64,000 nt of DNA. Source: Bacteroidales bacterium. Its GTDB lineage: Bacteria; Bacteroidota; Bacteroidia; Bacteroidales; UBA932. This document shows positions 1-64,000 of this stretch, piece after piece. A program made the translations under genes and the position numbers. The stretch lies in contig JAGAIM010000072.1 of NCBI GenBank assembly GCA_017626555.1, positions 157,194 through 221,193 on the forward strand. The letters run 5' to 3'. How positions within the stretch are numbered: the first letter of the stretch is position 1; every line of letters begins with the position of its first letter. The notes under the pieces were generated by a model. That model was not told the DNA's origin and did not search any database. It was given only the letters and a program-made list of their open reading frames with translations.

Positions 1-173
1 AACTGTTTGGCTATGAAAAGAGAGTTTCCTGTAGCCGTGAAATAAAATACAAGTCTCTTCTTGTCTTTCGCCCTGTCTTCCAGAAGGGCTGCGTGAGTCT
101 TAGGAGCCTTTCCTGCCATAAATACTGTGGCAGCCGTAACTCCCAGCAGTTTCAGTGCTTGTCTTCGATCCAT
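1..173 (-). CDS. Flavodoxin-like protein with exported N-terminus (partial)
   Basis: The gene enters from the left edge, so only the first 57 codons are seen. The N-terminus (MDRRQALKLLGVTAATVFMA) has the paired arginines and hydrophobic run of a Tat-like or Sec signal. It is followed by VFYFTATGNSLFIAK, which resembles the FMN phosphate-binding loop of flavodoxins (T/S-x-T-G-N-S/T). That motif also occurs in flavodoxin domains fused to ferredoxin modules (EFR1-type proteins). Which of these it is cannot be decided because the rest lies outside the window. The flavodoxin assignment rests on this one motif. Confidence 0.6.
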   Translation of the reverse strand, partial: MDRRQALKLLGVTAATVFMAGKAPKTHAALLEDRAKDKKRLVFYFTATGNSLFIAKQ

Positions 174-262
174 AGTCTAATCAATATTTACAAGTTCGTA
201 TGTCTTTGAGCCAAGATCTGTTTTCTCAGCATAATCAATGATATATCTGTGGTCATATATAC

Positions 263-559
263 CTATGTAGCATCATTCTCCTCTGTACCTCTGCAACTTG
301 CAGTAAGCACTACCACAGTTGCCGATCTCCAAGCCCATTCAAGCGGTCCGTATCTGAAGAACTTGCCCATTATTACGTTATTGCAAAACCCGCTCACCCA
401 GATGTCAAAGCCAGAAGGCTCAGGCTGCCCCATCAGCAGCATCGGATTGAAACTGAAATAACTGTAATGCTGCTGCAAATGGATAAGGATTACGCCTAAA
501 AGAGAGAATCCGCGCAGTGCGTCAAGCACATTTATCCTGTTCTGTCCGGAAGTCTTCAT
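263..559 (-). pseudogene. Internally deleted DUF418-family membrane protein
   Basis: The 98-residue reading frame starts with INVLDALRGFSLLGVILIHL, the conserved first segment of DUF418 inner-membrane proteins. At residues 68-79 it jumps to RYGPLEWAWRSAT, which resembles the conserved motif close to the C-terminus of the same family. Full-length members have about 350-420 residues, so roughly 300 residues of membrane segments are missing at the junction near NNVIMGKFF. After the motif the tail (VVVLTASCRG) no longer looks like the family, so a second frameshift is likely. The product is not expected to fold as a transporter-like membrane protein. The two matching ends are seen in the sequence; the deletion is inferred. 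Confidence 0.7.
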
Positions 560-661
560 TTTGTTGATATTGATCTAAGCAAAGATAAATAAACCTTCAG
601 GACTATTGCTTGCACTGATTTCTGTATGATTTTCACGGATTTCCTTTAAACGGAGGATATC

Positions 662-1477
662 CTACTGTCCTCGCAAAGCGGTCGGGGATTCTCCCAGATG
701 CTTGGATATGTAACGGCTGAAATATGCTAATGAAGAGAATCCGAAGTGTTCGGCAATCTGTGTGAGAGTCTTTGTCTGATCGCGTAACTGACGGGAAATA
801 TCCAGAGTTGTGAAACGGTTGATCCAATAGGTGGCAGGATAACTGCTGACGCTTTTGCAGGATTCGGACAGATATTTCGGTGTGACACATAGTTCGGAGG
901 CATAATACGCAACATCACGATGTTCTATGTAGGCTCCGTTATGAAGCATTGTGATGAAACGGTTTACAAGTTCTGACTCCGAACAAGCATTGATTTCAGA
1001 TCCTGAAAGTCTTGCGTGGAAATCGAAGAAGTCAAGGATCATTGTTTGAAGTTTGTTGTACATCAGTTCCTTATGGAATAAATGATCTTTGTGGGCAAGG
1101 CGTTCCTCAATCTGTCGGAAATCATTGTCGAGTATTGCCTGTTGTTCTTGTGTCAGATGCATTACAGGCTCATTGAAGAGGGAAAGGGATCCCTTCATAC
1201 CGTAGTTGCTGGCAGGGGTGGACTTTTCTATGGTTTCGCGGCTGACATAGACCACTTTGCATTCAAAGTCCTCCGATATCCGGGTCAGATGGGCTTGATG
1301 ACGGGCACGGAAGATAGCACAGTCTCTCTTCCTTAATATATGTTCCTTGTCATTGAAACAGATGGTACATTCCCCTTTATAGCAAAGTATGTGGGCTATA
1401 AAGTGCCCATCCCCTATGCTCAACAGTGAATCAAGATGTCTTTCTATGATGACTTCGTTATCCATACCTATCTTCAA
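662..1477 (-). CDS. AraC-family transcriptional regulator
   Basis: This is a 271-residue one-component regulator. The last ~100 residues form the AraC/XylS DNA-binding domain with two helix-turn-helix units; the second contains LTQIAEHFGFSSLAYFSRYI followed by GESPTALR, the usual family ending. The first ~150 residues are presumably a sugar- or metabolite-sensing cupin-type domain, but no ligand residues can be read. It lies downstream of a GH3 gene on the same strand and is separated from it by a terminator-like hairpin, so it may have its own promoter in the 65-bp gap. A role in controlling the neighbouring glycan locus or the DUF418 remnant is possible but not shown. Confidence 0.9.
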   Translation of the reverse strand: MKIGMDNEVIIERHLDSLLSIGDGHFIAHILCYKGECTICFNDKEHILRKRDCAIFRARHQAHLTRISEDFECKVVYVSRETIEKSTPASNYGMKGSLSLFNEPVMHLTQEQQAILDNDFRQIEERLAHKDHLFHKELMYNKLQTMILDFFDFHARLSGSEINACSESELVNRFITMLHNGAYIEHRDVAYYASELCVTPKYLSESCKSVSSYPATYWINRFTTLDISRQLRDQTKTLTQIAEHFGFSSLAYFSRYISKHLGESPTALRGQ

Positions 1478-1499
1478 AGGTAATGTTTTTTTATGAATA

Positions 1500-1522
1500 G
1501 CGCCCCTCAGAATGAAGGGCGC
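1500..1522 (-). terminator. Hairpin after GH3 gene
   Basis: GCGCCC (1500-1505) pairs with GGGCGC (1517-1522) around an 11-nt loop. It lies between the stop of the GH3 gene at 1543 and the start of the araC-type gene at 1477. Read on the minus strand it is followed by TATTCAT rather than a clean T run, so it is a weak intrinsic terminator at best. Confidence 0.45.
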
Positions 1523-1542
1523 AGACTTATATGGGAGATTTA

Positions 1543-3804
1543 TCAGATTTCAGTCTGTATGCTCTGACGTATGTCGTCAGATGCAGAGCCGACTAGAATC
1601 TCAATTTTACCTGGCTCGAGAACCCACTGATTGCTGTTGTTATCCCAATGTGCAAGTTCGCTTACTGGGAATTCGAGGGTAACCTTTTGCGCCTCACCTG
1701 CTTTCAGATTTACTCTGTCGAATGCCTCAAGTTCTTTGAGAGGACGCTCCACGGCTGAATCAAGTCTCTTTACATAGAGTTGTACCACCTCGTCAGCCTC
1801 CATTTCGCCAAGATTCTTTATAGTAAAACTTACCTTGATGCTTTTCTTCGACTTTTTGAGACTCAGTGCCCCATATTCGAAGTCAACGTATGAAAGTCCG
1901 TGACCGAATGCATACATTACAGGAATATCCTTGGTCTCAAACCATCTGTAGCCTACGAAGATGCCTTCCTTGTACTCAGATATAGGATCCGGAAGATTGG
2001 CGATATACTCCTGAATCTGTTCACGGGTATAACCCGTCGCGTCAAGCCTGTACATAAGGGTGAAGAGGTCTTCGCCTGTGTTGCTGCCTGGGAAACTGCC
2101 TGTGGCGTATGCCGGAGAGTCTTCAAGTTTCAGAGGGAATGTGAAAGGTAGTTTTCCTGAAGGTGCTATATCTCCGAAGAGTACTTCAGCAAGTGCAGTA
2201 CCACCTTCAAGCCCGTTCCACCAGCCCTGGACGATGGCCGGAGAATATGGTTCGAGTGCACGGAGGTCTGTCGGACCGCCTGAAATAAGAACTGTCGCAA
2301 GATTAGGATTTGCCTCATACAGAGCCCTGACGACTTCATTCTGACCGCAAGGAAGATCTATATTCTTTCTGTCGCTGCCTTCAGTCTCGATGGATTTGTT
2401 GGTTCCGCCGAAGAAAATCACCATATCTGCATCCTTTGCAAGAGCGACTGCCTCTGCGAGAAGAACTGGGTCTGCCGGCTCATCGGTGGAGTTGGCTGCA
2501 AGAGGATCTGCTGTTGTAGATGCAGGTCTGCCCCAAGCCATTCTCATTACATAGTTTTTATATCCAGGAGCATAGACAACTTCAATACCAGCCTCTGCCG
2601 CTCTTTTCTGAATTCCTTCCAGCGGGCTGATCTCATACAGAGTCTTAACTCCGGCTCCGATACCGCCGGATGCAGTGGTAAGTACCGCGTTCTGTCCGAT
2701 TACGGCAATCTTCCTGACATCCTTGGCAATAGGAAGATTGGCAACCTCATTCTTCAGGAGTACGATGGACTTCTGAGCGATCTCGTATGCAATCTTCTGA
2801 GTTTCCGGCTGTGAAGTCATAATGGTATTCGCTACATCTTCCGGAACCGGCTCAATGGCAAAACGCAGGCGAAGGATTTCACGCACCTTTGCATCAATGA
2901 CCTCTTCGGCAAGTGCTCCGTTTCTGACAGAGTCAATAAGTGCCTGGCCGAAATAATTGTCACCGGTCATCTGTACGCAGAGACCACCAAGGGCTGCCCC
3001 CATTGTACTGTGAGTGCCACCCCAATCTGATACAGTCATTCCTTTGAAGCCCCATTCGTCACGGAGGATCTCATTGTTGAGGTGGGCATTCTCGGAGCAG
3101 TAATATCCGTTTACTTTGTTGTACGCAGGCATCACGCACATCGCTCCTCCTTCCTTTACAGCGGCTTCGAAAGGCTTTAGATAGATTTCGCGCATTGTGC
3201 GCTCGTCTGCAATTACATTCACGCTTCCACGGTTGGTCTCCTGATTGTTGAGAGCGTAATGTTTCAGGCAGACTGCTGTACCGGCTTCCTGAGATCCTTT
3301 TGTGTATTCCACTGAGAGACCTGCAGCCAGAACAGGATCCTCGCTGAGATACTCGTATGTACGTCCTCCGACAGGAAGTCTCTGTATGTTGATGGCAGGG
3401 CCGAGGATGATGTCCTTTCCTCTGAGACGACCCTCCTTACCCATAGCCCAGCCGTTCTTATAGGCCATTTCCTTTGACCAGGTGGCAGCGAGAGCCGATC
3501 CGGTAGGGAAGTAAGTCGCCGAGTCGAGAGTCCATCCGAGCGGGCGGAAACCGTCACCGTTCTCTTCTCTGATTCCGAAAGGACCGTCTGTGTATTTGAT
3601 GTCCTGGATTCCCAGACGCGGAACTCCTTCTGAAGACATATTGGTCTTGCTATGCAGCATTTCCACCTTCTCCTCAAGAGTCATCTGAGCGATAATCTCG
3701 TTGATTTTTTTGTCATTGACAGTGAGTCTGTCCTGTGGAGACATCTCTCTTGAGCAGCCGGCAATGACAAGTGCCAGGACTGCATACTGAATAACTTTCT
3801 TCAT
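1543..3804 (-). CDS. GH3 beta-glycosidase lipoprotein
   Basis: This is a 753-residue glycoside hydrolase family 3 enzyme. The N-terminus is a lipoprotein signal with lipobox VIAGC (Cys17), so the mature enzyme is lipid-anchored. The catalytic nucleophile is the Asp of GMTVSDWGGTHS. The likely acid/base Glu is in SIETEGSDRKNIDLP of the second alpha/beta domain. A fibronectin-III-like domain closes the protein (VVQLYVKRLDSAVERPLKEL). Order is TIM barrel, alpha/beta sandwich, FnIII, the full-length three-domain arrangement of beta-glucosidases and beta-xylosidases. Substrate (glucoside or xyloside) cannot be decided from motifs. The gene diverges from another GH3 lipoprotein at 3972 with 167 bp between them. 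Confidence 0.93.
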   Translation of the reverse strand: MKKVIQYAVLALVIAGCSREMSPQDRLTVNDKKINEIIAQMTLEEKVEMLHSKTNMSSEGVPRLGIQDIKYTDGPFGIREENGDGFRPLGWTLDSATYFPTGSALAATWSKEMAYKNGWAMGKEGRLRGKDIILGPAINIQRLPVGGRTYEYLSEDPVLAAGLSVEYTKGSQEAGTAVCLKHYALNNQETNRGSVNVIADERTMREIYLKPFEAAVKEGGAMCVMPAYNKVNGYYCSENAHLNNEILRDEWGFKGMTVSDWGGTHSTMGAALGGLCVQMTGDNYFGQALIDSVRNGALAEEVIDAKVREILRLRFAIEPVPEDVANTIMTSQPETQKIAYEIAQKSIVLLKNEVANLPIAKDVRKIAVIGQNAVLTTASGGIGAGVKTLYEISPLEGIQKRAAEAGIEVVYAPGYKNYVMRMAWGRPASTTADPLAANSTDEPADPVLLAEAVALAKDADMVIFFGGTNKSIETEGSDRKNIDLPCGQNEVVRALYEANPNLATVLISGGPTDLRALEPYSPAIVQGWWNGLEGGTALAEVLFGDIAPSGKLPFTFPLKLEDSPAYATGSFPGSNTGEDLFTLMYRLDATGYTREQIQEYIANLPDPISEYKEGIFVGYRWFETKDIPVMYAFGHGLSYVDFEYGALSLKKSKKSIKVSFTIKNLGEMEADEVVQLYVKRLDSAVERPLKELEAFDRVNLKAGEAQKVTLEFPVSELAHWDNNSNQWVLEPGKIEILVGSASDDIRQSIQTEI

Positions 3805-3894
3805 ATCTATATCGTTTCTGTTATATTTCGTGAAGGTAAATATATGGACTTTTTATTTTATTCCATCATTGTGGTAAGACGGTTTAAACATATA

Positions 3895-3906
3895 GAAAAA
3901 CAAATG
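3895..3906 (-). promoter_or_regulatory. Possible regulator half-site
   Basis: The minus strand reads CATTTGTTTTTC in the 167-bp gap between two divergent GH3 genes. This nearly matches CATTTGTTTTC in the triple repeat upstream of the hybrid two-component gene (25065-25093). It is a single short AT-rich match, so it may be chance. Confidence 0.2.
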
Positions 3907-3971
3907 GCAGAATCCGAAAGTAAAAGGAAGGAAAATATGTATAAATTCGCGATATAAATCATAATGCTAAT

Positions 3972-6290
3972 ATGAAAAGACTATTGATCTTGGCCTTAGG
4001 GCTTGTAGCGCTTGCATCCTGCAATGCTGTGAAGTGGACTCTTACGGAGACTGAATATGGATATAATGTGATGACCCAGAAGATGGGGCAGACTATAGCA
4101 TATTCTCCTGAATCCGGTGTGAATATTCTTACTGTGGACGGGTATGCCTTCAAGGATCTCAACCGCAACGGCTCGTTGGATGCATACGAAGACTGGAGAC
4201 TGAGCGCCGAAGATAGAGCGGCTGATCTTGCATCACAGTTGTCGATTGAAGAGATTGCAGGAATGATGCTATATAGTTCGCATCAGTCCGTACCGTCGCG
4301 AAATGGAATGTTCGGCGGTGCGACATACAATGGAAAGCCGTATGCCGAAAGCGGTGCGGCTGCTTCGGATCTTACCGACGCACAGAAGAAGTTTCTGGCT
4401 GAGGACAATCTTAGGGCGGTACTTGTCACTACGGTGGAGTCTCCTTCCGTGGCTGCCAGATGGAACAATAATATTCAGGCCTTTGTGGAGGGAATCGGAC
4501 ACGGTGTCCCTGTCAATACGTCTTCTGATCCACGTCACGAGACGTCAGCCACAGCCGAGTATAACTATGGTGCAGGTGGTGAAATATCTCATTGGCCAAC
4601 CTCCCTCGGACTTGCTGCTACCTTCGATCCGGCTTTGGTCGAGGAGTTCGGGAGAATTGCTGCTGAGGAATATCGTGCCCTTGGAATAACTACAGCGCTT
4701 TCGCCTCAGATAGATCTTGCGACAGAACCGCGTTGGACACGCTTCTATGGCACATTCGGTGAAAGTCCTGAACTTGATACTGATATGGCGCGGGCGTATG
4801 TCGATGGCTTCCAGACAAGTTATGGCGAAGATGAGATTGCAGAAGGCTGGGGATACAGGAGCGTGAATGCTATGGTGAAGCATTGGCCGAGCGGCGGTCC
4901 TGAAGAGGGCGGACGAGACGCGCATTATAATTATGGTAAATATGCTGTCTATCCAGGCGGAGCCTTCGAGACTCACCTCAAGCCATTCACTGAAGGTGCA
5001 TTCAGACTCAACGGCAAGACTGAAAAAGCATCGGCTGTTATGCCATATTACACCATATCAACAGGTGTCGATCCTTCAGGAAAGAATGTAGGCAACAGCT
5101 ACAGTAAATATATAATCACAGATCTTCTCCGTGAGAAATACGGATATGACGGAGTCGTGTGTACAGACTGGGCGATAACCGCTGACAACCGCAGTATTGA
5201 CAGTTTCGACGGCAAGTGTTGGGGAGTTGAAGAACTTACAGTGGCTCAGAGACATTACGAGTGCCTCAAGGCAGGAGTAGACCAGTTCGGCGGCAATAAT
5301 GACAAGGGTCCTGTGCTCGAGGCTTATCAGATGTGGGTGGACGAGTTCGGTAAAGAATCAGCTGACCAGCGTTTCAAGGAGTCTGCAAAGCGCCTCCTTA
5401 TGAATTCATTCCGTACAGGTCTCTTTGAGAATCCTTACCTTGATCCAGCAGCTTCAGCAGAGACTGTAGGCAAGCCTGAATATATGGAAAAGGGCTATCA
5501 GGCACAGCTCAAGTCAGTTGTAATGATCAAGAACTCTGATAATGTACTTCCAGTGAAGGCGGCTGAGGCTAAACCTAAGGTCTATGTTCCGCAACGTTAT
5601 TTTCCTCAGCTTGTCAACTTCTTCGGTATGGTGACTCCTGAAAGATGGGAGGATACATTCGCTCCGGAACTGCTCTCGAAGTATTATGAACCGGTTACTG
5701 ATCCGGCTGAGGCTGACTTTGCCATAGTAGTAATCGAAGCGCCGGCATCAGGTACAGGTTACAGCGTTGAAGATGTGAAGAAGGGAGGCAACGGCTATCT
5801 TCCTATCAGCCTTCAGTACAATGACTACACTGCTGAGTCTGCCCGCGAGGTCTCTATTGCCGGTGGAGACCGCCTTGAGAAGTTCGTAAACAGGTCTTAT
5901 AAAGGAAAGTCTGTAAAGACAGCCAACAAATCAGACCTCCAGACCGTGATAGACACAAAGGCTGCAATGGGTGACAAACCTGTTGTTACTGTCATCAGCA
6001 CAGGCAAGCCGTTTGTTCCGGAGTTCGAACCTTATTCGGATGCAATCCTCGTAAGCTTCGGCTGCCAGAACCAGGCTCTCCTTGAACTTATAAGCGGAAC
6101 GGTGGAGCCTTCGGCCCTACTTCCTATGCAGCTCCCTGCGAATATGAAGACAGTGGAACTCCAGATGGAAGACGTACCGTTCGATATGGAATGCTATGTT
6201 GACGCAGACGGCAACGTCTACGACTTCGCCTACGGCCTGAACTGGTCCGGCCGCATAAACGACGCTCGTGTGAAGAAATACGGAAAATAA
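3972..6290 (+). CDS. GH3 glycoside hydrolase lipoprotein, variant two-domain form
   Basis: This is a 772-residue GH3 family protein with a lipoprotein signal (MKRLLILALGLVALASC, Cys17). An early acidic segment (DLNRNGSLDAYEDWRLS) precedes the TIM barrel; it is a common start in exported Bacteroidetes GH3 enzymes. The catalytic nucleophile is the Asp in GVVCTDWAIT. Substrate-site motifs TEPRWTRFYGTFGE and MVKHWPSGGP are GH3-like. Unlike the two other GH3s here it shows no FnIII-like tail after the alpha/beta domain and ends at FAYGLNWSGRI. It may therefore prefer a different linkage. It is the only plus-strand enzyme in the left part of the locus and is closed by a bidirectional terminator at 6291-6320. 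Confidence 0.9.
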   Translation: MKRLLILALGLVALASCNAVKWTLTETEYGYNVMTQKMGQTIAYSPESGVNILTVDGYAFKDLNRNGSLDAYEDWRLSAEDRAADLASQLSIEEIAGMMLYSSHQSVPSRNGMFGGATYNGKPYAESGAAASDLTDAQKKFLAEDNLRAVLVTTVESPSVAARWNNNIQAFVEGIGHGVPVNTSSDPRHETSATAEYNYGAGGEISHWPTSLGLAATFDPALVEEFGRIAAEEYRALGITTALSPQIDLATEPRWTRFYGTFGESPELDTDMARAYVDGFQTSYGEDEIAEGWGYRSVNAMVKHWPSGGPEEGGRDAHYNYGKYAVYPGGAFETHLKPFTEGAFRLNGKTEKASAVMPYYTISTGVDPSGKNVGNSYSKYIITDLLREKYGYDGVVCTDWAITADNRSIDSFDGKCWGVEELTVAQRHYECLKAGVDQFGGNNDKGPVLEAYQMWVDEFGKESADQRFKESAKRLLMNSFRTGLFENPYLDPAASAETVGKPEYMEKGYQAQLKSVVMIKNSDNVLPVKAAEAKPKVYVPQRYFPQLVNFFGMVTPERWEDTFAPELLSKYYEPVTDPAEADFAIVVIEAPASGTGYSVEDVKKGGNGYLPISLQYNDYTAESAREVSIAGGDRLEKFVNRSYKGKSVKTANKSDLQTVIDTKAAMGDKPVVTVISTGKPFVPEFEPYSDAILVSFGCQNQALLELISGTVEPSALLPMQLPANMKTVELQMEDVPFDMECYVDADGNVYDFAYGLNWSGRINDARVKKYGK

Positions 6291-6320
6291 GAAAAGAACC
6301 TGCTGCGGCAGGTTCTTTTC
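6291..6320. terminator. Bidirectional intrinsic terminator
   Basis: GAAAAGAACCTGC (6291-6303) and GCAGGTTCTTTTC (6308-6320) form a perfect 13-bp stem with a TGCG loop. The stem has A-rich and T-rich flanks. It lies between convergent genes ending at 6290 (plus) and 6323 (minus), so it can terminate both. Confidence 0.9.
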
Positions 6321-6322
6321 TT

Positions 6323-8164
6323 TTATAATGCAGGGTAGATGTGTTTCCAGATGAGGTTGATCTCAGCCTGCATATCCTGAATGTCGGCTGTGGTTATGAC
6401 AACTGCATTCTTGTCAGGAATCATTATGATGTACTGGCCGTTGGCTCCGTCTGCCCTGAAGGAGTTGTAGCGGCAGCGCCACATCTGGTAGCCGTAGCCT
6501 TGAAGCCAGTCGCTGGTCTTGGCGGCCTTCTTCATCAGATGAGCCTGATCTGAATTCATACCTGCCGGAACGCAAGGGACCTGTGCTGCAGAAGCAGATT
6601 CAATCCATTCGGCAGGAACGACCTGGCAGCCGTTGAACTGACCTTTCTGGAGGATCATCAGACCCATCTTGGCTAGATCTTCTGTCTTGAGGAAAAGCCC
6701 CCATCCACCGGTGTTGATGCCTTCGTGAGACTCGATCCAGCTTACATTGTTGATTCCCAACGGTCTGAAAAGGCGTGGGTAAAGATAGTCGGCGACCTTT
6801 TCGCCTGTCCTCTTCTGTACGATTGCAGAAAGAACGTATGTTCCCAGGCTGTTGTAGCAGAACAATGTACCTGGCTTATGTGTCACAGGGTGCTCCATAA
6901 AGAATCTGATCCAGCTTCTGTCCTTGACTTCCCAGCTCTTGTATGTAGGATCGGTAGAATGTCCGCAGCTCATCGTCAGCAGATGTTCCACCGTGATCTC
7001 CTTGAGGTATTCGGAAGGATTCTCAGGACAGTGCTCAGGGAAGATGTCCACAAGTTTCTCGTCCAATGCCAGTCTGCCTTCGGAAATGGCAAGACCGACT
7101 GCCATTGATGTGAATGTCTTGCTGACCGAGTTGAGGATGTGAGGGACATTTTCTTTGCCTTCGCTCATCCACTTCTCATATATTACATTCCCATCCTTGA
7201 GGATCATAATGCTGTGCAGGTCCTGACCGGCCTTTTCCACTGCTGCAAGATATTTTTCTGCCGCTTTAGTCATCTTGGCAGATGCCTCACCACGTGGAAG
7301 AGACTTGGTGAGGGTATTGATGTCTATGAGATTTATTCCTCTTTCCCGGATCGCCTTCTCGACCTCAGGACTTTTCAGGAGATCCGTAACTCCTTGACGG
7401 TCAATCGCTACATCCTCGTAGCCCACGTGCATTACGGTCTGCATCTCGGAATCGTTGTATGCAGGATGGTCCACGAACATATATCTCTTGCCTTCCTCAA
7501 GCTTGTCCAGCATCTTGATGAAGGCGGCAACCTTTTCTTCAGCAGTACCTTTCGGACCTTCATAGCCGACATATTCAAAATCATATTGCTCGAAAGCATC
7601 GAAACGGTCCACGGACGGAAGATTATATTCTTTGGACAGTTTCTGTATGAGGGCATTGACTTCAGGACTGTAGCCTGTTGACATCATATGGCCGGAGATG
7701 TGTGTGATCTGAGGAATGTTTTTCAGAGCGAGTTCGATCTGTGCGCGGAACTCCTTCTCGATTTCCTTTATGTCGAATCTTGAGGCATTTTCCATCACGG
7801 ACTGTCCCGGATATGCAGGATTCGGTCCCATCATCGGGAAGAAGTAGCCGTTCTCATCCACCAGACTCGGGCAGTTTGTGAGAGGTCTCCATTTGACATT
7901 CTCCCACTCGCTGGTAATTGCCAGGTGCACGCCGACGTCGAGGCCTGGATTTTCCTGAAGCATCTTCACGGCCTCCGGGAACCAGGCTCCCACGGCCAGC
8001 ACCTCGACAGACTTGGCTATGCCGTTCCGGTATGTGTCGATACTGGCTGTGTTGACTGAATGCAAGGCTCCCATATCATCGATTCGGATGACAAGTTCCT
8101 GAGCCTTTACGCTGAAATATGACAGAATCAATGCCGAAGCAAGAAGTATCCTTAATGTTTTCAT
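6323..8164 (-). CDS. Fusion: YdjC/ChbG-type deacetylase + serine beta-lactamase-type hydrolase
   Basis: This is a 613-residue exported protein with two unrelated catalytic modules. The start at 8164 is chosen because MKTLRILLASALILSYFSVKAQ is a signal peptide; an upstream in-frame extension would overlap the acyltransferase gene. Residues ~25-310 carry YdjC/ChbG deacetylase motifs: IRIDDMGALHSVN with the metal-binding Asp pair and His, GVHLAITSEW, and HISGHMMSTG. Residues ~325-613 form a serine hydrolase of the class C beta-lactamase/esterase clan: nucleophile in SVSKTF (S-x-x-K), YNS as the Tyr motif, and a late GANGQYIIMIPDK strand. The pair may remove N- or O-acetyl or other acyl groups from one oligosaccharide. 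It is the last gene of the minus-strand block, 11 bp after the acyltransferase gene. Confidence 0.85.
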   Translation of the reverse strand: MKTLRILLASALILSYFSVKAQELVIRIDDMGALHSVNTASIDTYRNGIAKSVEVLAVGAWFPEAVKMLQENPGLDVGVHLAITSEWENVKWRPLTNCPSLVDENGYFFPMMGPNPAYPGQSVMENASRFDIKEIEKEFRAQIELALKNIPQITHISGHMMSTGYSPEVNALIQKLSKEYNLPSVDRFDAFEQYDFEYVGYEGPKGTAEEKVAAFIKMLDKLEEGKRYMFVDHPAYNDSEMQTVMHVGYEDVAIDRQGVTDLLKSPEVEKAIRERGINLIDINTLTKSLPRGEASAKMTKAAEKYLAAVEKAGQDLHSIMILKDGNVIYEKWMSEGKENVPHILNSVSKTFTSMAVGLAISEGRLALDEKLVDIFPEHCPENPSEYLKEITVEHLLTMSCGHSTDPTYKSWEVKDRSWIRFFMEHPVTHKPGTLFCYNSLGTYVLSAIVQKRTGEKVADYLYPRLFRPLGINNVSWIESHEGINTGGWGLFLKTEDLAKMGLMILQKGQFNGCQVVPAEWIESASAAQVPCVPAGMNSDQAHLMKKAAKTSDWLQGYGYQMWRCRYNSFRADGANGQYIIMIPDKNAVVITTADIQDMQAEINLIWKHIYPAL

Positions 8165-8175
8165 ATAATCGAAAA

Positions 8176-9435
8176 TTATGGTTTGAATATTATCAGTGCA
8201 ACAGCCGCTGCAATGAGTGCGCCTGCTGTGACCTTGATCCATAGAGGCAGTTTCTGCTCACCCTTCAGCCAATGGTCTGTAAGCCATTGGCGTGCAGGCT
8301 CATCGAACGCCTTGAATACGCCGAATGCAAGAATGATGGACATAAAGAACACACCGGCGGCAGAAGCAACCTGTATCCATACAGGTGCGTCTGGATGCTC
8401 TGCCACAAATCCCATATGCATATAAATGAGAGGATAGTGTGTTATGTATATCGGATAGGATATGTCACCAAGGAATTTGCATATTTTTGCCAGACCGGGA
8501 TTCTTGATGCTGCTTCCTGCTCCCATAAGCACGATCAATGGGAATGCGATCAGAATCATAACTGCCTGATATGCTCCGTTAGCCACACCATCCTTTCCGC
8601 CGATACAAGGAATTGAAAGTATGGTTATAAGGATAAGAGATGTCCAGATGAATCCGCCCTTCACCCTGATAGGGCTGCCGCTCGGATTGTCTTCAGATCT
8701 GCGTTTGAACAGAATCCTGGAGATGATGAGTCCGCATAGGAACGGGTAGAGCAGACGTGTGAAACCAAGGTATATCTGTTCCGGATCCAATGACCATCCT
8801 CCTTTGACGTGGTACTGTGGGCCGTATGGCAGGATGCCGAACATATCCCATCCTAATGTAAAGTCAAGTGTGAAGATGGCTGCGCCTGCGCAAAGAATGC
8901 AAAGTACACAGGTAGGGAGGTGGCGGAACACGAGGGCATATAGGATATTGCCTATATATTCGAATGTCAATGTCCAGTTCGGACCATTGAATGAGTTCAT
9001 CTCGTTCCAGCCTCTGATGTCCAGACCTCTGCCGCAAGGAATCATAAAGAATCCCATAATCAGACAAAGTCCGAATTTCCAGAACGGGATGGTCACTGAA
9101 TGTGTAAAGTATCCTGCGCCGAAGAAGAACATACAGGCACCGATTATGGTGGCGACGATGACCATCGGATGCAGACGTGTAAGACGGCGCTTGAAGAATC
9201 CCCCAAGAGTCATTTTCCCCCATCTGTCATCATAGGCATATCCGATTACAAATCCGGAGAGCACGAAGAAGAAATCCACTGCCAGATAGCCGTGATTGAT
9301 CCACTGCTGTCCTCCAGGTGGACAATATGTCTCACCCAGGTGAAACAGAATCACAAGCAGCGATGCCACTCCTCTGAGTCCATCCAAAATCTTATATCTC
9401 GGCTTCGACTCCAGATAAACATTTTCCTTTGCCAT
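8176..9435 (-). CDS. Acyltransferase family 3 (OafA-like) membrane protein
   Basis: This is a 419-residue integral membrane O-acyltransferase. The N-terminus holds the family signature DGLRGVASLLVILFHLGE, with the His expected in catalysis, and then FFFVLSGFVIGYAYDDRW. About ten hydrophobic segments follow. Such enzymes move acetyl or similar groups from the cytoplasm onto sugars. Its place between secreted esterases is unexpected for a degradation locus: it could acylate a cell-surface glycan or a periplasmic sugar, or collect acyl groups. The start lies 6 bp from the end of the CE1 gene at 9442, so the two are co-transcribed. Confidence 0.88.
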   Translation of the reverse strand: MAKENVYLESKPRYKILDGLRGVASLLVILFHLGETYCPPGGQQWINHGYLAVDFFFVLSGFVIGYAYDDRWGKMTLGGFFKRRLTRLHPMVIVATIIGACMFFFGAGYFTHSVTIPFWKFGLCLIMGFFMIPCGRGLDIRGWNEMNSFNGPNWTLTFEYIGNILYALVFRHLPTCVLCILCAGAAIFTLDFTLGWDMFGILPYGPQYHVKGGWSLDPEQIYLGFTRLLYPFLCGLIISRILFKRRSEDNPSGSPIRVKGGFIWTSLILITILSIPCIGGKDGVANGAYQAVMILIAFPLIVLMGAGSSIKNPGLAKICKFLGDISYPIYITHYPLIYMHMGFVAEHPDAPVWIQVASAAGVFFMSIILAFGVFKAFDEPARQWLTDHWLKGEQKLPLWIKVTAGALIAAAVALIIFKP

Positions 9436-9441
9436 TTTGTC

Positions 9442-12979
<3,538 letters not shown>

Positions 12980-12992
12980 TGGTTATCAGTGT

Positions 12993-14222
12993 TTATTCAA
13001 ATATAGTCAATACTTTATGTATTATCTTAGGACTGCAAGCATTCCAGAACGGCCAGTCGTGCGATCCCGGACGGGTGATGTACTCGTATGGGATCCCGTA
13101 GCCGGCAAGCGTGTTTATGAACGGATCATTGCTGCCGACAGTCGTGTCTTCAGTTCCTATTTCGAGCGTGAATCCCGGCAGTTCGTCGGTTCTGCCAGCG
13201 CTCACGGTCTGAGCGATGAGTTCTGCAGGATCAGGTGCCGACACTCCTACATTTATGGCAGCAGAACAAGCATAGACGTAGCAGAACATCTCCGGGTGGA
13301 GGGTTCCGTAGTAGAGCGAGCCATATCCTCCCATTGAAAGACCTCCGATCGCGCGCGACTTCTTTTCCGCCTTGATTGCGTATGTCGATTCGATGTAAGG
13401 AATGAATTCCTGGAAAAAGAAGGACATATACTTAGGACCGCCGTTGAATCCATCGCAATAGAAGTTGTTCCCGCCGTCAGGAGTTACGATGATCAGATCC
13501 TTGCCCGTCTGTTCTGCATATTCTCTTGCGTATGCAGGCATTGTTCCACCGCCTGACCATATTGATCCAGTGTTATCCTGAAGCCAGTCGTTGTTGTTGC
13601 CGCCATATCCGTGCAGCATATAAAGCACAGGATATTTCTTCGTGCCGTCATAGTTTTCAGGAAGGTAGATCGAATACTTAACTTCTGTATTCATCAGGTC
13701 GCTTCTGACAGTGAGGTCCTTCTGGTATATTTCGTTGGCTCCGGTTGAAAGCGAACTATACTTCTGGGTATCGAAATATAGCTTTTTGTTGTCTGCAATG
13801 CCTGTAAACTTTCCCTTTTCTGTCTCCAGATTGAATACTATGTCGTATTCGTAGTTCCATTTGCTGACAGCAATTGTACCTCCGGTGACCTTGACTGTCT
13901 CTCCTCCGATGGAAAGGTGTGTGATGGTTGCCTTCAGTTTTCCGGTAGCGGGAGTTATTTCGTCTTCTACGATTTCATACCATCCGGTCTCAAGATAAGT
14001 GTGCCAGCTTGGAGCAGAGAATACCAGCAGGTTATCGGATTTGTCCTCAAAACTCAGTGTGATGCGTCTCCATCCGTTCGGTTCCGGCTCGGCTTCATCA
14101 AGAATCTTGACCAGATTGAAATCCAGTCCGGTAGGCAATTGCTCTTCAGGAGTATTATTGTCTTCTCCGCAAGCCCAGATGAGCAGCAGAGAAGACAACA
14201 GTATTGATATTTTCTTTAACAT
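12993..14222 (-). CDS. CE1-like esterase lipoprotein with SGBP-like N-terminal domain
   Basis: This is a 409-residue lipoprotein (lipobox LIWAC, Cys17). Residues ~30-150 form a beta-rich domain (GWRRITLSFEDKSDNLLVFS; YLETGWYEI; KGKFTGIADNK). In layout it resembles the repeat units of the surface lipoprotein at 16651-18585 more than the CBM48-like domain of the other esterases. The hydrolase domain follows: VLYMLHGYGGNNNDW, nucleophile in IGGLSMGGYGS, and His in TRPGSHDWPFW. The lipid anchor and the binding-type domain suggest a cell-surface esterase acting beside the SusCD pore. Acyl specificity is unknown. Confidence 0.85.
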   Translation of the reverse strand: MLKKISILLSSLLLIWACGEDNNTPEEQLPTGLDFNLVKILDEAEPEPNGWRRITLSFEDKSDNLLVFSAPSWHTYLETGWYEIVEDEITPATGKLKATITHLSIGGETVKVTGGTIAVSKWNYEYDIVFNLETEKGKFTGIADNKKLYFDTQKYSSLSTGANEIYQKDLTVRSDLMNTEVKYSIYLPENYDGTKKYPVLYMLHGYGGNNNDWLQDNTGSIWSGGGTMPAYAREYAEQTGKDLIIVTPDGGNNFYCDGFNGGPKYMSFFFQEFIPYIESTYAIKAEKKSRAIGGLSMGGYGSLYYGTLHPEMFCYVYACSAAINVGVSAPDPAELIAQTVSAGRTDELPGFTLEIGTEDTTVGSNDPFINTLAGYGIPYEYITRPGSHDWPFWNACSPKIIHKVLTIFE

Positions 14223-14231
14223 TTGCGATCC

Positions 14232-15437
14232 TTAGAAGAGTTTCGGAACGAATTCAGTGAGATAGATCCTCCAGTTCCTCCAGATGTGTCCGCCTCCGTT
14301 TTCAAGGTATTCGTGAGGATAGCCCTTTTCGTTAAGTTTCTTTACGAAATCCTGATTTGCCTGAATGAGGAAGTCTGTGTTGCCACATCCGATCCAGAGA
14401 AGATTCGGTTTCTTGCTGAAGTAAGTCGCGAGTTTTGCATCGAAATCCTGATAGATAGGAGAAATATTGGTATCGCTTACTCCGATTGCAGCAGAGAACA
14501 TACCTGAGTATCCGAACATATCAGGATTGTTGAGGGTGATATACAATGTGTGGAATCCTCCCATCGAGAGGCCGCAGATGGCGCGGCTCTGCTTCTTGGC
14601 GATGGTCCTGTAATTGCTGTCTATGAATTTTACTATTTCAGGGAATGAAGTCTCGAATGTACCTTCCATAGTCTGAGGCAGCGCAGTCGTAGGGTGGATG
14701 TAGCCTGTTGAGTTCTCGCACGGAGCCGCTTCCTGAGAGATGTTGCCGTTTGTGAATACTACGATCATAGGCTGAGCCTTACCCTGTGCAATGAGATTGT
14801 CAAGCACCTGAGCGGCACGTCCCTGTGCAATCCACGCATCTTCGTCTCCACCGATGCCGTGAAGTACATACAGTACAGGATATTTCTGCTTTCTGTTCTG
14901 CTCGTATCCGGCAGGAGTATAGACGCTCAGCCTGCGGTCGAAACCTGCTGTAGCACTCTCATACCACACTTTTGAAACTGTTCCGTGAGGTACGTCCTGG
15001 ATGGTGTAGAGGTCAGCACGTCCGCCGGGAACTATGAATGCGCTGGTGAGCGAAGCGATGTCACGGTTCACCCACATATTGTTGTTGTCAATTACATTGT
15101 TGCCGTCCACATTGAATGTATATGTGTACATCTCCGGAGCCACTTTGAAGTCAGTGGTGTATTCCCAGATGCCGTTCTGTCCTTCCTTGAGTTCAGCAAC
15201 GCCAGGAGCGTCAAATGTCATCTCCTGATCACCCATCTTGAATGTCATTTTCTGAGTAGGGAGGAAATCACCTGATACGGTTACCTTTACTGCCTTCGGA
15301 GCACGGTAGCGGAATGTTACGGTACCGTCTTCGTTGATTTCGGGTGATGTTACTGATGCTCCACCCCAGAGTGCTTCCTGGGCGAATGAACTGCCCGCCA
15401 TAAGGAGGGCGGCAGCTATTGTTATGATTTTCTTCAT
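14232..15437 (-). CDS. CE1-type esterase with CBM48-like domain
   Basis: This is a 401-residue secreted esterase (signal peptide ending SSFAQ). The N-terminal E-set domain (SPEINEDGTVTFRYRAPKAV; VTVSGDFLP) is close in sequence to that of the esterase at 9442. The hydrolase part has VLYVLHGIGGDEDAW, nucleophile Ser in ICGLSMGGFHT and His in [13 protein letters not shown]. It looks like a tandem paralogue of the genes at 9442 and 15448. The three may divide acetyl, feruloyl or other esters, or different sugar positions. Gaps to its neighbours are about 10 bp. Confidence 0.9.
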   Translation of the reverse strand: MKKIITIAAALLMAGSSFAQEALWGGASVTSPEINEDGTVTFRYRAPKAVKVTVSGDFLPTQKMTFKMGDQEMTFDAPGVAELKEGQNGIWEYTTDFKVAPEMYTYTFNVDGNNVIDNNNMWVNRDIASLTSAFIVPGGRADLYTIQDVPHGTVSKVWYESATAGFDRRLSVYTPAGYEQNRKQKYPVLYVLHGIGGDEDAWIAQGRAAQVLDNLIAQGKAQPMIVVFTNGNISQEAAPCENSTGYIHPTTALPQTMEGTFETSFPEIVKFIDSNYRTIAKKQSRAICGLSMGGFHTLYITLNNPDMFGYSGMFSAAIGVSDTNISPIYQDFDAKLATYFSKKPNLLWIGCGNTDFLIQANQDFVKKLNEKGYPHEYLENGGGHIWRNWRIYLTEFVPKLF

Positions 15438-15447
15438 ATCTTAAGTC

Positions 15448-16590
15448 TTATTTGAAAAGCAGCGGTGCGAATGTATTGAGATAGAGTCTCCAGTTAGCCC
15501 ATACGTGGCCACCTTCACTTACATAATATGTGTGTTCGAGGCCGTTTTCAGTGAGGGCTGCGTCAAGTTCGTTTGCCTGGTCGAAAAGGAAATCCGTATT
15601 TCCGCAGGCAAGCCAGTAGAGTTTGTAGCCGGCCTTCTTGATGCCCTGAAGCTGTGCGTCCAGTTCAGGAGACTTTCTTGAACCCATTGAAAGAGGACAT
15701 ATATAGTCGAACTTGTCAGGATACATACCTGTGGCAGCAATCGTATGTCCGCCACCCATCGACAGACCTGCAATCGCCCTGTGAGATTTCTTTGCGACAG
15801 TGCGATAATTCTTCTCGATGAAAGGAACGATTTCCTCTACAAGGCTCTGTACATAGAGATTGCGGTTTGCCGGGTCTCTCCAGTCATACTCAGTTGTTGG
15901 AAGACCGAATGTCTGAGCAGCCTGCTGATTAGGATTTCCGTTAGGCATTACCACGATCATAGGCTTTGCAAGACCCTTCTCGATAAGATTGTCGAGGATC
16001 TGGGCTGTGCGTCCCATTGATGACCAGGCCTCCTCGTCACCACCTGCTCCGTGTAGGAGATAAAGAACAGGGTACTTAGCCTTAGGATTGCTCTCATATC
16101 CGTACGGAGTATAAACTGTAAGACGGCGGTTGATGCCGAGGATCTTGCTGTCATACCAAGGATGGCTTACTGTACCTCTCTGGTTTGCAGGACGATAGTT
16201 CTCTGTACGCTCTCCGTCCACGAGGAGCATACTGAGGTAACGTGATCCGTCACGCTGTACCATCACGTTCTGCGGATCGTTCACCATAACACCGTCTGCA
16301 ACAAAGTTGTATGTGTAGATTTCTGGTTCTGGGAGTGGAATAGTGACTTCCCATACATTGTTCTCTCCGCGGGTCATATCGATAGTACCGCCCCAAGGGT
16401 TCGGCATCCAAGAACCGCTGAGTTTTACTACTGTCGCGTAATCGGCTTTGAGCCTGAAAGTTACGCTGTCGTTTTGGATTTCAGGGGAAACAACAGGTTT
16501 CTGTCCCCATACGAAATTGCTCAATTCCTGAGCATTGAGTGCTCCGGCTGCAATCAGCAGCGAAGCAATGATTGCTGTTATTCGTTTCAT
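15448..16590 (-). CDS. CE1-type esterase with CBM48-like domain
   Basis: This is a 380-residue secreted esterase (signal peptide MKRITAIIASLLIAAGALNAQ). An N-terminal E-set domain (SPEIQNDSVTFRLKADYATV; LSGSWMPNPWGG) precedes an alpha/beta hydrolase with VLYLLHGAGGDEEAWSSMGR, nucleophile in IAGLSMGGGHT and His in EGGHVWANWRLYL. It is the first of the three clustered esterases downstream of the surface lipoprotein gene. It is separated from that gene by a 13-bp perfect stem (16605-16639) that could lower expression of the downstream enzymes. Confidence 0.9.
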   Translation of the reverse strand: MKRITAIIASLLIAAGALNAQELSNFVWGQKPVVSPEIQNDSVTFRLKADYATVVKLSGSWMPNPWGGTIDMTRGENNVWEVTIPLPEPEIYTYNFVADGVMVNDPQNVMVQRDGSRYLSMLLVDGERTENYRPANQRGTVSHPWYDSKILGINRRLTVYTPYGYESNPKAKYPVLYLLHGAGGDEEAWSSMGRTAQILDNLIEKGLAKPMIVVMPNGNPNQQAAQTFGLPTTEYDWRDPANRNLYVQSLVEEIVPFIEKNYRTVAKKSHRAIAGLSMGGGHTIAATGMYPDKFDYICPLSMGSRKSPELDAQLQGIKKAGYKLYWLACGNTDFLFDQANELDAALTENGLEHTYYVSEGGHVWANWRLYLNTFAPLLFK

Positions 16591-16604
16591 AGTGCTTGTG
16601 TTTA

Positions 16605-16639
16605 GACCGCTGTTAAGCAGATGTCTCTTAACAGCGGTC
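16605..16639. terminator. Perfect 13-bp hairpin without U-tract between SGBP and esterase genes
   Basis: GACCGCTGTTAAG (16605-16617) pairs perfectly with CTTAACAGCGGTC (16627-16639) around a 9-nt loop. In the direction of transcription (minus) it is followed by TAAACAC, not by a T run. It may be an attenuator, an RNA-processing or mRNA-stabilising stem that sets the ratio of surface proteins to enzymes. Confidence 0.6.
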
Positions 16640-16650
16640 CAAATATACTA

Positions 16651-18585
16651 TTAAAGTGTTAATGTTCCAATATATTGTGCGTTGACAAGTGAACTCTGGA
16701 GACTGATGGTATAGATGTCACCATCAACAGATACTGTAAGAGTGCCATCGGTAACCTTTCCCTCTACGATGGCTGCTCCATCTGCAACGCTCCACCAGCA
16801 GGTTCCCCAGTTCTCGAATACCATTCCGATACCCCAGAGGTCACCCGGATCCCAACCTATGCCAAATTCTCCTTCAGCGATCTGACCGCCCGTTGCACAG
16901 GCATTGTAAGTACCGGCAGCAAGCTTACCGTCAGCAGAGTAAACGTCGAGTGCAAGGTAGTGCCCCTCACCTTCCCATACTGTCTGCCAGGTTGTAGGGT
17001 CAGTTGTTGACGAAATTCCGTCCTCAGCGAGGTTGATTGTCACTGAATTTGTTCCGTTTGCAACGTTGCTTGTTGCTGAAAGAAGGGTAGTAAGTTCTAC
17101 ATACTCTACTTCAGGCTCTGAGCCGCCACCAAGGTCCACAACCTCGATAGGAGCGCCTGTGCCGTCAACGAACTGTGCTACAGGATAAGTGAACTTCGCG
17201 TTCAGAAGAGTTGACTTCAGTTTGATCACGAGGTTTGAACCCTCAACGAGAACCTGAACTGTACCGTCAGTAACCTTGCCTTCTGCAACTGCTGCACCGC
17301 CGGCAACATTCCACCAGCAGGTTCCCCAGTTCTCGAATACCATTCCGATACCCCAGAGGTCCCCCGGATCCCAGCCGATACCGAACTCGCCTGCATTGAT
17401 TGTGCCTGCAACTGTGTTCGCATTGTAAGTGCCGGTGTAAAGTTTGCCATCCTCAGAGTAGATGTCAAGGGCAAGATAGTGGCCTTCGCCTTCCCAGACT
17501 GTCTGCCAGGTTGTAGGGTCAGTTGTTGACGAAATTCCGTCCTCAGCCATATTGATAGTCAGAGACTTTGTTCCGTTAGCCACGTTGCTTGTTGCAGAAA
17601 GAAGGGTAGTGAGTTCTGTATAATCGGTGTCATCGCCATCGTCACCGGCACCTCCGTCAGGATCGACAGCCTCGATCTTGCCGCTGTAAACCATCCAGAG
17701 ACCGTTGTGGTTGTAGGTGATCGTGTACTTTGAGCCTGACTTCTCCACGATGATGTCGCCTTCGCTGATCTTCTCTGCAGTAGTTGTGCCGTTAGATACT
17801 GTCCACCAGCAGGTTCCCCAGTTCTCGAATACCATTCCGATACCCCAGAGATCACCCGGATCCCAGCCGATACCGTACTCTCCTTCAGCGATGCTTCCAC
17901 CGGCTGCAGAAGGCCTGTATGTGCCAGGGTGGAGGAAACCGTCAGTTGAATATAAGTCAACTGCGAGATAGTTGCCTTCACCTGTCCAGACTGTCTGCCA
18001 GGTGGTAGGATCGAGTGAAGACGATATTCCGTCAGTTCCGAGGTTGATGGTTACTGAGTTTGTTCCGTTCGCTACGTTGCTTGTCGCACTGATCATCTGA
18101 GTGAGCTTGATCGGCTCAGGATCAGGCTCGTATGCGAGGATTACAGTTGACTTGAAATCAACGATGCTTTCGTCAGCCAGCCAGAGGATACCTGAGAAAC
18201 TGTAAGTTCCCGTGCCTTGAACGATCTTGATCGAACCGCTCTCTACAGGAATGTTGTTGAATGTAGTACCGCCATTACCTACGATGTACGTATTCTTCTT
18301 TGCCTGATCGGCAGGAGAAGGAGTATAACTTCCGTCAGCAATGAAATATTTGTCACCTACAAGTTTCATAGAGAGGGTAGCATTCGATCCGCTTACCTCA
18401 ACGGTGAATGTACGGGTCTTGTCCCCCTTCTCTACAGATTGTGACACAAGAGTGTTGAGTTCGTATGCCGCAGGCTTTTCATATTTGCCTGTAAGAGGCT
18501 GTATGGCGTCCTCTACGCAGGAGCTGAGTGCCAGGATTCCGGCAACTGCAGCGAATACTTTATATAATAGTTTCATATTGTTCAT
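16651..18585 (-). CDS. Surface glycan-binding lipoprotein built of tandem repeats (SusE/F position)
   Basis: This is a 644-residue lipoprotein (lipobox LALSSC). It consists of one divergent N-terminal beta unit followed by three ~160-residue repeats. Each repeat has SATSNVANGT, DPTTWQTVW, GHYLALDVYS-like and WDPGDLWGIGMVFENWGTCW segments. The many Trp and Tyr residues suit carbohydrate stacking. The position directly after susD on the same strand is where Bacteroidetes loci encode surface glycan-binding proteins, so the role is inferred from place and composition rather than from a recognised family. Two ATG codons (18585 and 18576) could start it. Repeat segments of ~63 bp are almost identical at DNA level, so copy number may vary by recombination. 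Confidence 0.75.
   Translation of the reverse strand: MNNMKLLYKVFAAVAGILALSSCVEDAIQPLTGKYEKPAAYELNTLVSQSVEKGDKTRTFTVEVSGSNATLSMKLVGDKYFIADGSYTPSPADQAKKNTYIVGNGGTTFNNIPVESGSIKIVQGTGTYSFSGILWLADESIVDFKSTVILAYEPDPEPIKLTQMISATSNVANGTNSVTINLGTDGISSSLDPTTWQTVWTGEGNYLAVDLYSTDGFLHPGTYRPSAAGGSIAEGEYGIGWDPGDLWGIGMVFENWGTCWWTVSNGTTTAEKISEGDIIVEKSGSKYTITYNHNGLWMVYSGKIEAVDPDGGAGDDGDDTDYTELTTLLSATSNVANGTKSLTINMAEDGISSTTDPTTWQTVWEGEGHYLALDIYSEDGKLYTGTYNANTVAGTINAGEFGIGWDPGDLWGIGMVFENWGTCWWNVAGGAAVAEGKVTDGTVQVLVEGSNLVIKLKSTLLNAKFTYPVAQFVDGTGAPIEVVDLGGGSEPEVEYVELTTLLSATSNVANGTNSVTINLAEDGISSTTDPTTWQTVWEGEGHYLALDVYSADGKLAAGTYNACATGGQIAEGEFGIGWDPGDLWGIGMVFENWGTCWWSVADGAAIVEGKVTDGTLTVSVDGDIYTISLQSSLVNAQYIGTLTL
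16792..17864 (-). repeat. Three near-identical 63-bp coding repeats in the SGBP gene
   Basis: Segments at 16792-16854, 17311-17373 and 17802-17864 encode the same WDPGDLWGIGMVFENWGTCW block with only a few base differences. They mark the three intragenic repeats, about 519 and 491 bp apart. Confidence 0.85.
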
Positions 18586-18594
18586 CTGTTATAT

Positions 18595-18619
18595 ATTCTT
18601 CACTTCGTTCAGAATGACA
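18595..18619 (-). repeat. TGTCA-type short palindromic repeat, copy 1
   Basis: The minus strand reads TGTCA, then ATTCT-loop-AGAAT with loop GAACGAAGTGA. The element lies in the 40-bp gap between susD and the SGBP gene. It shares the TGTCA start and the GARCkwrryGA core with copies at 33269-33296 and 36486-36512. Confidence 0.6.
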
Positions 18620-18625
18620 GGGTGA

Positions 18626-20179
18626 TTACCAGCCTGGGTTCTGCTGGATGTTAGGGTTGAGACGGATCTCGGTTCCTGGATATGGAAGGAGATTATGCTT
18701 TGGCTTGAAGCCATACTTTGAAGGATCGTTGTTGTACACCTTCTTCTCTACCTGGCCATTATGGTTGAGGAGCGGACAGTAGCTTCCCTGATTCTTCATC
18801 TTAGCCTCTGCGATACCCCAGCGGAGCATATCCTGGAAGCGTGTTCCTTCACCGCAAAGTTCGATTCTCTTCTCTCTGCGGATCTCGTCGATTGTGTAAC
18901 TTCCCTGAGTAGGAGCCTGGGCTCTTGTGCGTATTAGGTTCATATATTCTGCAGCCTTTCCTGCATTGCCGTTCTCTGCGTGAGCCTCAGCAGCGCAGAG
19001 AAGTACCTCTGCATAACGCATCCACTGTCTGTTGCTGTCATCAACGAAGTTGGAACCTGCAGCAGGAACCTGCTCTGCAGTGATTCTCCATTTCCACATA
19101 AAGTAACCCTCGCTTATGATTGTATTTCCTTCCTTGACATTGATGCCCTTTTCTGTCATCTGCTCCCAAGTCTTCATAGTGGCATTGAGACGGTAACCGT
19201 TCTCGCCTTCTACGGCTACGAAGTCATTGTAAAGATCCTCCTGAGGACTGAGAAATCCCCAACCAAGACCTGCAAGACCGGCATTCTGACAGCAGTTGTC
19301 AACTAACTTGTCAGTACGGTAGTGGATCATAAGGTGGAGCATCGTGAAGTTGTTCCATACGTTGTTAGGGTCACTGATCTTGATGCTTTCAAACATACTT
19401 TCGCAGTTCTGCTTGGCTGAAAATGCGATTACGTTTTCATAGTCATTGTAAAGTCTGTAGAGACCGCTGTCGATGATCGAGTCAAAAGTCTTCGCAGCCT
19501 CATCATACTTCTTCTGCCAGAGATAGGCCTTTCCGAGAAGCGCCTGAGCGAACTGCTTTGTGATTCTCCAGGTCTTGTCATCAGCGTCAGCTTTTTGTGT
19601 AAGATAACCTGAATCGATTGCTTCTGTGAGATCCTTCTCAACGAGACTCCAGAGTTCTTCAGTGCCGCCGTTAGGCATCTGATACTCAGATGGTTCCAGT
19701 TCGTGGTCAACAAGTGGAGGATTACCCCACATAGAAATAAGTTCGAAGTATGACCAGGCGCGGAATACCTTTGCCTCTGCTCTTGCACGAAGTTGTATGT
19801 CTGTTTCTTCAGGAACGTGTCCGAGAACTACGTTTGCCTTGTAGATTATGCCGTAATAACTGGTGAACATACCTTCGAGGTATCCCTGGTCAGTTCCAAA
19901 TGTGAACTCATTAAGTCCTTCGAGGTCAGCGTTGTCGTTACGTCCGCCGCCGCCTGCCCAGAAGTCGTCAGTAAGCATATTCTTACCGAGGACGTAGTTC
20001 ATTTCATTGTTCTTTACCTGAATGTAGCAGGAAACAATGGCTGCCTCCGCCTCTTCGTCGGTCTGGTAGAAGGTCTCATAGTTCTGCACACCGTGCTGAG
20101 GAATGTCCAGCAGGTCGTTGCAGGAACTGAGTGCGGCAGTCATCGCGGCCAAGGCCAGAATGATATATCTTGTTTTCAT
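18626..20179 (-). CDS. susD: SusD/RagB family nutrient-binding outer-membrane lipoprotein
   Basis: This is a 517-residue SusD-like protein with lipobox LSSC (Cys20), followed by NDLLDIPQHG, typical of the family start. TPR-like helical segments (AEAKVFRAWSYFELISMWGNPPLV; FAQALLGKAYLWQKKYDEA) and the C-terminal RREKRIELCGEGTRFQDMLRW motif define the RagB/SusD family. With SusC it forms the lid-and-barrel importer at the outer membrane. It starts 20 bp after susC on the same strand. The bound glycan is unknown. Confidence 0.95.
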   Translation of the reverse strand: MKTRYIILALAAMTAALSSCNDLLDIPQHGVQNYETFYQTDEEAEAAIVSCYIQVKNNEMNYVLGKNMLTDDFWAGGGGRNDNADLEGLNEFTFGTDQGYLEGMFTSYYGIIYKANVVLGHVPEETDIQLRARAEAKVFRAWSYFELISMWGNPPLVDHELEPSEYQMPNGGTEELWSLVEKDLTEAIDSGYLTQKADADDKTWRITKQFAQALLGKAYLWQKKYDEAAKTFDSIIDSGLYRLYNDYENVIAFSAKQNCESMFESIKISDPNNVWNNFTMLHLMIHYRTDKLVDNCCQNAGLAGLGWGFLSPQEDLYNDFVAVEGENGYRLNATMKTWEQMTEKGINVKEGNTIISEGYFMWKWRITAEQVPAAGSNFVDDSNRQWMRYAEVLLCAAEAHAENGNAGKAAEYMNLIRTRAQAPTQGSYTIDEIRREKRIELCGEGTRFQDMLRWGIAEAKMKNQGSYCPLLNHNGQVEKKVYNNDPSKYGFKPKHNLLPYPGTEIRLNPNIQQNPGW

Positions 20180-20199
20180 TTCTTCTTTATTTTAGATGG

Positions 20200-23100
20200 T
20201 TAGAATGTAATGCTTACACCGGCAACAACCTTCTTTGAAGTAGGGAAGTTACCCTTGTCAACTCCCATATTGGTTACTTCCGGGTCAAATCCCGGATAAT
20301 CGCTGAATGTGATGAAGTCGTCAAGTGATGCATAAACGCGGAGGTTCTGGACCTTGATTGTCTTCATCCACTTCTGAGGGAATGTATATCCGAGTTGGAT
20401 CTGCTTGATCTTAAAGTAACTGCCATTGAATATTGATGCTGATGAGAGATAATACTTATCCATTTCTGTAGCACCCGCTCTTGGCTTGCTTCCGTTAGGA
20501 TTGGTTGTCTTGTTCCATCTGTCCTCAGTGAAGTATGTTAATTTGTTGAGGGTATAGTCAGAACGATTGAGACAGCAGTAGATGTCGCCTCCCGCTGCAC
20601 CTGTGCCGAATACGATGAGGTCGAGTCCTTTCCACGCTGCTGTGAGGGTGATACCGTAAGTAAGGTCAGCGAAACCCTTACCGATCATAGTCTTGTCACT
20701 ATCGGTTATCACGTTGTCTCCATCGAGATCCTTGAAGGTAGGGTTACCTGTTTCAGGATTTATGCCGTCAAACTCATAACCATAGAAATACCAGGCCGGC
20801 TTTCCTACCTCGAAGCGTGTTATGGCTCCGTAAGTATGGAATGTCTGTCCGTCGATAGCGTCAAGAGTCTCGTGGATGTAAGTAACCTTGTTCTTGATTG
20901 TAGAGATGTTACCGCGCACGCCATACGAGAAGTCACCGATGTTGTCCTGCCATCCGAGTTCGAACTCCAGACCGGTGTTGCTGATGTTACCTGCGTTCAC
21001 CGGAGATGCGGTGTTACCTACCACTGTTGAAGGTGTGATGCCGGAAACGATGAGGTCCTTAGTGTCCTTCTTGAACCAGTCTGCGCTGAATGAGAGACGG
21101 TTGTTGAAGAAACGTGTGTCAATACCAATGTTGGTCTGCTCTGAAGTCTCCCACTTGAGTTCCTTGTTGCCGGTTGCAGATGGAGCGTATCCGTTGATGT
21201 ACTCAGTACCATTACCGGTCGGATAAGAACCTGTACCGCTGATTACGGTTGCATATCTGTATCCTCCGAGGCTTGAGAGCGAACCGTTCTGTCCCCACGA
21301 AGCACGGAACTTCAAATGTGAGAGCCAGTTTCTGGTGTTCTCCATAAACTTTTCGTTGGAGATGACCCATCCTGCAGAAACTGCCGGGAAGTAACCCCAT
21401 CTTGTCTCTATTGGAAGCACGCTGCTGTCGGCTGCGTCTGCACGGAGAGATGCCTGGAAGAGGTATCTGCCTTTGTATTCATAGTTGAGACGTCCGAAGT
21501 ATGAGTTCTTTCTTGAGAATGTTGCCTCACCACCACTTACGCTGTCTTCAGCATTGGCTGTAGCATACGCGAAATACCAGAAAAGAGGATCATCTTTCTG
21601 GAATCCAAGGTCGGTGTCGCTTCCGTGCTTGTCACCGCTTACTCCGAAGTTGCGGCTTTCGGTGAAACTGGTACCGAGCATAATGCCGAAATCGTGACCC
21701 TTGATGTTCTTGTTGTAATTGAGGAAGTTCTCCCACTGCCAGTATGTGCTGGCGTATGTGCTTGCGTTTACAGAAAGATAATTCTGGTGGTGCATTGCAT
21801 TGGCATAGTAGTCGTGTCCTATCGAGTAAGACTCTGAACTTGATAGACGATAGCCCAGACGTGATGTGACTGTAAGACCCTTGACAGGCATAAAGTTGAT
21901 GTAGGTGGTACCGTTGATGTTGTAACCTCTGCTGTCATTGTCGCTTGCGTCACGCATAATGAGAGGATTCTGGTTCTCTGATGTGTTGAAGTTCGATACA
22001 CCATAGACATTGCCTTTGCCGTCGCCGAGCATAGGAGCGTGATCGCCGTAATAGATGTCAGCCATATGCTGAGGAAGGTTGTCAATGGCGTAGAGAGGCT
22101 TTGTGAGAGGGTCAAGGTTGAGGACGGCAAGGAGGTATGAACCGTACTCTGAACCTTCCGATACTGATCTTGACTTGTAGTACTCGATCTGGTTGTTTGT
22201 TCCGATCTCGAGCCAAGGCTTGATCTTCCAACTTGCGTTGATCATACCGGTGATACGCTCGTAGAAGTCTTTGTCGCCTGCAACGATACCGTCATTGTTG
22301 AGGTAAGATCCGGATACATAGATTGATTTGCCTTCGCTACCTGCTGAGAATGTGAGGTTGTGGCGCTGCATTGCGGAATTTTCGAAACCTACCTTGGTCC
22401 AGTCTGTGTTGGTCACGAAATCCCAATTGTTGTAGAAGTTCTCGAGAGAAATGAGGCCAGCCTCGGAATAGTAATCGATATACTGCTCTGCGTTCATCAT
22501 TTGAGGTACGCGCGCGAGACTCTGTGAAGTGTACTGGTAGTCGTAGGTGATATTGCCGTTACCCTTACCCTTCTTTGTAGTAACGAGGACCACTCCGTTA
22601 CCTGCCTCCGCACCATAGATCGCAGCGGAAGCACCGTCCTTGAGGACCTCCATTGATTCGATGTCGTTAGGGTCGATACCTGCAAGGCTTCCTATACGTC
22701 CGTCAACTACTACGAGAGGGTCGCTGTTACCGTTTGAACCGATACCGCGGATACGGATTGATGGTGATGCTCCCGGACGGGCTGAACCTGTCAATACCTG
22801 TACACCAGAAGTCTTACCCTGGAGTGCCTGTGATGCTGTAGTGATGGTACGGGCCTCGAGGTCCTGAGACTTCACCTGTGATACCGATCCGGTGAGGGAA
22901 CTCTTCTTCTGGACACCGTATCCGACAACGACAGTCTCCTCCAGCATCTCGTTGTCCGGCTCCATATTGATGTTCAAAGTGCCGTTGATGGCGTTCTTTT
23001 CGACTGGGAGATAGCCGATGTATGAGAATTCGAGCACAGCGCCTGACTTTACGGTGATTTCGTACATACCGTCTCCGTCAGTCATAACGCCGTTCTGAGT

Positions 23101-23268
23101 TCCTTTCTCGATGACACTGACGCCTACCATTGGAGCATTCAGTTCATCAATGACTTTACCGGTCACCTTCTGCTGTCCTTGTGCGGATGCCGAGAGAGAG
23201 CCGGCCAGAATGATGAGCATTGCCAATGCAGTGCCGATCATTCTTGAGAATGTTGATTTGGTTCTCAT
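20200..23268 (-). CDS. susC: SusC/RagA family TonB-dependent outer-membrane transporter
   Basis: This is a 1022-residue TonB-linked outer-membrane protein. After the signal peptide comes a carboxypeptidase-regulatory-like domain (VTGKVIDELNAPMVGVSVIE; GYLPVEKN), a TonB-box region (EETVVVGYGVQKK) and the plug with IRIRGIGSNGNSDPLVVVDG and IYGAEAGNGVVLVTTKKG, which are SusC signatures. The barrel fills the rest and ends in F (VVAGVSITF). It imports oligosaccharides captured by SusD and the surface lipoproteins. A 35-bp gap separates it from the carboxylesterase gene upstream, so one transcript probably covers both. Confidence 0.96.
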   Translation of the reverse strand: MRTKSTFSRMIGTALAMLIILAGSLSASAQGQQKVTGKVIDELNAPMVGVSVIEKGTQNGVMTDGDGMYEITVKSGAVLEFSYIGYLPVEKNAINGTLNINMEPDNEMLEETVVVGYGVQKKSSLTGSVSQVKSQDLEARTITTASQALQGKTSGVQVLTGSARPGASPSIRIRGIGSNGNSDPLVVVDGRIGSLAGIDPNDIESMEVLKDGASAAIYGAEAGNGVVLVTTKKGKGNGNITYDYQYTSQSLARVPQMMNAEQYIDYYSEAGLISLENFYNNWDFVTNTDWTKVGFENSAMQRHNLTFSAGSEGKSIYVSGSYLNNDGIVAGDKDFYERITGMINASWKIKPWLEIGTNNQIEYYKSRSVSEGSEYGSYLLAVLNLDPLTKPLYAIDNLPQHMADIYYGDHAPMLGDGKGNVYGVSNFNTSENQNPLIMRDASDNDSRGYNINGTTYINFMPVKGLTVTSRLGYRLSSSESYSIGHDYYANAMHHQNYLSVNASTYASTYWQWENFLNYNKNIKGHDFGIMLGTSFTESRNFGVSGDKHGSDTDLGFQKDDPLFWYFAYATANAEDSVSGGEATFSRKNSYFGRLNYEYKGRYLFQASLRADAADSSVLPIETRWGYFPAVSAGWVISNEKFMENTRNWLSHLKFRASWGQNGSLSSLGGYRYATVISGTGSYPTGNGTEYINGYAPSATGNKELKWETSEQTNIGIDTRFFNNRLSFSADWFKKDTKDLIVSGITPSTVVGNTASPVNAGNISNTGLEFELGWQDNIGDFSYGVRGNISTIKNKVTYIHETLDAIDGQTFHTYGAITRFEVGKPAWYFYGYEFDGINPETGNPTFKDLDGDNVITDSDKTMIGKGFADLTYGITLTAAWKGLDLIVFGTGAAGGDIYCCLNRSDYTLNKLTYFTEDRWNKTTNPNGSKPRAGATEMDKYYLSSASIFNGSYFKIKQIQLGYTFPQKWMKTIKVQNLRVYASLDDFITFSDYPGFDPEVTNMGVDKGNFPTSKKVVAGVSITF

Positions 23269-23303
23269 TGTTTTGATGGTTAGTGGTTTGTATTTAAGTG
23301 TTA

Positions 23304-24959
23304 TTAGAATCCTCGTGTCGGGAACTGTCTGATCAGGTTGATCAGTTCTCTGTCGTGGTTATATCTTACTTCGCATTCATTATTGAAGAACATAGTTGCT
23401 CCTTCGGAACAATTGTATGTCGGCCATTCCGGCAATTTCTCAGTGTTCGGATCGCCTGTGCGTGCGAAGTTGATCCACGACTGGCTCATCACATCTGCCA
23501 GTTTCATCGCTCCGGTGCCGCCGCCTGTCATAGACGCGTGGACATCAGCATTGTTGAACACAAACGGTATCTCCATACAGTGAGTGCTTCTGAGAATTCC
23601 GTCCAGCACAGGAGATTCCCAGGCGAACATATACATATATACCGGAGCGCCACCCTGACGTGACTTGAGTCCAGCCTGTTCGATTGCACTTGGGCGGAAG
23701 ATGAAATCCGTGTCAATCAGGTCTTTAGGCTCGTATCCAGGGTATGTATTCTCGAAAAGTTCTAAAAATTCGTCAGTCCTGTCACCATATCTGGACTTCA
23801 GATATTCAACAGCGGCATCCTGATTTATGATCCGCAACTGAGGAACATATGTACTCATACTGAACTCGTGTATGGTCGTGCCTATCAGCATCGGGATATC
23901 CTTGGACTGCTCGGGAGCCTGAGGGTCGAAAGGCTGACGTGGAAGAACCGAGCCGTCCACTGTCGGTGCCCATCCGAATATGAAGGATGCGAAACCCTGC
24001 TTTTCGGCTTCAGGCTTGAGCCGTGCTATGACCTTCTCACCGGCAGCAAGAAGATTCTCAAATGGTACTTTTGAAATTTCGTCAATTCGGCAAGGTGTGA
24101 TGCCGAGTTCTTCGACTACCGCAGCACCGATCCTGCGGGACCATCGGCTGTCCATTGTCCTGAGCATCGCACCGCTCTGGACGATTGCCTTATGGAATTT
24201 CCCTTTCGCTGCAGGAGTTGCAAGCAGTGTCGAAACTTTTCCTCCTCCGCCGGATTGTCCGAAAATCGTTACATTGGATGCATCACCGCCGAAGTTCGCG
24301 ATGTTATCCTGAACCCATTCGAGCGCTGCAACAAGGTCGAGAAGGCCTGAATTCCCTGAATGTGCATATTTCTCACCGTATGCCGAAAGGTCGAGGAATC
24401 CAAGTACATTCAGTCGGTGATTCAATGTCACAACGACAACATCACCCTTCTCAGCAAGGTTCCTGCCGTCATACGAAGGCAGTTCCTGACCAGATCCGGC
24501 TGAATATCCGCCTCCGTGGAGCCATACCATCACCGGGCGTTTCTTCCCATCGTTGATCCCCGGTGTCCATATATTCACTCTGAGACAATCCTCGTCGGGG
24601 AAACCATCGTTCCAGTTGAAGGAGAATGCCTGCTCGTCGCTGTACCAGCCCATACGCTTGCCTTGCGGACAAGTAGGGCCGTACGCCCTGCAACTGCGCA
24701 CTCCTTCCCACTTGTCTGCCGGAACGGGAGGCATAAATCTCTCGGCTTTTGCATAAGGGATTCCTTTATAAGTGAAAATGCCGTTATCTATGTAGCCGGC
24801 TACACTTCCACCAGTTGTCTGTGCAAGAGTCGCTTCTGCGGATGTCTGCAATTCCGCGCTTCTGGCTTTGCATCCGACTTCACGGTTCTTGGTCGCCTGA
24901 CAGCATCCTACGGATGAAAGCAGGACTATGGCCAGCGGTAACAGGATTCTGGTTCTCAT
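23304..24959 (-). CDS. Type-B carboxylesterase (CE10-like)
   Basis: This is a 551-residue carboxylesterase/lipase-family alpha/beta hydrolase with a signal and possible lipobox (LLSSVGC). Family signatures are the oxyanion HGGGYSAGSG and EDCLRVNIWTP. The nucleophile motif is TIFGQSGGGGKVS; most relatives have GESAG, so the Gln before Ser and Gly after it are a slight variation seen in some bacterial members. The catalytic His is probably in STHCMEIPFVF. It is the first gene of the minus-strand PUL transcript and directly precedes susC. It likely cleaves an ester side group; no natural substrate can be named. Confidence 0.92.
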   Translation of the reverse strand: MRTRILLPLAIVLLSSVGCCQATKNREVGCKARSAELQTSAEATLAQTTGGSVAGYIDNGIFTYKGIPYAKAERFMPPVPADKWEGVRSCRAYGPTCPQGKRMGWYSDEQAFSFNWNDGFPDEDCLRVNIWTPGINDGKKRPVMVWLHGGGYSAGSGQELPSYDGRNLAEKGDVVVVTLNHRLNVLGFLDLSAYGEKYAHSGNSGLLDLVAALEWVQDNIANFGGDASNVTIFGQSGGGGKVSTLLATPAAKGKFHKAIVQSGAMLRTMDSRWSRRIGAAVVEELGITPCRIDEISKVPFENLLAAGEKVIARLKPEAEKQGFASFIFGWAPTVDGSVLPRQPFDPQAPEQSKDIPMLIGTTIHEFSMSTYVPQLRIINQDAAVEYLKSRYGDRTDEFLELFENTYPGYEPKDLIDTDFIFRPSAIEQAGLKSRQGGAPVYMYMFAWESPVLDGILRSTHCMEIPFVFNNADVHASMTGGGTGAMKLADVMSQSWINFARTGDPNTEKLPEWPTYNCSEGATMFFNNECEVRYNHDRELINLIRQFPTRGF

Positions 24960-25064
24960 ATTGTGCTGTTTTTGTGGTTATATCTGCAAATTTCGCTTTT
25001 ATGCTTCAGACAGGCTTTCTGTTATGTGCTTTTCATTTTCCTTAGTGTTCAGGCTTGTTTTTCG

Positions 25065-25093
25065 ATTTGTTCATTTGTTTTCATATTTGTTCA
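25065..25093. promoter_or_regulatory. Triple ATTTGTT(TT)CA direct repeat, candidate HTCS operator
   Basis: ATTTGTTCA occurs at 25065-25073 and 25085-25093, and ATTTGTTTTCA at 25073-25083 between them. The units repeat every 8-12 bp. The repeats lie in the 201-bp gap between the divergent carboxylesterase/susCD transcript and the hybrid two-component gene. Direct repeats are the kind of site expected for AraC-type output domains. The region is AT-rich, so chance must be considered. Confidence 0.45.
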
Positions 25094-25160
25094 AAAACTG
25101 TATTGATGTTGATGGATTTGCGATTATTTGCTATCTTCGAAATAAATATGAATTTGACTT

Positions 25161-28100
25161 ATGATTAAAAGATGCTGTCTCGCGGTCTTGTTTATTATCA
25201 TTCTGACCTGTTGTTCCGAGCGTAATATAATAGTCGATTACGATGTCGAATCTCCTTTGATGGCCAATGATATTTCCAATCAGAAAGTTTCCTCTTTTGC
25301 GGAAGATGCGCTAGGACATATATGGATCGGTACATTCCGTGGCCTGAACCGGTTCAATGTCCACGAATTTCATCAGCATTTCTGCACAGATGAAGCGAAT
25401 ACTCTCCCCGACAATCAGATCCAATGTCTTTTCAAGGATTCGCAGAACCGCCTCTGGGTCTCGACGGTAAACGGTATGGCGCTTTATACTGACCAGGACA
25501 GTTTCGAGCGTATTCCGATGGAGACTGTCAGCCGCAATTCGATACAGATTTTCGAAGATAAATCAGGCAGAGTCTTTATCAATACATCCATCTCGCTATG
25601 CGTTTTCGATGAAGAAAGAAGAGTCTTTACCGATGTGTTGCATCTGTTGGATAATTCATATTCGATGACGCGTCAGTGCTTCATCACACCAGGCGGTGAT
25701 CTTATTGTGGCCGGTTCGTCAAACCTTAAGAAATATGACGTCCGGACTATGGAACTCAAAGACTCGGTCTCTTTACAGAATTATCCGGGATATTTCACTA
25801 TGATGGATGATGGCAGACTGTGGATGAGTTCGTATTCGGGACTTTCGATATATGATACCGATAAATCGAAGTTCGATGAACTGCCCAAAGTCATTTCTTC
25901 TCATCCGATGATGGGGGGAGCAGCAGTCTCATATATATATCCGTACGGAGATTCGTCCATCCTCTTCAATACGGAAAAGAACGGACTGTTCCTGTATGAC
26001 AAGGCAGAAGGTTCGTTCATACATCAGTCTGAAAAAGGTTTCCCTTTCACCGTACCTGATGTGAAGATAAACTGTATGTTCGAGGATTCGAGGAACAATC
26101 TCTGGATAGGATCTTATGATCAGGGATATTATGTCATATATGACTATCAGGGACGCTTCAACAATGACAGTTGGCTGAAATCGAATCTTGGTCATAAATC
26201 GGTCGTGTCTGTTGACTGTGACAGCAAGGATAATCTCTGGATTTCTACTCTCAAGGACGGACTCTTCCTGTATAATGCTTCCTCCGGACTGTTCCGAAGG
26301 ATCGATCTGAGGAAGATTTTCGGATTGGATGGAAATGATAAGGTGGATATAAGCAATGTGTTCGTTGACAGTGATGATGATATCTGGCTGACCGCCAGTG
26401 GGGGAATTGCCAGGTGCAGTTTTGACGGAAGCGTCTTGACTGTTGACAACATCTGGCCTGTATTCTATCCTATTTCTATGTCTCAGGACAAGGATGGAAG
26501 AGTCTGGATAGGGGCTCCGGGGGAACATATACATTATGTTTCACCGGAAGATGACAGTTTGCACAGCATCAGGACCCATACGTCCTACTATACCTTCACT
26601 CCTTATTGCCTGCCGTTGAGTGACGGTAATATACTCTCAGCCTCTTTTCAGCACGGCTTGTGTGAAATCGACGGACAGGAAATAAATGTCCGGCAGATCA
26701 CTTTTGCTGAAGATGTCTGGAATAACTGTATCAAGAGGTCGGTCTTCGTCCCCTCCTGTATGTATCAGGATGATGATGGTACTGTGTGGATAGGTACTGT
26801 GGCAAACGGCTTAATGAAGTATGATGGTTCATCGGATTCTTTGATGCCCGTATCCGGAACTCCTTGTCTGGATATAGCATCTATAGAAGAAGATCTTCAA
26901 GGCAATCTCTGGGTAAGCACCCAGTACGGACTTGGAAAATACGACAGGTCGTCCGGGAAATTCGTCAACTGGTATGCGAGTGATGGAATCGGTGGCAATC
27001 AGTTCTATGACAGGGCCTCTTGCAGGCTTTCTGACGGAACTCTTGTATTCGGTGGAACCCACGGCCTTACGGTATTCAACCCTATAGATGTTACAACGCA
27101 TCGTAATGTGGCTGTGTATTTTGAAGACCTGAAGGTGCATAACAGGTTGATGCGCCCCGGTGTTGACAAGTGTATGGACAAGGCACTGCCGTTTAATCCT
27201 GAAATAAGGCTGAGTCACGAGCAGAATGGTTTCAGCATATCTTTTGCTGCGGTGGAATATGGCGAATACGAGAGAGTGGATTATATGTATAAACTGGAAG
27301 GCTTTGACACTCATTGGATAGATGCCCACAATAACAGAGAAGCATATTATTCGAACATCCCGGCAGGCAGGTATGACTTCAAGGTAAGAGTTACAAATGC
27401 CGATTATACGGATGTTGTCGCCGAAAATTCCATCAGAGTGGTAATCGAGAAACCATTATGGCTTTCCTGGTGGGCCGTCTTGATATATATCCTGTGTATG
27501 TTCTTGATAATCAATCGTATTACAAAACTGCGCAGGCAGATGAAGAATGAGAAATTAGCAAAACTTAAAGCACAGCAGGAAAAGGAGCAGGAAAAGAAGG
27601 TGAATCAGATGAATATGAGTTTCTTCGCCAATATATCCCACGAGTTCCGTACGCCTCTTACTATGATTTCTGGGCCGGTGACCCAGTTGCAGGAATCTTC
27701 CGGGATGACTGTCGAAGATAAGAGGCTTCTGAATATCGTGCAGAGGAACATCAGGCGTATGCTCAGGCTTGTGAATCAACTGCTCGATTTCAATAAACTC
27801 GAAAACGATACTCTTAAACTGAAGGTCAAACCTTTGGATCTGATTGCTCAGTTGAAGAATCTGACAGATATATTTCAGGTTACTGCCAATGAGAAAGGAG
27901 TCACTTTCCGTACATACGGTCTTGAAGATTCGCTGATGGTGTGGGCAGATGAAGACAAACTTGACAAGGTATGCTTCAATCTGCTGTCAAATGCAATGAA
28001 GTTCACTCAGGCAGGGGGCAAGGTAGAGTTCGGTCTGGATGTGATATCCAGAGATGAAGCAATGTCTTTCTTCGCATTGGGTGATAAGGATGTTGATATG

Positions 28101-29204
28101 CGTTATATGAAGGTGGTGGTGAAGGATAGTGGTCAGGGAATACCTGATGATCAGCGCGAAAAGATATTTGAAAGATATTACCAACTTGATAATCAGACAC
28201 GTGGAGGATATAATTGGGGCACGGGAATAGGTCTTTATCTTGCCAAGTCTCTGGCGCAGATGCATCACGGATATCTGAAGGCTGGCAATCGCAAGGATGG
28301 TCCGGGTGCCGAATTTACTTTGATAATCCCGATATCGGAGTCTTCGTATTCGGAGTCTGAGAAATGTAATATGGGGGGGGCAGATATCGTCAGTCCGTAT
28401 ATGATGAGCAGCGTGAAATATACTGAACTCTCCCTGCCGGTTTCCGATAATGACAGAAAGAAGGTACTTCTTGTGGATGATGATGCGGATGTAATACATT
28501 ATATGAAGGAACTCCTGGCTCCATATTATGATGTCCAGAGCAGATTTGATGCAGATTCTGCCTACACTCTTATGAAGGAAGAGGCCTTTGATGTCGTGAT
28601 ATCCGATGTCGTGATGTCGGGAAAGAACGGATACGAACTATGTTGTCAGATAAAGGATAATATACAGATTTCCCATATCCCGGTGATACTTCTTACAGCC
28701 AAGGCTACTGTAGAGGATCAGGTTCAGGGACTTGACTGCGGTGCAGATGCCTATGTTACAAAACCTTTTGAACCTCAATATCTTCTGGCTCTTATAAGTT
28801 CACAACTCAAGAATAGGGAGAAATTACGTGCCTTGCTCAGCGAGGCGACCGATATGGATAATCTTGAAGAAAATGTGCTCTCGCCTCAGGACAATGCGTT
28901 TATGTCAGAACTTTATCAGTTGATGGAGAAAGAACTGTCCAATACAGAACTGGATGTGGCCCGTATGACTGAAATGCTCCATATATCGCGTACCAAGTTC
29001 TATTATAAGGTAAAGGGACTTACCGGTGAGAATCCGAGTGTATTCTTTAAAAGGTACAAACTCAACAGGGCAGCCCAACTTCTGGGAGAGAGAAAATATA
29101 ATGTGTCCGAGATCGCGGATATGACAGGCTTCAGCACACTTTCTCATTTCTCGACAAGTTTCAAGAAGCAGTTCGGCGTATCTCCTAGCGAGTATATCAA
29201 GTAG
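25161..29204 (+). CDS. Hybrid two-component system sensor/regulator (HTCS)
   Basis: This is a 1347-residue single-chain sensor and transcription factor. Order: signal segment; periplasmic two-component-regulator propeller repeats (GHIWIGTFRGLNRF, NRLWVSTVNGMALY, NLWIGSYDQGYY and others) to about residue 680; Y_Y_Y domain; one transmembrane helix near 767-787 (LSWWAVLIYILCMFLII); HisKA with phospho-acceptor His in NISHEFRTPLT near 823; HATPase (LLSNAMKFT; DSGQGIPDD; GTGIGLYLAKSL); receiver near 1100-1215 with VLLVDDDAD and VVISDVVMSG; AraC HTH from about 1255. Such proteins sense oligosaccharides in the periplasm and activate the adjacent PUL. It diverges from the susCD transcript. An 8-G run at 28373-28380 sits in the linker before the receiver. 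Confidence 0.97.
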   Translation: MIKRCCLAVLFIIILTCCSERNIIVDYDVESPLMANDISNQKVSSFAEDALGHIWIGTFRGLNRFNVHEFHQHFCTDEANTLPDNQIQCLFKDSQNRLWVSTVNGMALYTDQDSFERIPMETVSRNSIQIFEDKSGRVFINTSISLCVFDEERRVFTDVLHLLDNSYSMTRQCFITPGGDLIVAGSSNLKKYDVRTMELKDSVSLQNYPGYFTMMDDGRLWMSSYSGLSIYDTDKSKFDELPKVISSHPMMGGAAVSYIYPYGDSSILFNTEKNGLFLYDKAEGSFIHQSEKGFPFTVPDVKINCMFEDSRNNLWIGSYDQGYYVIYDYQGRFNNDSWLKSNLGHKSVVSVDCDSKDNLWISTLKDGLFLYNASSGLFRRIDLRKIFGLDGNDKVDISNVFVDSDDDIWLTASGGIARCSFDGSVLTVDNIWPVFYPISMSQDKDGRVWIGAPGEHIHYVSPEDDSLHSIRTHTSYYTFTPYCLPLSDGNILSASFQHGLCEIDGQEINVRQITFAEDVWNNCIKRSVFVPSCMYQDDDGTVWIGTVANGLMKYDGSSDSLMPVSGTPCLDIASIEEDLQGNLWVSTQYGLGKYDRSSGKFVNWYASDGIGGNQFYDRASCRLSDGTLVFGGTHGLTVFNPIDVTTHRNVAVYFEDLKVHNRLMRPGVDKCMDKALPFNPEIRLSHEQNGFSISFAAVEYGEYERVDYMYKLEGFDTHWIDAHNNREAYYSNIPAGRYDFKVRVTNADYTDVVAENSIRVVIEKPLWLSWWAVLIYILCMFLIINRITKLRRQMKNEKLAKLKAQQEKEQEKKVNQMNMSFFANISHEFRTPLTMISGPVTQLQESSGMTVEDKRLLNIVQRNIRRMLRLVNQLLDFNKLENDTLKLKVKPLDLIAQLKNLTDIFQVTANEKGVTFRTYGLEDSLMVWADEDKLDKVCFNLLSNAMKFTQAGGKVEFGLDVISRDEAMSFFALGDKDVDMRYMKVVVKDSGQGIPDDQREKIFERYYQLDNQTRGGYNWGTGIGLYLAKSLAQMHHGYLKAGNRKDGPGAEFTLIIPISESSYSESEKCNMGGADIVSPYMMSSVKYTELSLPVSDNDRKKVLLVDDDADVIHYMKELLAPYYDVQSRFDADSAYTLMKEEAFDVVISDVVMSGKNGYELCCQIKDNIQISHIPVILLTAKATVEDQVQGLDCGADAYVTKPFEPQYLLALISSQLKNREKLRALLSEATDMDNLEENVLSPQDNAFMSELYQLMEKELSNTELDVARMTEMLHISRTKFYYKVKGLTGENPSVFFKRYKLNRAAQLLGERKYNVSEIADMTGFSTLSHFSTSFKKQFGVSPSEYIK
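28373..28380 (+). repeat. G8 homopolymer within HTCS coding region
   Basis: Eight consecutive G residues encode Met-Gly-Gly-Ala around residue 1072, between the ATPase and receiver domains. Slippage by one base would separate the sensor kinase from its output domains. Confidence 0.8.
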
Positions 29205-29314
29205 AAAAGTGCAGGGAACTTTGCAATAATTGTGAAAATATTACAATTTTTGTTATGGTTTGGCGCGTAGTTTGAGTATGGGCAGTCATTAGTGTATTAA
29301 TAAACCCTTATACA

Positions 29315-29539
29315 ATGACTGCGATGAATAATTTTATTGAGGATTATCTGGACGATCCGGCTCAAGCCATATCTTCAGCACGTGAACGTGCAGACCACAG
29401 GTTTAGTCTTGACTGCTTTGTCGAAGAACATATATATAAGGAAATAGCATCTCCGGAGTTCCGTCTCTATGAGGCTATGATAATGTGTCCTGAAAATGAA
29501 ATCACGCCACATACGAGCGATTTCGCTGTAGTGGCGTGA
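29315..29539 (+). CDS. Small hypothetical protein ending in a hairpin
   Basis: This is a 74-residue reading frame that I do not recognise. It is acidic at the start (NNFIEDYLDDPAQ) and has no signal peptide, membrane segment or Cys pattern. ATG codons at 29315 and 29324 are both possible. Its last 13 codons and the stop coincide with a long stem (29501-29540), which argues either for a translated gene with an overlapping transcript end or for a non-coding RNA mistaken as a gene. It follows the HTCS gene by 110 bp on the same strand; the two could be linked by context only. Confidence 0.4.
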   Translation: MTAMNNFIEDYLDDPAQAISSARERADHRFSLDCFVEEHIYKEIASPEFRLYEAMIMCPENEITPHTSDFAVVA

Positions 29540-29540
29540 T
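29501..29540. repeat. Strong 40-nt imperfect palindrome at end of small ORF
   Basis: ATCACGCCAC (29501-29510) is a perfect reverse complement of GTGGCGTGAT (29531-29540). Inside, TAC pairs with GTA and AGCGA with TCGCT around a TT turn, giving about 18 paired bases with two single-base bulges. No T run follows on the plus strand, so it is not a standard terminator. Confidence 0.75.
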
Positions 29541-29575
29541 TCTGATGCCGCATATTAGAGTAGCAGACAACTTTT

Positions 29576-30751
29576 TCAGGTGCGTACTGCGCGGAGCAAC
29601 TGCTGCATAGCCCTGTTCAATATGCTACGTTGTGTACCGACATTGAGTCTCATAAAACCCTCTCCTCCCGGATTGAACATCTCGCCGTCGTTGAGAGCCA
29701 GACCTGCTTTGTTGGTAAAAAGATCATTCAAGGCCTCGTGGGACAGATTCAATGAACGGCAGTCAAGCCATACCAGGAAAGAAGCCTGAGGCCTCAAAGG
29801 TTTGATCTGCGGCATTTCCCTTGCACAGAAATCCTCGATGAATTCAATATTGCCTTCAAGATATCTGAGCATCTGCTGTCTCCAATCTTCTCCTTGGCTG
29901 AATGCGGCCATCGTGGCTATAGGAGCAAACAGGTGAGGTGCTCCCAACTCACTGGCCTCGATCCATTTGAAGAATCGCTCACGAAGTGCCGGATCTGGGA
30001 CTATTGCGTATGAACTTACGATTCCGGCAATGTTGAAGGTCTTTGACGGTGCACCGAATGTGATGCTGCATTGCGCTGCTTCTGGAGATACGCTTGCAAA
30101 AGGAATATGCTTGTTGCCGAAGAGTGCCATATCGCAGTGAATCTCGTCGGATATCACGATTATTCCACGATTGTGGCAGAATGATGCCAGTTTCTCCAAT
30201 GTCTCACGAGGCCATACTATTCCTCCAGGGTTGTGAGGATTGGACAGTATCAGCATACGGCATCTGTCATCGCAGACTGTTTCCAGATTCTCGAAATCCA
30301 TTTCATAATGCCCGTCAGGCATTTCGCGTAAAGGGTTGAATACCACTTCTCTACCGTTTTTCTGTGGCACCAGTCGGAAAGGATGATAGACTGGAGGCTG
30401 GATGATGACCTTGTCATCCTTTTCCAGCAAGGCATTTATAGCCATACCGATTCCTTTGACTATGCCAGGAATGAATGTCATCCATTCGCATTCAGTCTGC
30501 CAACCGTGGCGCTCGGCTATCCACTTGCTGACGGTCGGCCAGTATTCCTCAGGCATAACGGTATATCCGAAAACAGGATGCTCCATTCTTTTGTGCAGAG
30601 CCTCTGTTATGAAATCAGGGGTCTCGAAGTCCATATCCGCCACCCAGAGAGGAATAAGGTCTTCTCTTCCGTAGATCTTCTTCAGAGCATCTGTCTTGAA
30701 GGCTCCGGATCCTCGACGGTCTGTCTCCTTGTCGAAATCATATATCTTCAT
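29576..30751 (-). CDS. patB: MalY/PatB-type PLP-dependent C-S lyase (aminotransferase fold)
   Basis: This is a 391-residue fold-type I PLP enzyme of the MalY/PatB group, cystathionine beta-lyase-like. The N-terminus FDKETDRRGSGAFKTDALK and PLWVADMDFETPDFI are characteristic. The PLP lysine is in GAPSKTFNIAG, NPHNPGGIVW is the substrate and cofactor Asn loop, and SDEIHCDM has the pyridine-N Asp. It likely cleaves cystathionine or related sulfur amino acids in the cytoplasm. It is a lone gene diverging from the SGNH esterase; a TAGATTTG -7 box lies at 30778-30785. Confidence 0.9.
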   Translation of the reverse strand: MKIYDFDKETDRRGSGAFKTDALKKIYGREDLIPLWVADMDFETPDFITEALHKRMEHPVFGYTVMPEEYWPTVSKWIAERHGWQTECEWMTFIPGIVKGIGMAINALLEKDDKVIIQPPVYHPFRLVPQKNGREVVFNPLREMPDGHYEMDFENLETVCDDRCRMLILSNPHNPGGIVWPRETLEKLASFCHNRGIIVISDEIHCDMALFGNKHIPFASVSPEAAQCSITFGAPSKTFNIAGIVSSYAIVPDPALRERFFKWIEASELGAPHLFAPIATMAAFSQGEDWRQQMLRYLEGNIEFIEDFCAREMPQIKPLRPQASFLVWLDCRSLNLSHEALNDLFTNKAGLALNDGEMFNPGGEGFMRLNVGTQRSILNRAMQQLLRAVRT

Positions 30752-30777
30752 ATCGGTTGTCAGTTTTTAGTGCTATG

Positions 30778-30785
30778 CAAATCTA
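30778..30785 (-). promoter_or_regulatory. Bacteroides-type -7 box for patB
   Basis: The minus strand reads TAGATTTG, matching the TAnnTTTG consensus of Bacteroidetes primary-sigma promoters. It lies 27 bp upstream of the start codon at 30751. No good TTTG -33 box was found at the right spacing. Confidence 0.5.
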
Positions 30786-30818
30786 ATCATTTTCCAGTCA
30801 TTATGGCGATAATTTCAT

Positions 30819-30826
30819 TACTTTTG
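30819..30826 (+). promoter_or_regulatory. Bacteroides-type -7 box for SGNH gene
   Basis: TACTTTTG matches TAnnTTTG and lies 20 bp upstream of the ATG at 30847. Confidence 0.5.
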
Positions 30827-30846
30827 TATCAGCAAATTTCAAGTCT

Positions 30847-31938
30847 ATGAAGAAGATATGTATATTGATTGCGGCGCTTGCTTCCGGTTTTGCTCTGTAT
30901 GCTCAGGAAGTACGTTATTATAATGCCGCCGATTTGACTGTCATCGGCAAGGCCATCCCGACATCCAAAGATTTTACAAGAATCGATACGTCGGCTTATA
31001 GATTCAGTAATGAGATTATCGATGACTTTGCCTGTCATTCCACTGGTCTTGCGGTTCTGTTTGCAACGGACAGTCCGTTCATCAAGGCCCGCTGGCAGAC
31101 TTCCCCTGCGAATGCTTCGGAAAATATGACGGCAATTGCTCAGAAAGGACTTGATCTTTATATAAGGCAGGACGGAGAATGGGTCTTTGCCGGGGTCGGA
31201 AGACCGCAGATGGACAAGGGACCGGAGTATGCCTGCCACGAGGGAACTATAGTGAAGTCGATGGCTCCGGGACGTAAGGAATGTCTTCTGTATCTGCCGC
31301 TGTATGACAGGCTTGATTCTCTTTTTATAGGCGTGGCTGAAGGCTCCTGTATGGAGCCGTTGGATAATCCTTTCCGTTACAGAATCGTAGTCAAGGGCTC
31401 AAGTGTAACTCACGGATTGGCAGCGTCTCGTCCAGGTATGAGTTATGCAGCACGCTTCGGGCGTGATAACGGATTTTATTGTTTCAATCTGGGGTTCAGC
31501 GGCCAGTCGAAACTGCAAGAGGAGTATGCGAGGTATCTTGCTGATATCGAGGATGTTGATGCTTTTATATTTGGTGCCTTTTCCAATCCGTCAGCAGAGG
31601 TGATACATAAAAACTTCGATATATTCGTAGATATAATCCGTGAATCACACCCGGAAACTCCGCTTATCTTTATGCAGACAGAACGGCGCGAGAGCCGTAA
31701 TTTCGACACTTGGCGCGAGGACTTCGAGGCCAGAAAGCAGGCCGCTGCCGAAGAAGAAATCCTTGAAAGGATGAAGACAGACAAGCATATTTATTTCATC
31801 CCTTCAGATGACTTCCTCGGGGATGACCATATCGCTACATCGGATGGGTCTCATCCTACTGATCTGGGCTTTACCAGAATGCTCGACAGCATCTCTCCTA
31901 AAATACTGAAAATCCTTCGTAAATACGGGATCAGATAA
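30847..31938 (+). CDS. Secreted two-domain SGNH/GDSL hydrolase
   Basis: This is a 363-residue exported esterase (signal peptide MKKICILIAALASGFALYAQ). The N-terminal ~140 residues form the beta-sandwich common to this SGNH subgroup (YNAADLTVIGKAIP; IKARWQTSP). The catalytic Ser is in VVKGSSVTHGL in place of GDSL. Block III is absent or altered, and the catalytic Asp-x-x-His is in TSDGSHPTDLGF. The family includes acetyl-xylan-type and other carbohydrate esterases. It is outside the PUL block but adds to the many esterases of the window. Its last eight bases overlap the end of the convergent argH gene. Confidence 0.85.
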   Translation: MKKICILIAALASGFALYAQEVRYYNAADLTVIGKAIPTSKDFTRIDTSAYRFSNEIIDDFACHSTGLAVLFATDSPFIKARWQTSPANASENMTAIAQKGLDLYIRQDGEWVFAGVGRPQMDKGPEYACHEGTIVKSMAPGRKECLLYLPLYDRLDSLFIGVAEGSCMEPLDNPFRYRIVVKGSSVTHGLAASRPGMSYAARFGRDNGFYCFNLGFSGQSKLQEEYARYLADIEDVDAFIFGAFSNPSAEVIHKNFDIFVDIIRESHPETPLIFMQTERRESRNFDTWREDFEARKQAAAEEEILERMKTDKHIYFIPSDDFLGDDHIATSDGSHPTDLGFTRMLDSISPKILKILRKYGIR

Positions 31939-33259
31939 ATCTTGCTGCGTTTTCCATCTTGGCTCTGATACGGTCGGTACATAAGTTACCGAGGCTTCCT
32001 ATGGAAGTGTGTTTCAGATCGTCGGGTGTCAATTGACCGTTTGTCTTGCCGCCCGCTCCCTGATATGAGAAACGGCCTTCATTGACCTCGATGCCTACTG
32101 ATTTGTACGCGTCACGGAAAGGCATCCCTTCGAGTGTCCTTCGATTGACTTCTTCTACTGTGAAGAGATGATCATATATCGGAGCATCGAGTATTCCTTC
32201 CTTCACGATTATGTGCTGAAGCATATAGTCGGCCATATATATGCATTTGTGCATAAGTTCCAGAGCAGGGAAGAGAATGTCCTTCAGAAGTTGGAATTCA
32301 CGGTGATAGCCGTGCGGCATATTGCTGCAAAGCATAGATATCTGGGTCTCGGCAGACATAATTCTGTTGCAGTTTCCGCGCATAATCTCCCATACATCCG
32401 GATTCTTCTTGTGCGGCATAATGCTTGACCCCGTAGTGAGTTCGTCCGGGAACTTTATGAAACCGTAATTAGGACTCATATACATACAGCAGTCTGATGC
32501 GAATTTGTTGAGGGTCAATGCGATTGCTCCCATTGCTGAGGCTACGGCACGCTCTGACTTTCCGCGGCTCAACTGTGCCGCGACCACATTGTAGTCCATA
32601 CTTCCGAAGTCGAGAAGGTCAGTGGTCATCTGACGGTCGAGCGGAAATGAACTTCCATATCCGGCAGCAGATCCTAGAGGATTCTGGTCTGTCACGTTGA
32701 ATGCTCCGTGAAGCATATACATATCGTCGGCAAGTGCCTCAGCGTAGGCTCCGAACCAAAGCCCGAATGATGATGGCATAGCAATCTGTCCGTGGGTGTA
32801 TCCGGGAAGAAGGACATCCTTGTGTTGCTCACTGAGATTCTGAAGAGTATAAAAGAGTTGGAGCACTTCATCGCGGAGTGTCAGGACCTCGTCCTTGAGG
32901 AAGAGTTTCACATCCACAAGTACCTGGTCATTCCGTGAGCGACCCGAATGTATCTTCTTGCCGATATCTCCAAGACGACGCGTAAGAAGAAGTTCAACTT
33001 GTGAATGGATGTCCTCTACATCGTCTTCAAGGATGAACTCGCCGGTATTTATCTCACTCAGGATCTGGTCGAGGGCTTCTGTCAGAGTCTCGAGTTCATC
33101 GGCAGTCAGAAGGCCGATGGATTCAAGCATCCTGATATGTGCCTTTGAGCCGATAATATCATATTTTGCCAGACGCATATCCAGAATGCGGTCATTTCCT
33201 ACGGTGAAATCTTGAACCAGGTCTGTTGCCTGTGTTCCTTTACTCCAAAGTGTACTCAT
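31931..33259 (-). CDS. argH: Argininosuccinate lyase
   Basis: This is a 442-residue cytoplasmic enzyme that splits argininosuccinate into arginine and fumarate, the last step of arginine synthesis. The family signature GSSIMPHKKNPDVWE is intact, as are HSGRSRNDQV and the fumarase/aspartase-fold segments. The start at 33259 (MSTLWSKGTQATDLV) is chosen over an upstream in-frame ATG because it matches the family start. It is the last gene of the eight-gene operon and is separated from argE' by 37 bp that hold a TGTCA-type repeat. Confidence 0.95.
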   Translation of the reverse strand: MSTLWSKGTQATDLVQDFTVGNDRILDMRLAKYDIIGSKAHIRMLESIGLLTADELETLTEALDQILSEINTGEFILEDDVEDIHSQVELLLTRRLGDIGKKIHSGRSRNDQVLVDVKLFLKDEVLTLRDEVLQLFYTLQNLSEQHKDVLLPGYTHGQIAMPSSFGLWFGAYAEALADDMYMLHGAFNVTDQNPLGSAAGYGSSFPLDRQMTTDLLDFGSMDYNVVAAQLSRGKSERAVASAMGAIALTLNKFASDCCMYMSPNYGFIKFPDELTTGSSIMPHKKNPDVWEIMRGNCNRIMSAETQISMLCSNMPHGYHREFQLLKDILFPALELMHKCIYMADYMLQHIIVKEGILDAPIYDHLFTVEEVNRRTLEGMPFRDAYKSVGIEVNEGRFSYQGAGGKTNGQLTPDDLKHTSIGSLGNLCTDRIRAKMENAARFI

Positions 33260-33268
33260 ATCTCTCAT

Positions 33269-33296
33269 TGTCATCTCGAGCGAAGTCGAGAGATCT
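33269..33296 (+). repeat. TGTCA-type short palindromic repeat, copy 2
   Basis: TGTCA is followed by TCTCGA-GCGAAG-TCGAGA and ATCT. It sits exactly between the stop of argE' (33297) and the start of argH (33259). Confidence 0.7.
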
Positions 33297-34523
33297 TTAT
33301 AATAGGTTTATAAATTCAATATACGCTTCTATTCCCTTTCGGATTTCTTCTACCAGGACATATTCGTCCTTCTTATGCGAACGTCCTGAATCGCCAGGCC
33401 CAATCTTGATCGCATCGCAGGTGATCCTCATCCAATCGGATGTCGTAGGTGATGAAAATGTCTCTATGCCAAGTGTTTCTGCAGCCTTTTGAAGAGGGGA
33501 GTCCACGAATGTCGCGCTTGAGCGGTTGGCAAGGTTGCGTGGCCTCAGTTCGCTTGTGAATATGTCTTGCAGTTCCTTCAAGATCTCCTCATTGGTGTAT
33601 TGCTCCGTAGGACGAATGTCTATGACGAAGTCACATCTGTCAGGGATGACATTGTGTGCTGTACCGGCAGAAATCTGGGTTACGTTCAGATTGACCTTGC
33701 CCATACGAGGCGATATTCTGCTGAAGTTATGCTCCCTCAGTCTGTTTATGTCGTCCAAGGCTATGTACAATGCATTCTTTCCCTCATTTCTTGCAGCGTG
33801 GCCGCTTGTTCCGTGCGCTGTCGCATCAATCACCAGAAGCCCTCTTTCCGATGTCGCAGCCTTCATCCCTGTCGGTTCTCCGATAATAGCGGAATCGACC
33901 TTTGACTCCAGTTCCGGCCATAGTCCTGTCATCCCGTTATTTCCGGATCTCTCCTCCTCGCAGGTCAGAACCAGCATCAGATTCGGTCTTCCGCCTTTTC
34001 CGGCGATACCGGTGGGGTGATGGACCGTGCTACCCCCCTGGCCGCAGGGGGAGGGACCCAAGCTTGCTTGGGAGGGGTTGTCCATCACCCCACCGGTATC
34101 GCCGGAAAGGTGCTGGAAGTATCTGTATGCTGCAATCATTGCTACAACTGATGCTCCATCGTCATTGCTTCCGAGTCCTGCCACAATCTCCTCTGCCTCT
34201 GTAGGTCTGCCGATGATACTGCTTATATTCTCGGCGACTTTCTTATAATCAGGAGTATATGGGTCGAAACCATATTCCGTACTGGGACTTACCGTATCGA
34301 TATGGGCGCACAGCATAAGTGTAGGCCTTGATGTATCCGTAATATGCTCAGCGATAATATTGTTTCCTTTCCGCTGGTGCACGATTCCATTGGCCTCAAG
34401 CCAGGAACATATATGACTGCAAACCTCTTCCTCTTCGAAAGAAGGTGACGGTATGGCAATCATCTCCTTAAGCAGATCTATTGCATCTGCAGTCAGCCTA
34501 TCTATATTCAATATGTTTCCCAT
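33297..34523 (-). CDS. argE: M20-family acetyl/succinylornithine deacylase with palindromic insertion
   Basis: This is a 408-residue metal-dependent M20 deacylase. Zn ligands and catalytic residues are in CAHIDTVSPS (His, Asp), GSNDDGASVVAM (Asp) and TCEEERSGNNG (Glu-Glu). In the succinyl-type pathway it releases ornithine from its N-acyl derivative; the operon also contains argF', so the real substrate is probably N-acylcitrulline. Residues ~139-176 (LSGDTGGVMDNP...TVHHPTGIAGKG) are an insertion relative to Bacteroides homologues as I remember them. They are encoded by a 112-bp palindromic element at 33997-34108. The insertion keeps frame and lies before the Glu-Glu strand in a loop of the catalytic domain. 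Confidence 0.88.
   Translation of the reverse strand: MGNILNIDRLTADAIDLLKEMIAIPSPSFEEEEVCSHICSWLEANGIVHQRKGNNIIAEHITDTSRPTLMLCAHIDTVSPSTEYGFDPYTPDYKKVAENISSIIGRPTEAEEIVAGLGSNDDGASVVAMIAAYRYFQHLSGDTGGVMDNPSQASLGPSPCGQGGSTVHHPTGIAGKGGRPNLMLVLTCEEERSGNNGMTGLWPELESKVDSAIIGEPTGMKAATSERGLLVIDATAHGTSGHAARNEGKNALYIALDDINRLREHNFSRISPRMGKVNLNVTQISAGTAHNVIPDRCDFVIDIRPTEQYTNEEILKELQDIFTSELRPRNLANRSSATFVDSPLQKAAETLGIETFSSPTTSDWMRITCDAIKIGPGDSGRSHKKDEYVLVEEIRKGIEAYIEFINLL
33997..34108. repeat. GC-rich palindromic element A, inside argE'
   Basis: Perfect 29-bp inverted repeats (33997-34025 and 34080-34108) enclose two small hairpins: CCCCCTG/CAGGGGG at 34034-34051 and CCCAAGC/GCTTGGG at 34057-34072. The core resembles elements at 38157-38200 and 44653-44697. 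Confidence 0.9.
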
Positions 34524-34557
34524 CCGTAAATCTGATGTTTTCGGGTAATCCCTGTCG

Positions 34558-35421
34558 TTATATCAAAACCGTTCCCTTATCATTGAGCAGGTTCCTTGCG
34601 TGCTTGATGACAACTCTTGCCACTCCGCTGTCAATCGCCTTGAATGCATTCGCCAGTTTCGGAATCATACCGTCTGCAACAATGCCTTCCTTTTTCAACT
34701 CTTCAAACCTGCTGCGGCTTATTTCGCTGATTACGCTGTTGTCATCATCCTTGTCGTATAGCACACCATCCTTCTCAAAGCAATATATCAGTTCCGTCTC
34801 GTGCGTAAGCCTTCCGTCATCACTGCAATGCGTACATTCCTCACATCTGCAGCACACTTCACGTGGAGAACGGTATCTGTAGTTTGCCATTGCAGTGGCT
34901 ACGGAAGATGCAATCGTGTCTGCATTGGTATTCAGAAGGTTACCGACTCCATCGTGGTTGATTGCGTTGAATACAGGCACTATTCCTCTTTCAAGCAAAG
35001 AATATATGAAACGGGCATTGACACATTCTCCTGTAACGTCTCCTACATATCCGTAGTCCATTTCCTTTCCGAGACTTTCAATATGTACCGGCGGCCTTTT
35101 GCGGGCTTTGATGGCATTACCGTCAGTTCCGCTCAATCCTATCGCATTACATCCTTCTGCCTGAAGCAGAGCCGTGATCTTCTTGCTGCACCATCCTGCG
35201 TAAACCATCGTGACTACCTTGAGAGCAGCCTCGTCCGTCACCCTTCTTCCTTCTATCATCACCGGTGTCAGTCCCATATCCTTCTGTATCTGGCTTGCCA
35301 TCACTCCACCACCGTGAACCAGGATCTTCATCCCTGGCATAGCAGCAAAATCTCTGGCAAACTCCTTCAACAGTTCCGGGTTGTCAACAATGTTCCCTCC
35401 TATTTTTACTATTCTGATCAT
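34558..35421 (-). CDS. argB: N-acyl-glutamate kinase with Cys-rich insertion
   Basis: This is a 287-residue amino acid kinase. Motifs: VKIGGNIVDN (here MIRIVKIGGNI), LVHGGGVMAS, VVTMVYAGWCSKKI, LSGTDGNAIKA, and the ATP-binding FEELKKEGIVADGMIPKLANAF. It phosphorylates N-acetyl- or N-succinylglutamate. Residues ~181-207 hold an unusual insertion, REVCCRCEECTHCSDDGR, just before ELIYCFEKDGVLYDKDD. Bacteroides ArgB as I know it has only a few residues there. The CxCxxCxxC pattern could bind zinc or a metal cluster; this is inference. The gene starts 98 bp after argF' in a gap holding a 10-bp perfect hairpin. Confidence 0.92.
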   Translation of the reverse strand: MIRIVKIGGNIVDNPELLKEFARDFAAMPGMKILVHGGGVMASQIQKDMGLTPVMIEGRRVTDEAALKVVTMVYAGWCSKKITALLQAEGCNAIGLSGTDGNAIKARKRPPVHIESLGKEMDYGYVGDVTGECVNARFIYSLLERGIVPVFNAINHDGVGNLLNTNADTIASSVATAMANYRYRSPREVCCRCEECTHCSDDGRLTHETELIYCFEKDGVLYDKDDDNSVISEISRSRFEELKKEGIVADGMIPKLANAFKAIDSGVARVVIKHARNLLNDKGTVLI

Positions 35422-35463
35422 ATGGTGTCACTCAACTTCTTGATTTTCAATTTCTTGCTTATT

Positions 35464-35491
35464 ATGCCTGCTGTAGTTGTTCAGCAGGCAT
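35464..35491. repeat. CAGCAGGC hairpin repeat, copy 1 (argF'-argB gap)
   Basis: ATGCCTGCTG (35464-35473) pairs with CAGCAGGCAT (35482-35491), followed on the plus strand by TTTTGCGTAAG. No plus-strand gene ends here. A near copy occurs at 51856-51887. Confidence 0.7.
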
Positions 35492-35519
35492 TTTGCGTAA
35501 GCGGCTTATTGATAGGCTA

Positions 35520-36473
35520 TTACAGGCCACCTAAAATCTCTTTCAGGATAGTCTGTGCCGAAACCACGCGGTTTGCGGCTTCCGGGATGACCAGTGACTG
35601 GGGGCTTTCAATCACTTCATCTGTCACGATCATATTCCTTCGTACTGGCAGACAGTGCATAAAATACGCATTGTTGGTCAAAGCCATCTTCTCCGCATCT
35701 ACAGTCCAGTCACGGTCTGTGCACAATATCTTGCCGTAATTGTCTCCGCTGTAGGCAGACCAGTTCTTCGCATAAATGAAATCCGCTCCCTCGAATGCTT
35801 TTCTCTGGTCATATTCGATGCGTGCGCGTCCTGTAAATGCAGGATCCAGTTCATATCCGCGAGGATGGGTGATCACAAATTCATAATCTGTCATATTTAT
35901 TCCCTCTGCGAATGAGTTCGGAACCGCCTGGGGCAGAGCCTTCGGATGAGGCGCCCAGGTCATTACGATCTTAGGTTTCTCCACCTTCTTGTATTCCTCG
36001 ATGGTTATCAGGTCCGCAAATGTCTGTAGAGGGTGTCTTGTTGCTGCTTCCATACTGAATACAGGCTTGCCGGAATATTTGATGAACTGGTTGATTATAA
36101 CCTCGTTATAGTCATCTTCTTTGTTCTCGAACTTTGCGAATGCACGGACACCGATGACATCGCAGTAGCATCCCATCACCGGGATCGCCTCGAGCAGATG
36201 TTCCGGTCTGTCGCTGTCCATTATGACGCCTCTCTCTGTTTCAAGCCTCCACGCTCCCTGGTTCACGTCGAGGACTATGACGTTCATTCCGAGATTCATA
36301 GCCGCCTTCTGGGTGCTGAGCCTTGTACGCAGGCTGGAATTGAAGAAAATCATCAGCAGGGTCTTGTTCCTGCCCAGTTCCTGATCCGCGAAGGGATTTT
36401 CCTTTACATATTTTGCCGCTTCAAGAGCCTTTGAAAGGTCTCCAAGTTGTGTTATCGATGTGAAATGTCTCAT
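35520..36473 (-). CDS. argF': N-succinylornithine carbamoyltransferase
   Basis: This is a 317-residue transcarbamoylase of the Bacteroides type. Carbamoyl-phosphate loop is FFNSSLRTRLSTQKA; other motifs are VFSMEAATRHPLQTFADLI, MTWAPHPKALPQAVPNSFAE and HCLPVRRNMIVTDEVI, all characteristic of the succinylornithine or acetylornithine enzymes rather than classical OTCase (HCLP without the DxxxSMG loop). It makes N-acylcitrulline. The start at 36473 (MRHFTSITQLGDL) is taken because the upstream 21 codons are translated from a palindromic repeat. Confidence 0.93.
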   Translation of the reverse strand: MRHFTSITQLGDLSKALEAAKYVKENPFADQELGRNKTLLMIFFNSSLRTRLSTQKAAMNLGMNVIVLDVNQGAWRLETERGVIMDSDRPEHLLEAIPVMGCYCDVIGVRAFAKFENKEDDYNEVIINQFIKYSGKPVFSMEAATRHPLQTFADLITIEEYKKVEKPKIVMTWAPHPKALPQAVPNSFAEGINMTDYEFVITHPRGYELDPAFTGRARIEYDQRKAFEGADFIYAKNWSAYSGDNYGKILCTDRDWTVDAEKMALTNNAYFMHCLPVRRNMIVTDEVIESPQSLVIPEAANRVVSAQTILKEILGGL

Positions 36474-36485
36474 AATTTCATTTTT

Positions 36486-36512
36486 AGACCCCTCGTCAAG
36501 CTCGGGGTGACA
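36486..36512 (-). repeat. TGTCA-type short palindromic repeat, copy 3
   Basis: The minus strand reads TGTCACCCCGAGC-TTGAC-GAGGGGTCT with CCCC/GGGG arms. It spans the end of argD: the repeat supplies the last codons and the TGA stop of argD. Confidence 0.7.
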
Positions 36513-37635
36513 GGTCGGTGAGTTCTTTCCAAGCATTTACAAATGATTCGGCTGTTTCCCTTGATACGGTAAGTGACGGCAGGAGGCGTATCACGCCGGC
36601 ACCGGCTGCTCCGGTAAAGAAATGTTTCTTGAACAGAAGCCTGTCGCGCAGGCCGATATATTCCTCATTCAGTTCAAGACCTATCATCAGGCCTTTGCCT
36701 CTGTATTCCTTGATGGCCTTGTCGTCTCTGAATGCTTCTGCAAAATATTTTCCGATTTCAGCAGCATTCTCAATAAGATGTTCATTCTCAATAATATCCA
36801 ATACCGCAAGAGCCGCTGTGCAGGCCAGATGGTTTCCTCCGAAAGTGGTGCCCAGCATTCCGTATGAAGCCTTGATGGCAGGACTGATGATCACTCCACC
36901 GATAGGGAATCCGTTACCCATACCCTTGGCCATAGTGACGATATCTGCCCTTACTCCATAATGCTGATGGGCAAAGAATTTTCCGGTACGCCCGTATCCC
37001 GACTGTATCTCATCAAGAATAAGCGCACAGCCATATCGGTCACAAATTCCGCGAAGCCCGTGGATGAAGTCTGCTGTAGGTTCGTATATTCCTGCCACTC
37101 CCTGGATGCCCTCGATTATAACTGCAGCAAAATCACCCTTTGACAACTCTGCAGAAACAGCCTCCAGATCATTTAGCGGCGCGAAAACGATATTTTCTGT
37201 AGCATTGAAAGGAGCCTGTATCTTAGGATTGTCTGTTGCAGCCACCGCACCGGATGTCCTTCCGTGGAAAGCCTTCCTGAATGCAAGCACCTTGGCCTTG
37301 CCAGTATGGAATGATGCCACCTTCAGGGCATTTTCGTTTGCCTCAGCCCCACTGTTGCAAAGAAACAGCGCATAATCCTCATATCCGCAGATCTTTCCAA
37401 GACGTGCAGCCAGATCTCTTTGAAGTGAATTCTGAACTGCATTCGAATAGAATCCCAATTTGCTCAACTGCTCGGAAATCATCTTCACATAATGAGGATG
37501 CGAGTGACCGACGGAAATCACAGCGTGACCGCCGTAAAGATCGGTATATTCCACCCCATCCTTATCCCACAATGTCGTATCCTGTCCCCTGACAGGCTCT
37601 ATATCCCATAAAGGGTAAACATCAAATAAATTCAT
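36496..37635 (-). CDS. argD: N-acylornithine aminotransferase
   Basis: This is a 379-residue class-III PLP aminotransferase. Motifs: LYGGHAVISVGHSHP, NSGAEANENALKVAS, AFHGRTSGAVAATD, LDEIQSGYGRTGKFFAHQ, and MAKGMGNGFPIGG with the PLP lysine. It transfers the amino group to N-acylglutamate semialdehyde. The start at 37635 (MNLFDVYPLWDIEPV) fits the family better than an ATG 33 bp upstream. The last codons LSPRA and the stop come from a TGTCA repeat, so the natural C-terminus has been replaced. Confidence 0.94.
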   Translation of the reverse strand: MNLFDVYPLWDIEPVRGQDTTLWDKDGVEYTDLYGGHAVISVGHSHPHYVKMISEQLSKLGFYSNAVQNSLQRDLAARLGKICGYEDYALFLCNSGAEANENALKVASFHTGKAKVLAFRKAFHGRTSGAVAATDNPKIQAPFNATENIVFAPLNDLEAVSAELSKGDFAAVIIEGIQGVAGIYEPTADFIHGLRGICDRYGCALILDEIQSGYGRTGKFFAHQHYGVRADIVTMAKGMGNGFPIGGVIISPAIKASYGMLGTTFGGNHLACTAALAVLDIIENEHLIENAAEIGKYFAEAFRDDKAIKEYRGKGLMIGLELNEEYIGLRDRLLFKKHFFTGAAGAGVIRLLPSLTVSRETAESFVNAWKELTDLSPRA

Positions 37636-37725
37636 AGCACTTTCATACTCAATATCTTCCAATCGCATTTCAAGGTCTTTGTCTATGGTATTCTTCTGTT
37701 TGCAGGGAGCACAATGCCTTCCGAC

Positions 37726-38856
37726 CTAAAATGCAGAAGGCTTGAGACGAAGACCTCTGTCTTCCGGCAGCCTGAACATCAGGTTCATATTCTGAACCGC
37801 CTGCCCTGCAGCACCTTTCACCAGATTATCAATGGCCGAAGCAATATGCACATATCCATCGTGCAGTTCCACGTGCACCAATCCCTTATTGGTATTCACC
37901 ACCTCTTTCATCGAAATCCCCTCGGCGCTATGGAACACAAAAGGCGACTCAGCATAATAATCCTCGAAGACCTTCCGATAATCCTCCTGACTCATTCCCT
38001 CCACAGCCCTCGTATATACACTCGCAAAAATTCCCCTCGCAAAATCACCCCTCAGCGGCACAAAATTCACAACAACTTCGTTTTGCGTTTCCCGTTCACT
38101 AAGTTCTTGAGGGCAGAAAGGTGAGCAAGGCTGATGGCCGGAATTGGCATTTTCCCACCCCCGGGTAGGGGGAGGGGCCCACTCGGAGAGTGGGAGGGGG
38201 CCAATGGAGGCCGCAGCCTTCGAACCGTATGTACTGAGAACTTTCATCAGATTCTGTCTGATCTCCGCCAGATGCTGATGCGTAAACAACTTATATATCG
38301 AAATATTGTCGCTCCTGTAACTGAAATGCGTCGTCTCTCCCGGCTTCTTGCCCGCTCCTGTCGAACCGGTGATTGCAGTAACGTGGATCTCATTATTTAT
38401 AAGCCCGGCCGCGGCCAAAGGCAAGGTAGCCAACTGGATAGCAGTCGCGAAGCATCCCGGATTGGCAATATCGTGAGCCTTCCGGATCTCCTCCTTGGCG
38501 CTCTCGCAAAGACCATACACAAAATGCCTTCCAGCATAATCACCGTCGAGCCTGAAGTCGTTGCCCAGATCGATTATCCTGCACTCCGGCGATATGTCGT
38601 GACTGTCCACAAACTGCCTTGAAATACCGTGACCAAGACACAGGAATATCACATCAGGATCGTTCAGTTCCTTGCCGAAGCAAAGATCGGTCTCTCCGAT
38701 AAGATCACGGTGCACCGAAGTCACCGATGTACCCTCGGAAGACGTAGTTGTAGCCGCCACAATCTCCACATCCGGATGATTCAGCAGTATCCTGAACAGT
38801 TCTCCTCCTGTATATCCTGTCCCTCCGGCAATCGCCACGCGGATTTTTCTATTCAT
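37726..38856 (-). CDS. argC: N-acyl-gamma-glutamyl-phosphate reductase with palindromic insertion
   Basis: This is a 376-residue NADPH-dependent semialdehyde dehydrogenase. NADP loop is IAGGTGYTGGELFRIL; active-site Cys is in ANPGCFATAIQL; GSTGAGKKPGETTHF and the HQHLAEIRQNL helix follow. Between that helix and NFVPLRGDFARGIFAS there is an extra stretch of roughly 45 residues; the part at ~215-240 (LPLSEWAPPPTRGWENA) is encoded by a palindromic element (38136-38212). Usual bacterial ArgC is ~320-345 residues. Start at 38856 overlaps argG by 8 bp. Confidence 0.9.
   Translation of the reverse strand: MNRKIRVAIAGGTGYTGGELFRILLNHPDVEIVAATTTSSEGTSVTSVHRDLIGETDLCFGKELNDPDVIFLCLGHGISRQFVDSHDISPECRIIDLGNDFRLDGDYAGRHFVYGLCESAKEEIRKAHDIANPGCFATAIQLATLPLAAAGLINNEIHVTAITGSTGAGKKPGETTHFSYRSDNISIYKLFTHQHLAEIRQNLMKVLSTYGSKAAASIGPLPLSEWAPPPTRGWENANSGHQPCSPFCPQELSERETQNEVVVNFVPLRGDFARGIFASVYTRAVEGMSQEDYRKVFEDYYAESPFVFHSAEGISMKEVVNTNKGLVHVELHDGYVHIASAIDNLVKGAAGQAVQNMNLMFRLPEDRGLRLKPSAF
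38136..38212. repeat. GC-rich palindromic element B, inside argC
   Basis: Outer arms GGCC...ATTGGC (38136-38148) and GCCAAT...GGCC (38200-38212) are partly paired (10 of 13). Inside are two hairpins, CCCCC/GGGGG at 38158-38172 and CCCACTC/GAGTGGG at 38178-38194. Same architecture and core motif CCACCCCCGG as element C. Confidence 0.8.
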
Positions 38857-40042
38857 CTTCCGAACCATTTACAGAGTAATATATTTTCAGCGGATTTGCG
38901 ATGACCTTGGTAAATCCGATCACATCACGTCCGGAATATGACTTGTTCACCTCACCGTATGCTCCGAACTTCGAACTCATAAGGTCGTGTTCGCTTGTAC
39001 ATCCCAGAACGGAGAAATGATAAGGCATAAGGGCAATCTCCACTTCACCGGTCACATTCTGCTCGATGCTGTCCATCATTGCTTCCATATCCCTGCATAC
39101 AGGATCGAGGTACATAGCCTCGTGCATCTGCTGGCCGTACCATCCTGCAATCTGCTCTTTCCAATACAACTGTCCCTTTGTGAGGGTATGCTTCTCAAGA
39201 AGATGATGAGCCTTGATGATTACAAGAGGAGCCGCTGCCTCGAAGCCTACGCGTCCCTTGATGCCGATGATCGTGTCCCCGATATGAATGTCACGTCCGA
39301 TGCCGAATGGAGCCGCTGCATCGCGCACAGCCTTGATCACATCCACAGGATTCATCTCCACGCCGTTGAATGCTACAGGCTCACCCTTGCGGAAGCCTAT
39401 CTTTATATGTTCCGGTTCTGTCTTGGTGACCTTGGTAGGATATGCCTCTTCCGGAAGATAACCATCTGATGAAAGAGTCTCCACTCCACCGATGCTTGTG
39501 CCCCAAAGTCCCTGATTGATAGAGTATTTAGCCTTCTCCCAGGTGAAGTCATAACCGTGCTGCTGAAGGAAATCGATCTCGTACTGACGTGTGAATCCGT
39601 GTTCGCGAACTGGTGCTATGATCTCCACAGAAGGGGCGAGGATCTCAAAGACAATGTCGAAGCGGACCTGGTCATTGCCTGCTCCGGTACTTCCGTGTGC
39701 AACCGCATCCGCTCCGATAGCCTTTACCTGCTTCAGTACTTCCAGAGCCTGGAAAACGCGTTCCGAACTTACTGAAAGCGGATATGTCGCATTCTTCAGT
39801 ATATTGCCATAGATGAGATATCTTATACCTTTTTCATAATATGTATTTACCGCATTCACATTTTTATGTGATGCTGCTCCGAGCCTGATTGCACGTTCTT
39901 CGATGGCTTTTTCTTCTTCTGCTGAAAATCCACCGGTATTTACCATTACGGTGTGTACCTCATATCCTTGTTCCTTGAGGTAAGGGACACAGAATGACGT
40001 GTCCAGTCCGCCGCTGAAGGCGAGTACTACTTTCTTGCTCAT
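38849..40042 (-). CDS. argG: Argininosuccinate synthase
   Basis: This is a 397-residue ATP-dependent ligase joining citrulline and aspartate. The ATP loop VVLAFSGGLDTSFCVPYL, VAHGSTGAGNDQVRFD and EYGEVNKSYSGRDV-type C-terminal segment (here GAYGEVNKSYSGRDVIG) identify it. Start 40042 is preferred because it follows the acetyltransferase stop by 4 bp; an upstream ATG would overlap that gene. Confidence 0.94.
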   Translation of the reverse strand: MSKKVVLAFSGGLDTSFCVPYLKEQGYEVHTVMVNTGGFSAEEEKAIEERAIRLGAASHKNVNAVNTYYEKGIRYLIYGNILKNATYPLSVSSERVFQALEVLKQVKAIGADAVAHGSTGAGNDQVRFDIVFEILAPSVEIIAPVREHGFTRQYEIDFLQQHGYDFTWEKAKYSINQGLWGTSIGGVETLSSDGYLPEEAYPTKVTKTEPEHIKIGFRKGEPVAFNGVEMNPVDVIKAVRDAAAPFGIGRDIHIGDTIIGIKGRVGFEAAAPLVIIKAHHLLEKHTLTKGQLYWKEQIAGWYGQQMHEAMYLDPVCRDMEAMMDSIEQNVTGEVEIALMPYHFSVLGCTSEHDLMSSKFGAYGEVNKSYSGRDVIGFTKVIANPLKIYYSVNGSEDE

Positions 40043-40046
40043 ATAT

Positions 40047-40646
40047 TTAATTCTTTTGTTCTCCATCTTTAAGGTTCACGAGTTCCGGATGAGCCGGGTT
40101 CAGAACTTCAATATGTTCTGCGGGATCATAAAGAAGTCCGGTACAGAGGCACATCCTATAATCATTGGTTTCAAGTATTTCATAGTTCCTGCAACCCTGG
40201 CAGCCTTTCCAGAATTCGGGGTCGTCAGTAAGCGCGGCAAATGTCACAGGACGGAAGCCTAGTTCGTAATTCATTTTCATTACGGCTGCTCCTGTCGTTA
40301 TGCTGAAAATCTTTGCTTCCGGGAAAAGTTCACGTGACAATTGGAATATTCTTTTCTTGATTCTCATTGCCAGTCCGATACCTCTGAATGCGTGCGCTAC
40401 GATGAGCCCTGAGTTGGCCACATATTTTTTGCCACCCCAAGTCTCGATATAGGAAAAACCTGCGAAACGCCCGTCTTCTACGATTGCTATGATAGCCTTG
40501 CCTGCCAATATTTTTTCTGAAATATATTCAGGTGTTCTTCTTGCTATTCCTGTGCCTCTTTCTCTGGCTGATAAGAGGATTTCTTCACAGACTTCATCTG
40601 CATACACTATGTGGCTTGGATCAGCCACCACTACTTTTATCTGCAT
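40047..40646 (-). CDS. GNAT N-acyltransferase, probable first step of arginine synthesis
   Basis: This is a 199-residue GNAT-fold acyltransferase. The acetyl-CoA motif is VAHAFRGIGLAMRIKKRIF, preceded by the FAGFSYIETW beta strand; KIFSITTGAAVMKMNYELGF follows. There is no ArgJ and no classical ArgA (kinase-like plus GNAT) in the window, and a GNAT gene heads the arg operon in Bacteroides as I recall, so it likely makes N-acetyl- or N-succinylglutamate. The C-terminal CQGCRNYEILETNDYRMCLCTG is Cys-rich; metal binding is possible. The start at 40646 follows a structured leader of ~220 nt. Confidence 0.8.
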   Translation of the reverse strand: MQIKVVVADPSHIVYADEVCEEILLSARERGTGIARRTPEYISEKILAGKAIIAIVEDGRFAGFSYIETWGGKKYVANSGLIVAHAFRGIGLAMRIKKRIFQLSRELFPEAKIFSITTGAAVMKMNYELGFRPVTFAALTDDPEFWKGCQGCRNYEILETNDYRMCLCTGLLYDPAEHIEVLNPAHPELVNLKDGEQKN

Positions 40647-40868
40647 AAATAACGTTGTTTTCGTGATAGAAGTCAAAATACAATCTTGTTCCGTTGCTGC
40701 GGAACAGAGATGCTTCTGATTTGATACGGATTGCCCTCATTGAGGGATTCGGTCCGGACCCTAACGGCAAGACAAACCGAGATTGTCAATTGCAATTGGG
40801 AGGGAAATGCTTCGAAAGCCCCTCCTAAAGTCGGACGAATATTTGAATGAATGAGACCATAATTGATG
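40647..40868 (-). promoter_or_regulatory. Structured leader of the arg operon
   Basis: The gap between the GNAT gene and the divergent gene at 40952 is 305 bp. From the -7 box at 40869-40876 a leader of ~215 nt would be made. It contains several dyads on the minus strand: ACAATCT/AGATTGT closing a large domain, GGTCCGGACC, CCCTC-AAT-GAGGG, and GTTCCG/CGGAAC followed by AAGATTGTATTTT. This could be an attenuator, an ArgR-independent RNA switch or an unrelated repeat element. No known riboswitch consensus was recognised. Confidence 0.45.
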
Positions 40869-40876
40869 CAAATATA
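40869..40876 (-). promoter_or_regulatory. Bacteroides-type -7 box for arg operon
   Basis: The minus strand reads TATATTTG, an exact TAnnTTTG match. It is ~220 bp upstream of the first arg start codon and back to back with the promoter at 40898. Confidence 0.5.
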
Positions 40877-40897
40877 CATAATATAATGAAAAATTGC

Positions 40898-40905
40898 TAA
40901 CTTTG
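40898..40905 (+). promoter_or_regulatory. Bacteroides-type -7 box for the 40952 gene
   Basis: TAACTTTG matches TAnnTTTG, 46 bp upstream of the GTG start at 40952. Confidence 0.5.
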
Positions 40906-40951
40906 ACGAAATTTAATTCCCGTTTCATTTGGATTCCAGCATATTCGGCAA

Positions 40952-41182
40952 GTGGCAAAGAAAAGAAACAATACAGGCATCGATCCTGAATACCTGAAGA
41001 AGCAGAAGGAGGCGCTGGTGCGTCGCCATAGGCAGGTCATCTATCTGAATGATAGTGAGATGGCAGCAATCAGACAGTATTGCGACAGATTCAGGGTGGG
41101 AACCAAAGCGGTTCTTTTCCGTGAGGCCATTATGGAGAAAGTGCTGTCGGAACTGGATGACAACCATCCTACTTTATTTTAA
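40952..41182 (+). CDS. Small ribbon-helix-helix-like conserved protein
   Basis: This is a 76-residue protein with a GTG start. The centre (VIYLNDSEMAAIRQYC) followed by VGTKAVLFREAIMEKVLSEL has the strand-helix-helix pattern of CopG/Arc-type DNA-binding proteins; the N-terminus is highly basic. I recall similar small proteins in Bacteroides ending in HPTLF, with no known function. It is followed 6 bp later by the TSCPD gene and is probably co-transcribed. Confidence 0.65.
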   Translation: MAKKRNNTGIDPEYLKKQKEALVRRHRQVIYLNDSEMAAIRQYCDRFRVGTKAVLFREAIMEKVLSELDDNHPTLF

Positions 41183-41188
41183 GGAACT

Positions 41189-41563
41189 ATGAAGAAGATT
41201 ATCATCGCAATTTTTGTAGCCTTTGTGTCAGTGGCTGCAGGCGCACAGGAACAACAGCAGGTTATGGAGCAGAGTGTCAATGATTATAATATCGTCAGCG
41301 ACGAAGTGGTGGATGGAGTCAGATATGTGACCGCTACTCCAAGCGCAAAGGTATGCTCGAAGCAGATCGACATAGAAATCAAGGACGGCATCATTCAGAA
41401 GGTCGTCTATACCAGAGGATGTGAAGGAAATGCCAAGGGTATAGGAGCCTTGATAAAGGATATGTCAGTCGAAGAGGCCATCAGACGTCTTGACGGCATC
41501 ACCTGCGGCAAACGCGGAACTTCGTGTCCTGACCAATTGGCCAGAATCCTGAAGGCATTATAA
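41189..41563 (+). CDS. Exported TSCPD-domain protein
   Basis: This is a 124-residue protein. Residues 1-20 (MKKIIIAIFVAFVSVAAGAQ) form a Sec signal peptide. The rest is a TSCPD domain: conserved Cys in AKVCSKQIDIEI, VVYTRGCEGNAKGIGALI, GITCGKRGTSCPDQLARIL. Four Cys (VCSK, GCEG, ITCG, TSCP) match the family. TSCPD domains are usually cytoplasmic or at the end of B12-dependent ribonucleotide reductase, so export is unusual. The function is unknown; metal binding is plausible. It ends in the terminator shared with tdk. Confidence 0.85.
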   Translation: MKKIIIAIFVAFVSVAAGAQEQQQVMEQSVNDYNIVSDEVVDGVRYVTATPSAKVCSKQIDIEIKDGIIQKVVYTRGCEGNAKGIGALIKDMSVEEAIRRLDGITCGKRGTSCPDQLARILKAL

Positions 41564-41602
41564 GAAGAAAAGGAAGCACTTAAAGCGCTTCCTTTTCTTC
41601 TT
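41562..41602. terminator. Bidirectional terminator between TSCPD gene and tdk
   Basis: AAGAAGAAAAGGAAGC (41562-41577) and GCTTCCTTTTCTTCTT (41587-41602) form a perfect 16-bp stem with T-rich ends in both directions. It overlaps the last codons of tdk (KEEKEAL). Confidence 0.9.
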
Positions 41603-42161
41603 TTATGGCTGCATTGTAGCAGTGTCTGCAGAGAGGCTCGTAAATGTCTGTCTCTCCGAGGACTACCAGTTCATTGCTTTTTGAAAGTCTATGCGAATGG
41701 TTGGCCGGACTGCCGCATTTCACACAGATGGCGTGCACTTTCTGGATGTCTTCCGCTACAGCCATAAGTGCAGGCATCGGGCCGAAAGGTTTGCCCAAAA
41801 AGTCTGTGTCCAGACCTGCGATGATCACTCTGACACCTCGGTTGGCCAATGTCTGAACAACTTCGACGATGGAATTGTCGAAGAACTGTGCCTCGTCGAT
41901 TCCGATTACTTCTGCGTCATTTGAAAGTTCCAGCATCTTGGCCGGCGAGTCTATCGGAATGGAAGGAATGCTGTGCGCATCGTGTGATACGACTTTGTCT
42001 TCAGAATATCTGACATCTATGCAAGGCTTGTAGATCTCCACTTTCTGCTTGGCGAACTGTGCTCTTTTCATTCTTCTTATGAGTTCTTCAGTCTTTCCTG
42101 AGAACATTGATCCGCAGATTACTTCGATTGAACCTGCTTTTTTTGCGATTTCTAAAAACAT
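41580..42161 (-). CDS. tdk: Thymidine kinase
   Basis: This is a 193-residue type II thymidine kinase. The P-loop is [27 protein letters not shown] is the Walker B/lasso region; Zn-binding Cys are in CVKCGSP and CRHC. It phosphorylates thymidine in the salvage pathway. The start at 42161 ([15 protein letters not shown]) gives the usual length; longer in-frame ATGs exist upstream. A TATATTTG -7 box is at 42221-42228. Confidence 0.95.
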
Positions 42162-42220
42162 TTCCTTACTTTGTATATTACTCCGGTGATTAATCAAATC
42201 CCTCATTATATCGGGGAATG

Positions 42221-42228
42221 CAAATATA
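42221..42228 (-). promoter_or_regulatory. Bacteroides-type -7 box for tdk
   Basis: The minus strand reads TATATTTG, an exact TAnnTTTG match, 60 bp before the tdk start at 42161. Confidence 0.5.
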
Positions 42229-42243
42229 GACAATTATTGTTTT

Positions 42244-42909
42244 ATGGAAAATAGAGAGCAGGAGATTTTATCCGAAATAAAATCAATGATGGCTTCGATA
42301 AGAAGCCAGTTGGAACAATTGGACGCTAAGATGGCTGAACTTCAGCAAGTCGTTGATCCTGTGGGATTTGAGGCTGATTCTGTCAATATTGAAATAGATG
42401 ATATTGATGTAATGCCGGTGCCTGTAGAGGTCGAGTCTGTCGAGATGCCTCTTGTGATGGAAGAACCGGAACCAGAACCGGAGCCGGAGCAGCCGCAGCC
42501 GGAGGAAGATGATGACGATCTTCCGTTTGGCGATCTTCCCGAGGCAAAGGATGATGCAGCGGGAATATTTGAAGAACCAGAAACCGTCACCGTCGCTTCC
42601 CGTGCGGCAGATGTCGCCAAACCGACCATCAATGATTCTCTTGCTGCCGATCAGGCTTGGAGGAAGGATATGCCGGGCACTCCGGTCAGAGATATCAGGA
42701 GCGCAATTTCTCTCAATGACAGGGTGATATTCATCAATCTTCTTTTCGATGAAGATGCTCAGGCTTTTGTCGATACTCTCTTGCACATCAATTCTATGGA
42801 AACCCTTGATCAGGTCGTAGATTTTGTGACCGCAGCATATCCGCAGTGGGATCTCAATTCCGAACTTGTCTATAGGTTTATGATGGCTGTCCGCCGTAAG
42901 GTCAAATAA
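42244..42909 (+). CDS. Acidic linker protein, Bacteroidales hypothetical
   Basis: This is a 221-residue cytoplasmic protein that I cannot assign to a function. Residues 1-40 are a predicted coiled coil (EILSEIKSMMASIRSQLEQL). Residues ~75-100 are a Glu/Pro-Asp low-complexity stretch (EPEPEPEPEQPQPEEDDDD). The C-terminal ~75 residues (DIRSAISLNDRVIFINLLFD ... WDLNSELVYRFMMAVRRK) form a compact helical domain that I recall in Bacteroides hypothetical proteins. It lies 6 bp before rsmI, so the two are co-transcribed. Confidence 0.7.
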   Translation: MENREQEILSEIKSMMASIRSQLEQLDAKMAELQQVVDPVGFEADSVNIEIDDIDVMPVPVEVESVEMPLVMEEPEPEPEPEQPQPEEDDDDLPFGDLPEAKDDAAGIFEEPETVTVASRAADVAKPTINDSLAADQAWRKDMPGTPVRDIRSAISLNDRVIFINLLFDEDAQAFVDTLLHINSMETLDQVVDFVTAAYPQWDLNSELVYRFMMAVRRKVK

Positions 42910-42915
42910 AGGAAT

Positions 42916-43638
42916 ATGCCTGGAGTATTGTATATAGTGCCGACACCTGTCGGCAATCTGGAAGATATGACTTTCAGGGCCATAAGAGTACTGAAGGAAG
43001 CCGATCTCATATTGGCGGAGGATACAAGAACGAGTTCGGTTCTTCTGAAGCATTACGATATAAAGGGGCGTCTGGAATCTCATCATAAATTCAACGAGCA
43101 TAAGACTGCATCTATGATCAAGGAGCGTATTCTGGCAGGTCTGAATGTCGCACTGATCAGTGATGCGGGAACTCCTGGTATTTCTGATCCTGGTTTTCTA
43201 CTTGTAAGGACTTGCGCTCAGGAAGGAATTGAAGTCCAGACTCTTCCCGGAGCCACGGCCTTTGTCCCGGCCTTGGTCTCGTCAGGCTATCCTTGTGACA
43301 GGTTCTGTTTCGAGGGATTCCTGCCTCAGAAAAAAGGACGGCAGACACGCTTGACAGAATTGTCAGAGGAAACAAGGACAATGATATTCTACGAGTCTCC
43401 ATATCGTTTGGTCAAGACTTTGGAGCAATTCGCAGAGTTCTTTGGATCTGAGCGTGAGTGTTCTGTTGCGAGGGAGATTTCCAAGAAATTTGAGGAACAT
43501 AAACGTGGCAGTCTGGCGGAAGTGTCATCCTGGTATAAGGAGCACGAGCCGAAGGGTGAGATTGTTATAATTGTGGCGGGAGCGCCAGAGAAGAAGAAAG
43601 AGAGAAAATCATATCGTAAGGCAGACGAAGAAGAATAA
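42916..43638 (+). CDS. rsmI: 16S rRNA 2'-O-methyltransferase RsmI
   Basis: This is a 240-residue SAM-dependent tetrapyrrole-methylase-fold enzyme that methylates the ribose of C1402 in 16S rRNA. Signature YIVPTPVGNLEDMTFRAI, LAEDTRTSSVLLKHY, LISDAGTPGISDPGF and PGATAFVPALVSSGYP are all present. The C-terminus is highly basic/acidic (KKKERKSYRKADEEE). It ends before an intrinsic terminator at 43680-43722. Confidence 0.95.
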   Translation: MPGVLYIVPTPVGNLEDMTFRAIRVLKEADLILAEDTRTSSVLLKHYDIKGRLESHHKFNEHKTASMIKERILAGLNVALISDAGTPGISDPGFLLVRTCAQEGIEVQTLPGATAFVPALVSSGYPCDRFCFEGFLPQKKGRQTRLTELSEETRTMIFYESPYRLVKTLEQFAEFFGSERECSVAREISKKFEEHKRGSLAEVSSWYKEHEPKGEIVIIVAGAPEKKKERKSYRKADEEE

Positions 43639-43679
43639 AAAATATTCAAAAGACATAAAAAACAGAAAAACTTTACATA

Positions 43680-43722
43680 AAAAAGAGCAAAACTTTGCCT
43701 GGCGCATTGTTTTGCTCTTTTT
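43680..43722 (+). terminator. Intrinsic terminator after rsmI
   Basis: AAAAAGAGCAAAAC (43680-43693) pairs with GTTTTGCTCTTTTT (43709-43722), 14 bp perfect, ending in a T run. Confidence 0.85.
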
Positions 43723-43753
43723 GATTGTTGATTTTTGCGGAAATGGAAATGAT

Positions 43754-44623
43754 ATGGGAAAAGAAAACAAGTCCGGGCTTTCTGAATCATTTGTCGTAGG
43801 GGTGATTGCTCTGGTATTCCTTATTGTGGGATATCAGACTGCTCTGTTCATTCATAATGCTGCCGTTGTCAGGATTGCGGCTGCCAGAGATGTACCGGAT
43901 ACGGTATATGTCTTCGGGAATGCAGTTCAGGGGCAGTCGTCCGACAGTGTACCTCATACGATAAGGCGGAATGCCACTCATTCAGCCCGAGTGCAGGCTG
44001 TGAGAGAAAATGTACCGAGAAAGAAGGTGGAGAGTTTCTTGTTTGATCCCAATACTGTTTCAGTTGATGATTTATGCCGTTTGGGCTTTACGGTAAAACA
44101 GGCTCGGAGTATTGATAAATATCGTTCAAGCGGAGGACGTTTCAGACGGAAAGATGATTTCAGAAAGTCGTATGTGGTATCAGACAGTATTTACAGGAGG
44201 CTTGAACCATATATAGATATTCCTCTTATCGATCTCAATACTGCCGATTCGGCAGCATTTGATGCTCTTCCAGGCATAGGAGGATGGTTCGCTTCCAAGA
44301 TGCTTGCACACAGGAAGGCATTAGGAGGATATTCCTATAAGGAGCAATTGATGGATATTTACCGTTTCGATCAGGAAAAATTTGATGGACTGAGCGACCT
44401 TATTGTCGTGAGTCCGGAAAACATTACCCCTTATCCATTATGGAGCCTGCCTGCTGATTCCCTCAGGCAACATCCATATATCGCAGATGATGAGACGGCT
44501 CGTGCCGTAGTCCTATTCCGTGACAATAATCCGAAAGAACTTTGGACAATAGTAGAACTGAAAAATGCTGGAGTCATAAGCGAAGACGCAGCATCAAGAC
44601 TGTCCCGCTGTATCCTGAAATAA
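43754..44623 (+). CDS. Membrane-anchored helix-hairpin-helix protein (ComEA-like)
   Basis: This is a 289-residue protein. The start at 43754 is chosen because the longer reading frame would run through the rsmI terminator. An N-terminal transmembrane helix (SFVVGVIALVFLIVGYQTAL) precedes several helix-hairpin-helix repeats: VDDLCRLGFTVKQARSI, IDLNTADSAAFDALPGIGGW-type and WTIVELKNAGVISEDAASRL. HhH motifs bind DNA without sequence preference; ComEA is the DNA receptor of uptake systems, but Bacteroidetes proteins of this type have not been proven to act so. It is convergent with recA. Confidence 0.8.
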   Translation: MGKENKSGLSESFVVGVIALVFLIVGYQTALFIHNAAVVRIAAARDVPDTVYVFGNAVQGQSSDSVPHTIRRNATHSARVQAVRENVPRKKVESFLFDPNTVSVDDLCRLGFTVKQARSIDKYRSSGGRFRRKDDFRKSYVVSDSIYRRLEPYIDIPLIDLNTADSAAFDALPGIGGWFASKMLAHRKALGGYSYKEQLMDIYRFDQEKFDGLSDLIVVSPENITPYPLWSLPADSLRQHPYIADDETARAVVLFRDNNPKELWTIVELKNAGVISEDAASRLSRCILK

Positions 44624-44732
44624 AACCGACAGACCGGTAACATAAAGGCGACGTGCCACCCCCGGCTAGGGGGTGCCTCCCGACAGGGAGGCGGGGGTCG
44701 CCGGAATGTTACCGGTCTGTCGGTTTTATTTC
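44617..44732. repeat. GC-rich palindromic element C between HhH gene and recA
   Basis: Perfect 27-bp arms (44617-44643 and 44706-44732) have A-rich and T-rich ends, so they may be a bidirectional terminator. Inside are GGCGAC/GTCGCC (44647-44652 with 44697-44702), CACCCCC/GGGGGTG (44657-44675) and GCCTCCC/GGGAGGC (44675-44692). This matches the nested structure of element A. Confidence 0.9.
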
Positions 44733-45760
44733 TAGTCTTCTACAGTAAGAAGCGCCTCGCGTATCTTTGCTTCAATCTCCTCGCAAAGTTCCACATTATC
44801 AGTCAGCAGTTGCTTGACAGCCTCTCTTCCTTGAGCCAGTTTGCTTTCGCCGTAACTGAACCACGAACCGCTCTTCTTGATGATGTTGAATTCAACTCCA
44901 AGGTCGATGATCTCACCTACACGTGAGATTCCTTCTCCGAATACGATATCGAATTCTGCTTTCTTGAATGGCGGAGCCATCTTGTTCTTGACAATCTTGA
45001 CCTTGGTACGGTTTCCAAGTGCTTCGTCACCGTCCTTGATCTGTGTAGTCCTGCGTACATCTACGCGAACTGATGCGTAGAACTTCAAAGCATTACCTCC
45101 GGTGGTTGTTTCAGGGTTGCCGAACATTACTCCTATCTTGTCGCGGAGTTGGTTGATGAAGATGCAGCAAGTATTGGTCTTGCTGATGTTCGCTGTGAGT
45201 TTCCTCAGGGCCTGGCTCATAAGCCTTGCCTGAAGACCCATCTTGGAATCACCCATTTCTCCTTCGATTTCTGCCTTAGGAGTGAGGGCTGCGACGGAGT
45301 CTATGACAATGATGTCAATCGCTCCTGAACGGATAAGGTTGTCAGCGATTTCAAGAGCCTGTTCTCCATTGTCAGGCTGGGAAATCAGCAATGTCTCGAG
45401 GTCAACGCCGAGATTTCTGGCGTATGTCCTGTCAAACGCGTGTTCCGCGTCAATGATTGCAGCAATGCCACCCTGTTTCTGCGCCTGTGCGATGGCGTGG
45501 ATGGCAAGTGTGGTCTTACCGCTTGATTCCGGTCCGTAGATCTCGATTACCCTTCCGCGCGGATATCCTCCGATGCCGAGTGCAGCATCAAGAGCGATGG
45601 AACCGCTAGGAATGACCGAAACCTCCCATTTAGGCTGATCCCCTAACTTCATAATCGTACCTTTGCCGTAATCTTTCTCAATCTTGTCAATCGTCGCCTG
45701 CAATGCCTTGAGTTTCGCAGCATTGATGCCGGTACCGTCCTGTACTTCTTCTTTAGCCAT
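44732..45760 (-). CDS. recA: Recombinase RecA
   Basis: This is a 342-residue RecA. Walker [17 protein letters not shown], Walker [17 protein letters not shown] and the L2 loop [19 protein letters not shown] are intact. It polymerises on ssDNA for recombination and SOS co-protease activity. The start at 45760 ([13 protein letters not shown]) is chosen by family length. A TAATTTTG -7 box at 45790-45797 gives a short leader. The stop overlaps the end of palindromic element C. Confidence 0.98.
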
Positions 45761-45789
45761 AAATGTATAAGTATTAAATGTTAACAAAG

Positions 45790-45797
45790 CAAAATTA
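45790..45797 (-). promoter_or_regulatory. Bacteroides-type -7 box for recA
   Basis: The minus strand reads TAATTTTG, matching TAnnTTTG, 30 bp before the recA ATG. A weak TTGG lies ~21 bp upstream. Confidence 0.5.
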
Positions 45798-45893
45798 ATG
45801 AAAATAAGGAATTTCTCCAACTTTTCAGGAGCAAAATTACCCGTCTTTTGTGCTAAAATGAAGCACAAGTGAATTAATGTGAGAAAAAAAACG

Positions 45894-45901
45894 TAATTTT
45901 G
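45894..45901 (+). promoter_or_regulatory. Bacteroides-type -7 box abutting rlmN start
   Basis: TAATTTTG matches TAnnTTTG but ends only 5 bp before the ATG at 45907. If used, transcription would start at or near the start codon, giving a leaderless mRNA. Confidence 0.4.
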
Positions 45902-45906
45902 TGGAT

Positions 45907-46971
45907 ATGAAGATCAAACTTTTAGGAAAGAATCTGGACGAACTCAAGAGACTCGTCGCAGAAGAGGGTCTGCCGGCATTTGCTGCCCGGCAGATTGCCC
46001 AATGGCTTTATGTGAAGAAAGTGCGCTCTATTGACGAAATGACCAACCTTTCGAAAATAGCAAGGGCGAAACTGTCCGAAAAATACGAGGTGGGTGTCGT
46101 TCCGTATGCGGGACTTCAGATTTCGTCGGACGGAACCAAGAAATATCTGTTTCCTGTGAGTTGCTCACACAGGAGAGGCTTGAATCTGAGAGTTAAAGAA
46201 GATGAATTGGAGACAAGTGCAATAGAAGCGGTGATGATTCCTGATTCAGATCGTGCAACTTTATGCGTATCTTCACAGGCAGGATGCAGGATGGGGTGCA
46301 GATTTTGTATGACAGGTCGTCAGGGTTTCCACGGGCATCTTTCAGCAGCGGACATAATATCGCAGTTCATAGCCGTAGATGAGTCGGACAGACTGACCAA
46401 TGCAGTTTTTATGGGAATGGGTGAGCCGCTGGATAATTATGACAATGTAATGCGCGCAATAGAGATATTGACGGCAGATTGGGGATTTGCCTGGAGCCCT
46501 AAAAGGATAACGCTTTCGACGATCGGTGTACTGCCGAATCTGAAGCGGTATCTTGAGGAAAGCAAATGCCATCTGGCTGTGAGTCTGCATAATCCGATTC
46601 CTCAGGAACGTCTGGACATTATGCCGGTGCAAGGAGCCTGGCCGATTCAGGAAGTGATTGACCTTATCAGGCAGTATGATTTCAGCGGACAGAGACGTGT
46701 CAGTTTTGAATATACAATGTTTGCCGGCTTCAATGATACCAAGGCTCACGCAGATGCATTGATACGTATGCTCAGGGGACTCGAATGCAGGATGAATCTG
46801 ATCAGATTCCATAAGATTCCGGATTTTCCATACGAGACATCTCCTGATGTGATTATGAATAATTTCAAGGAACGGCTGAATAATTCCGGGATCGTGACGA
46901 CTATCAGAGCGTCCAGAGGAGAGGATATTCTTGCTGCCTGCGGTATGCTGGCAGGACAACATAATTCCTGA
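45907..46971 (+). CDS. rlmN: 23S rRNA/tRNA adenine-C2 methyltransferase RlmN
   Basis: This is a 354-residue radical-SAM methyltransferase. The 4Fe-4S Cys triad is in [11 protein letters not shown]; other motifs are [27 protein letters not shown] and LAVSLHNP. The C-terminal methyl-carrying Cys is in [11 protein letters not shown]. It methylates A2503 of 23S rRNA and A37 of some tRNAs. A GTG codon at 45901 is a possible alternative start. A hairpin with a 10-C loop (46963-46992) follows the gene. Confidence 0.96.
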
Positions 46972-46992
46972 ATCCCCCCCCCCGCAGGAATT
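46963..46992. terminator. Hairpin with C10 loop after rlmN
   Basis: AATTCCTG (46963-46970) pairs with CAGGAATT (46985-46992); the loop contains ten consecutive C (46974-46983). It spans the rlmN stop. A long C run in a loop is uncommon and may be length-variable. Confidence 0.55.
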
Positions 46993-47023
46993 CTTTGCCC
47001 GTTATTGATATAAAACGGATATT

Positions 47024-49411
47024 ATGAAGAGATTGATGATATTGGCCTTGTTTTTCTGCCTTATGGCCGTATCCGGATATGGCAGGGTGCATCGGGGAAT
47101 CGATCCGGCTGCGGACTCGGTTTCTGTTGCAAGGATGAGAGAGCGGATGGATCAGATCCGTCAGTATCGTCCTACGGTGGCGCTTGTCCTGAGCGGCGGT
47201 GGTGCCAAAGGTGCCGCTCACGTTGGTGTCATCAGATATATAGAGGAACTTGGGATCCCGGTGGATATGGTCCTGGGAACGAGTATGGGTGGTCTGATCG
47301 GAGGCCTTTATTCTCTGGGATATACTGTTGAACAGATGGATTCATTGGTCAGGAATATGGATTGGAACTGGGCACTGAGTGACAGACTGTCAAGGAAATA
47401 TATTACTTATTCCGACCTGAAGTATAAAGAAAAGTATCTCCTTTCTATTCCTTTTTTCTATGAGAAGGACTACTACAGGATGATGAAGGCTGATGAGAAC
47501 CGCTTCGATCCGGCCCACAAAAGAGACATCCTTCACGTCGGTGCCGATAATGAGGATGGAGCAGAAATGCTCAAGAAGAATCTTCTTGGAAGCCTTCCAT
47601 CCGGTTATATTTATGGTCAGAATGTAAGCAATCTGATAAGTTCCCTTACCATCGGATATCAGGATCCTATGAGTTTTCAGGATCTTCCCATACCTTTTGT
47701 ATGCGTCGCGTCCGATATGGTGTCCGGCAAAGCAAAGATATGGCACGAGGGAAAGATAAATGATGCGATGCGCTCGACTATGTCCATCCCAGGTATGTTC
47801 GCGCCGGTGAGGGTTGATGGAATGGTGCTGGTCGATGGAGGTCTGAGAGACAATTATCCTACTGCATTGGCGCGTGAAATGGGAGCGGATATCATCATCG
47901 GTGTGGATCTTTCAGAGACAAGAAGGACATATACTGATGTGAATAATATCGGTGATATCATCGGTCAGGGTATTGATATGCTCGGACGTGATGCCTTTGA
48001 CCGTAATGTCAATATTCCGGATGTAAAGATACGCCCGCAGTTGCGTGGATACAATATGATGAGTTTCGATGCGGAAAGCATCGATACTATTATGGTCAGA
48101 GGATTGGAAGCCGCTATCGCACAGGATTCAATCTTGAGAGAAGTTGCAAAAAGGACAAAGGGAGGATTCAAAGTGCCGAGAAAGCCTTCTGCATTCGGCT
48201 TCGAGACGGATTCTCTTGTCATTGCCGATGTGGAGATAAGAGGGGTGCTTCCAAGAGAAGGTGAACTTCTGGAGAAAAGGCTGAACCTTAAATTCGGACA
48301 GAAGATCAGCAAAGAGGATCTGAATGATATTGTTGCCAAAATATATGGTACGCAGTCGTACGATTATGTCACGTACGAACTTCTGGGTGATGTGGAACCG
48401 TTCAAACTTGTACTGAACTGCCGCAAGGGACCTATACATCAGTTGGGGCTCGGAGTCCGTGCCGATACGGAGGAAATAGTATCAGTGCTGCTTAACATCG
48501 GATTCAACGCTCATAAACTTCACGGTCATATATATGACTTCTCCGGTAAGGTCAGCGCCAATCCATATCTGCAGTTTCATTGGTCGTACGATCTACCTAA
48601 GATGCCTACTGTCAACGCAAAGGCCGCTATAAGATGGACCGATCTCAATATGCTGAATTTCGGCAATAACAATCTGAGCCTCAGTTATCTGTGTGCCAAG
48701 CAGGAGTTCTATCTGTCCAATATCAAATGGCGTCATATCGACATAAAGGCAGGAGTAAGGAATGAAGTGTTTGATATCCGGAACATAAAGTCGTCTCAGA
48801 TCATTGGTGACTATGACTTCGATCAATTGACTAATGATTTCGTATCTCTTTATATGGACTCAAGAACAGACACATTCGATGACGGATATTTCCCGACAAC
48901 CGGTGTCAGTGCAGGCCTTTCATATACCTGGACATTTGCAGGATTCCCGCACAGATTCAATAATTTCCATACAATACAGGCGGATGTGAAGACGGTTGTT
49001 ACCGCTGGCGATATATTTGCATTCATACCTTCTGTCAATTGCCGTTTCCTTCTTGGTAAGGATGTGCCGGTGGCGTATTTCAATGCTGTGGGAGGTTCTC
49101 TCGCAGGACGTTACATCGATCAGCAGATGCCGTTCCTGGGAGTTACGAATCTGTATGCGATGAAGAATATACTGACTGTGTATCGGACAGATCTTAGATT
49201 CAGGTTGGCCAGGAACCATTATCTTACCGGCATAGTCAATTATGCCAGGGATTGTGATGTGCTAAAAAATTATGCAGTCGGTCCTGGACATTTCGGAGCG
49301 GCTGTGGAATATTCTTTTGACACTATTTTCGGTCCCCTCAGTGCCAATGTACACTGGTCGGACATTACTGGAAAAGTGGGATTCTATTTAAGTGCAGGTT
49401 ACAGTTTCTGA
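47024..49411 (+). CDS. Patatin-like phospholipase with outer-membrane beta-barrel
   Basis: This is a 795-residue outer-membrane protein with a signal peptide. The patatin domain (residues ~50-330) has the oxyanion loop GGGAKGAAHVGV, nucleophile Ser in GTSMGGL and catalytic Asp in VDGGLRDN. A POTRA-like segment (DVEIRGVLPREGELLEKRL; KFGQKISKEDL) links to a C-terminal barrel of the Omp85/surface-antigen type ending in F (FYLSAGYSF). This order is that of PlpD-like type Vd autotransporters, which expose or release a lipase. In Bacteroidetes a cell-bound form is usual. Confidence 0.92.
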   Translation: MKRLMILALFFCLMAVSGYGRVHRGIDPAADSVSVARMRERMDQIRQYRPTVALVLSGGGAKGAAHVGVIRYIEELGIPVDMVLGTSMGGLIGGLYSLGYTVEQMDSLVRNMDWNWALSDRLSRKYITYSDLKYKEKYLLSIPFFYEKDYYRMMKADENRFDPAHKRDILHVGADNEDGAEMLKKNLLGSLPSGYIYGQNVSNLISSLTIGYQDPMSFQDLPIPFVCVASDMVSGKAKIWHEGKINDAMRSTMSIPGMFAPVRVDGMVLVDGGLRDNYPTALAREMGADIIIGVDLSETRRTYTDVNNIGDIIGQGIDMLGRDAFDRNVNIPDVKIRPQLRGYNMMSFDAESIDTIMVRGLEAAIAQDSILREVAKRTKGGFKVPRKPSAFGFETDSLVIADVEIRGVLPREGELLEKRLNLKFGQKISKEDLNDIVAKIYGTQSYDYVTYELLGDVEPFKLVLNCRKGPIHQLGLGVRADTEEIVSVLLNIGFNAHKLHGHIYDFSGKVSANPYLQFHWSYDLPKMPTVNAKAAIRWTDLNMLNFGNNNLSLSYLCAKQEFYLSNIKWRHIDIKAGVRNEVFDIRNIKSSQIIGDYDFDQLTNDFVSLYMDSRTDTFDDGYFPTTGVSAGLSYTWTFAGFPHRFNNFHTIQADVKTVVTAGDIFAFIPSVNCRFLLGKDVPVAYFNAVGGSLAGRYIDQQMPFLGVTNLYAMKNILTVYRTDLRFRLARNHYLTGIVNYARDCDVLKNYAVGPGHFGAAVEYSFDTIFGPLSANVHWSDITGKVGFYLSAGYSF

Positions 49412-49414
49412 TTT

Positions 49415-49906
49415 ATGCGTGGAGGAGAAAACAAGGATCCGCTTAAGGTGACGGACAGGATGAGGGCTCTTTGTTCCAAGAGAGAGTATTGCAGTTCGGA
49501 CATTATGAAGAAGGTTCTGACTGCTTTAGGAGATGACAAGGAGGCTGCTCATAAGATTGTGTCTTCTCTGATAGAAGAAAAATATATAGATGATCTCAGA
49601 TACGCTTCTGCATACGCGCGCGATAAATCCTCCATTGCAGGATGGGGGGCGGCGAAAATAAGATATATGCTTTCTGCCAAAGGTATATCCAGGGAAACAA
49701 TTGCAGAGGCTCTGGAGGGAATCGATGATTGCAAGGCTGCAGGAAGGTTACAAAAACTGATGGAGGCTAAGGCTCGTTCTTTGAAAGATGATCCGCAGGC
49801 CAGACTCAAGATGCTTCGTTTCGGTATGGGGAGAGGCTATTCGTATGAAGAGGTCGCGGAAGTAACGGAAATGATTATTGCTGAATGGAAAAATACAGAA
49901 AACTGA
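49415..49906 (+). CDS. recX: Regulatory protein RecX
   Basis: This is a 163-residue three-helix-repeat protein, the family length. Motifs: ALCSKREYCSSDIMKKV, SSLIEEKYIDDLRYASAYARDK and GAAKIRYMLSAKGISRETI. RecX binds and inhibits RecA filaments. It starts 4 bp after the patatin gene and overlaps the next gene by 22 bp. Confidence 0.93.
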   Translation: MRGGENKDPLKVTDRMRALCSKREYCSSDIMKKVLTALGDDKEAAHKIVSSLIEEKYIDDLRYASAYARDKSSIAGWGAAKIRYMLSAKGISRETIAEALEGIDDCKAAGRLQKLMEAKARSLKDDPQARLKMLRFGMGRGYSYEEVAEVTEMIIAEWKNTEN

Positions 49907-51810
49907 CTTCAGAAGAGATTGATACTCTCAAGTCGCAGATGTGCACGGCATCAGATTGGGATGCCATAGAGGTGGCGGAGGATTTTTCGCCGGAAAATGT
50001 CAGATATGCAAGATTTTCAGGTAATATCCGGCTGGGAACGTTCAGGAAGGAATTCAACTTGGCAGGAGGAATGGTCAAGCATTCGGGGATTTATTATGCG
50101 ACTCTGCATAATGTAACCGTGGGAGATGACTGCTGCATCGAAAATGTCAAGAATTATATCGCCAATTATCATATCGGAAGCGGTACCTTTATAGAGAATG
50201 TGGATATCATTCTGACTGACGGTATCAGCACTTTCGGAAACGGCGTCCAGGTGTCTGTGCTTAATGAGACTGGAGGATGCGAAGTTATGATTTATGACCG
50301 CCTGTCTGCCCAGTTGGCTTATCTGATGGCCTTTTACAGGCACAGACCTTCACTGCTTTCAAGTCTGCACGCTATGATAGGGCAGTATAGCCGCTCAGTG
50401 GAATCCTCTTTCGGAACAATAGGCCGGAATGTCGTCATCGCAGATGCAGGTTATATAAAGAATGTACGTATCGGGGATTCCTGCAAGATAGAAGGAGCAT
50501 CCCGTCTAAAGAATGGAAGTATAAACAGTAATCCGGAGGCTCCCGTACATATCGGAGTAGGTGTGATAGGGGATGACTTCATTATTTCAAGCGGTTCCAG
50601 TGTCGAAGATGGGGTGGCATTTTCCCGTTGCTTCATCGGACAGGCCTGTCGGCTCGGACATAACTACTCTGCATCAGACTCATTGTTTTTCAGCAATTGT
50701 CACGGAGAGAACGGAGAGGCTTGTGCGATATTTGCCGGGCCGTTCACGGTTACGCATCATAAATCTACTTTGCTTATTGCCGGTATGTTCTCTTTTATGA
50801 ATGCCGGATCCGGCTCCAACCAGAGCAACCACCTTTATAAACTTGGTCCTATTCATCACGGAATGATGGAAAGGGGCGCCAAGACTGCATCGGACTCGTA
50901 TATACTATGGCCGGCCAAGGTCGGGGCCTTTTCACTTGTTATGGGCCGACACGTCTGTCATCAGGATACCTCCGATCTGCCGTTCTCGTATCTTATAGAG
51001 CAGCAGAGTACTTCCTATATAATGCCCGGGGCCAATCTCAAGAGCGTCGGTACGATAAGGGATGCAAAGAAGTGGCCTTCCAGGGACAGAAGAAAAGGGC
51101 CGGGCAAACTTGACAGCATCAATTTCAATCTTCTCAGTCCCTATACTGTCCAGAAGATGCTTCGTGCCGTAGATATACTGAATGAATTGAAGAGAGTCTC
51201 GGGAGATACTTCTGATTATTATGCCTATCAAAGTGGTAGAATTAAAGCCACTTCGTTGGCGAATGGTTTGAGATATTATGGTTATGCTATAGATAAATTC
51301 TTTGGCAATTCCTTGATTACCAGGATAATGAATGCGGAGTTCTCCTCGTTGGAAGATCTCCGTCGAACCTTTGTCCCTAAATCTCAATATGGGGATGGGG
51401 AATGGGTCGATATGGCCGGAATGATTGCTCCCGGGAGGGCTGTGGAGGATATTGTTTCGGATGTGGAGAGTGGCAGGACTTCTGATCTGGAAATACTGAA
51501 TGAGCGTATTTCTTCTCTTCATTCGGAGTATTATCACTATGAATGGAGATGGGCTTGCAAGGCAATGGAGGAGTATTATCGATTCAGACTGTCGGAACTG
51601 TCAGTGGAGGATCTTCAGAAACTGATTCTCAGGTGGAGAGATTCTGTGGTGGCACTGGACAGGCTGTTATACGAGGATGCCAGGAAAGAGTTCTCTCTCA
51701 GCGGTATGTCGGATTTTGAGTCGGATCCATTTGTACGCTCTGTCAAGGAACATATTCAAGTCAAGTCCGCTCTTGCCGATCAGGTGCTGGAAAAACTGAA
51801 CTCCATATAA
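49885..51810 (+). CDS. DUF4954-like left-handed beta-helix protein
   Basis: This is a 641-residue cytoplasmic protein. The middle (~90-380) consists of hexapeptide-like turns (VGDDCCIENVKNYIANYHIG; IGDSCKIEGASRLKNGSI; IGVGVIGDDFIISSGSSVEDG), as in left-handed beta-helix acyl- or nucleotidyl-transferases. I recall this as the Bacteroidetes DUF4954 family, whose function is not known. The C-terminal ~230 residues are helical. A sugar-nucleotide role is possible but not shown. The start overlaps recX by 22 bp, suggesting translational coupling. Confidence 0.75.
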   Translation: MEKYRKLTSEEIDTLKSQMCTASDWDAIEVAEDFSPENVRYARFSGNIRLGTFRKEFNLAGGMVKHSGIYYATLHNVTVGDDCCIENVKNYIANYHIGSGTFIENVDIILTDGISTFGNGVQVSVLNETGGCEVMIYDRLSAQLAYLMAFYRHRPSLLSSLHAMIGQYSRSVESSFGTIGRNVVIADAGYIKNVRIGDSCKIEGASRLKNGSINSNPEAPVHIGVGVIGDDFIISSGSSVEDGVAFSRCFIGQACRLGHNYSASDSLFFSNCHGENGEACAIFAGPFTVTHHKSTLLIAGMFSFMNAGSGSNQSNHLYKLGPIHHGMMERGAKTASDSYILWPAKVGAFSLVMGRHVCHQDTSDLPFSYLIEQQSTSYIMPGANLKSVGTIRDAKKWPSRDRRKGPGKLDSINFNLLSPYTVQKMLRAVDILNELKRVSGDTSDYYAYQSGRIKATSLANGLRYYGYAIDKFFGNSLITRIMNAEFSSLEDLRRTFVPKSQYGDGEWVDMAGMIAPGRAVEDIVSDVESGRTSDLEILNERISSLHSEYYHYEWRWACKAMEEYYRFRLSELSVEDLQKLILRWRDSVVALDRLLYEDARKEFSLSGMSDFESDPFVRSVKEHIQVKSALADQVLEKLNSI

Positions 51811-51855
51811 TCTTTCGGGTAGCACCTAATGTGTTCACTGTCAGCAAATTAAAAG

Positions 51856-51887
51856 AAATGCCTGCTGTAAATCTACAGCAGGCATTT
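51856..51887. terminator. CAGCAGGC hairpin repeat, copy 2 (terminator)
   Basis: AAATGCCTGCTGTA (51856-51869) pairs with TACAGCAGGCATTT (51874-51887), 14 bp perfect with an AATC loop. It lies between the convergent DUF4954 and ppdK genes. The sequence CAGCAGGCATTTTG(C/T)GTAAG is shared with 35482-35500. Confidence 0.85.
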
Positions 51888-51909
51888 TGTGTAAGTGATT
51901 GATTGACAA

Positions 51910-54651
51910 TTACTTGTTTGCCTTGATTGCAGCCTGAGCAGCAGCGAGGCGTGCGATAGGAACTCGGAATGGAGAGCAAGATACATAGTTGAGGCCGATC
52001 TTGTAGCAGAACTCAACTGATGCAGGATCTCCACCGTGCTCACCGCAGATACCGCACTTGAGGCTCTCGCCAGCAACAGCCTCACGAGACTTGCGTCCCT
52101 CTACGACAGCGTGCTCAACGAGTTTACCTACAGACTTCTGGTCGAGAGTCTTGAATGGGTCTGCGTCGAGAATCTTGTTGCCGAGGTAGTCACCCATAAA
52201 TGTTCCGATGTCATCACGTGAGAAACCGAATGTCATCTGGGTAAGGTCGTTTGTACCGAATGAGAAGAACTCTGCAGTACGTGCCATACGGTCAGCAGTG
52301 AGGGCTGCACGTGGGATTTCGATCATAGTACCGAACTTGTACTTGATGTCGAAGCCGAAGTGTGCCTCAACCTCAGCGCGGATCTTCTCGCAGATAGCCT
52401 TCTGGAAGCAAAGTTCACGCTCAGAGATGGTTACAGGAACCATAATCTCAGGCATAGGGTTGAATCCTTCCTTCTTAAGTTCACCTGCTGCAGTGAAGAT
52501 AGCGCGGAACTGAGTCTCTGAAATCATAGGATATGTGATGTGGAGACGTACACCACGGTGACCCATCATAGGATTGACCTCGTGGAGTGACTCGCCACGC
52601 TTCTCGATCTCACCTACAGTGATGTGGAGTTCTTCTGCGAGTTCATTCTTCTTGAGTTCAGTCTGAGGTACGAACTCGTGGAGAGGTGGGTCGAGGAGAC
52701 GGAAGGTAACCGGCTTAGAGTCCATAACCTTCATTGTACCCTTGACAGCAGCCTTGATGAATGGCTCAAGTTCTGCAAGAGCAGCCTTACGCTCGTCGTC
52801 AGTCTTTGCAAGGATCATCTTGCGGAGTTTTGAGAGCGGAGTCTCAGCATTCTGACCATAGAACATATGCTCGATACGGAAGAGACCGATACCCTCTGCA
52901 CCGAAACTGATAGCACGTGCTGCATCCTCTGGAGTATCAGCATTTGTGCGTACGCCCATTGTGCGGAACTTGTCAACGATCTCCATAAATTTCACGAAAC
53001 GTGGGTTGTCAGATGCATCCATTGTGTCGATGGCAACATCATAAACGTTACCCTTTGCACCGTTGAGTGAAAGAACGTCACCCTCGTGATATTCCTTGTC
53101 AGATCCCTTGAACTTGATTACCTTGTTCTCGAGGTCGATGTGCATAGCCTCGCAACCTACGATACAGCACTTACCCCATCCACGTGCCACGAGAGCAGCG
53201 TGTGAAGTCATACCTCCGCGCTGTGTAAGGATACCTGAGCAAGCACGCATACCCTCTACGTCCTCTGGTGAAGTTTCCTCGCGGACAAGGATTGTAGCGA
53301 TACCCTTCTCAGCAGCCTCCATAGCAGCCTCGGAAGTGAAAGCGATAACACCTACAGCACCACCTGGAGATGCAGGAAGACCGTTTGCAACCACTGTAGC
53401 CTTCTTCTCGGAAGCAGGGTCAAGGATAGGGTGGAGGATCTCGTCAAGTTGAGCAGGAGCGATACGTGTCACTGCTGTCTTCTCATCGATCATACCTTCC
53501 TCGAGCATATCCATAGCCATATTGAGGGCTGCAAGACCAGTTCTCTTACCTACGCGGCACTGGAGCATCCAGAGTTTTCCGTCCTGGATTGTGAACTCTA
53601 TGTCCTGCATATCGTGGAAGTGGTTCTCAAGGTGGAGACGGATGCCGTCGAGTTCCTTGTAAACCTCAGGCATAGAAGTCTCGAGAGAAGCAAGGTGCTG
53701 GTTGTGAGGATTCTTTGTAGCCTCGTTGAGCGGGTTAGGAGTACGGATACCTGCTACAACGTCCTCACCCTGAGCGTTGATGAGCCACTCACCGTAGAAC
53801 TTGTTGTCACCGTTGGCAGGGTTACGTGAGAACGCAACACCAGTCGCTGATGTAGAACCCATATTACCGAATACCATTGACTGTACGTTTACAGCGGTAC
53901 CCCACTCGTCAGGAATACCCTCGATGCGGCGGTAAGCGATGGCACGCTTTCCGTTCCAGGACTTGAATACGCCACCGATAGATCCCCAAAGTTGAGCCTC
54001 TGCTGAATCAGGGAACTCAGTGCCGAGAACTTCCTTCACGCGAACCTTGAATCTGTCGCAGAGATCCATAAGTTCTTCAGCAGTAAGGTCTGTGTCTGAA
54101 GTATAGCCCTTAGCGACCTTCACTTCTTCCATCATCCTGTCAAGTTGCTGACGGATACCCTGACCATCCGCTGGCTCGATACCTTCAGCCTTCTCCATTA
54201 CAACGTCAGAGTACATCATAATGAGACGACGGTAAGCGTCATATACGAAACGAGGATTCTGAGTTTTCTCGATCATACCAGGGATAGTCTCAGAGCAGAG
54301 ACCGATGTTGAGGATTGTATCCATCATACCTGGCATTGAACTGCGGGCACCTGAACGGCAGGATACGAGGAGAGGATTCTCCTTATCGCCGAACTTCATA
54401 CCCATAATTTCTTCTGTCTTCTTGAGTGCCTCTGCTACCTCGGCCTTGAGAGCATCATTGTAGCCGCCACCGAGTTCATAATACTCGGTACAGCACTCTG
54501 TTGTGATTGTGAATCCTGCAGGAACAGGGATGTTGAGTGTACACATCTCAGCGAGGTTTGCACCCTTTCCACCGAGGAGTTCACGCATAGTTCCATTACC
54601 CTCAGCGGTCTTGCCACCGAAGCAATAGACTCTTTTCTTGTTAGATTCCAT
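51910..54651 (-). CDS. ppdK: Pyruvate, phosphate dikinase
   Basis: This is a 913-residue three-domain enzyme: N-terminal ATP-grasp (GGKGANLAEMCTL; GLAALNMAMDML), central phospho-His domain with the His of QRGGMTSHAALVARGWGK, and the C-terminal PEP/pyruvate barrel with CGEHGGDPASVEF (acid Cys). It interconverts pyruvate and PEP with ATP and phosphate; in anaerobes it links glycolysis and gluconeogenesis. The start at 54651 (MESNKKRVYCFGGK) fits the family. Confidence 0.97.
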   Translation of the reverse strand: MESNKKRVYCFGGKTAEGNGTMRELLGGKGANLAEMCTLNIPVPAGFTITTECCTEYYELGGGYNDALKAEVAEALKKTEEIMGMKFGDKENPLLVSCRSGARSSMPGMMDTILNIGLCSETIPGMIEKTQNPRFVYDAYRRLIMMYSDVVMEKAEGIEPADGQGIRQQLDRMMEEVKVAKGYTSDTDLTAEELMDLCDRFKVRVKEVLGTEFPDSAEAQLWGSIGGVFKSWNGKRAIAYRRIEGIPDEWGTAVNVQSMVFGNMGSTSATGVAFSRNPANGDNKFYGEWLINAQGEDVVAGIRTPNPLNEATKNPHNQHLASLETSMPEVYKELDGIRLHLENHFHDMQDIEFTIQDGKLWMLQCRVGKRTGLAALNMAMDMLEEGMIDEKTAVTRIAPAQLDEILHPILDPASEKKATVVANGLPASPGGAVGVIAFTSEAAMEAAEKGIATILVREETSPEDVEGMRACSGILTQRGGMTSHAALVARGWGKCCIVGCEAMHIDLENKVIKFKGSDKEYHEGDVLSLNGAKGNVYDVAIDTMDASDNPRFVKFMEIVDKFRTMGVRTNADTPEDAARAISFGAEGIGLFRIEHMFYGQNAETPLSKLRKMILAKTDDERKAALAELEPFIKAAVKGTMKVMDSKPVTFRLLDPPLHEFVPQTELKKNELAEELHITVGEIEKRGESLHEVNPMMGHRGVRLHITYPMISETQFRAIFTAAGELKKEGFNPMPEIMVPVTISERELCFQKAICEKIRAEVEAHFGFDIKYKFGTMIEIPRAALTADRMARTAEFFSFGTNDLTQMTFGFSRDDIGTFMGDYLGNKILDADPFKTLDQKSVGKLVEHAVVEGRKSREAVAGESLKCGICGEHGGDPASVEFCYKIGLNYVSCSPFRVPIARLAAAQAAIKANK

Positions 54652-54786
54652 AATTGTAAGTATTTGATTATTAATAAATAATATCAATATAACGATAGTG
54701 CCGGATTTTCCCTTGTCCAAAACAGAAAAAATCCGGCGCGAATTTAATCATTTTTCCTGAAAAATCATCAAAGAAATTCAGGTAAA

Positions 54787-55944
54787 TCAGTCTTCGCCTT
54801 CACTGGCCTGTTCAAGTAGAGATGCAAGAATACACGCTACGTCAGTTCGCCTGCTTTCCTTGAAACTGATCCCCTTGCTCTCCGGAGCAGGATGCCCTAT
54901 CGGATAATAGGCAACATCCTGCAGAAGAAGTTGTGAGTCAAGATAATCGTAATCATTGTCATTGATCTGGATCAGTACTCCTGGTATTTCTCCGAAGAGA
55001 AGTCTGGTTCTGTCTGTCTCCTGATACGATGCCATCAGACCGCTCAAGTCGATCTCTGTTCCGCATTCCTTGCACATAGATGCCGCTGCTGTGGCAAGTC
55101 CTCCGTCTGAAACTGTGGCTCCGGCAACTACGATACCATCCTCGATCAGTTCTCTGACGACTTCATAACAGTCTATGAAATAATCCGGATCCTGGATATG
55201 AGGGCCTACGCCTCCGTTATGCCCTTGAGTCTGAGCCAGAAGCGAACCTCCGATGTTGTATGTGCAGGTGTCGAATGGTATATAGATCAGCCAGTCTGAG
55301 GCATCGGGGCTGATTGATGAGGCACATCTGCGTTCTTCCGATATCCAAGGATGTCGGCTCTGGAAAGGAGAATCTTTCAGACAGATGTCATCCTGAGTAT
55401 CATCTTTGCTTTCTGTTTCCTTGTCAGGGAGCCAGGCATAAAATTCCAGGCTGCTTTCTGAATCTGTTTCTTCAAATATATAGTCGTTCAGTCTGACACC
55501 TAGGTCAAAGATATATGAACTGGCGGCTTCGACTGACTGGTAGAATGCGGCCATATTGCCAAGAGGACGTATGTTCCAGTTCCATTTTGCCCAAAGGTCA
55601 AGATTCCCCAGACGGAAGTGTCCTGTATTCCATATCCTGTCAATCAATGCCTTGGCAACTCTCTGTCTTGTGAAGGCTTCAGGGTATAGAAGACTGAAAA
55701 AGCGTTCTTTCCCAGCCGCTTTGCTGCAATCTTCGAGATACTTCAGATCATTGGATGAATCGTATCTGAATGAAGTTACTGGCGGATCGGTTGATTCATC
55801 TATAATGTCGTCAAATCTCTGGCTTGTCAAAGGAAGTAAGTCTCCGTCCTTCATACATTCGCAAAGAAGTTCGGCAGGCGTAGCATCGAATCTGACTCCA
55901 TCGATGATGTATTGGGAATATAAAACTGATTCTTTTTCGGTCAT
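54787..55944 (-). CDS. AIR-synthase/PurL C-terminal-like protein
   Basis: This is a 385-residue protein. The second half has the ATP-fold motifs of the AIR synthase C-terminal domain as in PurL and PurM: VVAGATVSDGGLATAAASM, LLFGEIPGVLIQIND and YPIGHPAPES. The first half (WNWNIRPLGNMAAFYQSVEAA) shows PurL-like segments but lacks the glutaminase domain and has a diverged ATP-binding half. Full PurL is over 700 residues, so this is a short stand-alone relative found in Bacteroidales as far as I recall; its reaction is unknown. ATG at 55944 is preferred over an upstream GTG. Confidence 0.65.
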   Translation of the reverse strand: MTEKESVLYSQYIIDGVRFDATPAELLCECMKDGDLLPLTSQRFDDIIDESTDPPVTSFRYDSSNDLKYLEDCSKAAGKERFFSLLYPEAFTRQRVAKALIDRIWNTGHFRLGNLDLWAKWNWNIRPLGNMAAFYQSVEAASSYIFDLGVRLNDYIFEETDSESSLEFYAWLPDKETESKDDTQDDICLKDSPFQSRHPWISEERRCASSISPDASDWLIYIPFDTCTYNIGGSLLAQTQGHNGGVGPHIQDPDYFIDCYEVVRELIEDGIVVAGATVSDGGLATAAASMCKECGTEIDLSGLMASYQETDRTRLLFGEIPGVLIQINDNDYDYLDSQLLLQDVAYYPIGHPAPESKGISFKESRRTDVACILASLLEQASEGED

Positions 55945-55982
55945 ATAACGCACACATTGTGGATAAACTTTGTAAAAATAGT

Positions 55983-55990
55983 TAATTTTG
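55983..55990 (+). promoter_or_regulatory. Bacteroides-type -7 box for folC
   Basis: TAATTTTG matches TAnnTTTG, 26 bp upstream of the folC start codon at 56017. Confidence 0.5.
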
Positions 55991-56016
55991 TATTCTTTAC
56001 AAACAGTTTCTTTATT

Positions 56017-57408
56017 ATGGGGAAAATTTTTTCTGAAGAAGCATATAATGAAATGTTGGGAAATCTGTTTGTCAGGTTTCCTTCATTCCAGAAGGCGGGA
56101 GCCGGAGCATATAAGCCGGGTATAGCGAATATGGAGTTTTTCGATCAACTTGCAGGGCATCCGCACAGACAGTATAAGATCATTCATATCGCCGGCACCA
56201 ATGGAAAAGGTTCCGTCTCGAATATGCTGGCTTCTGTTCTGGCCTCGCAAGGCCTTAAAGTGGGATTATATACTTCTCCGCACATCCTCGATTTCAGGGA
56301 GAGAATGCGAATTGTGCAGGATGGGACGAGTACTTTGATCTCTAAGGAATATGTATGGGATTTCATCCATAGATGGCAGGATACTTTTGACCATCTGGAC
56401 CTTTCGTTCTTTGAAATAACCACTTCTATGGCATTTTCCTGGTTTGCGGATCAGAAGGCAGATGTGGTGGTGCTCGAAACCGGACTTGGAGGCCGTCTGG
56501 ACAGTACGAATATCGTCACACCGGTATTGAGTGTGATAACGAACATAGGTCTCGACCACTGTGACCTTCTCGGAGATACCCTGCCTGAAATAGCGTTTGA
56601 AAAGGCCGGTATAATCAAGCCCAAGGTACCGGTAGTGATAGGCGAAAGTCATCCGGAGACAGATCCTGTGTTTGAACGTAAAGTCTTGTATTCCAATCTT
56701 CCCGAGCCAGAGTTTATGGGAAGCCGGACTGCAATAATGTCGCTTCTGACCTTTGCGGACAAGACCTCACCGACATTGTGGGAAGAGAGTGATGATATCC
56801 TTGCTGAAATGGATCTTCAAGGTGAGTATCAGAGGAAGAATCTCCGGACTGCCCTGGCTGCATTGGATGTACTTGCATCCGGGAGCCAGTCAGACGTAAC
56901 TGGCTCCCGGATGCGTGATGCCATCATCCATACGGCGGAGCGTACCGATTTCCACGGTCGCTGGGAAAAACTTTCAGATGAACCGTATGTGATCTGCGAT
57001 ATCGGACATAACGAGCACGGACTTAAATATAATTTCGCCCAACTGGAGAAGATGAAGGCAGAAGGCAAATGCTCCCATCTTGTTATTCTGTATGGCTCCG
57101 TTGCCGACAAGGATGTCGATGCCGTCATTCATCTTATGCCTGCAGATGCAGTCTATGTCTTTACACAGGCTCAGGGAAAGCGGGCTTTGCCGGCTGAGGA
57201 AGTACGCAGCAGATACCTCTCTTATTGCGCTGAGACCGGGCGTCCGGCTCCCGAGGTTCATTGCTGCGGCACGGTCGTTGAAGCGGTGGAACTTGCATTC
57301 AGACTTGCTTCTTCGAAAAAGGAATCCGATCCGGATGCCCAGCCTCTGGTTTATATAGGTGGCAGCACATATATAGTATCGGAAGCCGTTGCTATGCTGA
57401 AAGGATGA
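56017..57408 (+). CDS. folC: Folylpolyglutamate/dihydrofolate synthase
   Basis: This is a 463-residue Mur-ligase-family enzyme that adds glutamate to folates. The P-loop is IAGTNGKGSVSNML; LYTSPHILDFRERMRI and LETGLGGRLDSTN, with the substrate loop, are intact, as is LDHCDLLGDT. The C-terminal domain has ICDIGHNEHGLKYN. The start at 56017 (MGKIFSEEAYNEMLG) is preferred to an upstream ATG whose extension is hydrophobic and would span the promoter. Residues ~287-300 (GSQSDVTGSRM), near the linker between domains, are encoded by a perfect 16-bp palindrome. Confidence 0.94.
   Translation: MGKIFSEEAYNEMLGNLFVRFPSFQKAGAGAYKPGIANMEFFDQLAGHPHRQYKIIHIAGTNGKGSVSNMLASVLASQGLKVGLYTSPHILDFRERMRIVQDGTSTLISKEYVWDFIHRWQDTFDHLDLSFFEITTSMAFSWFADQKADVVVLETGLGGRLDSTNIVTPVLSVITNIGLDHCDLLGDTLPEIAFEKAGIIKPKVPVVIGESHPETDPVFERKVLYSNLPEPEFMGSRTAIMSLLTFADKTSPTLWEESDDILAEMDLQGEYQRKNLRTALAALDVLASGSQSDVTGSRMRDAIIHTAERTDFHGRWEKLSDEPYVICDIGHNEHGLKYNFAQLEKMKAEGKCSHLVILYGSVADKDVDAVIHLMPADAVYVFTQAQGKRALPAEEVRSRYLSYCAETGRPAPEVHCCGTVVEAVELAFRLASSKKESDPDAQPLVYIGGSTYIVSEAVAMLKG
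56875..56914. repeat. Perfect 16-bp inverted repeat inside folC
   Basis: GCATCCGGGAGCCAGT (56875-56890) and ACTGGCTCCCGGATGC (56899-56914) are exact reverse complements with an 8-nt loop. The hairpin lies in the coding strand and keeps frame. Confidence 0.9.
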
Positions 57409-57438
57409 GTGCGGCATATCCCCAATTGACAATTGAAT

Positions 57439-60400
57439 ATGAAACGGATTATCATTACCCTGATGGCTCTGCTTCCGATAGCGGTTCTGTCATCTTTCAT
57501 CACTATGGAAATCAGAAAGGAAGAAAAATCTCTTGAAGTCCTTTGGGCTGAATACGACAAGGCTACGCAGCAGGATCGTATCCAGAAGAGGGCCGGATTG
57601 CTTGAGGAAATCAAGGTGAAGGCTCTTGAAGGGAGGGCGGACTGGGATTATTATCGTGCCTGCCGTGATTATGTCAATGTCAGATCTCGTCGGGACTGGA
57701 AGCAGAGGGATACTCTGCAGAAGCAGATGAGAAGCGAGATCCTGGCATATAATGAGCCGTTGCTGATTTATCTTATGGATCGGGAAACTGCTGGTCCTGA
57801 GGAACTTCTGGAGTCCGTGGCAAAGATGAAGGACCGGCTTGCGGAAAGACGCGGCGAGGATGTCTATGCTGCGCGTGGGAACATCCTTAACCCTGCAGTA
57901 GTACCATTGACGGGTGATGATTATGAATACGTCCTTTGGGATATGTTCAACCGATGCTGCTATGGTTATTGGAACTCTGCTGTAAAAGAGAATGTGTATG
58001 CTATGTTGACGGGATTATTTGATAATTCCTCTGTCAAGGCAGGTATTGCAGAGTATTTCTATGTGACGAAGATTGCTTCTGAGGCGGACAGGAGGCAGGA
58101 TCTGGAATCTTTGGCTCGGAAGTACGACGGCCAGGCCTTGGCTCTGCTTCCTGAATATTCTTTGCTGGAAATGGAGTTCAATGAGAACCGTAAGAAAAGC
58201 ACATCGGATTATTTTCTGGGACTGAAGAAGAGGCTTGAGAGTTATGAGCACGAAAGGAAATCGTATCGTAGTGGAGTTGAAAGACTGCTGGTCGGAGACT
58301 TTGCCGGATTCAAGGATCTGCTGAATGTTTTGGATACTAAGTCTGCATACGTGACTGTCAGGAACGGTGAGGCAAAACTGGCTTTACGTAATCTTGACAA
58401 AGTAAGGGTGAAGATAACACGTAATGAAGACAAGATATTTGAAACGCTTCTGGAGAATCCAGCCGGAAGTTTTTATGCTCTTGATACATTGACTCTCGAT
58501 CTTCCGTCACTTGATGATGGCGAGTACAGTATCAGATGCTATGACGGAAAGGAGCAGATAGGACGTTGTCATTATCCGAAATATACTCTTTCCGTCGCTT
58601 CGAGGGTGAATGATGAGGGAACCGGGGTCTATGTGGCGGATTATCTTTCAGGAAGGCCTCTGGATAAGGTGGATATGGCGCTTTATAAAGGTGACAGGAA
58701 GATCGCGGAAGCGTCTGGAGTAGTATTGGATGGGTTTACGCCTCTGCCTCAGGAGATTGCATCGCGCCTGACGAAGAATGCGTCGGGCCATTATCTTGTC
58801 TGCAGTACTGTCGGAGAAGATGGAATGCTCCGAAGAAGTCAGGAGGTGTATCTTTCTGCGGAAAGAAACTTTGATGTCAAGGAAGGTACGGATCTTCGTG
58901 CAGCAGTAATGCTTGACCGTGCTGCATTCAATCCTGGAGACACTGTGAAATACAAGGCGGTGCTATATGAGTGCTTGTCTGATGGAAGTATGCAGGTGAT
59001 GCCTGCAGGACAGAAAGTTACCGTCAGACTAAGAGATCGGTCGCTTGATGTACTGGCTGAAAAGGAATTGAAGACAAATGAATTCGGTGCGGTCGCGGGA
59101 GAATTTGTGATGGACGGGATCAGGCGTAATGGCTACCATTCCATATCTGTACACTTCGGAGATAAACTTGTGGGTTTTGCAGAACTGACTGTAGATGAAT
59201 TTGTTCTGCCTACTTTTGATGTCGCATTTGAGACGTCTGAAAAAGTTTTTCTGCCTGGCGATATCATCGAGGTTAAAGGAAAAGTCAATAGTTATTCGGG
59301 ACATTCGTTGACCTCGGCGGCTATGACGGCGAAAGTTACCATAGGAGAAAGAATGGTCAAGGAAGAGACGTTGGCGATCGGTCCGGATGGATCATTTGGG
59401 ATAGAGTTCCTTGATGCTCCTGATGGCGATTATGCGTATTCTCCATACAAAATCGAGGCGAAAGTTACTGATCTTACAGGTGAAACCCTCTCTTTCTTCC
59501 ATTACCAGTATGTGATGAGACAGCCTTCCTTAAGGGCTGAACTGGAGAATGCCGCTGACGGTTCTTTCTGTCTGTCAGGTGAGGACTATAGCGCCGGTAA
59601 ACTCCTGAGCGATGAGACCGCCCGTATTTCCTTCGGGGTCTCTTATCCTGGAGGAGGTGATGACTCGTTGCCTTATATACCATTGAAATATTCTCTTATG
59701 AAGGACGGTTCTGCTGTCCTGGAGGGAGAAATAATGTCCGGAGATACTGCGGATGTTGATTTCAGTGGTCTTGCGTCGGGTCTGTATAAACTTGTGGCAG
59801 AGGTTGTTCTTGTCAATACCGGTGGGGAAAAGATTGAAGGGAAGAAGGAACTTGTGATCGTGAAGGTCAGGGATGATGACAGGAAGGTGGACGGAGGTTT
59901 CGAAAACATCTTCCGTGTAGCGGACGAGAATGTTCCGGAACTTCAGATAGGTGCAGGATGCGGTCCTGTGTGGGCTGTGGTGGAACTGTATGGCGACAAG
60001 GGGCAGAGGTTGAAATCTGAAATGCTATATCTCGAAAAGGGAGAGATGACGACGCTCCGTTATGACTATGAGGCAGAATATCCGGATGCATTGGTGATGA
60101 ACGTGCTTTATTTCCGTGATTCGAAGTGCCATACATATTCCCATACTTGGAAACGTCAGATGAAGGCAGATGCGCTCCCATTGGAATTTGTCCGTTTTCA
60201 GGATCTGTCGGCTCCGGGTGCTTCTTGTTCTGTTGTGCTGAAGACCAGGCCAGGCTTGGAGGTGCTGACTTCTGTGTTTGATGTGTCAACAGAGCAGATC
60301 CGTAGGAATTACTGGCCGAAAATCTTTGGCAGACAGATATATGTGTCTTATGTAAGTATGAACGGCATCGCGGGTATGAACGGCGTTGAATATTCGGAAT

Positions 60401-62649
60401 TTATGGGTGGAGTGTTCGGCAGTCCTATGCTGGAGGAGAATGTTGTTGTGGCTTATGGGTCGAAGCGCAGTATGCGTGCTGCGCGTTCGAAGGCTGCTGT
60501 TACCGGATTTGTGGATTTTGCAGAAGTGGAGGCGGAATCGGCTGAAGTGGTCGTAAGGGATGATTTTTCTACATCACTTGCGTTTGAGCCTTTCCTGTAC
60601 CCGTCGGAAGACGGAACGGTGAAGTTGGACTTCACTGCCTCTGACAAGATATCAACATTTGTTGTGTCTGTTTTTGCTCACGATAAGTCTATGAATAATA
60701 ATGTCATACGTCGTGAAATGCTTGTGACGCTGCCGGTCAAGGTTTCGGTTGTCCAGCCACAGTATCTGTATGAGGGTGACCGGTATGTGCTGAAAACTTC
60801 CCTGTCGAACAACTCCGATGCGGATGTCAAGGGAGTGGTCAGATGCGCTTCTTCCGTGACAGCGGATGAACTGGAGGTGACTGTCCCTGCTGGAGGTGCT
60901 GTGTCAGTGCCATTTGAAATTACGGCTCCGGAAGGTGCAGGAAATCTTGATTTCGAGGTGGTGTTTGAGGGAGATGGCGTGTCAGACGGCGTTCTGGTGA
61001 CGGTTCCTGTATATCCTGCATCCCAGGTGCTTGCGGAGGCTCATTCGGCTGTGCTCCTTCACGGGATGTCGGAAGAGGATGTGCTTCGTTCATTGAGGGA
61101 AAGGTTTGTAAATGGCTCTCCGGTTGGAGCGGAGTATTCAGCCGTTTCGGTGATGGATATGCTTCTGGACGCCCTTCCTCTTACCGTTGAGGCAAAAGGA
61201 AAGGATGTCATATCGCAGTCAGAGGCAATGTATGTCAATCTTCTTGCAGCGGGACTTCAATCTTCTGAAGGAAAGCCGGTCAGGGAATATGTGGATGCTG
61301 CAATGAAGGCTGCGGCCAAGATGCTGGCTGCTGCCAATGCAGATGGCGGTTTCGCCTGGTTCGAGGGGATGAAGTCGTCTCCTGTAGTGACGGCGGTCGT
61401 CTTGGAACGGTTCGCCGGACTGAGGGACAGGAAATTGCTGAATATGGTTTCAGAAGAATTTGGTGAGGACACTCTGGATGCTTTTGATGACGCTGTGGTG
61501 TCGGCTGTCAGATATATGGATTCAGTGTATTTCAGCGATCCTGACAGACCTTTATGGTATGGATGTGTTTCGCTCTGGCAGTACCTGAATGTGCGTTCTA
61601 TGTATGTGGGAGTGCCTTTTGATGAGGCTGCTGCACGGAAGGCGGTCGGGGCGAAGGAATATAATGAATTCAAGAAGACTGTCAGGGCATATCTTGTGCC
61701 GAAGAAAGGGGAACGCTGGTCTGACGGTGCAATATTGTCCAAGGTACGGATGATCCGTGTCATTGATGCGCTTGGAGCGTCGGAGCAGGGGATGGCTCTG
61801 GCAAAGGCTTGGGGCATTTCTTCGTTCAAGAAGTTACGTAAGTCCTTAAGTGTCGAACTTGAATCTTTGAAGGAATATGCTGTGGAGCATCCTTCCGGAG
61901 GAATTTATTATCCTAATGCCGTGCTTCCGTGGAGAGGTCTTCTCGAAAGTGAAGCATACGCGCACGCAATGATATGCGATCTGTTCCGTAACCTTGCTTC
62001 TGAAGAGGAAATTTATGATGAACTGGAGGAAATGGCAGATGGAATAAGGCTTTGGATTATGCTTCAGAAGGAGACTCAGAACTGGACGGACGATCCGGGC
62101 TTTGTCGAGGCTATTGCTTCGGTATATGACGGTTCTGATGCTGTCAAGGATACAAAGGTCATCATCCTTAAGAAACAGTGGCTGAAGCCTTTTAAAGAGG
62201 TCAAGGCTTCCGGGAACGGCTTCAGGATTTCGGTATCATACTATAGGGACGGAAAGGAACTTTCGGAAGGGGATGCTCTTCATCTGGGCGAGAGCATAAC
62301 GGCAAAATATTCTGTATGGAGCGAGGAAAACCGCAGTTTCGTGCGTATTTCAGTGCCACGTCCGGCTTGCTATCGTCCTGTAAACCAACTTTCCGGTTGG
62401 AGCGGTGGCTGGCTGCGTCCTCTGTCTTACAGGCTTTACAGCATCTCGCCGTATGCTTATCGGGAGGTCAAGGCTGAGAGGACTCTTTATTGGATCGATG
62501 TTTTCCCGGAAGAGAATTCTGTCATAGAGGAAGAGTTTTTCGTAACGCAGGAAGGCGTCTTTTCATCGCCTGTGGTGGAAATCGAGTCTTTGTATGCACC
62601 GCATTACAGGGCGAACGGAGATTCTTCCGGATTGTTTGCAGTTGAGTGA
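57439..62649 (+). CDS. Alpha-2-macroglobulin-like exported protein without thioester motif
   Basis: This is a 1736-residue protein with an N-terminal hydrophobic signal/anchor (IIITLMALLPIAVLSSF). Macroglobulin-type beta domains include the MG2-like DLRAAVMLDRAAFNPGDTVKYKAV and DEFVLPTFDVAFET. A region near residue 1000 (VVVAYGSKRSMRAARSKAAV) resembles the TonB-type linker seen in Bacteroidetes homologues. An alpha-toroid (ADGGFAWFEGMKSSPVV) occurs late. I find no CGEQ thioester motif, so it would trap proteases or other targets non-covalently. Context (folC upstream, a hydrolase downstream) gives no further hint. ATG at 57439 is preferred to TTG at 57433. Confidence 0.88.
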   Translation: MKRIIITLMALLPIAVLSSFITMEIRKEEKSLEVLWAEYDKATQQDRIQKRAGLLEEIKVKALEGRADWDYYRACRDYVNVRSRRDWKQRDTLQKQMRSEILAYNEPLLIYLMDRETAGPEELLESVAKMKDRLAERRGEDVYAARGNILNPAVVPLTGDDYEYVLWDMFNRCCYGYWNSAVKENVYAMLTGLFDNSSVKAGIAEYFYVTKIASEADRRQDLESLARKYDGQALALLPEYSLLEMEFNENRKKSTSDYFLGLKKRLESYEHERKSYRSGVERLLVGDFAGFKDLLNVLDTKSAYVTVRNGEAKLALRNLDKVRVKITRNEDKIFETLLENPAGSFYALDTLTLDLPSLDDGEYSIRCYDGKEQIGRCHYPKYTLSVASRVNDEGTGVYVADYLSGRPLDKVDMALYKGDRKIAEASGVVLDGFTPLPQEIASRLTKNASGHYLVCSTVGEDGMLRRSQEVYLSAERNFDVKEGTDLRAAVMLDRAAFNPGDTVKYKAVLYECLSDGSMQVMPAGQKVTVRLRDRSLDVLAEKELKTNEFGAVAGEFVMDGIRRNGYHSISVHFGDKLVGFAELTVDEFVLPTFDVAFETSEKVFLPGDIIEVKGKVNSYSGHSLTSAAMTAKVTIGERMVKEETLAIGPDGSFGIEFLDAPDGDYAYSPYKIEAKVTDLTGETLSFFHYQYVMRQPSLRAELENAADGSFCLSGEDYSAGKLLSDETARISFGVSYPGGGDDSLPYIPLKYSLMKDGSAVLEGEIMSGDTADVDFSGLASGLYKLVAEVVLVNTGGEKIEGKKELVIVKVRDDDRKVDGGFENIFRVADENVPELQIGAGCGPVWAVVELYGDKGQRLKSEMLYLEKGEMTTLRYDYEAEYPDALVMNVLYFRDSKCHTYSHTWKRQMKADALPLEFVRFQDLSAPGASCSVVLKTRPGLEVLTSVFDVSTEQIRRNYWPKIFGRQIYVSYVSMNGIAGMNGVEYSEFMGGVFGSPMLEENVVVAYGSKRSMRAARSKAAVTGFVDFAEVEAESAEVVVRDDFSTSLAFEPFLYPSEDGTVKLDFTASDKISTFVVSVFAHDKSMNNNVIRREMLVTLPVKVSVVQPQYLYEGDRYVLKTSLSNNSDADVKGVVRCASSVTADELEVTVPAGGAVSVPFEITAPEGAGNLDFEVVFEGDGVSDGVLVTVPVYPASQVLAEAHSAVLLHGMSEEDVLRSLRERFVNGSPVGAEYSAVSVMDMLLDALPLTVEAKGKDVISQSEAMYVNLLAAGLQSSEGKPVREYVDAAMKAAAKMLAAANADGGFAWFEGMKSSPVVTAVVLERFAGLRDRKLLNMVSEEFGEDTLDAFDDAVVSAVRYMDSVYFSDPDRPLWYGCVSLWQYLNVRSMYVGVPFDEAAARKAVGAKEYNEFKKTVRAYLVPKKGERWSDGAILSKVRMIRVIDALGASEQGMALAKAWGISSFKKLRKSLSVELESLKEYAVEHPSGGIYYPNAVLPWRGLLESEAYAHAMICDLFRNLASEEEIYDELEEMADGIRLWIMLQKETQNWTDDPGFVEAIASVYDGSDAVKDTKVIILKKQWLKPFKEVKASGNGFRISVSYYRDGKELSEGDALHLGESITAKYSVWSEENRSFVRISVPRPACYRPVNQLSGWSGGWLRPLSYRLYSISPYAYREVKAERTLYWIDVFPEENSVIEEEFFVTQEGVFSSPVVEIESLYAPHYRANGDSSGLFAVE

Positions 62650-62691
62650 TTTTTTGTACTGCCGTTCTCTATGGCCTGTACCTTGTATCAG

Positions 62692-62723
62692 TACGATCTG
62701 GAATTTTTAAAATTTAGATCGTA
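62692..62723. promoter_or_regulatory. 32-bp near-perfect palindrome at the start codon of the next gene
   Basis: TACGATCT (62692-62699) pairs with AGATCGTA (62716-62723); inside, AATTTT pairs with AAAATT. The right arm ends on the A of the ATG at 62723. It could be an operator or an RNA stem that hides the start site. Confidence 0.6.
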
Positions 62724-63805
62724 TGAAGAAGATTGTAATGTTTTTAGTCGTGGCTGTTTCAGGAGGACTGGCAGCAGCCGATGCAGATGCTTGTACGGGA
62801 ATATCCCTGTCTGCACTTGACGGTAGTCAGGTGGTTGCGAGAACAGTCGAATGGGCGGCTACACCTATGCAATGCGGATATGTCGTTGCCCCTCGCGGAC
62901 ATTCGCATCAATCATATACCCCTACCGGAGAAAACGGACTGAAATATTCGTCTGTGTATGGCTATGTCGGTATTTACACCGAATATGAACCGTTTGTGGT
63001 CGAAGGAGTCAATGAAACCGGGCTGTCGGCCGGACTGTTTTTCTTTCCGCAGTACGGTGACTATGCTCCGTATGACTCTGCGCACAATGACAAGACCCTT
63101 TGCGATATGCAGTTCGTATCCTGGGTGCTTTCCCAGTTCTCTTCCATCGACCAGGTGAAGGATGCACTCTGCAAGATCGATCTTGTCACTCTGAATCATA
63201 AGATCGGGTCCGTGCATTGGAGGATAGCGGAGCCGGACGGCAGGATGGTGGTTCTGGAGGTTGTGGCCGGTGTTCCTCATTTCTATGAGAATACACTTGG
63301 CGTGCTGACCAATTCTCCAGGATTTCCTTGGCATATGACCAATCTCAACAATTATGTCAATCTTGAACCTGGATCAGCCCCAGACCACGTCTTGAAGCCA
63401 GGAGTGACACTTAAGTCTCTGGGCCACGGCAGCGGAATGCTCGGACTACCCGGAGATTTTACTGCTCCGTCAAGATTCGTTCGTGCGGCATTCTATCAGG
63501 CAACTTCTCCAATATGGGATACCGGTTTCGAGACTGTAGTCCAGGCCTTCCATATACTGAACAATTTCGACATCCCTATCGGAATCCAGCATCAGAAGAC
63601 AGATATTCCTAAAGGAATGCCTAGCGCTACACAGTTTACTTCTGCCACCGACCAGACAGCGATGAGGCTCTATTACAGAACGGCCTGGAACAGCAATATC
63701 AGATGCATCGACCTTAAAATGATTGACTTCAAGACTGTGGAATATCAGTCTCATCCTCTGGACAAGATTCAGGAACAGCCTGTAGAGATGGTGGAGGTGA
63801 GATGA
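62723..63805 (+). CDS. Choloylglycine hydrolase family enzyme (Ntn hydrolase, BSH/PVA type)
   Basis: This is a 360-residue exported Ntn-hydrolase. The signal peptide ends at ADADA; cleavage would expose Cys24 of CTGISLSALDGS as the catalytic N-terminal nucleophile. Arg of VARTVEWA, GYVVAPRG, NETGLSAGLFFFP, LTNSPGFPWHMTNLNNY and RFVRAAF cover the usual active-site Arg, Asp/Asn and Arg positions. Family members cleave conjugated bile salts or penicillin V and N-acyl-homoserine lactones. Motifs favour the Gram-negative PVA-like branch, but bile salt activity cannot be excluded. A palindrome overlaps the start codon. Confidence 0.9.
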   Translation: MKKIVMFLVVAVSGGLAAADADACTGISLSALDGSQVVARTVEWAATPMQCGYVVAPRGHSHQSYTPTGENGLKYSSVYGYVGIYTEYEPFVVEGVNETGLSAGLFFFPQYGDYAPYDSAHNDKTLCDMQFVSWVLSQFSSIDQVKDALCKIDLVTLNHKIGSVHWRIAEPDGRMVVLEVVAGVPHFYENTLGVLTNSPGFPWHMTNLNNYVNLEPGSAPDHVLKPGVTLKSLGHGSGMLGLPGDFTAPSRFVRAAFYQATSPIWDTGFETVVQAFHILNNFDIPIGIQHQKTDIPKGMPSATQFTSATDQTAMRLYYRTAWNSNIRCIDLKMIDFKTVEYQSHPLDKIQEQPVEMVEVR

Positions 63806-63821
63806 TTTCTGATATGAATGA

Positions 63822-63854
63822 AAAACGCCTCTCTACATCGTAGAAAGGCGTTTT
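63822..63854 (+). terminator. Intrinsic terminator
   Basis: AAAACGCCT (63822-63830) pairs with AGGCGTTTT (63846-63854), with TCTAC/GTAGA inside and one mismatch. It ends the hydrolase gene, and its T-run also serves the convergent tRNA side. Confidence 0.88.
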
Positions 63855-63857
63855 CTT

Positions 63858-63935
63858 TGGTGGGAGCAGAGGGAGTCGAACCCCCGACCCTCTGCTTGTA
63901 AGGCAGATGCTCTAAACCAACTGAGCTATGCTCCC
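63858..63935 (-). tRNA. tRNA-Val (anticodon UAC)
   Basis: The minus strand folds as a cloverleaf: acceptor GGGAGCA with TGCTCCC, D-stem GCTC/GAGC, anticodon stem TCTGC/GCAGA with loop CTTACAA (anticodon TAC), T-arm GGGGG-TTCGACT-CCCTC. The 3' CCA is encoded (63858-63860). The gene is complete inside the window. Confidence 0.95.
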
Positions 63936-64000
63936 TTTTCTTGCTTCTTTTACCCGATGGCTGCGTTGGACTTCGTTCGGCGGTCGGTCATTACCGAAAG

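Follow-up and report, generated by a model that had tools for sequence, protein, structure and literature searches.

Rickettsia palindromic elements (RPEs) are described as in-frame inserts of several metabolic and housekeeping genes that are unrelated to one another, truB among them (passages on RPEs in PMC10969869 and PMC3733652). REP sequences are dispersed hairpins tagged by GTAG or CGTC, and CGTC repeats are reported in Bacteroidetes in the part of PMC3733652 devoted to REPs. Template switching is described as homogenising the arms and inverting the spacers of inverted repeats (quasipalindromes), both in yeast coding genes (relevant sections of PMC8604942) and in RNA genes (those of PMC8794818). 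In mitochondrial coding genes of Nematomorpha, long perfect inverted repeats are present, and conversion is suggested as their maintenance in the passages of PMC6649704 on these palindromes.

The window analysed here is a stretch of 64,000 nt from a Bacteroidales bacterium (assembly GCA_017626555.1, contig JAGAIM010000072.1, positions 157,194 to 221,193), in which an argE′-like gene contains a palindrome with a two-hairpin core. In our preferred reading, given a probability of roughly 0.55, this palindrome belongs to a family of palindromic inserts that are dispersed within one Bacteroidales genus, probably selfish, and kept palindromic mainly by template switching.

With RPEs, as far as the cited passages describe them, the family has in common a size of about 100-150 bp, the palindromic form, the in-frame position in unrelated genes and the (here presumed) tolerance as extra residues. 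However, in the present family the core alone is common, the arms are locus-specific and sharing of the whole palindrome was not encountered; moreover, matched arms persist here, whereas in RPEs the identity of the repeats declines over time according to the lines of PMC6649704 that mention them. The two groups belong to different phyla, and the likeness is one of features. The first-pass annotation of the sequence had pointed to RPEs, and this likeness holds in the sense of working like them, the inserts being in frame, presumably translated and present in several unrelated housekeeping genes; the family is like RPEs in effect. To REPs, as treated in PMC3733652, the family is similar in consisting of dispersed hairpins, some intragenic in frame and some near convergent gene ends, but REP stems are given there as 5-13 bp with the tag at one end, compared to a median of 25 bp for the outer stems here. 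By inspection no REP tag was recognised: the core begins with CGTG, and next to hairpin 1 stands CTAC, which reads GTAG on the opposite strand. The homogenisation of arms and the inversion of spacers known from quasipalindromes have their counterpart in orthologous arms that change together and in a spacer that is inverted between orthologues (the window's own pair excepted); in the cited sections, however, the subject is a process of mutation acting on ordinary inverted repeats, whereas here the spacer is formed by a core of 50-60 nt that is conserved and dispersed. Unlike the present inserts, the palindromes of Nematomorpha encode conserved protein in both arms, and the passages of PMC6649704 on them describe no dispersed core.

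Structure of the insert in the argE′-like gene

The coordinates of the host gene and of the parts of the insert are given in Table 1. The gene name was taken from the first-pass annotation; the encoded protein matches the Pfam models Peptidase_M20 and M20_dimer, and the NCBIfam ArgE/DapE models match it below their curated cut-offs. The two arms are 100% complementary and 54 nt apart, and by arithmetic the insert comprises residues 139-176 of the 408-aa protein. For the minus strand a long stem with two hairpins was predicted at −87.4 kcal/mol; 200 dinucleotide shuffles had a mean of −51.1 kcal/mol, and none of them folded as well (z −8.8). The annotated perfect 29-bp arms enclosing two GC-rich hairpins in an open argE′-like frame were therefore exact by coordinates, complementarity and fold.

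Table 1. Host gene and parts of the palindromic insert, with positions in the window.
Feature	Position	Strand	Basis
Host gene, M20-family deacylase (argE′-like), 408 aa	33297..34523	-	ORF open through the insert
Arm upstream with respect to the gene, 29 nt, roughly encoding LSGDTGGVMD	34080..34108	-	
Arm downstream with respect to the gene, 29 nt, inverted copy of the other arm without mismatches, roughly encoding VHHPTGIAGK	33997..34025	-	
Core, 54 nt, dispersed unit, written CGTGCTACC...GGGGTT, orientation opposite to the gene	34026..34079	+	
Core hairpin 1, 8 bp with 4-nt loop, conserved part	34033..34052		Fold and copies found without the exact pattern
Core hairpin 2 (CCCAAGCTTGCTTGGG, 6 bp), varies between copies	34057..34072		Fold and comparison of copies

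In the nearest solved homologue, the acetylornithine deacetylase 3ct9, chain residues 5-117 and 127-352 were aligned to query residues 5-132 and 179-405, and from the alignment gap between query residues 132 and 179 it follows that 3ct9 is without the insert. An Rfam search of the window gave just a tRNA (63861-63935) above the gathering score and none at the element, and in a search of 15 element loci all matches (weak miRNA models) were below the gathering scores; those at other loci were dismissed as chance hairpins.

Upstream of argB and argE′, an ORF on the minus strand (35520-36536) starts with MLGKNSPTCHPELDEGSKNEIMRHF. Its first residues presumably resemble translated repeat DNA, and the true start may be a later ATG.

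Distribution of the core

Three copies of the core are present in the source genome (222 contigs), the argE′ copy being one of them; their arms of 29, 28 and 31 bp are all perfect and all different, and the core is common to the three. The exact core pattern gave 81 matches in 33 of 400 same-genus genomes, including the three in the source genome, and the reversed pattern gave no match in the same 400. In a genome-contig collection the exact pattern was present in 93 stretches; among the matches listed (80 of the 93), all titles were those of Bacteroidales MAGs, and where a host was named it was a ruminant, mostly with caecum, colon or rectum as the site, while the SIG, NALB and SRR titles name none. 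From these listed matches and the copies of the same-genus genomes, at least 83 distinct copies were assembled (102 records minus 19 duplicates, with one stretch end giving no result), each of which comes from a genome of the same genus or a Bacteroidales MAG. As the exact pattern fixes hairpin 1, the conservation of this hairpin in the pattern-found set is by choice; it was also seen in copies found by BLAST without the exact pattern.

An ungapped arm score of at least 12 was obtained for 64 of the 83 copies, and for 1 of 410 decoy positions taken from these loci. Perfect arms of at least 20 were found in 27 of these 64, and the median arm was 25 bp. The other 19 copies have short or broken arms, several of them broken by indels as judged by eye and unscored. 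Related cores of other sequence (families b to f) likewise lie between locus-specific arms. For family b, six loci of one genome (L059-L063 and L073 in G007) carry nearly identical cores of 60-62 nt between arms that are almost perfect and yet differ greatly from locus to locus, most of these copies lying at gene ends. That cores recur between unrelated arms supports the preferred reading of a dispersed core with locus-specific arms. The repeated unit is therefore the 54-nt core and not, as first annotated, the whole 112 bp; the search for further genomic copies proposed in that annotation did yield them, both in the source genome and beyond, and features that it had not contained are the position of the arms outside the repeat, the occurrence of the core in both orientations to the gene and the joint change of homologous arms.

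A core search of phage and plasmid collections gave no match at the sensitivity used, the exact pattern had 0 matches in viral contigs, and no account of the core family was found in the open-access literature searched.

Insertion sites in housekeeping genes

Between the two halves of nine housekeeping genes lie 55 of the 83 copies (hutI 11, argE′ 9, aroE 9, miaA 8, lpxB 7, truB 5, aroK 3, tilS 2, folC 1), and all 55 are in frame, in a test that covered nine genes first seen with open frames and outside which the remaining 28 copies fall. The translated span is stop-free in 51 of the 55 genic copies, and the other four (L155, L143, L164 and L153) are within open ORFs. When the gene names were checked with half-proteins against NCBIfam, hutI, miaA, lpxB, tilS and folC exceeded the cut-offs, and truB, aroE and aroK were best matches below the cut-offs.

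The argE′ insert occupies one position in nine loci, between a helix ending with RYFQH and the strand NLMLVL, and in 25 other genus members covering the site it is absent and replaced by a short linker; this comparison drew on 30 loci listed from 61 genus genomes. The 38 residues are lacking in 3ct9 and in the 25 genus members, and on comparison with relatives they proved not to be universal, nine argE′ loci having a related core with different arms. With further copies found as well, neither of the two conditions under which the first-pass annotation would have given up the mobile-element idea was encountered, and its interpretation is supported. Of the proposed in-frame insertion, the net difference from empty relatives does keep the frame, but 112 itself is not a multiple of 3. 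The argE′ gene of L095 (G053) has a long segment of another kind, which follows the SGTNGMERVW region some 30 residues beyond this site. The arm pairing far above decoys, the in-frame position of all 55 genic copies and the nine filled and 25 empty argE′ sites support the reading as inserts.

The insertion point in aroE is identical in seven loci, which favours one ancestral event. At the place of GAAAAGCGTGCTACCCCC in filled loci, the aroE gene of G056 (L255) reads GAAAAGCATGCTTCCACC, which may be a copy that has collapsed or a remnant of the core. In lpxB of L121, a unit resembling LKTSIDTYADD is repeated several times in tandem in the frame beside the element.

The conserved frame also bears on two other explanations. 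A segment that is removed from the RNA or skipped by the ribosome, in the manner of an intron or a bypassing element, would have a precedent in the palindromic bypassed elements of yeast mitochondria cited in PMC6649704, as far as its passage on them goes; such skipping would not need the frame, which is kept in 55 of 55 cases at a chance of 1/3 each, and this explanation is highly improbable. A fold-back artefact of assembly or library might be suspected since all genomes are metagenome assemblies, the source genome being in 222 contigs. It is practically negligible given that the core recurs across assemblies and bins of different names, that its genic copies never leave the frame, and that orthologous copies have diverged arms in common.

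Changes of arms and core between species

For the comparison of arms within genes, the arms were anchored at the core and pairs with left arms at least 60% alike were taken. Comparable in this way were 57 of 153 within-gene pairs (85 with left arms less than 60% alike and 11 with short arms were left out), and they showed 318 two-sided versus 86 one-sided arm differences, the pairs sharing members and thus not representing independent events. For the 16 closest pairs, whose left arms agree by 80% or more, 41 two-sided versus 27 one-sided differences were counted. Two-sided and one-sided differences were 5 and 0 in hutI (L002/L108), 5 and 2 in aroE (L003/L132) and 7 and 0 in argE′ (L127/L130). 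The window copy and its closest argE′ orthologue (L001/L140) have 0 two-sided and 5 one-sided differences, which counts against arm correction; the arms of L140 are decaying without correction.

Relative to the ORF, the core is oriented with it in 31 cases and against it in 27. Between the source genome and SIG153, the cores in hutI (L002/L108) and aroE (L003/L132) are flipped, and the core in argE′ (L001/L140) is the same. Template switching explains matched arm changes and core inversion together, a mechanism taken over from the known process. According to the preferred reading, a two-hairpin core of 50-60 nt would sit between locus-specific inverted arms, genic copies would lie where frame and protein tolerate an extra 30-40 residues, and the insert would be translated as an extra loop, translation and tolerance both being suggested by the in-frame opening. 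After insertion, DNA polymerase would switch templates during replication and copy one arm onto the other, and the same switch could invert the core. The core itself may spread via a single-stranded DNA intermediate or by a template switch to another copy.

Several observations count against this reading. Besides the L001/L140 pair, the 85 of 153 pairs that were dropped weigh here, together with the 9.6% of between-gene pairs that also reach 60% left-arm likeness: either the arms of the dropped pairs turn over very fast, or some insertions were independent. Independent insertions that copy host flanks would also give two-sided differences. In addition, the orientation of the core is uneven within single genes (miaA 8/8 '+', aroK 3/3 '-').

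The mismatches within the arms were examined in both senses. In the sense of the gene, genic copies have 10 G.T and 18 A.C mismatches, which is not significant (p 0.18); without a gene-sense G.U excess, the matching of the arms is not due to pairing in the mRNA. Read along the core strand, G.T exceeded A.C mismatches with 28 versus 9 in family a (16 copies with arms shorter than 12 nt left out) and with 14 versus 1 in family f, the counts in family b being 2 and 1 (for both families, copies with an arm score below 12 were left out). There may accordingly be some selection on the folded core strand, whatever the direction of the gene. Since the excess follows the core strand and not the gene, single-stranded DNA fits better than mRNA; pure template switching does not predict the excess, which in this respect counts against the preferred reading. 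A functional RNA structure, with pairing selected for mRNA regulation or processing, is very unlikely: the strong fold, the covarying arms and the core-strand G.T excess would agree with it, but the core is found in either orientation to the gene, A.C outnumbers G.T in the gene sense (not significantly), and no Rfam family is above the gathering score at the element.

In a phylum distant from Rickettsia, palindromic inserts that keep the frame of essential-type genes are presented here on the scale of a whole family and in dozens of orthologous copies. They also show that 30-40 extra residues in such enzymes can be driven by DNA and not be adaptive. Two questions become testable with it, namely whether compensatory changes in long stems arise by template switching or by selection, and how small palindromes spread without an evident transposase.

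Origin of the arms

In a host-copy test, the insert was replaced by one of its arms and the similarity to empty genes was compared with that of 60 shuffled arms each. The empty genes (14 lpxB, 10 aroE and 12 argE′) were picked by hand, and G056 aroE with its possible core remnant (L255) as well as aroE loci with long linkers were left out. The codons of the left arm resemble empty lpxB in L156, L160 and L121 (z 3.8-4.7) and empty aroE in L003, L132 and L186 (z 3.1-4.8), and more weakly in L148 (2.4) and L115 (2.1). By the same test, a host-like left arm was supported neither in lpxB L151, L153, L182 and L116 and aroE L141 and L178 nor in any of the nine argE′ loci, in eight of which the armless join of the flanks scored best. 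Some right arms were above the shuffles too (L160 z 3.4, L003 2.1, L001 2.0). An upstream arm resembling host sequence, with the second arm resembling its inverted copy, is thus seen in aroE and in part of the lpxB copies, and not in argE′.

These results would be expected in part from repeated independent insertion by a machinery that makes an inverted copy of a host segment, so that the arms are locus-specific from birth. The three lpxB and five aroE loci (two weakly) with host-like left-arm codons speak for it. The four lpxB, two aroE and nine argE′ loci lacking such support, the right arms that exceed the shuffles and the single insertion point of seven aroE loci, which favours one ancestral event, speak against it, as does the intergenic copy L060, where eight relatives have few bases between the genes and both arms are therefore extra; this copy was the sole clean case among four family b loci aligned, with relatives not visibly closest to G007. 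Altogether, this explanation is rather unlikely. Host copying may thus have produced the arms of some copies, but is not established as a rule.

A new type of element is put forward tentatively as well, in which the hairpin core would turn neighbouring host sequence into an arm by inverted copying and would then keep the palindrome and flip the core by template switching. If this were true, every copy would wear arms of host sequence, and the strand that has to fold as single-stranded DNA would be indicated by the G.T excess of the core strand.

Search for a mobilising enzyme

Y1_Tnp genes are present in 46 of 61 genus genomes, with three in the source genome. A non-autonomous MITE- or REP-type unit moved by a Y1 (RAYT-like) transposase on a single-strand hairpin, with arms diverging later, would make use of such genes; recognition of one folded strand fits the core-strand G.T excess, and intragenic REPs, one of them in Rickettsia truB, are described in the REP part of PMC3733652. 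However, when 24 Y1 loci (two overlapping others) were searched for the core, a single match of 16 nt with an E value of 0.10 was obtained, and a RAYT gene flanked by the same repeat, as in GTAG-type REPs, was not found among them. Apart from that match no core lay near the 24 loci, and no linkage to Y1 transposases was found there. At one Y1 locus examined (L213 in G026), the transposase gene is located between two other long inverted repeats (1374-1483 and 2684-2761), which are unrelated to the cores. The nearly identical family b cores between unrelated arms in one genome also imply a mobile unit that excludes the arms. Movement by a Y1 transposase with later divergence of the arms is consequently unlikely.

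Other palindromes in the genome

The window contains a further palindrome of family f at 44617-44732, with perfect arms of 27 bp around a different two-hairpin core. It is placed precisely between two convergent ORFs, which end at 44623 and, in the case of the RecA-like one, at 44732, and is perhaps a two-way terminator. Family f has at least 15 matches in the source genome (26 candidates, 15 scored) and is present in 11 of 61 genus genomes. A census of inverted repeats in 452,749 bases of the source genome G000 (the window and L364-L383; net arm at least 16, gap at least 30) yielded nine, namely two of family a, two of family f, one of family d and four others.
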